Assembly: GCF_022458985.1 (NCBI RefSeq)
Contig: NC_061771.1
Location: 33,606,617 to 33,670,616 of the forward strand
DNA: 64,000 nt
Origin: Mugil cephalus
Lineage: Eukaryota > Chordata > Actinopteri > Mugiliformes > Mugilidae
Reading direction: 5' to 3'
A model generated the notes under the pieces. It worked only from the letters and a program-made list of their open reading frames with translations. It made no database searches and was not told the DNA's origin. The translations under genes were made by a program, and so were the position numbers. The first letter of the stretch is position 1, and each line of letters opens with the position of its first letter. This document shows positions 1 through 64,000 of the stretch, piece after piece.

Positions 1-2169
1 CCGCCAGCTGGACATGGAGCTGGTGTCCCTCAAGAGACAGGTAGGACGCTTTCATTGTATTTTAAAGACAGCTGCTCCACGTCATCTCCGTTTGTTCCCA
101 GGATCCGGCTCCTCTTACAGTCCTTGTTTGCTCTGAGCACCAAAACTCTTACATATGAAAACATCAATTGTCTGTTGAATGAAGCACTCAATCGCTCTTC
201 CAGTCGTCTCTGAGGCTACATCAGATGTTGATGCTCAGAAATATTCACCAAACTGATCTGAAATCACAATAACAACCTTCTGATCATCATGTTTCAGTCA
301 GGAACCACTAACAGACACATTTCTGTTGGTCGTTTAGTAAATTGAGCTCAGCATGGTTTGCGTTCTAGTCCCTTCTGTGGAGTCAGTGTAGTTGTTGGCT
401 GCAGACACTTCTCTGAGACTCCTCCAATAGTAGAACCAACAGGGTTCTATGTTACACACATTGACACACAACGAGGCACAGGAAGCTCCACCAGTAAGAG
501 CAGCATTCATTAGAACAAGAGCAAGAGAAACCCAACAACAGCAGGTAAAAGCCGTCACAAAATAACAGGCATGGAACAAAACAAAAATCAGACGGAATAT
601 AATAAAAATGCTGAAGAGAGAAAGTGACACAGTAACACAATAACAATGAAAACAGAATAAATAGTCAATAAATGAACAGACATCTCCACTGTGTAGGAGG
701 ATGTTTAGTGCTGATGCTGTTCTGTGGAGTTAAAGTTAGTTGCAACTGTTCTTCAGGCATCTGTGTTTGGTGGAAGGTCTCTGACGTCTCTGTCTGCTCT
801 GCTTTGTGTTGTGTTGTTTTGTGTTGTGTTGTGTTGTGTTGTGTTGTGTTGTGTTGTGTTGTGTTGTGTTGTGTTGCGTTGCGTTGCGTTGTGTTGCGTT
901 GTGTTGTTCAGGTCCAGAATGCCAAACAGATGAACAGTGGACTGAAACACATGTTGGAGTCTGGGATCAAAGAGTACATCCTTCCTGAGGTAGCGGCAGT
1001 TCTACGCCTTCACTGACTCATTTACTGTGGAAATAAATTGACTGTGGCTCTAACTGTGCTCTCTGATGATGTAGTGTAACCAGAAGGTGAACGCCCGCTG
1101 GACCACGGACGAACAACTCCTGGCTGTTCAAGGTGAACTCATTATTATCATTCAGAGGAACCATGAAAGCCACATCTGGTCCCTGTGAGGTGGTGGAGAT
1201 CAGACTCAGAGCTAAACCAGAGTCCATGGTTCATCTCATCAGATCAAACAGACACTAAACAACTTTTTCTGTTTTCATAATCCAAGAGTTGACTGAACCT
1301 GTGTGGGATGTTTCCAGGTGTCCGGAAGTACGGGAAGGACTTCCAGGCCATCGCAGACGTCATCGGTAACAAGACGGTGGGACAGGTGAAGAACTTCTTT
1401 GTGAACTACCGGAGGCGGTTCAACCTGGAGGAGGTGCTGCAGGAGTGGGAGGCGGAGCAGGGAACCCGAGCTCCCAACGGAGACAGCGCCACCTCTGGAG
1501 AGGAGGGCAAGAACAGCTCCACCACTCCGTCGGGAAAAAGCACGGATGAAGAGGACGAAGAGGTGAGACGCCCAGATTTACAGACTCAGATCAGAACATG
1601 GAGTTGCATCGTTTAAACTGATTGTCTGACACATCTTTACTGCCTGTTCTAAGAGGCTGATAATAATAATCTAATAATGTTCCAGGAGAAATCACTGTAA
1701 TGACACCGTATATAACATCTCAGAAGCCAGTAGAACTTTCCTGTGACGTAATAACCAGTAGTCCTCACTGGTCCCGTCCTCTCTGCAGGGTCAGGTGACC
1801 TCCTCGGGTGCTTCTCCTGCCGCCTCCTCGTCTTCTTCGGTTCAGGCTCCGGTGACGTCCAACGCCTCGTCGTCTCTCCACCAGCCCCCTCCCCTTCTGC
1901 GCCCCTCCCTCCCAGCCACGCCCTCTCTGCACCGCCAGCCCCCGCCCCTCCAACAACAGGCCCGGTTCCTGCAGCCCCGCCCCACCCTGCAGCAGCCGCC
2001 ACCCCTCATCCGCCCCTCCAACCCCCTGCCCCCCCGCCTCAACCCACGTCCTCCAGCTCCCATGAGCCTCGGCGGTAACCCCGGAGTGTCGGGGCCAGGC
2101 TCCGTTCAGCAACCTTCCGGCCTGGGCGTCCACCAGCCGGACATGGCCTCGTCCTCGTCCCTTCACTAA
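1..2169 (+). CDS. rcor3: REST corepressor 3, C-terminal part (5' exons outside window)
   Basis: Scaffold subunit of LSD1/HDAC1-2 corepressor complexes, acting on chromatin in the nucleus. Exons read 1-40 (frame from base 2), 912-989, 1075-1132, 1318-1562 and 1789-2169, and phases join without a stop. The first exons give the linker coiled coil that binds LSD1 ([11 protein letters not shown], then [11 protein letters not shown]). The fourth carries the second SANT domain ([19 protein letters not shown], then [13 protein letters not shown], then [14 protein letters not shown]), followed by an acidic Ser-rich linker with [10 protein letters not shown]. The last exon is a Pro-rich tail with [23 protein letters not shown] and a C-terminal SSLH, which is why I choose RCOR3 over RCOR1 or RCOR2. 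The ELM2 and first SANT domains must lie upstream of base 1. The next gene on the same strand is traf5, the same neighbour as in human 1q32. The paralogue call is from remembered sequence; the family call is very secure. Confidence 0.93.
806..909 (+). repeat. Pentanucleotide (GTGTT)n microsatellite against an rcor3 splice acceptor
   Basis: About 100 bp of GTGTT, drifting to GCGTT near its right end, run straight into the CAG acceptor of the rcor3 exon at 912. The array therefore supplies the whole pyrimidine-tract region of this 3' splice site as a UG/UU-rich run. Confidence 0.9.
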
Positions 2170-3728
2170 CCAGGGCCGGATTGAGACCACCTGCAAACAT
2201 CTGCAGTGCTGCTGCCTTCAGTTCCTGTGGGAAATCCAACAGAATACATCACTACATTGCTACTGATAACATGGCCACTCCCACCACACGGGGACATAAA
2301 TGTTACACCAGTCTTAATTTAATTCGAAGCATTCTTCTTCAGCAGTCTTTCCCACAGAACGTAAACGTAGCACACGCCTGGTTTTAAAGGTTTTATTTTA
2401 TGGAGGAGGTTGGACTAGAACTCATTGTGATTATTAAATCTGAGCCTTTCCAGTTGTCGTCTGTTCCCAGCCAGTCGTGTGGTGCTCCACAGGGTTCAGT
2501 CCTGGGTCCCTTTCTTTTCTCCAACAGTTCCACATTTCAAGTGATGGAGTCACTCCTGGAGCCGTGTAGATAGCAGCGAGTCTATATATAGGCGAAGGAG
2601 GGGACTGTTTAGCAGGTATGTAGGTTATGAAGTTGCTAACAAGCTAACATTTGCCAATAGATTTGAGGTATTTTGACCTGATGGTGGCACCAGAAAAACG
2701 CCAAAGTTCTTTGAATCCTAACTTTATTTCGATCGATCCAGTGGATTGAGTTTGTGCTGGTTTCACTGTTTACAGCCGGGTTTATTCAGATAAATGAAAG
2801 GAAATGATCTCCGACAATGAAATGAGAACATTTGCATCATTTCCTTAGTTACTGGTTTCAATGACATTTTCATCTAGCGCCACCCTCAGGACAAAGTTGT
2901 AGCTGTAAATGAATGGTCAGAGTTGTGGCTGTGATTGAAAGCGCAGCCTCTTCTGTGTGAGCAACAGGCGCTGGTCAACCGTCAGTCTTGTGTTTAAAGT
3001 TTTCTTCTTGTGACTTTCTGTGTTCATGTCAACACATGTCATGCAGATCCAGACTCACTAGATGTAGATCTACTCTTCTCTTGGTCCAAACGTTGGTGTA
3101 CGTGGGTCTGCTCATGGTCAGAGGAGAAGAAACCACCAGGTCTAAACTTCCATGCTTTCCTACAGGGACAGAAACGAAAGACTGCAGTGTTGTGTACAGT
3201 TTGGTATCTTTTTGAGTTTGTGAGTCAGCTGTCAGTAGTTTAACTAACTCCGATGTACATTTAGATGACTTGATTCTTTTTTGTTTTTAGAAACACTCTT
3301 TTTTATTTCAGTTTGAAACGCCTCCATCAGCCAAACGAAGGTGGTCCTCACAGCCTCCGCCTGTCCGTCTGTCTCTGGATTATTTATTCTTCTTCTTCCT
3401 GGTGCTACCAGTCTGGACTCGGTGTAAAAATTAAAAATCATTGAGGAAGTGCTCTTATTTCTCTGCGTCGTTGTAACTGGAATCCTACAGAGTCCTTTGA
3501 GTTTGTAAAATATTGATGTTGGGATGAAGCTGCTTCTTCAACGTCTCAGTCGTTCTCATTAAAAACTACATTTCTACCGTGAGCGTCTTTGTCCTGTTTC
3601 AGCCACACAGACTTTAATTTGGACCTGGTCAGTAACAGTATCAGATCATTACAAAGGTATCAGCCCTTACACCTGGCTGATGTGTAATATTGGCTCATTT
3701 TACTGAATAAACTAATATTTCCATTGTG
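2170..3728 (+). other. rcor3: rcor3 3' untranslated region (inferred)
   Basis: No coding exon is visible between the rcor3 stop and the AATAAA near 3706. The stretch is AT-rich and includes a short LINE reverse-transcriptase fragment near 2455-2525. The right boundary is inferred from the polyadenylation signal only. Confidence 0.5.
2455..2525 (+). mobile_element. LINE reverse-transcriptase fragment
   Basis: On the plus strand this reads CGAPQGSVLGPFLFS, the conserved GxPQGSxLGPxLF motif of non-LTR retrotransposon reverse transcriptases of the L2/Rex/CR1 type. Only about 70 bp are recognisable, so it is a dead fragment. Confidence 0.7.
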
Positions 3729-3740
3729 TGTGGGTTCTCT
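3706..3740 (+). terminator. rcor3: rcor3 polyadenylation signal
   Basis: A canonical AATAAA at 3706-3711 is followed about 15 bp later by a GT-rich run (TTGTGTGTGGGTT), the usual arrangement of hexamer and downstream element. It lies about 1.5 kb after the stop codon. Confidence 0.6.
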
Positions 3741-4199
3741 TCTTCATCTACTTTGAATCTGTCTGGATTCATTTTTATGGAGGACGTAAAACCTTTGAGG
3801 CGTCTCTGTGTTTGTTTTAATGACACTGCAGCTTAAATTTATTTATTTGACTGCAGAAAACCCCCTGGTAAGGTTCGTTAAGGAGGTGATGGGGTGGATG
3901 GAGGGGACATATATTACACTTCCTTTGAAAATGAATATTAAGAGAAATATTAAAAGTTGAATGCGTTTGAATGAATTAGAAATAATTGTATTTTATGGAA
4001 GCCAGGGAGGAAATGTACCTATTATTATTAGTTATTTATCTATTATTGAGTGAGGCTTTGGGGGAGTCCTCCTCGTCCATCAGGTGACGGTTCATCTCAT
4101 TCTCTGACTCGTTGAGTCACTTCCTGAACTTTCTGGTTTCCTCTTGTTCTTGTGCTGCCGATGTTCTGCTGATCTGAGCCTGATCGATACTGATCAGGA

Positions 4200-4262
4200 G
4201 GATCCATCCTGAGGGCCACACATTTCCTTCTCGGGGACCTGGACCAGATTTCCGTATCTGAG
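4200..4262 (+). other. traf5: Possible non-coding first exon of traf5
   Basis: A stretch ending in CTGAG followed by a strong donor GTAAGAAA at 4263 lies 1.1 kb upstream of the traf5 start exon, which itself begins with an acceptor (CCCCCACAG) four bases before its ATG. An upstream 5' UTR exon is therefore required, and this is the best donor I see. Its left end is unknown. Confidence 0.35.
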
Positions 4263-5184
4263 GTAAGAAAATCCACCGGGACCGTCTGAAGAGAGACGGT
4301 GACGGGAGAAAGTGAAAGTAAACCCGGCCCGGGTCTCAGCGGCGGGATCGAGGCTTGGAGGTTTAAATCATTCGGTCAGAGAGCAGTAAAGGTCCGGGAG
4401 GTGATCAGGGTAGACTCGGTTTAGTGATTTAATGATTTAATGCAGTCGGGGCTGCCTCCAGAGGTCCTAGAACCCTCTGACATGAGGACAGGTCGCAGCG
4501 GGGATTCCCCAGGAGTCCGTGAATCTACCACCAGGAGAAACTCTGCAAAGTTTTTCACCAAACTTCACCATAAACTTCACCATATACTTCACCATATATT
4601 TCACCACACTTCCCCAGAGCTTCATTCTGATCAGAGTTACAGACACGTCCAGGTTTTTAACTGCATGTGAGCCACGGTAGCACATGGGTCCACCCTCATT
4701 TTATTCCCGGAGGTTGGTTTCAATCAGTCGTTTCACAGCAGGAGGAAGACTCTCCACAGTCTTCATCTTTAGTCGAGATTAGAAGCTGAAATAAATTTGG
4801 AATAAAGCTTCTGATCGGACCAAGAGGCTTCAGGGAGATTCCCGTTGTGTTCTGAGAGGCAGACCCCCTCTCCTCTCCCCATCTCCACCTGCAGCAGAGT
4901 TCACAATAACGATGAGTGAAATAAATATAGAGACAAGTTAGAGATTGAATCCAAACACCAACACGTGTAAATGACTAAACCCACATGTAGTGAAGTGGAA
5001 TTAAAGGAGCAATGTGCGCGATGTAGAGACACCTAGAGGCGAGGTTGTAAACTGCTGTTGGGTCATATTTTCCTGTACTTGAAGATAATAGTAATAATAA
5101 CAATAATAATGTCATCATACGTGAAAAACAAGCAACACAACAAAAACATAAGAATAAACAGAAAATAAAATGAAAAATGTGCTG

Positions 5185-5270
5185 TGACGTAGAGCTGGGT
5201 GTCATCCATGTAGCAGTGGAAATGGGAGTAGTACTTATGGGCGATATTGCAAGGGGGGAGGAAGTAAAAG
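5185..5270 (-). mobile_element. LINE reverse-transcriptase fragment (YxDD motif)
   Basis: On the minus strand this reads HFHCYMDDTQLYVT, matching the catalytic YADDTQLY box of L2/Rex-type non-LTR retrotransposons. The flanking sequence is not recognisable. It lies in the inferred first intron of traf5, in opposite orientation. Confidence 0.75.
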
Positions 5271-5393
5271 ATGACCGTCATGACAGGTCTAATGTCTTGT
5301 TTTTTTCTGACCTGACTGTGTTGGTAGCAGCTTAGCATCAGAATCAACTAGTGTGGTCTAAACACCTCTGGACCATCTGTCCCCCACAGACAC

Positions 5394-8300
5394 ATGGAGA
5401 CAGCAGATACTAACCTAGGGGGACCACAGGAGCCCAGGTTGCAGTCTGAGGAGTCGAGGCTTGGGTCCGATGAGTCCAGGATGAGGTCGATGGGCCCTCT
5501 GATCTCCTGGGAGTCAGAGCTGACCTCCATCCAGCACTCCTTGAAGTTTGTGTTGAAGCTGAAGGAGGAGTTTGTCTGTCCCGTCTGCAGAGGAGTCGTC
5601 CTCAACCCCCAGCAGAACTCCTGTGGACACATCTACTGCTTCCACTGCCTGCAAGGACTTCTGTACGAGCCACTCCACCTTAAATACACGCTACCACAGT
5701 CCACCTTAAACACTCTCATTCTGATGCAGTCACTGAGCGCTGTGGTGTTCTTGTTCTACTTTAACTGCGTTTCAGGGAGAGTTCGTCCTCGTCCAGCCCA
5801 GTTTGTCCAGTGGAGGGAGCTGCGATCACACCAGCTGAGGTTAGAGACTCAACTCAACTGGCTACTGGTCCAACTTGTTACTAAAGATAGTTGCACAATG
5901 CTCCTTTAGTTTATTCATCTACAATGAAGGGAAACATTGTCTAAAAAGAGAGAGGAGATAATGAGATTAAACGAGGCCTTGGCACAAGTTTCCAATAAAC
6001 ATCTGAATAAAGGACTTACAGAGAAACATCTTGAAGAAACCCTGAAGTCCTGTCACCTTCTTTTTCAGCTGGATGTTTGGATGTGTCATCACCTGGATGA
6101 CCCAGAACACCCAGAACATTGGATTTAATAAAGTTTTCTCCCCCCAGGTCTTTCAGGACAACTGCTGCAAACGAGAGATCTCCAGCCTAGAAGTGTACTG
6201 CACCAACTCCCCAGAATGCACCTCTGTCCTCACATTAAACCATCTGCAGGTAACTCATCCTGAAAGCTGGAAGCTGGAAGTTCTGATCGTATTGGTCCTC
6301 ATGTGCCTCTCTCTCTTACAATGTGAAGAGTATCACTAAGAAAGTGACTTAGATTAGTTAGGACGCTTAAATCTGAGCTCTGCAGGTCAAGCACTAATCA
6401 GCTTCTTGAGCTGTCACTCACTTCTCAAATGTGGTGCAGCTACCAAACAGAACACTGATGATCACAAGAAATAGTTCCCAAAATTAAACTGTTGTTTCAT
6501 AAATAACTTAACAATAACCTCCTTGACCTCCTTCTTGAGTCATTCTCCACTCCACTGGCTGAGGGGAGGAGGTTGTCATCCAAGAGTTTTCAGTTTATTT
6601 TGTTTCATTGGTCCCTCAGTGTGGTGAAGTCGTCGTAAAGCCTGATGTTGGGGGGTCTCATTCTCCAGACACAGAGAGAGCTGAAGCCAAGGAGCTCAGT
6701 GCTGGTCTCATCTGACCACATCATTATAGGAGTTTATCTGCAGCGTTTAAACCTGAGGGTTTGTTGATCATGATGTCACATGTTGTTAAGCTACTGGATT
6801 CACCTTCATCACAGGAGCTTGGGTGGTGTCAGAGGACCGGTCTGTCAATCTGATGGATCTCTGTAGCTTCTGTGGAGTAAATATTTCCGTGAAATGACTT
6901 TAATCCTTTGTCTGCAGGATCACCTTAAGTTGTGTCAGTATGAACAGATGCAATGCACCAATCCAGACTGCACCACGGTGCTACAGAGAAGGGACCTCCA
7001 GGATCACCTAACCAATACCTGTCCTCACCGGCAGGAGCCCTGTCCTCACTGCAGCCAGGTGCTCCAGCTCAGCCTGGTCCAGGTACAGTACCCATAGACC
7101 AGAGGAGTCAACTCTGCCTCTGAGTGTAGGGGTCCACATGAACTTCAACTAGTGCTGACAAACCATTAAAACCTTTAATCAGATAATCTCAGGGTTCCTG
7201 TCCATTAATCGCATTAATCATGATGATGGTTTAATCCATGTCAGTGGGTTAAGTTTGACAGCTCTTTTATCTCCTTTACTTGTAACCTTTTTGGTGATTT
7301 GTCCTTTTTGGTCCCGTTTTCTCAGGACAGGTTTCTTGTTTGATGCGAGTAAAGAACAGTTTCAGTTTCGTGTCTCTAACATACAGTTAATCTTTAGTCA
7401 TGTTGTTTAGTTAAACCAAGGGTTTCCACCCTGTGACGTGTTTGTGATGACTCCCCATTAGGATCATGTGCAGAGCTCATGTCTGGAAGTAGAGGTGGAC
7501 TGTCCTGATGGCTGCTCCCTGAATGTCCCCAGACACAAGGTGAGCCCATCCTCATCCTCATCTTCATCCTCATCCTCATTCTCATTCTCATTCTCATTCT
7601 CATTCTCATTCTCATTCTCATCCTCATCCTCATCCTCATCCTCATCTTAATCTCCATCTTCATCTCCATCTCCATCTTCATCACCCTCACCGCCATCGTC
7701 ATCCTCATATTCATCTTCATCTTCACCCCACCCTCATCTTCATTTTCATGCTCATCCTCACTCCGACCCTCAACCTCATCTTCACTCTCATCCTCATCGT
7801 CACCCTCATCCTCCTCCTCATTTTAATGCTCATCCTCACCCCCATCCTCATCCTCCAATGGGAGGAAGAGGACATGTGTCCAGTCCAGTCTCTGGTCATG
7901 AGTATCTTCAAACTGGTGCCAAGTAATGAAACATAAAATAAAAACAGCTTCATTCTCCACACGGTTTCAATTTAAAATTTAATCTCAGCAAGTTAGAGTT
8001 GGACAGATTTTAGGACGTCCTCGTAAAAGCGTTTGTATGGTTCCAGCTGCCCGAGCACAGAGAGACATGTCCCGAGGTTCATACTGACTGCTCCTATAAG
8101 AGGTTCGGCTGCTCCGTTCAGGTGAGTCCAGAACGACGCCTGAAGTAGACGTTTACTACCAGCTCTGTGCTCTGTGTCCTGGTCTCTGACACCTGGTGTC
8201 CTGTGTCCTGTGTCTTGGTGTCCTGTGTCCTTTAGGGTAAAAGAGGGAAAGTGAAGCTTCATGAGGACACCGCTGTCAATCACCACATGCTGCTGGTGCT

Positions 8301-10858
8301 GAGGAGCAACACTCACCTGGAACAACAGGTAGGTGAACACAGCTGAGGCCGACGTCTCCAGGAAACATGGGGATAGATGCAGCTGTAGCAGGATTATAAT
8401 CTGTTGATTACTCTGAACCTACTGTAGATGCTGTTAAAGGCCTCAGTATATTCCAGTTTGTCAAGAACCATTGAGGACACATTAAAACTAATGTCATTTT
8501 AGTAGTGTTGTTAAAACGAGATGATGATGATGATGATGATGATGTAAATCCATGAAACAGATGCTGCATGTAGAGAGGAGTTCACTGGAGAGAGACAAAT
8601 AAATAGTTCTGTTCTGTTCCTGGAGAGCTGCTGTTAATGGAGGACGAACACACAATGTCTTCTCTGTTTAGTTCAGGTTCATTTTGATCTCCAGACACAG
8701 AGAGATACTTCAGTCCATGAGTCCGATGGTTCAGTTGTTAGTCTGTCAACTTTACTCACTAATGAGCTCTGTCCTCTGTCAGGTGGAGGTTCTCCAGGAG
8801 GAGGCGCAGCTGAGGAGGAGGGAGGTCCAGACGGGGAGTTTACTGCTTCCTGGTCTCGAGAAGCAAATCTGTCCTCTGCTGCAGCAGAGCAACAACAACG
8901 AACACGTCGTGTCTACGGCTCAGGTTAATGCTCTTTAACCCTCCACAGGTCCAGGAACCAGATGTGGTAACTTCATTTATCAGTGAGGTTTATCGTCATG
9001 TGGTTTTCATTGAGCCAATCAGAGGAGATCAAGGAAACATTGTCAGGTCTAATCAGGGTCTAATGTGGTCTACAAGGTCCCCCTCTGAACTGGTTTATTA
9101 GGAACCATGAAGAAGAACAAGTGTCCTAATGTTGTCTAATGTGATGATGTTGATGATGTTCTAATGTGACAAACACATGTTTACATTAGTTTAAGGACCA
9201 GGAACCAGATATGAGACATTCATTCATCTGGATTTAACTCAGGAACGTTAGAAAAGTCCTACAATAACCCACTAGGGTTGAAATGTATTATTGCTGGTAT
9301 TTCAGTGAGAGCCCTGTGAATGGTTAAGGCTCGTCTCCACGTCTCCGTCTCCGGGGCGTCAGGGGGACATTCGTCTCTACCAGTCAAACTCAGGCTTGAT
9401 TTTAAAGCTATTATTAAGGAGGAGGCTGAGGTTAGTCACCATGGGAGGATCCTGTGTCTCACCTCCACATCTCTCTCTGTCTCAGAGGACACTCAGCAGG
9501 CAGGACGACGTGCTGTCCTCTGTCCAGGTGGACGTCCGGCAGGTGTCTCGGGGACTGGGTCCTACCCTGGAGGAGCTGGACCAGCTCAGACAGTCTCTGG
9601 ATGCCGTGATGCAGGAAGTGTCAACAGCCGAGGCCCTCAAAGAACACCTGGGTAAAGCAGTAGAACAAAACCTGGCCACCAGAGGGCCCCGTCTGGTCCA
9701 CAGGATGAATTAGCTTTGAATTAGCAAAAACATGCAATTTATCAATGCAGTTAATCCTAATCAGTCCACCAGGGGACGCTCTGCTTTCTGGGACACTGAG
9801 ACCAGAGTAAACAGCTGATGATATTTATAGATTGTTATGTTACTGCCCCGTGAGAGCACACTGGCCCCTGGCCTACTATGAGGTTCACCCCGTAGTTTCA
9901 GTTTCAGTTTAACATTTACCTGTTATGAGGAGATGAATTGAAACTAATCCATCTGAAACTAAATAGGGAGCCATACTTACATTTTACTGACCGGAGTCAC
10001 TGAGACAATAACATCACACTAGAGCAGCTCCTTCCAGGTAAAACATGGTCGACACAGTTATCTCAGTTATCATAGTTTATAGTGCTCTCATGATCATAAA
10101 TGGAAAATATATCAACACACAGTCAAAGGCACCAAGATTAAATTCATAGAAAGTGTTGAGATGTTCACATCAATGAGTACTTATCAGACCTGTTTCCATG
10201 GAAGCTGAAGAGGACGGACTCAGGTCCCAGGTCCCGGTGCTGGTGTCATTAGTGGTATTTTCTTCCTCCAGGGACGCTGGAGGAGAACCTGAAGCGTCAC
10301 TCGGGTCTCCTGGACCTTCACGCCGCTCAGCTCAATCTCAACAAGCAGCACCTGCAGGAGCTGGAGGCCACGTCCTACGACGGCAGACTGATCTGGAAGA
10401 TCCAGGACTTCAAGAAGAGGCGGGAAGCCGAGGTGAAAGGTCAGTCACCGTGCCTGAGCAGCGTGCCGTTCCACATCGGACGCTGCGGCTACAAAATGGC
10501 CATGAAGGCGTACCTGAATGGAGACGGCGAGGGGAGGGGCTCCCACCTGTCGCTGTACGTGGTCCTGATGCCCGGAGACTTCGACGCTCTGCTCCAGTGG
10601 CCGTTCAGACAGACCGTGTCCCTGTCGGTTCTGGACCAGAGCGGCGCCTCTAACCACCGCATCCTGAGCTTCAGACCTGACCCCACCACCAAATGCTTCC
10701 AGCAACCAGCCCCCGAGTCCGTGAGCAATGTGGCTGTAGGCTTCCCCTGCTTCATTCCCCTCAACCTGCTGGAAAACAGCCCGAACGCCGCGTACGTCAA
10801 AGACGACACGCTGTTCGTCAAGGCCAAGGTGGACATGACGGGTCTGGAGCAGCTCTGA
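5394..10858 (+). CDS. traf5: TNF receptor-associated factor 5
   Basis: Cytosolic adaptor for TNF-receptor-family signalling (CD40, LTBR and OX40 class), feeding NF-kB. Ten coding exons: 5394-5662, 5776-5839, 6148-6249, 6918-7082, 7462-7539, 8047-8121, 8236-8328, 8783-8923, 9486-9651, 10272-10858; 579 codons, close to human TRAF5 (557). The RING starts at CPVCRG (Cys62, Cys65), then SCGHIYCFHC; its last half, VCPVEG, is in the small second exon. TRAF zinc fingers follow (VFQDNCCKREISSLEVYC; LKLCQYEQMQC; CPHRQEPCPHC; HRETCPEVHTDCSYKRFGC). A coiled coil spans residues about 260-420 and a MATH/TRAF-C domain runs from IWKIQDFKKRRE to the end (RCGYKMAMKAYLNGDG, HLSLYVVLMPGDFDALLQWP, YVKDDTLFVKAKVD). 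TRAF5 rather than TRAF3 fits RCGY, LLQWPFRQ and the rcor3 neighbour. The first donor, CT|GTACGA, is weak but is the only one that restores the RING frame. Start is the only ATG after the acceptor at 5389. Confidence 0.93.
7545..7860 (+). repeat. Hexanucleotide (CATCCT/CATTCT)n tract
   Basis: A pyrimidine-rich hexamer array, purest at 7551-7648 and degenerating rightwards, begins about five bases after the traf5 donor at 7540. Frames inside it look open only because the period is a multiple of three. Confidence 0.9.
9074..9254 (+). repeat. Dispersed repeat family A, copy 1
   Basis: About 180 bp in a traf5 intron closely matches 37263-37436 in a mark1 intron, in the same orientation on the plus strand. 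Shared landmarks are GGTTTATTAGGAACCATGAA and TGTTTACATTAGTTTAAGGA. I do not recognise the class, and no coding motif is visible. Confidence 0.85.
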
Positions 10859-11274
10859 GGGTCCGGGTCGGGTCTGGAGGTCGGTTCAGGGAGGACACTG
10901 AGGTTTAAAGGAGCTGTTAAAAGGATTTAAATGAAGTTTAAATGATGAATTATCATTTCTAGAGTTTTTTTTAATGTGACTTTTGTCAAGAAAGAGAAGA
11001 AGAGGATTTCTTGACTCGTGGAAATCTTCAGGATTATCTCAGGGATTATTATCAGGGACTGGTCAAGACTACGTCAAAGAGCTCAGTTAATTATTAGGTT
11101 TTAATAATGTTTGTAGCAAGGCCCACACTTTCTGCCTCAAAGAAAATTCCTGATTTCTGCTCATCCAGAGGCCGTTACCACGTTGATTTTATTTATTTAT
11201 TTATAATTTTATGAATTCATGGTCATTGTGTTGGAAGCTGCTCTGCTGCTGCAGCTCTTCAGGACTCACGGATG

Positions 11275-11290
11275 AATAAAGGATGAATAA
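11275..11290 (+). terminator. traf5: traf5 polyadenylation signals
   Basis: Two overlapping-range AATAAA hexamers (11275-11280 and 11285-11290) sit about 420 bp after the traf5 stop codon. No better signal is closer. The assignment is inferred from position. Confidence 0.5.
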
Positions 11291-11686
11291 AAGATGAACA
11301 AAGGATGGAGACTCTTGGAAAACAGTGCTAGCAGCTCTTAACAAGCTACATGGCTACGAGCTGCAGTTGTGAAAAAACTAAATGTATCTGAAGTTTTAAC
11401 TCCTTCATTCTGATCCAGATTTGCCCGTTAACACATCAGCGTGGCACAATAACACAAACTAACCAACCACGGATCAACTGACCATCAACTCGTGTCCTGA
11501 AACCTAAAATCACTGCTTTTCTCAATGGAGTCTGGTGGAGTATGGAACACGTCAACCACAGTTCGCTGTAGTTAATATACTGACTGGGGGATGAATGAGC
11601 TCAGATGCTTTTTTAAACTGGACACATCTAGTCTCTGATGAGGTCTCTAATAAAACCCAGCAGACGGCAGTAAAGTAGTAGTAGCT

Positions 11687-11853
11687 GCAGATATGTATAG
11701 CCTGCATAAAACCAGGCTGCATTTCCTAGTCCTCCTAGGAGGTGGTAGTTGGATGGTGGAGCAGATAGTTGATGTGCAGCCTCACCTGTCTCCTCACCTG
11801 TCTTCATGGAGGCGGCCATGTTGGTACGGTCACATGATCAGAGATTGGTCCAC
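11687..11853 (+). repeat. Dispersed repeat family B, compact copy
   Basis: Matches both ends of 34341-34724: GCAGATATGTATAGCCTG at the left, and CACCTGTCTTCATGG then GCGGCCATGTTGGTACGG at the right. The other copy carries roughly 200 extra bases in the middle. The class is unknown. A short related piece (GGCGGCCATGTTGGTA) also occurs near 29010. Confidence 0.8.
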
Positions 11854-13117
11854 AAGTCTGAATGAGCTCCTACTAGTGACTGTTCCTACACACTCCAGAG
11901 AAATCAAGCTGTTCCTTTAACTCTGGGGTCAGGATTTAATGATGGTGTTTCATTCAGATTTCTCAGCAGTGACGTGGAGGGAGAGTTCAGGTTCTGTTTA
12001 TCATCCTGTCTAATGAGGAGAGATAAACGTACTGACAGCAGGTTTCTATACAATGTCAAGATAATTATCAGGTTCATGTAGAAAGAAAATGACCAAGAGC
12101 CAGAATACAGTCTCCTGACTCTGCAATAACCTACAGGGGTCAGAAATAAATGAATAAGTAAATCAAATCAAACTTTATTTTCATACGGATATAACACAAA
12201 GTGCTTCACACGGCTGAAATGGGCAAAAGACTGAAACAGAAACATGTGGTAAGAAGAGAGAAACAGAATCAATAAGAGTAAAGTTATAAAAATAACTGAG
12301 TAAACACTTGAGTTTATGACCATCTGAAACAGTGGAATAAAGGAAATAAAATGAGATGAAATGGAATTAAGATGAATGAAGTCATGTAGAGGATGAACGG
12401 TGATTTAAAGGGAATCCTACGTTCTGACTGGCTTGTGTTTTCATGATGTCAGCTACATACCCAGAGTTCAGTTTACTTCAGAGTAAACTCTCAGACGTCT
12501 CTATGCTGCGACCAGGCAGCAGAACTTAGAACACACTCACAAATGAGTCCAACGTGTTGATATTCTACTTAGAAATGAACTACCAACTTTTATCGACAAA
12601 GATCCTTGTGACAACTGTCTCTGAATAAAATTATTACTGAGGAAAAGACCTGATGATTGTTTGATAAGTTTTCATTTCTAACTGAGGACATGAGCTCAGA
12701 TGTGATGAGCTACCAACACAAACAGGAGATTAACAAACAATGATAATCATCAACATAAGGAGGACAAAGTAGACAAAGAACATTAGAGTTAAGTTCGCTT
12801 TGTGTGAGGAACCAAAAGGTCTGTGGAGCTCAGGGAATAGCTCAAGTAATTTAAGGAAACGTGTGGCATGGTGCAGCTTTCTATAGGTGTCAGGTTACAA
12901 TATACAGCAGAAGCTTCTAGTAATATTTACTTCAGTATGAATACACCTACATTTACAGCAGCGCCATCGCAATAAGTATCGAACCATGAGCCGTAACTGC
13001 TCCATTATATTGGACTGTTGTTAGCATTAGCCTAGCTCAGTCATCATGTCATTCACCTTCTACTGGATGTGGACATGAGCTCCACTGAAAGAAATAAGAT
13101 CCACTGAGAATCCACAC

Positions 13118-13123
13118 TTTATT
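13118..13123 (-). terminator. NLR polyadenylation signal
   Basis: TTTATT on the plus strand (AATAAA on the coding strand) lies about 175 bp past the NLR stop codon at 13299, giving a short 3' UTR. Confidence 0.5.
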
Positions 13124-13298
13124 TATTTTGTTGAAAACTTGAAAGTAATGCAAATATAATGTAATGAAATGTAATGCAATTCAAAGACAGTAATTATTAT
13201 AATGTAGCTAATAAATAATGCATCATGTTTTTGTTTGAACACAGCTGTAGGAGGTATCTGATGTGAATAAACCTCGTCCAGCTCAGTCTGAGGTGTGA

Positions 13299-16200
13299 TC
13301 ACTCCGTCACCATCAGCTTCAGCTCCTTTAAGTCCGAGAGGAGCTCCAGACCTGATCCTCCTGGACTGGTCTTGCTCAGGTGCAGCTCTCTCAGGTGTGA
13401 AGGGTTCAAGCTCAGAGCTGAGGCCAGAGACTGGCAGCTTCTGTCTGTGCACCAGGACAATCTGTGGAAGAAAACGCGTTCAACATGTTCAGACCCAGGA
13501 ACCTGGTCTCTAGAGTCCAGAAGTGAACACTCATCTGTTTGTTTATTGTTTGCACTTATCAAAATAGAACATTACACCTAGAAGAAAAGATAAGGCAAAT
13601 GTGAAGGAGAGGTCATAAAAACCCGAGTGGGCCCCACTACTGGAAAAAATAATAAAAACCCACATGAGCTTCATACATAGGCTAACATCTGTGTTTTGAA
13701 ACACACAAATGCAATAAATGATACTTCAGATCACATTTAAACAGCCCAAAGACAGATCTGATCAATACAAATTAAATAAAAAATGCAAGTGTGTTGTTTC
13801 AGCTTTCTTTTAAATTCAGGTACTAAACCTGTTCACATAAAAAGTCTCACCTCAGTATCTCCAGCTGACACTTGGGTTTTCTTAGCCAATCACAGAGCAG
13901 CTTCATCCCTTGGTCCTTCAGCTGGTTGAAGCTCAGGTCGAGGTCTTTGAGAGCAGAGGAGCAGCTAAGAGCAAAGGTCAGAAGTCGGCAGCAGGAGTCT
14001 GTTAAAGTGCAACACTTCAGGCTGCAAGAGGAGGTTTAGTTAGTAGATGGAGTTCTTTCATAGTACAGCAGGACACAGACACTATACAGTACAGTACACA
14101 CAGTACAAACGTATCTTCCACCGGTCTGAGTCACTTCTACTGGTTCCTCCTCAGTCTGGTTCACTCTGGAACAACTCCACCCAAACACTAGGTGGTGCTG
14201 TGTCTTTTTTACCAGTCATTTTAGTTTCTACTTCCTGCTTCACTTTCAACAATGGAGACTGAACAGGAGTCTCCAAACCTCCTCAGTTAACCTGACTCAG
14301 TCTGTACTGATCCACAACTATCAGTTAGAACATGGAGGAGACGCACTGTTACCAAGAGGACCAATCACAGCCCTGGTTACATTTAAACATTAAAGAGGAC
14401 CAATCACAGTTCTGGTTACATTTACGTTTTCTGCCTGCCCTCTGTCCTATTTCATTTCTTTCTGTTTTTTTCTGACTTGTGCTGCTGATTTGAATTTGAA
14501 TTTCAACATCTGAATTTCCCCATCGGGGATCAATAAAGTAATATCTTATCTTATCTTATCTTATCTTATCTTATCTTATCTTATCTTATCTTATTTACCA
14601 GCTGTATACTGACTGTACATGACTGATAACTGCTCGGTTTGTACTATACTGACTTTCAGTGATCTGTTTTAGCTTCAAAATGGCCTGAAAACTATCTCTG
14701 TCTGTGCACACCTGGACCCATGTGGCAGCTTCAGAATCATGGCTACGAATACTCACTTCAGTGTCTCCAGTTTGCAAAGTGGCTCTGCCAAGAATTCAGA
14801 AAGGTTTTCAACTCCAAGGTCTAGGAGGTGGTTTCTGGACACATCCAGGACTCTGAGGTAGGAGGGGTTGGACTTCAGACTGGAGGCCAGTTCAATACAG
14901 CCCGTCTTCGTAAACCGACAGCCAGATAATCTGTTGGGAAAAACCTTCTTCATGAAAAGGAGAACACAATAGAAAGTCCACAATCTGACCTCTGACCTCT
15001 ATGTCTCACAGATGGAAGTCTCAGGTTGCTGATGTTGTGTCAATATTAAAACGTTAACGTAAAACGTTATTAAAATGTTCTACATTTTTATTTAATATAA
15101 GTGACTCAGTTGCCCTGAAAGTCCAATGCTGCAGAAATGTTTCACTTTATGCTGTTTTAATGGAGAACCACTGGTGTTCTTGGGCTCCTTGTCTTCCTCC
15201 ATGACCCAGTTTCTCTTCACATTCAGCTCATGGACTCATGTCCTGACATTTTCTTTCAGAGTTCACTGGTAGAATTCACAGTTCATTGGTCCATCAATGA
15301 TGAGCAGATGCAGCAGAACAGGCCCAAACCAGGACATTAGCGCCCCCCATGTTTCATGGAGGGATGAGGTTCTGATGCTGGAATGCAGTATTGGTTCATC
15401 TCCAAACATGACGATGCCCAAACATTTAAACCAAACTATTCTACTCTGGTCTCATCTGTCCACTAAACATTGTCCCAAATGTTCTTTTTGGACAGAGAGC
15501 AGTGTCTTTGGTTGTTGAGTGGATCCATCAACATGAACATCAGCCAATGTGAGAGAGGCCTTTAGCTGCTTAGAAGTTCCCCTGAGTTCCTCTGGTTCCT
15601 CTCCCACTATGATGGAGTGATGTTTGTTGGTGGACCACTCCTGTGGAGAGGAACAGTCGTCTTCAATCATCTTTATAGATGGTTGTGGAACCTTTTCCAG
15701 CCTGATGAGCAACAACAACTCTTTTTCTGAGCTCCTCACAAAGCTCTTTTGTCCGTTGTCATCACACACTTCAACACAAACATGTGTTGCGAAGATCAGA
15801 CGTCCAGGTTGTCCATTAAATCCTCCTGTGCTTGCAAGGCACACTCGGCTATTTAACGGTCTGTCCTGGTTAGAACTGAACATCAAATCAGCTACGGTGG
15901 ATTTTTTAAATATTAAAAAGGTTTTAGTTCTCAGCATGTGTCTCACCTCAGTGTATCGATCATGGAGCTTTGATGCTTCAGCAGAGCAGCTACTTCCTTG
16001 ACTCCGGCATCACCAAGGTCATTAGCACCCAAATCCAGTTCCTTCAGATGTGAAGGGTTGGAAACCAAAGCTGAGACAAGAACTTCTGCATCTTTACTTT
16101 GGAGGTCTGTCTTAAAAAGCCTTTACAGAAAAATTAGACATGTTTTATTTTAAATCCCCGTGGTTTCTCTTTTTGAAAACAGATGTTTTCAGTTCAGCTG

Positions 16201-19200
16201 AAAATGATTCCTTCATACTGTCAGTCTAAAGGTGGGAGTCTCACCATAATCTTTGCAGCTGGCAGTCAGGGCTCCTCAGGAGGTCAGAGAGACGAGCAAC
16301 TCCCTTGTCTCCCAGACTGTTCCTACTTAGATCCAAGTTTTTTAGGTGGGATGGATTTAAGCAAAAAGCCGAGACCAGCAGATTGCATCCGTACTCCGTG
16401 ATGCCACAATCAGATAACCTGCAGGCAGAACAGGGAACAGGGTTAATGACAATGACTCCTTCATATTTGAACCATCCCAAGACTCTTACTCTACTAGCAC
16501 CAGCAATTGAACAAACTTCACATTCTAACATGGAAATAAATGTATGTTTACCTCAGTGTTTCCAAGCAGCATTTTTCAGCAATGACTGGAAATAACATCA
16601 GTTCATCCTGGAATTTATTTTTGCTGAGATCCAGCTCTCTCAGGTGGGAAGGATTCTCAGTTAGAGCCAGGGTTAAAGGTTTGCATCCAGTTTCAGTAAT
16701 GCCACACCGTCTCAAGCTACACCACAGGAAACACGGAAAAGAGTTTTAGCTCACACTGTAAATACAAAGCGTATCGGCTAGGACCACAGTCAGGCTAGAT
16801 CCTTCTTCAATCTGCAGGAGAGTATTTGTACTCTAACATGGTCAAACATGATGAAACAGTAAAGTTAAATTCATCTGAACCTCTGGCAGGTGCTATAAAC
16901 TTGTTTCTACTATGATAACCTTACTCTTCCCTCCCAGCTACACCAAACCCATGATTCCATGGGATGTATTACACATAGAAATCCTGCTGTGGAATATAGA
17001 CAATAACTCTCTCATAGACTACTGCACACAAAGAGGGGCTCGGAGGATTTTACCTGAGTCGCTGAAGTTTGCAGTGGGGACTTTTTAGTCCAGAAGCGAG
17101 GGGCTCTATTCCAATGTCCTGCAGTTGATTTCCACTCAGGTCTAACTCCTCCAAACCAGAAGATTTGAAGCTGAGAACTGAAGTGATGACCCTACAGCAT
17201 CTGACAGTGAGGTTACAGTCACTTAACCTGAAGTGAAGAAGAAAATGTGGGTTAACGTGTCACAACTAACACTCTTCTGCATTAAATCTCAAACTCAGAG
17301 CATCAGAGGTGTTTCTTCAATCCATATACTTACAGAGCGGTCTTTGACACTTTGAGCACTGGCACCAGCCTCTCCAGAACCTCATCTGAGCCATAGTATT
17401 TCTTCAGTTCAAAGACAGACAGGTCATCTTTCGAAACAAGCAGCACAAAGGCCAGAGCTGACCAATGAGCAGGTGAAATTTTGCTCACATCTCCAGAGCT
17501 CTGGTAGCTTTGGACTTGCTCTACTAGAGACCGGTCACCCAACTCATTGAGACAGTGGAATAGATTGATACTCTTGTCAGTGTAAGAAAGTTTCTTGATC
17601 TTCTCGTGAATGTAGTCGATGGTGTCCTGGTAGCTCTGTGGACTCCCTTCTTTAAGTCCCAGTCTGCTCTGAAGAAGTCTCTGATTTGTTTCCTGAGAGA
17701 GGCCAAGCAGGAAGCGCAGGAACAAGTCCCACTCTCCAGAGTCACTCTTCAGGGCCTTATCCACCGCGCTCTTGTGGAGGAAGATGATAAGAATTTCTCC
17801 TTCCTCTGACATCACCATCACTCCGTGGTAGAGGAGGTTCTTCTTCTTCTCTATGAAGGTCTGTAGTACATACAGAGCAGCAAGAAACTCCTGAACACTT
17901 AAATGTATAAAAGCGTAAAACTCTTGTTTGTAAAGACCACATTCTTTTCTGATGATCTGCGTACAGATTCCTGAATACACGGCAGCTTGGTTCAGATCAA
18001 TTTCACAGTCTTTCAGATCTTCTTCTTTGAAGATCATGTTGCCTTTTTGTAGCTGTTCAAATGCCAACTTCCCCAACTTCATGATCAGATGTTGGTCTGT
18101 TTCTCCTTCCTGGTAATCTTTCTTCTGTTTGCTTTTTGTCTGGACGATCAGGAAGTGTGTATACATCTCTGTCACAGTTTTGGGTAACTCGGTTTGTTGT
18201 TGATCAGTGAGGAGGCTCTGGAGAACCGTGGCTGAGATCCAGCAGAACATTGGGATGTGACACATTATGTACAGACTTCTGAGCGGCTTTGACTGAAGAT
18301 GGTCATAGATTTTCTGAGCAATAACATTGTCACTGATTTTCTTCTGAAAGTACTCATACTTTTGCTCGTCAGTGAAACCTCGTACCTCGGTCACTCTGTC
18401 GATGAACTCGGGAGGAATCTTACTGGCTGCAGCCGGTCTACTCGTGATCCAGATGGACGCGTTGCGCAGCAGTTTCCCTTTTAGTAAGTTGGTCAGTAGG
18501 ACGTCCACTGTTGTAAGCGCTGTAACACTGCGGCACATTTGATTTTTACTGAAGTCCAGCGCTAATTTGCTTTCGTCCAAACCATCAAAAATGAATAAAA
18601 CACTACAGCTTTTGTAATCTGATATTTCCAAATCATTAACTTCTTCAAAATGTTGGCATATTAAATCCTTAAGACTCAAACGCTCATCTTTTATTAAGTT
18701 CAGTTCTCTGAAACTGAAGGGAAATATGAACTGGATCCCTTGGTTGGCTCTTCCAGTTGCCCAATCATAAGTGAACTTCTGCACAGCCACAGTTTTTCCA
18801 ATGCCAGCGATGCCCCTTGTCAAAACTTTACGAGGAATGTCTTCTCCTGACAAAGGTTGAAAAAGGTGATTAAGATCTATTTTCCTCTCCTCGCTCGTAT
18901 TCCTTGAACACTCTAATTCAGTTATTTCATGTTCTCCATTAATTGCCCCGTTCTCTCCTTCTGTGATGTAGAGCTCTGTGTAGATCTTGTCTAACAAACT
19001 CCATGATGCATCTTCCTTTAATCCTTCACGGATTTTCTCTGTTTCATCTTTAAGGAAAGATTTCAGGTCATCTTGACATCTTCTGATGTTTTCTGAAAGA
19101 CCTACATACAGTAGCACAAATGTCAAGTCATTTCTTGTTTTCCTCTAAGTTAACAAAAGTTTTCAGGTTTTCAAACTATCTTACTGCAGGATGATCACAT

Positions 19201-20572
19201 GCTGGTAGACTAACAAGGTTCAGGTTAGTATTTAGTGAAAAAGCACATCAAACCAGCGCATCCTGGTGTGTACATGCAGGACAGAAAAGACAAACAGGTG
19301 ACCGTCACTAACTTTACCAGACAGGAACGTTTTTAGCTTCTGTTATTCATTGCCACCATAACATCTAGATGTTTAAAGTAAACATGTGGATTAGCTTAAC
19401 ACAGAAAAAGCTCAGTACCTTTGGGTTGGGAAGGAACCACATCAGCCGTGGTGGAAGATTGAACTGAAACAGAAATAACATCTTCTAAGAAATGATTAAA
19501 AGCATGTTATAACCCTGCCTGGCCTGGATTTAACCAAGCAAAAAGGTAGGAGCCTCTACTGGATAATTACTGGTGGTGGTGGAGAAGATGTTAGTCTGGG
19601 GGAGAAGAGTCAAATCATTGGCTATATCAAGCAGAGGAACCACCTAGAAACCACTAAAACTGGCTTAAGAACTTTATTACAGACTGGAAGGATAGTGGAG
19701 AATCATGGTCTTCCAGTAAGAAATAAATCCTGATTGATGGTGAAACATTTGGTGAAATCAGATGGAAGAAAAGCAGCAGTAGAACTCAGTGCTGTGATGT
19801 GGGGTTGGTGCAGTTGCTCAGTTCCAGGTTCATCAACATTGGTCCCAAAGAATGAGGTCAGCTGACTACCTGAATACACTGAATGACCAGGTTCTTCCAT
19901 CCAAAGTCTTTCTTCCCTGATGTACTAACCATAACTCTAACCCTGATCTAAACCCATACTCCCAGATGACAACACCAGGATTCATGGGGCTCAGATAGTG
20001 AAAGAGGTTCAGGAAGCATGAGACCAGACCAGAGTCCAGACCTGAACCCATAGAGAATGTTTGGGATGAGCTGGAGACTCAGACTCTGACATCATCAATA
20101 CAAGATCTGAACTGAAAACACTGGATGGAAGAAATCTGGAGACATTGGACTAGACAAACTAGAGAGGAGGAGCTCCGCCCAAAGACTAGAGGGGAGGAGC
20201 TCCACCTACAGACTGGAGGAGCTCTGCCCACAGACTAGAGAGGAGGAGCCCCACCTACAGACTAGAGGGGAGGAGCTCCGCCCACAGACTAGAGGGGAGG
20301 AGCTCCACCTACAGACTAGAGGGGAGGAGCTCCACCCACAGACTAGAGGGGAGGAGCTCCGCCTACAGACTAGAGGGGAGGAGCTTTTATTTGGAGAGGC
20401 AGTATTTCTAGCACATGTATAATTCACTTCAATTAAAAGTAAATAAAGCATTCATTTGTTTATTTGGGATTCATTTACCATATGTGTTAAGAGTCAGATT
20501 CCCTTGAACGTTAACGCTGGATAGATGAGGCTGGTTGACGATGCTTCCGTTGTTGGCGCTGACTCCTTCCAT
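13299..20572 (-). CDS. NLRC3-like fish NLR (FISNA-NACHT-LRR)
   Basis: Predicted cytosolic innate immune receptor of the expanded teleost NLR-C class. Exons in transcript order: 20572-20479, 19463-19419, 19101-17334, 17227-17054, 16716-16552, 16418-16245, 16120-15947, 14930-14757, 14021-13851, 13461-13299; phases close to 1033 codons plus TGA. A short leader (MEGVSANNGSIVNQPHLSSV) and a 15-codon exon precede the large exon. That exon holds the fish-specific FISNA segment (LLDKIYTELYITEGENG), Walker A GIAGIGKT (about residues 143-150), Walker B LFIFDGLDE (about 215-223) and a WITSRPAAASK sensor motif. Seven LRR exons follow, mostly 174 bp, each with a pattern such as LRELDLSKN or LEELDLSGNQL. 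It ends inside LRR-type sequence with no B30.2 exon. The promoter is not identified; a donor-like site at 20967 suggests a non-coding 5' exon. The NLR class is certain, the exact paralogue unknown. Confidence 0.9.
14440..14595 (+). mobile_element. LINE 3' tail with (TTATC)n
   Basis: GAATTTCCCCATCGGGGATC followed by AATAAAGTA and a pure (TTATC)n run (14544-14595) is the typical 3' end of a fish non-LTR retrotransposon with its terminal microsatellite. It lies in an NLR intron, opposite to the gene. No upstream coding portion is recognised. Confidence 0.6.
15170..15800 (-). mobile_element. Degenerate Tc1-like transposon fossil in NLR intron
   Basis: On the minus strand the order of recognisable pieces follows a Tc1-like transposase gene: [11 protein letters not shown] with KVPQPSIK (helix-turn-helix end), a piece matching the SGRPTK region, LKASLTLADV, then nucleotide stretches matching the DDE part (GACCAGAGTAGAATAGTTTG, CATTCCAGCATCAGAACC, GGACCAATGAACTGTGAATT). 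It has many stops and frameshifts and is dead. Part of it (15603-15784) matches 61491-61676. Confidence 0.75.
19615..20155 (+). mobile_element. Degenerate Tc1-like transposon fossil in NLR intron 1
   Basis: The plus strand carries pieces in Tc1 transposase order, including GATGTGGGGTTGGTGCAGTT, GGTTCATCAACATTGGTCCC and, at about 20025-20080, a segment reading SRPEPIENVWDELE, the eroded QSPDLNPIENLWD end of the DDE domain. It is frameshifted and dead. It belongs to a different Tc1 subfamily from the one at 15170. Confidence 0.75.
20157..20392 (+). repeat. 27-bp minisatellite
   Basis: About nine copies of a 27-bp unit containing GACTAGAGGGGAGGAGCTCC with a CGCCCACA or ACCTACA variable end. It directly follows the Tc1 fossil in the first NLR intron. 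Confidence 0.85.
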
Positions 20573-20960
20573 GTTCCTCGGCTTCACTTCACTCTGAAAA
20601 GCAACAACAACAACACCATTATTATGGGTGTTAAGGCCTCCACCTTTGTGTAATAATTAATATGTGATTGAATGAAGAAGTGAAGTCCATAATGCCATTA
20701 GACAGTGTGTTAAGAGGATTTAGTCTGTGCAGATTATAACAATGAAACACTGAATATACTATATTATTTGATATAGGCCCATCACTGAGGCTGTTTATTA
20801 TAGAGGATGTTACTTTCCTTGCTGCCTTTGCTGGAATTATTCTGGTTTTTCCTGCCCTAACCAAACAGGCTGTCATTTATTCAGCAACAAAAATGAAGGA
20901 AAACCTCAATATGTCATCTTCTTTTGAAGTTTTGAAAGGCCTTAAAGAAATAAACAACCA

Positions 20961-21110
20961 TCTTACCACCCTGTGATGCTGCTGAAACCACAGTGTTCCT
21001 GTTTTCCATTCTTCCACCGTCTGACTTCAGAAGAACCTGCAGTCAACCTGACTTTGGAAGTTAGCATCAGGACACTGTTGGCTAGTTCAGCAGAAATGAA
21101 AGTGAGTCTC
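20961..21110 (-). other. Possible NLR 5' non-coding exon
   Basis: On the minus strand a GGTG|GTAAGATG donor ends a stretch at 20967 that could be a leader exon joined to the acceptor CTTTTCAG next to the NLR start exon. An ATG inside it gives only a short frame that stops just after the junction, so it would act as an upstream ORF. The left limit is arbitrary. Confidence 0.25.
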
Positions 21111-23028
21111 TGCAATAGCTTTTTGTTTGTCTTCTGCCTCTGTGATCATGTGACACACCAGGAAATACGCCCATCTTTCTATCTGACTCATCAGACCTCA
21201 CACCATTTACCTGGAAAAGAAAACAGCCCTGCATGTGCTACTCTGGTGTGAAGATGAGTCATTTTCTGTTGACTGTTTTCTCCAGATGAGTTTGTTTGTA
21301 GAAATTTGCAACTCAAATTTCATTGGACTTGTTTTTAAAGTGCCAGATAAATCTATGAGTAACAGCACACACCAAGTGTTACAAAGCTCAGTCTCTCAAC
21401 AAGACACAGAGGTCACATTAAAGCTTTATTAAGATTTGTTTGTCATGATCCAGGTCCTGTGCATTGAATCGGCTCTCTGTGCTGTAGCCGTGGCTCCTGT
21501 GTTTAGCCAGTTACCTGCACTACCAGCAGCTTTTGTTTTTCCCACAACTCTGGTGTTTCTCTGTTTGCCTTTTCATTTTTGTGTTTTTTTGCTTTTGTAT
21601 TTGCTTACGACAATGAAAGAAAATGAAAAGCAGCTCCTTAGGCCAGTCCTCAAAGGGAACATCCCGACTAAACCCCAACCAAGAATAAGACCCGTCACCC
21701 CATCAGGAGTATCAACAGAAACCTCAGACAGCTTTGGTTTGGTTTCAAATGAGGGAATCACCACGAGACATAATGAACATGTTTACAAGCAAACAGCTGT
21801 TGGTGCTGGAGGAGGCAAACCACGTCTGCAGTCTGTTGTCTCGTCCTAACAGGTTAAGACAAGCCAACGCTGCTAGGCGGCCTAAACTGAGGCTGAGTGG
21901 CATCACAGGCTTCTAATCTCATGGGACTTGATCCAAGCCTTTCTGTCCTCCACCCTCCCCACATTCACAGAGTTACTTACTTTCATTGTTATTGAAAGTT
22001 TGGTGCAGTAATGATGAAAGGAAGGAAGGAACTGTTTCTAGATCTGGACCGTTTAGGGGTGATGGGAGGAGACTATGGATGGAGGTTTCCTCTCTGTGAC
22101 ATTTTCATTGTAGGTCTGAAGCAGCTTCTCCTCCAGAACGTTCCTCCTCAGCAGTCTGAGGAAAAGGAGACACTGCTGAGCTTTTATGGACCAGAAGGTG
22201 TTTTCTGATAGGATCTGACATGTGGAGCTCCAGGGACCAACGAGTGAACCTGCTCCACGTGGCTCCATGAATGTAAAGCAGGGCTGGATGTTTGCTCCTG
22301 AAATCCAGGATTAGTTCTTTTTGTCTTTGTTTAATTCAGGTTATTTGTGCAGCAGCACTGACATCTGAGTCAGTCTGGATCTGATCTGAGTCAGTCTGGA
22401 TCTGAGTCAGTCTGGACCTGATCTGAGTCAGTCTGGATCTGAGTCAGTCTGGATTTAATCTGAGTCAGTCTGGACCTGATCTGAGTCAGTCTGGATCTGA
22501 GTCAGTCTGGACCTGATCTGAGTCAGTCTGGATCTGATCTGAGTCGGTCCGGATCTGATCTGTGTCAGTCTGGATCTGAATCGATCTGGATCTGAGTCAG
22601 TGGAGGACTGAATATGTCCTGGGTCACTCGGAGGTCCAGAGGTCCAGACTTGGATGGACGGGTCCAGACCTGGAGGGACTGTTTCAGGTTTGTCCTGTTG
22701 TTGTAGTGATGCTGGATGTGTTTGTGACTAAAAGACGACTTCTTCTTTCTCCATTCATCCATTCACCATGATATGTTGGATTCAAGTTAATGTGGATTTA
22801 AAGATGTGGGACGTGGGACGTGGGTCTAATGAACCTAGACCTGCAGTACGTCCATGGAGCTCTGCTCTAAAATGAATTCAGAATGAATTGATGCATAAGT
22901 GCATCCATGAGCTACATGTGTTTGTCCATCAGAATAGCAGTTGGCCAGTGTGGGACTACTCAGTGCTCTCAGTGACTGTTTGAAGACAAAAGCATGAGGT
23001 CACAGATTCCCACAGCAGCAGGGGTGGT
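21110..23028. other. Intergenic region between NLR and creatine kinase homologue
   Basis: No supported gene. It includes an unrecognised 137-codon frame at 21436-21849 and an 18-bp-type minisatellite at 22365-22605. As the two flanking genes are head to head, their promoters should be here. Confidence 0.5.
22365..22605 (+). repeat. Minisatellite of CTGAGTCAGTCTGGATCT type
   Basis: About 240 bp built from alternating CTGAGTCAGTCTGGATCT and CTGAGTCAGTCTGGACCTGA units with small indels. Confidence 0.9.
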
Positions 23029-23037
23029 TATAAAAAG
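23029..23037 (+). promoter_or_regulatory. TATA box, probable creatine kinase homologue promoter
   Basis: TATAAAAAG stands about 125 bp upstream of an ATG followed by a consensus donor (AAAC|GTGAGT at 23171). The known CKM and CKB promoters are TATA-containing, which supports the assignment. The transcription start would be near 23060. Confidence 0.5.
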
Positions 23038-23154
23038 GGCCGACGCTGGTTGGACTGTAACTGGACTCCTGCAGGATGAGCTGCCCTGGACCAGCTCCAC
23101 TATTCTTAGAGCCTTTGTTGTTCTGACGGCGTCTGACACCGACACACTGACGAC

Positions 23155-23806
23155 ATGTGGAAGGTCAAACGTGAGTGTCCCATCGTTTTCACTGCATGAC
23201 TCTGGTTTTCACTCAGAAATGACGGAGTGTTGTAGAAGGTTTTGACGGACTAGAGGTTTGTTAGACCCAGAGATGGAGGATTAACGTCTCCTTTGTTTCC
23301 AGAACAATTCATTTGAACAGATGGAGATTTCATAAGGAGAGGTGGACGTGATATAAACGTAATGTTTCAGTAGTATAAACAGAAAACACCAGTGCAGACT
23401 GGATTCCCTCCTAGATACATGATTTAAGCTATAAATAATATATGACTGATATGTCTAACGTCTCTATGTAAAGGCCAGAGGTTAAAAGCCATGTTGGGGG
23501 TTAAAATAAGAACCTCGGTGGTGATCACATGGCTCATGACAGGGGTCTGTGGACCAGACCTGGAACTGGAGGTTTTGTTCTAGTTCTCCTCTCAGTGACA
23601 CTAAGGAGCAACACCTACAGATGTGTTACTGTGGCTGTGAAGAACTTTAGGGTAGAAAGACGGAATATATAAATTTACAAGGCTAAAAGAAGAGCTGCAT
23701 ACATATATTCAGACCTTTAAGATATTTCCTATTAAAATGTTTTCACTGTTTTTCTGTAGCTCCAGTCGTGTTTCCTATGGAGACAAGGTACCGGCCAATT
23801 CTGGAG
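23155..23806 (+). other. Two candidate upstream coding exons of the creatine kinase homologue
   Basis: Exon a ends at 23170 with ATG at 23155 (MWKVK plus one base). Exon b is 23760-23806, bounded by TTTTTCTGTAG and GTAAAC. Joined to an acceptor at 24525 they read in frame: MWKVKPPVVFPMETRYRPIL, then ESLVPPDP, into the CK start Met. This would add a 28-residue N-terminal extension without a clear mitochondrial presequence or signal peptide. The agreement of three phases and a TATA box is encouraging, but short exons can match by chance. Confidence 0.4.
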
Positions 23807-24546
23807 GTAAACGCTCTCATGCTTCAGTTTCATTTTTTTTATTTAAAGCTAGAACCACACTGAGCTCCAGTCAACATAGTGTGATAGAGGTACTGTGGTA
23901 CTGATGAGTTATGACAGACGTGTGAACGTATAATGGTTCTGCTTTCAGCTCTATTTGTGTCATACTCGGAATATAATACAATGACACTATAGGAAACAAT
24001 GAAAGGAGGTAGATTTGTTTCTCATCATGCACTTTGAGAAAAAAGTGGAGAATAAAATGGACCTTCTGCGACTATAACAGCCAAATCACGTGACTGTTTC
24101 TACTAAATGTTGTGCAGGCTGTTAGATGAAGTGGTGAAACTAGACCTGATACTGGACTTCAGTACCAAAGAAATCCTTTCTCTTTTAGCTCAGACACAGT
24201 CTGGTTCTCAGTATCTGAACCCAAAAGTGAGACTGTTCCCAAGGAGAAACCACACAGTCTTGAAGAGGAGGCCTCACTGGGGCAAGATGAATTTAATAGA
24301 AATAAATAGTAGTGGCCCTAATACTGTTCCGTGGTCCCAAGTCTAGTTTCACCACTTCATCCAACAGGCTGCACAGTATTTTATAGCCTCTCAAGCTCCA
24401 CTTTATTCTCCACATTTCAACTATTTCTTGAGGAGCATGATGAGAAACATTTCTACCTCCTACATTTTGTACATGCAGCAGTTAAAACCCTGTCCTCTGT
24501 GACATCGTCCTGTGTGCTCCATCAGAGTTTGGTTCCCCCTGACCCC

Positions 24547-27500
24547 ATGTCCCAGTTCCACCTGAGGAGGGGTTCCCCTGAGGACGAGTTCCCTGACCTG
24601 TGCAGGAACTTCACCTGGATGGGCCGGATCCTCACCCCGGCCATGTACCGCCGACAGTTCCACCGCTGCACCCACAGCGGGGTCATCTTTGACGACATCA
24701 TCCGCCCGGGTCTTGAGGAACCAGGTGATTTAAACCATCCTGTGGAGTGGATGTAACCTATAGACATGTAGCACCACCTAAACCAGACCAGACACTCCAC
24801 AGAAATGACACACACACAAAAACACTTTAGGAACAACTCCTGAACAACTGTTGACCTGGCCTCCAAATTCCCTAGATCCCACCCCCGCCCCAATAGAGGG
24901 GCCATGTCCATCCTCTGATGAGTCGGCTCAAGAGAGACCTGCACTAGATTAGGAAGCTGGTCATAATGTTGTGGCTGGTCAGTGTATGTTCATGAAGTGA
25001 AGTCGTCCTGTCCAGTAACGTTCTCTGAATGTTTGTGCTGCAGGTGAGTGGTCCGGTCCCGTGTCTGTCGGCTGTGTAGCCGGTGATGCTGAGTCCTACG
25101 TCCTGTTCTGTGACTTCTTGGACCGAGTCATCGAAGCGTTTCACGGACACAAGGTCACCAACCAAACCCCAGAGAGCGACTTCAACTACGACAACCTGAA
25201 GGTGGCGCTGCATGTTTCAGTGATTTTAAACCAGAGAAACGTCAACATTCAGCCATGTTTAGCTTTTAACTCGACTATAAAAGTTACAGATCAGAAAGCA
25301 GCAGAACATCATCAGCTCAGATTTCATGACCAGTCCAGCAACATGGGACACATGCAGCCTACTCACGACTCAACAGTCCCTGAAGGAAACTCTGTCCTCA
25401 TTCCTACACCACTAATCACATATCTAAAGTCAGCTTCTTCACATGTACCATGTACATATAGACAATCAAAAAATGTCTCTCACTCTCCCCCAGCCAAGAG
25501 GTAAAGTGCACAGAAACAACAGATAAAGACAGACTTGTCCTAACAGTAAAGAATAACTAAAGTTGACAGGTGAAGCATTAACTAGTATTAAGAAGAAAAT
25601 AAAGAGTTCACAGTGTATGTGTATTAGTATCAGCAGACTGTTTTTCTGTATGAGGTAGAAGTTGTAATCTACAGTCAGTAACAGCAGCAAAGAGTTTCTT
25701 AAGGGAAGACTTGACAATAACTAATGATGCATCATTTCTCATCCTCTGAACCTTCAACATAGTGTCACACTAACAGACCGGTGTGTGCAGGGCGGTGACG
25801 ACCTGGACGGGGCGTACGCTGCACGCTGTGAGGTCAGCCTGATACGAAGCATTGAAGACTTCTGCTTTCCAACGCACTGCAGCAGAGGAGAGCGTAGACA
25901 GCTCCTCTCGCTGGCCAGAAGAGGTACTGCATGTCTGTATCTCCACACGGGACCTCGCACAGAGTTGTGTTGCAGAGCTGGGCTGCAGAGTCAGAGAGGA
26001 ACACGTGGTTTTCCAACCTAAAGTAGAAGGTCTGATACCAACACAGCTGCAACATCTGACTCTGATGTCTGGAGGTTCTCAGTCATCCAGGTCATGGTGA
26101 TACAAAAGGCATTTAAAAAAAAAAGACAACACTCATCTGAGTAGCTTCTTTGGTTCTAAGAGACTGGTGGGAAGGAAGAGATGGTTCCTGTTTCCCTTCC
26201 CTCTTTAAACTCCACCAGTCTCTCAGAACCAAAGACTTGGATGAAATGTCTTCAACAAACCCTCCAGGTCCAGTTCCCATTTCTTTCAGCTGGTTTTTGG
26301 GTATAACATGACCAGGTGTTCCTCCTGAATTAGCTACTTAGAACCTTCAGTCCAGACCCAGGTTCTAACCCAGCGCCTCCTCGTCCTCCTCCTCAGCTCT
26401 GCAGAGGCTGGAGGAGGAGCTGCCGGGTCGACTCCTGTGTCTGGAGGAGCTGAACCAGGAGCAGGAGAAGCATCTGAGCCTGAAGCCTCCGTCTTCCTCC
26501 CAGCTCCGCACCGGTGTGGCCCGGGACTGGCCCGATGCCAGGGCCGTCTGGTCAGTCTGGCTCCATATGTGGACAGAGGGGGTCGGACCAGGAATCACAG
26601 CTTCACATGAACCAGGGGGGTCAAACCTATGGCCCACGGGCTAAAACCGGCCCAACAGAGGGTCCAATATGGCCTGCGGCGGGATGAATTTGCAAAGAGT
26701 GAAAATTAGAAATCATCATTTTCCAATAAAATTCACACTAATTTGAAAACAACACCGAGGCCCAGAACTAGACAGCTCAAATTACCCCATTACACTACAC
26801 TGCACGTTTCAGGTTGTTGATGGAATATTATTTAAAAGAATAGTTCGACCCCCTGTGGTTAACGGTTGCTTGTGTCGTGCAGGCTGAGTGAAGACTCTGT
26901 GGTTAACCATTGCTTGTGTTGTGCAGGCTGAGTGAAGACTCTGTGGTTAACCTTTGCTTGTGTTGTGTAGATTGAGTGAAGACTCTGTGGTTAACCGTTG
27001 CTTGTGTTGTGTAGATTGAGTGAAGACTCTGTGGTTAATGGTTGCTCGTGTCGTGCAGGCTGAGTGAAGACTCTGTGGTTAACCTTTGCTTGTGTTGTGT
27101 AGACTGAGTGAAGACTCTGTGGTTAACCGTTGCTTGTGTTGTGTAGATTGAGTGAAGACTCTGTGGTTAATGGTTGCTTGTGTCGTGCAGGCTGAGTGAA
27201 GACGACAGCCTGGTGGTCTGGGTCAACATGGAGGACCACCTCAGGCTGGTGTCCACGCGGAACGATGCCAACGTGGCCAAAGCTTTCAGATGGATCTGCA
27301 TCAACCTGCAGAAGGTCAGTGATGGGTCGGCTTCACATTAATGCACATTACTCTAAAGTGAAGCCAAACCTAGTAGACCTCCTCATGGTGGCTGGAGGCT
27401 CCAGTATAGGTCATAAGCTCCACCCCCTCCATGTTAGTGGGTGGGGCTTGGGTCAAACTGAAATGATATGTTTTGTTTTTGTTATAGAAACAGGACGTGC

Positions 27501-28780
27501 CCAATTGCCATGCCAACTGGTCCATAAATACTTTTTCTTGCAAATGTATTTGTATTTTGTTTGTATTCAGTATGTCAGCTTATACCATGAAGTTGTACAT
27601 TGGTTCTGGGTCAGAATGACCAGAAGAAGAGCTGTAAACTGTAAAATGTGTCAAACCCAATGGACCCAGTCAGCACTGCGTCAGCCCACATGGCTCTAAA
27701 TAGATGAAGGATTTTTAAAAGCATGAGCTGACTGTTTGCCTGTAGCTGGAGGAGTTCTACAGGGAGCTCAGACACCCGTTCATCTGGAAGCAGCAGCTGG
27801 GGTGGGTGACGAGCTCCCCGGCCGACGTGGGGACAGGTCTGAGGGTCAACGTCCACCTCAAACTGCAACTCCTCCCCAAACACAGACGGCTCCAGGACGT
27901 CCTGAAGAGACTGAGGATCCGCATGGACAGCACAGGTACACAGAGAGTAACCTGTAACCTTTAAATACATCTGTAGTACAGGCCAGGACACATGTGTTCA
28001 TTTCATAGAGACCAAGACACTCCCAGTCCAGACCTGGTCCCTGACTATTTCTAAAGCCTCAGAAATTAAAATACACCACCTAATTGTGTGTTACACACAT
28101 TTAGCCAACATCTGTGCAGCTAATTCATTTACATTGTTCACTTCTGTTCACATTTACACCAAACTGTAGGACAACAGGAAGGTCCATCTGAAATCCAAAT
28201 TTGCTTCACTTTCCATCTGTAATTGTTTAGTTTCTCATTTCTTTCAGAATTTTATCAGTTTCTGCATAAAAATTACTCCAAACATCGACAGAGTTGATCA
28301 CTACTGATGTGTTTAAGTTTCTCCAACGTGGGGTAGATTCTGTTCTACAGTCTGAGGAATCAATAAGTCTCAATCTGAAGTATTTAGACTTTTCTCTTGT
28401 TTTTTTATCTGACAAGGGACAGTGCACGTTAATGAACACCTATCCAGGCAGCAGTAGAGGTAAATATGCCAGAGTATAGCAACAATGCTATTTAGCATCC
28501 TCAGACTGACTCGGCTTTACAGAAAGATCATTTAGTCCAAAGGTGTCCCCTCTAAAGGAGGACCTGGTCCTGAGACCATGTTCAACAGAATATGAGAGCC
28601 CTTTCGTCTCATTTCCCAGAATCCTCGGGGCTGCACTGTGTGAGCAACGCGGCGACCTTCGGCCAGAGCGAGGTGGCGCTGACCCAGCTGGTGGTGGACG
28701 GGGTCAAGCTGCTCATCGCCATGGAGAAGAGGCTGGAACGCAACCAGGACATCGACGAGCTCATCCCCACACAGAAGTAG
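24547..28780 (+). CDS. Divergent creatine kinase homologue, predicted pseudoenzyme
   Basis: Creatine kinases transfer phosphate between ATP and creatine. Exons 24547-24724, 25044-25201, 25791-25923, 26397-26550, 27191-27314, 27746-27935 and 28620-28780 keep the CK intron positions and encode 365 residues (CKB has 381). Clear family blocks: [94 protein letters not shown] and a C-terminal TQK. Key residues are changed: reactive Cys283 is Ser (codon 27815-27817), Arg130 is Glu (25830-25832), Arg132 is Ser (25836-25838) and Arg320 is Asp. The loop after 320 is six residues shorter, and the first Glu of NEED is Met. Arg236, Arg292 and Glu232 remain. The frame is intact, so it looks retained rather than decayed. 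I expect little or no kinase activity; a structural or regulatory role is inference. The start could lie further upstream at 23155. Confidence 0.9.
24730..24988 (+). mobile_element. Non-autonomous Tc1/mariner derivative, left end truncated
   Basis: Matches the element at 32490-32964: shared AGACATGTAGC, TGTTGACCTGGCCTCCAAAT (relic of the transposase VLTWPPNSPD box) and right terminal repeat TCATAATGTTGTGGCTGGTC. It begins almost at the first CK donor and lies in that intron. The left terminal repeat is not recognisable. Confidence 0.75.
26148..26235 (+). repeat. Hairpin-forming inverted repeat
   Basis: Arms CTTTGGTTCTAAGAGACTGG (left) and CCAGTCTCTCAGAACCAAAG (right) are nearly perfect reverse complements around a 40-bp centre. 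The flank GATGAAATGTCTTCAA resembles a common fish interspersed repeat. It sits in a creatine kinase homologue intron and is probably a MITE remnant. Confidence 0.65.
26839..27190 (+). repeat. 44-bp minisatellite carrying duplicated 3' splice sites
   Basis: Seven full 44-bp units (starting 26883, 26927, 26971, 27015, 27059, 27103, 27147) plus a partial one, ending exactly at the acceptor of the CK exon at 27191. Each unit contains TTGTGTNGTGYAG followed by a copy of the first bases of the exon (GCTGAGTGAAGAC) and TCTGTGGTTAA. All eight AGs are intact. Confidence 0.93.
27340..27445 (+). repeat. Dispersed repeat family C, copy 1
   Basis: CTCTAAAGTGAAGCCA, GGTGGCTGGAG, TTAGTGGGTGGGGCTTGGGT; the reverse complement of 31885-31975 matches it. 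A common fish interspersed repeat by appearance, class not assigned. Confidence 0.6.
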
Positions 28781-28895
28781 ATGTGAGGAGGACGACCAGC
28801 CGCCTGCATCAGAGACAATATGTCCAGTTAGGAACTAAACCTTCTGCTTGGTTTCTACCGTCTGTGTTTGTTCCCCAGGAGAAGGAGAGGGTGAA

Positions 28896-28901
28896 AATAA
28901 A
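28896..28901 (+). terminator. Creatine kinase homologue polyadenylation signal
   Basis: AATAAA lies 115 bp after the TAG stop of the creatine kinase homologue and is followed by a T-rich stretch with GGGGTTTTAATTTG. Confidence 0.6.
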
Positions 28902-30524
28902 ACTTGGATTTTAATTTACATGGGGTTTTAATTTGACTTCGCTTTTCTGCCAGAAGTCTGAAGGTAGCAGGTAGTGTGTTAGTAAAGCTCCTAGAGACTA
29001 GTCTCATGGCGGCCATGTTGGTAGGGGAACCTTCCTGACAAGTCTGCTATAAATATCAGAGCAGTGGATGTAAACAGATCAGATCAGCAGCGTTTTAGGG
29101 ACAAAGAAAAAAAGAGACGTGAGTGACGTTAAAAGAGAATTCTGGAGAATATATATAAAAAAAAGACGGTGCAGACCAGAGCCAGACCAAGGGAACTTAC
29201 TCCAACGTTGGCAGGTTTAGATGAGGCTGACGTTCAGTTTAATTTACATATAACAACACAAACTGTCTCCAGATGCTTTACAGAACCTGACCTGAACTTT
29301 GAGAAGATCTGGTCCTATGAGCTCTTTAAGATGCGATGGATGTAAGGAGGAGGAGTTTGAACTCTAAACCTGGACTAATGTGACATATTTTAAAAGGACA
29401 GTAATCCAACCTGGACCTGGACACTAATGCATCACTCTGAGACAGACAGGATGTCTCTGACCAGTCCTGGTCCATTAAAGGACAGGTCCTGGTTTCTCTC
29501 AGTAGGACTGGAGGCCACGGGGATGATATCAGAGAAACTAAGAGATTAGATAACGAAGGGGAAGACAGGAAGCTGGAAAGAGGCAGAGAAGATGTAGCTG
29601 AAAAGCTGAGTGTGGACACAAATGTTAAATAAAGCGTAAATCTGAGACTTACAGGATCAGTGGATGTAGAGGTTGACAGGTGGATGGACGTCAGGTGAAC
29701 AGACTGAACGAGGGAACAGGACAGAGAACGACATAAAACTGATGTATAACTGTGAATCTGAATTAACCTTTAAAGCTTTAAACCAGCGTAGACTGACTCT
29801 TTCTCTTCTCACAGCTGCAGATAAAACACCAGACTTTATCTGCTGCTACCGAAAGACTAGATCAGATCTGATCTAGATTCACATTCTCATCATTCAGCCA
29901 ATCAGAAGGACTGTGGCTGCAGCCCCCTCAGTCCTCCAGAGTATCTACAAGGGTTCAGTGTTATTTAGATTTAGAGACAGGACCTGGTCTAATTCTTCTC
30001 TGTGATGAATCAAATAATGTAAAGAGAGTAAAGTGAATTTAGAGCTGAGTAATAATCAGACATCAGTTTCATCATCAACCCTCTGTTACTGATGCTTTAA
30101 AAAGCTCTGCTCCTCCTCCTGACGGCCTGAAGGTCATCAAGCCGCGGCCCCGCCCCCCAGAATCTGGCCTGGACTGACTCAAAAAGACCACAGAATGACT
30201 GGTGCTCTCTGAAAACTGTTTTTATTTGAAATGAGTCCACCACGGCTACACTGGACCTCCACCACCCTCCTGAGACCTGGACTCAGTCTCCAGTCCAGTC
30301 CACAGTTCAGGAGCTGAGGCGGAGGCTGTTTTCAAGTAAGAGGCTCAGGTTTACAGTCTTTCCCAAGTGACCTGAAGGCAGCGTCGTATTCAGACCACAC
30401 CCCAACCCCACCCCCCACCCCCTCTAGACCTTGTCCGACAAGGACGTAACACCAGTTTGTTTTAAGTGCTGTCAAGTTTCAGTAGAGAACCATTGAACAT
30501 CGGACCCTCAGGAATTAACAGAAA

Positions 30525-30655
30525 CAAGAAGATACCTGTAGATACCTACAGATACCTGAAGATACCTGTAGATACCTGAAGATACCTGCAGATACCTACA
30601 GATACCTGCAGATACCTGAAAATACCTGCAGATACCTGAAGATACCTACAGATCT
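30525..30655 (+). repeat. GATACCTGNA short tandem repeat
   Basis: About a dozen copies of a 10-12 bp unit, GATACCTGAA, GATACCTACA or GATACCTGTA. Confidence 0.9.
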
Positions 30656-31104
30656 GTGGTTCGTCACATCCAGATTATATTTCCAAAAGGAATTTATAAT
30701 TTTCTGGTGTCAGAGTAAAAGAGTTGGGATCTCCCCTTGGGATTTGATAATGATGATAATGAGGGTAACACCAGTCTCACAGGAGACATGTGAATATAAA
30801 ACACAACTAGAGCAGATTAAACTCAGTGGATGTAGGCAGCATAAAGACGTACCCTCCATGGAAACAGTCGTTCAACCCGTGTCTGCAGATTAAATTACAC
30901 TCAATGAGCGACCAGGAGTCAGACCAGGTCGTTCAATTTCAGGAGAAAATGTTGAGAGAAGTTTTAGATTCTAGTTTAAACCAATTTACAGATGACTGGA
31001 AACCACTTGGATGAGTGGACAAACGTCTTTGGATAAACCATGACCTGGATGACAGAGAACCTTCACACATACTGGAAATAAACCCTCCAACCTCCCCACC
31101 CGCC

Positions 31105-31605
31105 CACACTTCCTTCAGACTCACCATGCCCCGCCCACACTCTCTCCAGACTCACCATGCCCCGCCCACACTCTCTCTAGACTCACCATGCCCCGCCCAC
31201 ACTCTCTCTAGACTCACCATGCCCCGCCCACACTTCCTCTAGACTCACCATGCCCCGCCCACACTTCCTCCAGACTCACCATGCCCCGCCCACACTTCCT
31301 CCAGACTGACCATGCCCCGCCCACACTCTCTCCAGACTCACCATGCCCCGCCCACACTCTCTCTAGACTCACCATGCCCCGCCCACACTTCCTCTAGACT
31401 CACTATGCCCCGCCCACACTTCCTCTAGACTCACTATGCCCCGCCCACACTTCCTCTAGACTCACTATGCCCCGCCCACACTTCCTCTAGACTCACTATG
31501 CCCCGCCCACACTCTCTCTAGACTCACCATGCCCCGCCCACACTTCCTCTAGACTCACTATGCCCCGCCCACACTTCCTCTAGACTCACTATGCCCCGTC
31601 CACAA
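31105..31605 (+). repeat. 31-bp GC-box minisatellite
   Basis: About sixteen copies of a 31-bp unit whose core is ATGCCCCGCCCACA, with TCTAGACTCAC between cores. Each core contains CCCCGCCC, the consensus of Sp1/KLF binding sites. Confidence 0.92.
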
Positions 31606-31884
31606 TTAATAATTAATCCTACGCTCTGCTCAACCTCCACCAGCTACAAGTAAATGTTGGATCATACACTGAACTTATTTATAAAAATATTTTTTACAAC
31701 TCTCACGGTTCCACAGGACCTCTTTACGGAGCGGTTGCCCAGGCAACTGGTGGTCTCATTATGTCATATCCTGTTTCTATAGCAACAAATAACAAACTAA
31801 AAAAAAATGACACTTTAACATTCATCAACATTTCATTAACTACCTAAAATGACAGAAACCATCCTTGAAAGTAATTTGACGTAT

Positions 31885-31975
31885 GTAAGTTTGACCCAAG
31901 CCCCGCCCACTAACTGCAGGCTCCAGCCACCAGGGGGAGCTCTACTTGCTCTGGCTTCACTTTAGAGGAGCTGCT
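31885..31975 (-). repeat. Dispersed repeat family C, inverted copy
   Basis: Reverse-complement match to 27340-27445 (here AAGCCCCGCCCACTAA and CTTCACTTTAGAG). It is shorter and diverged. Confidence 0.6.
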
Positions 31976-32489
31976 CCATATTTTCATACAGTCTATGTTT
32001 AAAGAGGCCTTTGAGACCAGGTCTAGAAGAAAATAAATGAAAAAGCTATTTTTTTTTTTTGTATTGTTATTTAAGTATAGTTTGTTTTTCTCAACGATCA
32101 ACATGGATTAGAATTAGAAACGTCAACCATTTCCATGGAGTGTACTTATTTGTTAACAGGACTAATAAATTAAAACCATTAAAGTTTGATAGTGTAGCCC
32201 AATAGAAACCGACTGATACTGGACCCAGTGTGAACTACCTCTGCTGCTGACCGTGCAACTCACAGAGCCAGAGAGACAACCGGCCTAAATCTAGTTCACA
32301 ATAAACACCAACAGTGTTGTTCTAAGCTAACAGGGTCAGGGAGGAGGTGTCATTTTACTGGGGAGAGTTAAACTAAATACATTCACTCTATGGTTACACA
32401 ATGTCTGAATATGAGTCATGAAACATTTTATCAGCCTTAAGCCACTGATTTAATAGAGAACATGGACAATAACATTTTGAGTGAGTTTT

Positions 32490-32964
32490 GCTACACTGCA
32501 CTCATACATCAATCATCCACAACATTATGACCACTGAGAGGAGAAGTGAAGAACATTTAAACCATCTTGTGACAATTCAGGGTTCTGTTAGGAAACTTCT
32601 GGACCTGCTATTCATTCCTGTGGATGATATTTAGACATGTAGCCCTCATCTAAACCAGACCAGCCCCCCCACCCCATAACAGCGACACTCAGCAGGGTGC
32701 AGCCTGACACAGACACACACACAAAAACACTTATATATATATATATATATCAAGAACAACACAAGGTGTTGACCTGGCCTTCAAATCCACTAGATCCCAA
32801 ACTGATCGAGTTACTGAGGGATGATCCACAGAGGCCCTCCCAAAGACCCCAGACACAACAGGACCCCCTCAGAAGGCCCATGTCTATTCCCTGATGAGTC
32901 ACGTCAAGAGAGACCTGCACTATATTAGGAAAGTGGTCATAATGTTGTGGCTGGTCAGTGTATG
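32490..32964 (+). mobile_element. Non-autonomous Tc1/mariner element with both terminal repeats
   Basis: Terminal inverted repeats CCACAACATTATGACCAC (32517-32534) and GTGGTCATAATGTTGTGG (32933-32950) flank about 400 bp. The interior keeps a relic of the transposase C-terminus reading VLTWPSNPLDPKLIE, comparable to VLTWPPNSPDLNPIE. Most of the transposase gene is deleted. An AT microsatellite sits near 32735. Confidence 0.85.
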
Positions 32965-33792
32965 TATTTGAGTTAGGGTACAGTCAGATGTTTTCAGCAT
33001 CTCCAACCAGCCTCTCAATCAGTCTGAACTCATCTTTAGTTAGCAGACGTTAGCTCGTTAGCTGCTGCAGCCACAGCTGATGAATATTAGAAATAAGAGC
33101 TTCACACGCATCCACTTTAATGCAAATGCTAGAAAGTTGCACAGGCAGAGCAGCAGCGATATTTCAGTGACTGTTTACCTACACTCCAGAAACACCCAGG
33201 AGTCTTTGCAGTCAGGTTAAGCCAAGAAATTGACATGCACTGAAATAAGAATCCAGATCGCATGCAGTTGGTTCAGCTACATCCACATCCAGGCTCTCTG
33301 ACATGCAAAGCTCTAACAAACATCTGGGCTCTGGGGCTCCTCCAACAGAACCTGATCTCTTCAGAGCAGCAGCTTTCCAGCTTTACGTCATGTTTCAGAG
33401 CTCAGTTTTTAAGGTCCTAGAGAAAGAAAAGATTTCTTAAGTGCATGTAAACAGTGATTCACCCAGAGGAAGGCTTGCTCCTCTTGGTAGTGAACAGACT
33501 TCCATGCTTGCAGAGGAACTGAGTTACAGCTCTTGGTTGTCATCTCACCGGTTTGTAGGAGTTGAAGCTCTGAGGGATAAACCACAACCTCCTAAACATC
33601 TGCACCATCAGCTGTTTTAATATTTGGTTTCACTTGCATCAACATCTAGTGGCAACATTAACTAGTAATGGTGTTAGGTATAATAAGGAGTAATATCTCT
33701 GAGTCATACAGCAGTTAGCCCAGGATAGCGCTGTACACAAGACGGCCACCGTCACTTGGGGGGGGGGGTGTTTGATAATAACTGGGGGCTCC

Positions 33793-50748
<16,956 letters not shown>

Positions 50749-51059
50749 GTTCCTGCGGCTCTCCGCTCTCCTCACACCTCCACCATCCTCTCCACCTCCA
50801 CCACCGTCCTCTCCACCTCCTCCACCTCCACCAGCGGCAGCGGCAGCGGCAGCATCTCTCCCCGGGAACCAGGCCACCGCGGCGGGGCGCAGCTGGGGCG
50901 GTGCGCCGGCTGCAGGGAGGGAGGCCGGGGCGGCGGCTCCGGAGAGGCCCGGGGTCTGTGTCGGTGCGGGGGGGTGGGGGCGGATAAGGAGAAAGGGAGA
51001 CGGAGACGGAGAGATAGAGGAGAAGTATTTAAGTTGAAATCCTTCCTGCAGCTGCACGG

Positions 51060-54000
51060 TTCTCCGGTTCCCTGGTTCCCTGGTTCTCAGCAGTACTGCG
51101 GAGTTGTGATGCGTCATGCGTAAAAGAGCCGATTCTTGGTAGTGAATCAGAAGAGTCGATTCCCATGTAGTCAGAGCCGTCTCCTCAGTGTTTATGTTTC
51201 CTTTTACTCGTTCATCTGTGCTCAGGTGAGGAGGGGACTGAACTTTGACTTCATGGACAAACCACGTGGTTAATCACGTGTGAGGACTCATAAACCAGCA
51301 GGGTGTGGGATCCATGATGAACCATGAGTTCACAGACTGAGTAAAGGCTCGTTTATAGTACTGCCTTTAGTATCCTACGTACACAGAGTCCAGTCCAGTC
51401 CTCCACCCAACACACACATGGTTTAATTGTTCACTGTTTGTACCAGTTCCATTCATTTCTGTGCTTCTGGTGCTTTTACTGTTCACTGTATTTTATTGTG
51501 TGTAGCTGCTATAGTTTTTTTGTTTTTATCTTTATGCTGCTATAGTTTCTATTTATGATGCAGAAAACTTTATTAATCCTTCAAGGAACCAGTTTTGTTG
51601 CGGTTTCTCCCATAAAGTGGCCGTTTCAAGTCAAATACAAGAAAAATACACAAAAATATAAAGAATAAGAATACGATGCCTAAAAATCAAACCTATTAAT
51701 AATAAACTCATCCCTGTGGCCACAGAAAGGCTGAACCTCCCGGCTCATTAGACTCATCCTCACTTATTTAATACGTTGGTTTTATTTCTCTCTCTTAGTG
51801 CTATTCACTTTATGCGTGGTTTACATTTTTACTTTATTGCATCACGTTTTATAAGTATTATTTTTTATTAATTTTATTGTGGTTATTGTGATTTTGTCCA
51901 TCTCTACTGTGTCTCTGCTGCAACATTCATTTCCTTCAGATATCAATGAAAAGAAATATTACTGCTACTAATAATAATAATATAAATATGACTTTTATTG
52001 CTCCTGAACCAAAGAGCTGTTAAACTCTATATCGTTGTTTTTCACCTTAAAATGAAACTTCTCCTCATTTTTAAAATGAACGATACTGAATAAAGAATCG
52101 ACTCTTCTTTGGGACGTGGTACAAGAGTCGATTCACAGAAAAGAGACAAACTTCCCATGATAAGCAGTGACGTCAGAGCTCCGCCTCCTTCTCGTCATCC
52201 TCATCTTCATCGTCACCGTCATCCTAAAAATATCCCAGCATCCTCCACTCACCAACTCCCACGAAAAAAGAAAAACACCTCCTCCTCCTCCTCCCCCCCC
52301 CACGGTCCGTGGAGCTAAAGGTTTCTGATGGATCCGGGTCTTCGTGGAGCCTGGTCTGGTCTGGACCAGACTCTCATCTCTTCTCTTGATCTGAGGGAAA
52401 CTTTTCTCTGAGTTCTGACAGTAAAGAGGAAAAGAAGTTTCATTTATTTGTTTATTCCACGTGTGTGAAATGTCACAGTGAGAACATTATAATAAACACA
52501 TACAAAAAACAACCAAACTGGAAAATACATAGAGAATCACAGTAGTAGAAAGACACGGAGTGTGTTCAGTGTGGAGGGGAATATAAAGAGTTGCCAGGCC
52601 AACAAAAAGTGTTGGACAGGTCAGTGAAGGGGATTTATTAATGAATAAATTCATTAAAAACCAAAAACGAAGCCTAAAACATTTATGTCAGAAATGAAAC
52701 AGAACGTGAGCAGAGATGACGTCATGATCATAACAATAAATATCAGCCAATAAACACACGGATCAGAACCGTTATCTTAAACTCTACCTTTAGATGAGGT
52801 TCAGCCTGTCCCAGGTTTCTGTGGGGGGGGGGTGTTCCTGGTGGTTCATGGGTAAAATGATTAGAAACAGGAGCCTCTGTCGTAGACGGTGATGATGATT
52901 AGTCGGAAGGACGTTTGTTTGGTTCGTTTGTCTCTTTTTGTTCTGACTCCACACATTTAACATTAATATTAAACTGATAACTAGGTTTTGCTGCCACCTT
53001 GTGGCTCCACTGCTTCACTGATTTTATCGGAAAACGTTTATTGTTGATTCCAGTTCAGTGAGCTGGAACATGTTACGGAGAAAACCTCTGATACGAGGCG
53101 TCTCTACTTCCTTTTTATTTTTTTTTTATTTTTTTTAGTGTTTGTGAAGGACTTTTTCAGATGAAACAGTTTTATCTGTTCTGTCTCTGGCTCGTTGGTT
53201 TAACTCTTGTATGGCACTCGGCTCAAATTGATTAATTAATTCAGATTTTTGCACATTTTTTTCTATCTGAAACTTATTCTCTGTGATAAACACGTATAAA
53301 GAAACAAAAACAAAATAGCACACATCTGCATCCCTCCCTGTCTTTATAAACCTGGTTCCAGTGTCGCTGAGGACGAACAGCTTGTGGGGTTTAGAGGCCG
53401 TTGCCCTTTCAGGCACTATATATATATATATATCAGTAGCTGCTGAAAGAAACCAGGGGGCACGAGTGGGGTTAGATATGTCACAAGGCCTCAGTGACCA
53501 CAACATGACCTGTGACCATGTTTTTACATCGCACAGTCTGGGACAGGAGCTTCTCAAAAGAAAGGAGGTTTAAACTGTGAAGAAAAGGCCCGTTCATTCC
53601 TCCAGCTCCATGTTCACAGCCAACGCTGCCCTGGTGTCTCACAAACCACAGAAAGGACGAAGTGTGGAGCTGATGAGCCTCTAAACAGGGACGGACCATA
53701 AGCCAGAGGTCAGACTGGACTACAACACTCACCTCACGACAAAAAGAGCCGTCACACTTCCACTGTTAACGGTGTTATAGTGGAGGCTGATTACAGTCAT
53801 TAAACATTAATAGTTTATGAAGTAAAACTTTATATTAGAATAGTTTTTAACACCTCAAATGTGTCCTGGGTCAATCTGACCTGAGGGACACCAGAGGGAC
53901 AGCAGAGGGTCCTGAAAGTGAAGCCCATACAGGTGTTAATACCTGGGCTGTAGGTGGTTCTCTGGGGGGGCGTCGTAGATCCGATGGTTTCTTCTGACCC

Positions 54001-54972
54001 AGTCATGATCCTGTTGGTTTAAATAATGAATGGAAGCAGAGGAGGACGGAGTGTGTGTGTGTTTGGTTTAATGTTGTATTTAAAAAATAAATTAACAAAA
54101 ACAAGTTTAAATAAAGAGCAGAGATTAGAGTCATGGCGACAGCAGAGAGTGGAGGTGCTTCAGTTTACACGCGTGTGTAGAAGAGAAAGAACAGAGTGTT
54201 TCTGAGACATGTCCACGTGACAGAAGCATCATCTACATCCAGATACATCAGAGCTGAACACGGCTACAAAAGCTCTAGAAAAGACTATTTATATTTATTT
54301 ATATATGTAACAGTTCATTCACGGCCCTGTGAGCAAAACGACAAACAGCAACACTCAGTGGTGGCGCCCCAGGACTGACCCCGCCCCCGGGACTGACCCC
54401 GCCCCCCTGTCTGCCCAGGCCCCCACCTCGACTGACCCCCACCCCCCGACCCCAGCTACCCCCCCCACCCGCCCCCCCCCCCCCCGGCCCCAGGACTGAC
54501 CCCTGACCCCAGGACTGACCCCGCCCCCCGGCCCCAGGACTGACCCCGCCCCCCTGACCCCCCCGACCCCAGGTCAACATTTGGAATGAAACCGTTCAGT
54601 TCACAGGTTTTTGGCTTCGACAGAAACAAGGAGAAAAGAGGAGGAAGAGGAGGAAGAGGAGGAGGAAGAGGAGGAGGTGTGGTCATGCTCTTCATTCATA
54701 CATTCACATAAACAGGAATCACTAATGGCCCCTCCCCCCAATAAATACTGTAGCCCCGCCCACTTACAAAGAATTAAATACATCAAACTGGATCCAGGTC
54801 CAGGTGCAGGTCTAGATCTACAGCCCAGATCCTGGTCCAGATCCAGATACAGATCTACAGCAAGTCCTCCAGCCGAGGTCCAGGTCCAGGTCCAGGTCCA
54901 GGTCCAGATATAGATCTACAGCAAGTCCTCCAGCCTAGATCCTGGCCCAGGACCAGGTCCAGGTCTACAGTG
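51060..54972. other. Region between mark1 5' end and atlastin 3' end
   Basis: No coding exon is supported. Both genes are on the minus strand, so the right part is atlastin 3' UTR; candidate polyA hexamers (TTTATT on plus) occur at 54294 and at 52443-52456. It also contains an AT microsatellite near 53420, a C-rich GACTGACCCC repeat (54365-54575) and a CCAGGT repeat (54795-54965). Confidence 0.5.
54365..54575 (+). repeat. C-rich GGACTGACCCCGCCCC repeat
   Basis: Irregular units of about 20-28 bp with long C runs (up to about 15 C near 54475), within the inferred atlastin 3' UTR. Confidence 0.8.
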
Positions 54973-55194
54973 CTAGTTTTTCTTCTTGACGTTGTTGTTT
55001 GATGCCAGTCTGGGACGAGGGACCGGGATCAGACCCCCCAGAGGGATTCGACTCCGAGCCACCTCGAAGAGTTTACATAAAATCTGGAGGAGGAGAGGGC
55101 GGAGGAGGAGGTCAGAGCATTTACTAAGAGACAATTGAATTTTGCACAAACTGATTGTTATTTAGACCAAAGTCCAGCTGAAGGTCAGCTGATC

Positions 55195-55225
<31 letters not shown>

Positions 55226-58200
55226 CGACACGTGTCCTCTCACCTTCCGTGGAGTCCTCTGGAAGCAGAGAGGGACACAATGAACAGGGTTAGTACAAGA
55301 AACAGGAGCAGAAAAAGAAGAGGTGGTAGTATCAGTAGTATCAGTAGTAGTAGTAGTAGTATCAGTAGTTAGTATCAGTAGTTAGTATCAGTAGTTAGTA
55401 GCAGTAGTATCAGTAGTTGCAGTAGTTAGTAGTATCAGTAGTTAGTATCAGCAGTAGTATCAGTAGTTAGTAGTATCAGTAGTTAGTATCAGTAGTAGTT
55501 AGTATCAGTAGTAGTTAGTATCAGTAGTTAGTAGTATCAGTAGTAGTTAGTAGTATCAGTTGTATCAGTAGTTAGTAGCAGTAGTATCAGTAGTATCAGT
55601 AGTTAGTAGTATCAGTAGTAGTATCAGTAGTATCAGTAGTAGTAGCATCAGTAGTAAGTAGTATCAGTAGTAGTATCAGTATCAGTAGTAGTATCAGTAG
55701 TATCAGTAGTATCAGTAGTTAGTATCAGTAGTCGTATCAGTAGTAGTAGTATCAGTAGTATCGGTAGTATCAGTAGTATCGGTAGTAGTATCAGTAGTTA
55801 GTATCAGTAGTATCGGTAGTAGTATCGGTAGTATCGGTAGTAACCAGCTGACTGGCGTGGGTGCGTCTGACTCTGGTTGTTCACAGTGAAACCTGTTGAT
55901 CCTATGAACCTATGGACACGGGGGACGTCCCTCTCACCTGTTCCCAGAGGGTCTCCGCCACCTTGTCGATGACCCCGCCCACCTCCCGGAACTCTCCGGA
56001 GTACTTGACGTAGGCCCAGACGCAGAGCGCCGTCAGGGCCACGCCCATCACCAGGTTACAGAGCGTGGCCACGGAGCTGACGCCCAGGAAGCCGGTGACC
56101 AGCGAGGCCACGTACATGGCCAGCATGACGGCGAAGAGCGTGGCGGGGGTCCGCGCCGCGTAGAAGATGTTCTTTCCGTCGTTGTGTTTGGTGAAGTTGG
56201 CGTAGGCCTCGTCCAGCTCCGCCTCCAGCTGCTCCTGGTAGCGCCGGCAGAAGTCCTCGCCACCCATCTTCTTCACCGAGCGGAAGTGTCGCACCGACGC
56301 CTGGCGCAGCTCCAGGTGGCGCCGCTCCAGCTCCGAGGGCGACATGTAGGGTCGGTCTCCACCGCAGACCTGAGACCAGGACACCGGTTCAAAGAAGGAC
56401 CTGGACCTAGAGTCTCTCCCTGATCCAGATGTTTATACGAGCCACCGTCTCCTTTTACCTCCTGAGACCCTGTGTCCTCATACGAGGACATCAGATTTTA
56501 GGTGTGTTGCAGCTTATTCTGCTTCATTTAGACCCTGTGTCCTCATACGGGGACATCAGATTTTAGGTGTGCTGCAGCTTATTCTGCTTCATTTAGACCC
56601 TGTGTCCTCATACGGGGACATCAGATTTTAGGTGTGCTGCAGCTTATTCTGCTTCATTTAGACCCTGTGTCCTCATACGGGGACATCAGATTTTAGGTGT
56701 GCTGCAGCTTATTCTGCTTCATTTAGACCTATTGTCTTCATACGGGGACATCAGATTTTAGGTGTGTTGCAGCTTATTCTGCTTCATTTAGACCCTGTGT
56801 CCTCATACGGGGACATCAGATTTTAGGTGTGCTGCAGCTTATTCTGCTTCATTTAGACCCTGTGTCCTCATACGGGGACATCAGATTTTAGGTGTGCTGC
56901 AGCTTATTCTGCTTCATTTAGACCACGTGTCCTCATACGGGGACATCAGATTTTAGGTGTGCTGCAGCTTATTCTGCTTCATTTAGACCCTGTGTCCTCA
57001 TACGGGGACATCAGATTTTAGGTGTGCTGCAGCTTATTCTGCTTCATTTAGACCTTGTGTCCTCATACGGGGACATCAGATTTTAGGTGTGTTGCAGCTT
57101 ATTCTGCTTCATTTAGACCCTGTGTCCTCATACGGGGACATCAGATTTTAGGTGTGCTGCAGCTTATTCTGCTTCATTTAGACCTGTGTCCTCATACGGG
57201 GACATCAGATTTTAGGTGTGCTGCAGCTTATTCTGCTTCATTTAGACCCTGTGTCCTCATACGGGGACATCAGATTTTAGGTGTGCTGCAGCTTATTCTG
57301 CTTCATTTAGACCTATTGTCTTCATACGGGGACATCAGATTTTAGGTGTGCTGCAGCTTATTCTGCTTCATTTAGACCTGTTGTCCTCATGTGGGGACAC
57401 CGCTGCCATCTACTGGCAGTGACGGTCAATACACTTGTTTATTTATGGTTATTAACTTTTTCTCGTACTCGTTTGAGGACGTTGGGATCTCATCGTTTCC
57501 ACTTCTGCATTAAAATGAACAGTTTTATATTCTGGTCCACACTGACGACTATTATTACACCATAATACACAGAGAAATAACGCTCAGTATTAGTATTTCC
57601 TACTAATCCTAAACACCTAAACATCTTAATCATCTTAAAGAAATTCAGATTCCAAACAAAAGCTTGGGTCTCAGCTTGAGTTTACACTTTATGTTTTATT
57701 TCTCAGTTACACACTGAGACCTAGATTATTATTTATTTAGTTTTACCACTGGCTGCAGGTACAACATCACGTTTTCACTGAGCATGTGACACATAAAACG
57801 TATGAAACCTTAATCCGACCTTAAATCTTAACCCTTCCATCATCACTGTTCTCTGGCTCTGAACATCCATCCCCCGTCATGGTCTTACCTGCTCCATGCT
57901 TTTGTTGTACACGTCTTTGGCTCCAGCTACCGCCGCCAGGTTATTAGCTTCAGCCGTTGCCTAGGTAACGGAGGATGAAAGACTCTTCAGTCTCGAGTTA
58001 AACCTAAACTAATAATAATAACTGCTAATACTGTTGAACACGTGAATAACGGGATCTGAGACGTTGTTCTACATGGATTATTTAACGTGGTCCAGGGTCT
58101 GAGGGGCCCCTCTGGGACCTGGACTCACCTGCAGCATGGACTTGGGGTGAGGAAGCTCCTCCCCCTGGTAGATCTTCATGTAGGCCTGGAAAGACAAACA

Positions 58201-61200
58201 TGCTTCAGTGCAGAGGGAACGTTTATGACGGAGGGACACGTCTCAGACGAGCGTTTTTTTACTCGGTCTCACCTTGAAGTAGTGCAGCAGGTCTCTGCAG
58301 GTCACTTTGACTCCTCCGATCTCCTTCTCCACCAGGTTCTCCGGAGCCAGCAGCACAGGGACCAGGTTCACCAGCTCCTTCTTGAAGTCATCGTCAATGT
58401 CTGAGGCAAACGCACAAGGAACGACTCAGGGATCAGACACAGGAGACACGTAGGAGACACGTAGGAGCCCAAACTACACTGATCCGTCTCATTTCATCTT
58501 AACTCATCATCATTATTATTATATTCATAGGTCTTGGTTCACCAGGCTTCTTCAGACCCTGGATAATGACGCCTCCACCCTCAGGACTTTTTACATGTTC
58601 CTAAGATCAGAACTAAAATGAGGAAGAAGGTTTTTAGGTTTTCTGATCCGTGGAACATTTTACAGCTGGAGCTCAAGCACCTGGTATCTCTGAATGTGTC
58701 TAAGTCCATGATAAACCCGCTTATATTCAGCCTCCATGAGTGAAACTGTCTGAATGGGACTGAATGAACTGTCTCTCCTTCAAAAGAGCTCAATGGGACA
58801 AACCTGTTCAAACAAAGGTTAGTTTGTTAAATATAGTAAATATTCTCCTTCTCCTCTTCTTGGGACTAAAACAGTGCGTAGTTGCTCCCCTGGTCCCGTC
58901 TCACCTCTGAGCCGGCCATCGAAGTGGGGGTTGGTGGCCACCCTGAGGCCGGGGTGGGGCAGCAGGAAGCAGCTGATGTTGGAGAAGCAGGAGTGGATGT
59001 GTTTCCTGACGTTCTGCAGCTCCTCGTGTTGGTTCTGCTTCACCTGAACGGGAATAAAACGCAGGTCAAGTCCACGCGGCTGAAGGGACGTTTGGAAAGA
59101 CGTGACCCCCCCACAGCACAGATGGTCCCACTCCACTCTGTTAGAATCAGGATCTATCGGCACTGGACAGCACAGGGCTCCTGCAGGTTTGAACAAGGGA
59201 CGTTTAACTTTTTAAGACCTACACAAAAAACTACAACTAAAGAATTACTTTCAAAAGGAATTCTGAGTCAGATTTTCCTTATTTGTAGTCATTTAAGACT
59301 CGACTACATGTAATTTAAGACCTACAATGTAAAATAAGGCCTTTAGACTCTGCAGAAGCCCCGCCCCCTGCAGGTGACACGACAAACAGCACTCAGCATC
59401 AGCCGTTAAAGGTCCTGAGGATGCGTTCAGGGCCCAGACAGTAACAGACATCTGGATAAGACTAAGGCCGGTTAGTCTCTCAGTCTGATTGCACCTGTAG
59501 CGCCTCCCGGAGGCAGCAGGTGGAACAGACGCTGGTCTGAGCTGTGTTTGTAGACGGGGTCCAGGGATGATGATCCTCCTCGTTTAGAAACAAAGTGTAA
59601 CAACAGAAATAAAGCAACGATTAATAGAAGCTGAGTTTAAGGTGTTAATGAAGAACCTGGAACGTTTGGACCTGGACTTCTTCTCCCGAGCGTCCACGTA
59701 TTTAAAAGTGTGGACTCTCTGAGCTCAGCCCTTTTTCTGTGAGGTTGAAATGACAGCGGTGACTGACTGACCTGCAGACGTTTCTCCAGGAAGCTCTGGC
59801 CTCCCTCCAGACCGTAGGGATGTTCGTAGGGGTAACTCCAGTCTCGGATCAGGAACATCAGAGTCTGGAAACAGGGACACATTTCAACCACTGACCATCA
59901 CACACAGTCAACAGACAGTCACACTTTAGATTTCTCTCTCTGGACTGTCGACTGTAAACCAACTATCAGCACAACCTACCAAACACTTTGGTCTCATAGT
60001 TTGATTCCTTTGGTCCTCCTCAAAAATGAATGTGTAACTGTGTTGGCTTTCTGCTCTCTGCTAAACACGAGACTAGGAAGACCCAGCGCCTCCAACGCCT
60101 CCAACGCCTCCAATATACAGTCACTGGGTTAGAGAAGTCACCTCTCACATCACGTTGGAGAAAATCAGACACACACTCAGGGGTCGACTAGAAAATGTTC
60201 TAAGATCTGGAGCAGATGATATAAAACTACTGTCAAATATCTTTTAGTCTACACTGTCAAAGCTGGAAGTCTGGCATCTGGAGGAGGAGGAGGGGTTGTT
60301 TTTTTGTTTTGTTTGACTTATGTCCAAACTCAATAAAAAAAAAAAAACAAGCTCAAACTTGACAAAACTTCCAGTGAACCAGTGACTTTAATGCAGCTGT
60401 TGGTGGTTTTTGCTTTTCTTCAACCGAGTCACTGGTTTAAACTTCTCCATGTTTAAATCCGTCATCATCGCGTTTAAAGGATCAACTTCTTATCTGATAA
60501 CTTAACTAACAACTTATTAACTTATCTGACAACTTAACTAATAACTTAACTAATAACTTAACTAGTAACTGAACTAGTAACTTAACTAGTAACTGAACTA
60601 GTAACTGAACCAACAACTGAACCAACAACTTAACTAATAACTTAACTAACAACTTAACTAACAACTTAACTAGTAACTGAACTAACAACTGAACCAACAA
60701 CTGAACCAACAACTTAACTAACAACTTACTAACAACTTAACTAATAACTTAACTAGTAACTGAACTAACAACTTAACTAATAACTGAGCTAATAACTGAA
60801 CTAATAACTGAACTAATAACTACTCAGACTAGACTCATGTGGAAAGAAATCCACTTCTTACACTATTTATTTGCAACTGATACGACTGATGCACAAAAGC
60901 TTTGATGTTTGAGTTAAAATGTTTCCATGAGCTCGTCCCTAAAGGAAAAGGTTATTTCTATGGTTGTAGTTTATTCTCCTATGACTGACTCTCACATATT
61001 CTCTAAAAACACAGAGTAGAAGAGCAGACGTGAACCTGAAAAGGCTTCTCGTAGACCTCCTCCAGAGCCAGCCGTCCGTACTCCGTGAAGAGCTGAGGAG
61101 AGAAAACAGAAAACACAGGGACTCAGTGTAAAGCTTCAGCCTCCAGGACACCAGCTCACAGGACGTCAGCAGGACTGGACAGAAGAGACGAGAGACGCTG

Positions 61201-62612
61201 AACAAGACCATCAGCATCAAGTAACAAACACAAGTCTGATCCGAACACACTGACCCTGGAACAAAGCGTCTGTAAACGTGACGGGGACAAACCTGGAGGT
61301 GCTGCAGGTCGTCCTCCTGGACGTTCTGGGACAAGTTGTACACCTGAAACACAACAAACCAGGAGCCTTCGTTGTTCAGGGACTAAACAAACATCTACAC
61401 TAGTTTTTACAGTGGACAAAGAGAACCCAGATAGACACGGGACATGACCCCATGAATATTAATGACATGTTCATGTCCCTGAAGCCTCGTCCCACTGTGA
61501 TGGACAGGTGTTTGTGGGTGGACCAGTCCTCGTCCTCAGTCTGTCTGACTCTCTGTGGATTATTTGTGGCTTCCAGACTCTTTAGAGATGGTTGTGGAAC
61601 CTTTTCCAACTCTTTTTCTGAGCTCCTCACAAAGCTCCTTTGATCTGTTGTCATCACACACTTCAACACAAACATGAGACAAATCCCTGATTCACAGAAA
61701 CTAAACCAGGACCTGAGTCTCATCACATTCATGGAAACTCTCCTGGACTCTGGTTTAATCGTCTCTGAGGTGGAGAATCGGCTCATTTTAGTCTCATAAT
61801 CAGCTCCGTGTGTTTATTTGTGAGGATTTAATGATTCACTCAACTCACGATTCAACACAATTTCTGATTAAAGGGGTTAAAACATATAAGATGTTAAGAT
61901 ATAAGCTGTGTACTAGATACTAGACACTACACCTCTAACTACACCCACGCTGCTGCTACGTCTTTCTTTAAAAAACACCACATTTACACTTATACCATGT
62001 TATAGTATTAGTACTTTAACTTTAGCTTGTAAATCTTTGTAAATAAAACCTTCTATTTTGTAGATACTTGTGTTTTTTTGCACTGAATGATGAAAATAAA
62101 GGCCGTTCTGTTCTGTTCTGTTCTGCTCCATCACGTGAACTCATAACTAGATCACGTCCTCTGCTGCATTTTTCCTCTCAGCTCATTTGAAAGGTCTCAG
62201 ATTGTTTCGGATGTTTAACCGTCTCTCGATGCATCGTTACGTCCATGTGTATCTGTTTTCTCTTCGTGTCGTTGTGATGCAGAAACGGTTGTGATGCTGA
62301 GTGAGTCTGACCTGGACCGAGCTGGTCATGGTGCTGAGGGCGAACAGCGTGGCGCAGTCTTTGATGGTGGACTGGCTGTCGAACGCCCCCTGGGTGTCGA
62401 TCAGCAGAACTGCGACCTGCAGGAAACCACATGTTACCTGGAGCTCGTCCCAGAGGAGGAGGCGCTGCCACACTGACCTTGCTGCCGTCTGGCTTCTCCA
62501 CCACGAACACCTCGTTCCAGGCCAGGATGCCCGTGGTCTCCCTCTCACAGCCGCCCCGCCACGAGAAGCCGGTCAGAGGCTCCTCCTCTCCCCCGATCCA
62601 CGACCCGGACGA
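54973..62612 (-). CDS. atl2: Atlastin-2-like ER GTPase (5' exons outside window)
   Basis: Dynamin-like GTPase that fuses ER tubules. Exons in transcript order: 62612-62478, 62416-62312, 61343-61293, 61092-61036, 59864-59772, 59043-58905, 58400-58273, 58185-58129, 57960-57889, 56369-55938, 55258-55244 (microexon), 55083-54973; about 464 codons in frame. Visible: [19 protein letters not shown], switch [16 protein letters not shown], the GTPase RD motif [32 protein letters not shown], three-helix bundle [20 protein letters not shown], the membrane hairpin around [20 protein letters not shown] and [20 protein letters not shown], and the tail [30 protein letters not shown] and [10 protein letters not shown] favour ATL2 over ATL1 and ATL3. 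The C-terminus is RTPRK then [17 protein letters not shown], ending NNNVKKKN. The P-loop exon (GxxxxGKS) must lie beyond base 64000. Confidence 0.93.
55325..55845 (+). repeat. TCAGTAGTA trinucleotide-type array
   Basis: About 520 bp of AGT and ATCAGT units (AGTAGTATCAGTAGTTAGTA) in the atlastin intron before the microexon, preceded by a (CAA)n run at 55195-55227. Confidence 0.92.
56463..57400 (+). repeat. 65-bp minisatellite in atlastin intron
   Basis: About fourteen highly uniform 65-bp units containing GTGTCCTCATACGGGGACAT, CAGATTTTAGGTGTGCTGCA and GCTTATTCTGCTTCATTTAG. GTCCTCATACGGGGAC has complementary ends. It begins about 90 bp from the exon at 56369. Confidence 0.95.
60490..60835 (+). 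repeat. 12-bp AACTAGTAACTT array
   Basis: Imperfect 12-bp units (ACTAACAACTTA, ACTAGTAACTGA, ACCAACAACTGA) over about 340 bp in an atlastin intron. Confidence 0.92.
61491..61676 (-). mobile_element. Tc1-like transposase fragment, second copy
   Basis: Matches 15603-15784 in the same orientation: GATGGTTGTGGAACCTTTTC and CTTTTTCTGAGCTCCTCACA on the plus strand. Sequence to the right (AACACAAACATG) also agrees. It is a short dead fragment in an atlastin intron. Confidence 0.8.
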
Positions 62613-63127
62613 CTGCACCACAACGACACAACGACAAGAGGAAACCTGGGGTCAGTGTTTTCTACGGACTGAAAGACCAGTAACACAACAGAGTAATAAC
62701 CGATAAATAACAACAACTCCAGACTTTTAATATTTGTTTTAGAGCAAAGAACAAATAAATCAGGAGTAAGTTTACATTTAATAAATGATCCTTTAAAAAA
62801 AACGTGACATTTCTTAATAAAAATAGTTGTAATTTGGGCTCCTGGTTCTGTCTCATCGACCATCGGGAGGATGTTCAGCCCGTTAACGTCAGAGTCCTGG
62901 TTAAATCTAGGTCACGTCTGCTCCTGCTCCTGCTCAGTTTCCTTTCAGGAAACGTGTCAAAAGAAAACGGGTATTTACTGTAATTAATGTAAAAATAGAA
63001 GAACTGGACGACAGGACTTTAACACGGATCATAGCATTAAATAAATGAATAAGTGTCCGGCTCATTAGTTTTCTTATTTTGTAGCATTTTCTTTTTTTGT
63101 CAATGTTTTGCTGTAAGATAATAAAAG

Positions 63128-63131
63128 AAAA

Positions 63132-63199
<68 letters not shown>

Positions 63200-63200
63200 A
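63128..63200 (+). repeat. (GAAA)n microsatellite
   Basis: An almost perfect tetranucleotide run of about 18 copies. Confidence 0.95.
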
Positions 63201-63269
63201 CTGGGTGAATTAGTTTAGGCCCCTTTCAGCCCGCGGGCCGTATGTTTGACACCTGTGGGTTAGAGGTGA

Positions 63270-63392
63270 AGAGCACAGTGAACAGCAGAGTGAACAGCAG
63301 AGTGAAGAGCAGAGTGAACAGCAGAGTGAACAGCAGAGTGAACAGCAGAGTGAACAGCAGAGTGAACAGCAGAGTGAACAGCATAGGGAGGA
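63270..63392 (+). repeat. 12-bp GTGAACAGCAGA array
   Basis: About ten near-perfect 12-bp units. Confidence 0.93.
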
Positions 63393-63639
63393 AACGTCCG
63401 ATGGATCCAATATATTCATGAACGTCATGAAACCATGAAACCTGGAACCTGGACTTCTGTAAACCAGGGATGAGGGCGGGAACCACAACGTGACCAGATC
63501 TGAGGCTTAGTCCACGTATGGACATGGTCTTTATGGGGGGGGGGGCACCACACAGCCAGCATTGTGTTCTAATCCTCTTTACATGGAAACCTCCAGAACC
63601 ACAACGTTCCCACGTACAGCGACACGACAACAGGTTCAT

Positions 63640-63644
63640 TCAGA

Positions 63645-63711
<67 letters not shown>

Positions 63712-64000
63712 ACACACACAGAAACACACACACACACAGGGACACACAGACACACAGACACACACACACACACAGACACACACGGACACACACACACACG
63801 GACACACAGACACACACACACGCACACACAGACACAGGACATCACCACCACAGACCACACACACCACCACACAGGGACACACACAGAACACCACACCACC
63901 ACACAGGGACACAACCAGGACACAACACACACACACACCAGCAACACACACACACACCCACACACACACACACCAGGTACACACACACACACACACACAG
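63640..64000 (+). repeat. CA-rich compound microsatellite
   Basis: (CA)n broken by GACA, GGGACA and CACCAC interruptions, running to the end of the window. Confidence 0.93.

Follow-up and report, generated by a model that had tools for sequence, protein, structure and literature searches.

Does the creatine kinase (CK) homologue on contig NC_061771.1 of Mugil cephalus encode a working enzyme, a decaying copy or a protein kept for another purpose, and where did it come from? The usual vertebrate CK set consists of two cytosolic and two mitochondrial types. We analyzed a window of 64,000 nucleotides (the whole stretch of DNA from position 33,606,617 to 33,670,616), for which the original prediction had described an intact but catalytically crippled CK homologue on seven open coding exons with GT-AG borders. 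The seven exons join in frame to a protein of 365 amino acids (24547-28780, plus strand) and all six introns are of the GT-AG type. The other four cytosolic CK genes of the genome show the same intron phases (1,0,1,2,0,1), one of them with an additional intron in exon 1. An in-frame ATG at 23777, within a candidate exon at 23760-23806, lies 5' of exon 1 and is a possible alternative start. The 44-bp tandem repeat (Table 1) includes copies of the exon 5 splice acceptor.

Table 1. Features in the window (positions from its first letter)
Feature	Position	Strand	Remarks
TRAF5 gene, upstream neighbour	5352..10858	+	MATH exon 10253-10858; RING match 5352-5909 below Pfam cut-offs
Coding exon 1	24547..24724	+	M1 to P59 and first base of G60; begins remodelled 60s loop (EEPG)
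Coding exon 2	25044..25201	+	Remainder of remodelled 60s loop (EWSGPV); VGCVAGD motif kept
Coding exon 3	25791..25923	+	S128R, R130E, R132S; CSRGERR kept
Coding exon 4	26397..26550	+	Shortened DHFLFDKP region; ARDWPDAR kept
Tandem repeat, 44 bp, 8 copies	26853..27203	+	Runs from late intron 4 into exon 5, covering 13 exon bases
Coding exon 5	27191..27314	+	E231M; W228, E232, R236 kept
Coding exon 6	27746..27935	+	C283S, S285A, N286D, R320 lost; R292, H296 kept
Coding exon 7 including TAG stop	28620..28780	+	320s loop shortened, D335C, R341T; C-terminal part conserved
AATAAA, candidate polyadenylation signal	28896..28901	+	116 bases past the stop of the CK homologue
MARK1-like gene	33793..45200	-	KA1 exon 33793-34116; kinase exons reach about 45.2 kb and perhaps further

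Family, neighbourhood and origin

The homologue belongs to the phosphagen (guanidino) kinase family, because both Pfam domains score above the curated cut-off (PF00217, 133.8 bits, cut-off 22.4; PF02807, 78.5 bits, cut-off 25.7), which bears out the conserved CK scaffold reported before. Its best structure matches are cytosolic CK-M and CK-B chains (310-324 bits; the M chain 1vrp, 290), while mitochondrial CK structures reach 223-233 bits, about 90 bits below CKM/CKB. By score, the protein thus falls in the cytosolic subfamily, nearer to CKM/CKB than to mitochondrial CK. A relative of the mitochondrial CKs, which have three loci in this genome, is disfavoured by these lower matches; unlike them, the homologue has a predicted N-terminus without an apparent leader peptide, as judged by eye.

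Within the cytosolic set the homologue stands far out. It is 42-45% identical to the four other cytosolic CKs of the genome, with CKB highest (45%), whereas the ckm and ckb genes are 80-83% identical among themselves, and its branch length of 3.48 in the tree is about 12 times the longest other cytosolic path. Six AU tests were run, which on an unrooted tree amount to five distinct splits, and none of these five placements among CKs was rejected (p-AU 0.23-0.44). Grouping the gene with the three mitochondrial CKs (p 0.435) divides the unrooted tree in exactly the same way as grouping the seven other cytosolic CKs (p 0.436), so neither supports a mitochondrial origin. The input sequences of the three mitochondrial CKs contained X-filled gaps, one of them being without its N-terminal part; ckb_C21 had one X, and the ckm_C9 alignment protein had one wrong residue (Q for K) in a column that is variable anyway.

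The genes next to the homologue point to an origin that the original prediction overlooked: the gene is likely a MARK1-linked member of the CKM/CKB set. The homologue and a MARK1-like gene lie tail-to-tail, and four of the genome's five cytosolic CK genes (the homologue, the two ckm genes and one of the ckb genes) share this arrangement with a MARK kinase gene within about 5 kb; the MARK-type KA1 exons are on the opposite strand, downstream by 1.1, 3.9, 4.5, and 5.0 kb. This tail-to-tail adjacency of CK and MARK genes, including that of the homologue and the MARK1-like gene, is a new observation here. The KA1 domain adjoining the homologue is identical to human MARK1 at 95 of 106 positions and to MARK3 at 82 of 95, and its partner in the genome is another MARK1-like copy, on C13 (104/125). 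The KA1 on C17 is only slightly nearer MARK3 (84/95) than MARK1 (90/105). MARK naming by KA1 is modest, the references being those of MARK1 and MARK3; the kinase-domain scores lie little apart (MARK1 548, MARK3 543, MARK2 535, MARK4 527). Beside the second MARK1-like gene, four CK protein queries found no CK remnant in C13:14.200-14.230 Mb (best E 0.07, in a stretch not read as CK); this interval accounts for three of the seven stretches covered by these queries. The upstream neighbour scores 328 and 200 bits as TRAF5 against 178 as TRAF3. The argument leaves aside 28 MATH matches beyond the window, which were counted together across TRAF types.

Taken with the residue changes described below, the sequence comparison and gene order make it probable that the homologue is the MARK1-side ohnologue of CKM and CKB, which later became a fast-evolving and probably non-catalytic CK-fold subunit. 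An ancestral CK-MARK gene pair would have been multiplied in the early vertebrate genome duplications, a date that we infer, leaving the homologue as the MARK1-linked sister of CKM and CKB, and its protein would then have diverged far more than theirs. It is improbable that the gene is instead a fish-specific extra ckb or ckm copy, from the third round or a local duplication, that landed by mark1 and is no early vertebrate ohnologue. The top identity to CKB would fit such a copy, as would the unrejected grouping with the two fish ckb genes (p-AU 0.26) and the 15 sites that discriminate M from B (six B-like, three M-like, six neither). It would, however, have had to arrive in the tail-to-tail position next to a MARK gene that is seen for the two ckm genes and one of the ckb genes, here with the MARK nearest to MARK1. 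For a copy inserted at random somewhere in 635 Mb, to end up so oriented and less than 5 kb from any of the six MARK genes would be a very improbable event.

Catalytic residues and substrate loops

Arginines 130, 132, 236, 292, and 320 are described as forming the phosphate pocket of CK-B (PMC12387690). In the MAFFT alignment the homologue has Glu at 130, Ser at 132 and Ser in place of C283, as originally read, and it has further lost S128, E231, S285, N286, V325, D335, and R341. R320 is absent from both the MAFFT and the HMMER alignments, so that its loss stands, while the Asp first assigned to this position may equally be written as a deletion depending on gap placement. The five-arginine pocket is thereby left with R236 and R292; E232 and H296 are also retained. 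H191 is lost in the MAFFT alignment, whereas HMMER pairs this position with a His. Both substrate loops are altered in the way the original prediction had described: the 320s loop is six residues shorter and the 60s loop before the retained VGCVAGD is remodelled (EEPG...EWSGPV). Compared with CKM and CKB, the homologue thus has in common the fold family, the length, the exon structure and phases, the tail-to-tail MARK neighbour, the conserved C-terminal part and the four retained residues, but differs in having neither S128, R130, R132, C283, R320, D335, and R341 nor the usual substrate loops. With C283S, R130E, and R132S, R320 missing, and R236 and R292 present, the predicted protein does not have the residue set of an active CK. 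The C283S change is also that of a laboratory mutant of CKB, which is described as enzymatically inactive (PMC11336976) and which, when overexpressed as a kinase-dead protein, reportedly promotes EMT in colon cancer cells (cited in PMC8551525). That protein is a designed point mutant, whereas the homologue is a separate natural gene with many further losses.

The description as catalytically crippled therefore holds for the residues lost, but not in the sense of a preferential loss at catalytic sites. The homologue keeps 95 of the 200 CK-invariant positions; 8 of 24 catalytic sites are kept compared with 87 of 176 other invariant sites, a difference that is not significant (Fisher p 0.19), and selective loss of catalytic sites found no support on this count. 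Because the catalytic sites fare not significantly worse than the others, CK-type constraint was relaxed broadly. D54, R148, R151, and R152 are kept, D54-R148 being named at the CK dimer interface (PMC12387690), and so are the D and W of the RDWPD motif. The lists of catalytic and dimer sites, the latter a short one, combine general background on CK with PMC12467219 and PMC12387690; the "dimer side" rows 209 and 210 are the R and D of RDWPD through a one-residue numbering shift.

A working phosphagen kinase that took up a new guanidino substrate, with both substrate loops rebuilt and catalysis altered, is a very improbable explanation of these changes. The loops that have changed correspond to the two flexible segments by which the open and closed forms of rabbit CK differ (residues 59-72 and 319-333; PMC12467219), and the presence of E232, R236, R292, and H296 means that weak or altered activity may persist. 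Yet S128 and C283 are gone along with three of the five pocket arginines, and about half of all CK-invariant sites are changed. Active-site arginine clusters are also described for an arginine kinase and for the bacterial protein-arginine kinase McsB (PMC12467219 and PMC12387690), so phosphoryl transfer by this fold would be expected to need them.

Purifying selection on the reading frame

The homologue is a real protein-coding gene. Its GC3 is 0.814, compared with a GC content of 0.435 in its introns and 0.446 in the flanks, and two cytosolic CK paralogues have GC3 values of 0.761 and 0.785. When neutral evolution was simulated down to 45% identity, none of 300 runs stayed free of stops (mean 8.4 stops). 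For dN/dS, which the original prediction had proposed to compute on orthologues and would have taken as a refutation if near 1, a branch codon model was fitted instead to the five cytosolic CKs found in this single genome. The homologue withstood this check, omega = 1 being rejected on its branch (2dlnL 31.2). Omega on this branch is below about 0.3, which is an upper bound without a useful lower bound because synonymous sites are saturated; a single omega across all branches of the five genes was not rejected (2dlnL 0.15).

Intact frame, GC3, neutral simulation and branch model rule out a decaying pseudogene, and the idea of a decaying or recently dead gene with a frame intact by luck is scarcely credible, since the very long branch, the like change at invariant and variable sites (95/200 kept among the former; identity to human CKB at 65 of 166 among the latter) and the inability of all these tests to reveal a gene that had merely ceased to be expressed very recently stand against 365 codons without stop or frameshift, intact splice sites throughout, high GC3 in surroundings of 0.44 GC, and the simulation and omega results. 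The sequence features reported for the homologue are far beyond chance. Together with the missing residues they support the original view of an intact, selected and catalytically defective CK homologue which, by its intact coding sequence, purifying selection and absent catalytic residues in one species, has the sequence hallmarks of a pseudoenzyme; because a single species was compared, the substitutions may be particular to Mugil cephalus.

Possible role and significance

An intact and selected frame that has lost much of the enzyme's working parts probably serves some purpose besides the production of phosphocreatine. The homologue has shed the reactive cysteine and the normal form of both substrate loops, together with a large part of the arginine clamp that binds phosphate, and CK activity has very probably gone with them. 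The predicted protein would still adopt the CK fold, perhaps with its dimer face preserved, normal phosphate transfer not being expected of it, and would most likely act as a non-catalytic CK-fold subunit. Such a subunit could pair with CKB or CKM and titrate, tether or tune those subunits, which we propose tentatively; that it offers its CK surface to another partner, in some other scaffold role, is close to an even prospect.

A bolder proposal, which we regard as unlikely though worth stating, is that a third vertebrate cytosolic CK lineage resides beside MARK1, that fish retain it as an inactive regulatory subunit which associates with CKB or CKM to tune or place phosphocreatine supply, and that mammals lost it. 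Such a lineage would have escaped notice by carrying the annotation of an ordinary CK. Among the matches listed from the open-licence literature, none appeared to describe this gene. A third cytosolic lineage with a genomic address beside mark1, if true, would change the history of the CK family, and any fish genome could be inspected at that address straight away. A CK homologue that occurs in nature and lacks much of the catalytic machinery would also help to separate the scaffold or subunit roles of the CK fold from its enzyme roles, a question now approached through the C283S laboratory mutant.

Gene structure and selection on the creatine kinase homologue

The seven exons that the original prediction had described as open with GT-AG borders join into 365 codons followed by a TAG stop, and all six introns are GT-AG, with phases matching those of the genome's four other cytosolic creatine kinase (CK) genes. 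A profile search found both phosphagen-kinase Pfam domains in the predicted protein. The start codon is uncertain, as a candidate upstream exon could extend the protein (table). Among the 49 distinct PDB sequences matched, cytosolic CKs were the best (rabbit CK-M, 324 bits; human CK-B, 319), whereas mitochondrial CKs reached 223-233 bits.

The CK homologue is a functional gene. Its GC3 is 0.814, compared with a GC content of 0.435 in its introns and 0.446 in its flanks, and two CK paralogues have GC3 values of 0.761 and 0.785. In 300 simulations in which a CK coding sequence decayed neutrally until identity had fallen to 45%, a mean of 8.4 stops accumulated and no run remained stop-free. The dN/dS check proposed for orthologues was run on paralogues, the five cytosolic CK genes of this one genome (363 codons), with a separate omega on the homologue's branch. 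This gave an omega of 0.14 on that branch versus 0.05 elsewhere; omega 1 was rejected (2dlnL 31.2), and values fixed at 0.3 and 0.5 were worse by 1.7 and 6.1 log units, respectively. An omega of 0.05 fits the branch as well as 0.14, and a single omega for all branches was not rejected (2dlnL 0.15), owing to saturation at synonymous sites and a poorly constrained branch length. Naive pairwise comparison with the four paralogues gave dN of 0.50-0.53 and dS of 0.77-1.04.

Features of the window and of other CK genes (L009, L012 and L013 are stretches of contigs C17, C9 and C19)
Feature	Position	Strand	Description
NLRC3-like open frame	17330-19144	-	Fish type, between TRAF5 and the CK homologue; FISNA, NACHT, NOD2 winged-helix and NLRC4 HD2 domains
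Candidate upstream exon	23760-23806		In-frame ATG at 23777; would add 17 residues
CK homologue	24547-28780	+	Seven coding exons
44-bp repeat	26853-27203		Eight copies of the intron 4 acceptor and exon 5 start, giving acceptor-like copies ahead of the real exon 5 acceptor
AATAAA	28896		3' of the CK homologue
Repetitive stretch	42432-44834		Long, within the MARK1-like gene; several frames open over hundreds of codons
Tandem repeats	46531-48578		In one frame, read as a 12-residue protein sequence; a low-complexity stretch that is unlikely to be a gene
Atlastin gene	55902-62651	-	Beyond the MARK1-like gene; best PDB match atlastin-1 (542 bits), atlastin-3 530
ckb, C17	L009:4206-4398 and L009:4789-4966		First coding exon in two candidate alternative forms, one of the usual MPFGNTHN type and one beginning MAKLTLKRLLAEDEFPDL (coding length 178 bases, equal to exon 1 of the window gene)
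ckm, C9	L012:4056-4383		Extra intron after HNNHMAK divides the first coding exon
Mitochondrial CK, C19	L013:6809 and L013:5758	-	Exon DHFLFDKPVSPLLT... present twice; its copies may be mutually exclusive exons

CK and MARK loci in the genome

A PF00217 profile search of 24 contigs (635 Mb) gave 26 exon matches at eight CK loci, which by sequence are cytosolic (ckb on C17 and C21, ckm on C15 and C9, and the window gene) or mitochondrial (C19, C8 and C10). Searching for KA1, the domain used to find MARK genes, gave seven places, six of them MARK-like. Four cytosolic CKs are each closely followed downstream by a KA1 on the opposite strand, at 1.1 kb for ckb on C17, 3.9 and 4.5 kb for ckm on C15 and C9, respectively, and 5.0 kb for the window gene, where the KA1 belongs to a MARK1-like gene. 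The window KA1 (95/106 to MARK1, 82/95 to MARK3) and that on C13 are MARK1-like and each other's nearest (104/125), the C17 domain is slightly closer to MARK3 (84/95) than to MARK1 (90/105), and those on C9 and C15 form a divergent pair. By exclusion, we take the C9 and C15 genes to be MARK4 and the C1 gene to be MARK2. Among the matches, no CK-MARK partner was present for ckb on C21, the three mitochondrial CKs or the MARKs on C1 and C13, and no CK remnant was seen in the 30 kb around the C13 MARK. The other neighbour of the CK homologue is TRAF5. In human, CKB neighbours MARK3 (14q32), CKM neighbours MARK4 (19q13), and TRAF5 and MARK1 are both located at 1q32-q41.

On the simplest reading, an ancestral CK-MARK pair would have been multiplied in the early vertebrate duplications, the window gene being the CK on the MARK1 side. 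The tree adds nothing to this reading. The homologue's branch carries 3.48 changes per column versus 0.016-0.14 for the other tips, and the longest other cytosolic path is about 0.29. A fully supported branch separates the mitochondrial CKs from all cytosolic CKs, including the window gene; six AU tests, two of them on the same split, left its grouping with CKB, CKM, neither, the two fish ckb genes or one ckb unrejected (p-AU 0.23-0.44). In the homologue, six of the 15 positions distinguishing M from B are B-like, three are M-like and six are neither.

Catalytic residues and possible role

In an alignment with ten other CKs (seven cytosolic and three incomplete mitochondrial; muscle CK numbering), the predicted Ser283, Glu130 and Ser132 were recovered as C283S, R130E and R132S, together with S128R, E231M, S285A, N286D, D335C, R341T, V325M, D62E, H66E, I69P and R96F. 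As originally described, six residues are missing from the 320s loop. The loss of Arg320 also held, the residue being absent from the alignment rather than plainly substituted by Asp. V72, R135, W228, E232, R236, G288, R292 and H296 are retained, and the status of H191 differs with the alignment used. PMC12387690 describes the phosphate pocket as comprising five arginines, R130, R132, R236, R292 and R320, of which two are left in the homologue; PMC11336976 describes C283S CKB as enzymatically inactive. Together these points indicate a high likelihood that normal CK activity has been lost.

The loss is broad. The homologue keeps 95 of 200 columns invariant in the ten other CKs and shares the human CKB residue at 65 of 166 non-invariant columns, and therefore positions invariant in these CKs have changed nearly as freely as variable ones. 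Invariant catalytic columns were kept in 8/24 cases versus 87/176 for the remaining invariant columns (Fisher p 0.19). Retained positions are mildly clustered (85 runs versus 100.6 expected, p 0.016), and the candidate dimer-side residues D54, R148, R151 and R152 are retained, as is the ARDWPDAR motif. Homology and these several dimer-side residues suggest that the CK fold is preserved.

We classify the gene as a probable pseudoenzyme of the known CK family; no paper describing such a gene was found among the matches listed in the open-licence literature, as judged by title and beginning of abstract. CKs work as dimers (PMC12387690), and overexpressed kinase-dead CKB has cellular effects (cited in PMC8551525). 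The most economical proposal is that the homologue would act as a non-catalytic subunit pairing with CKB or CKM, or alternatively as a CK-shaped scaffold for another partner.
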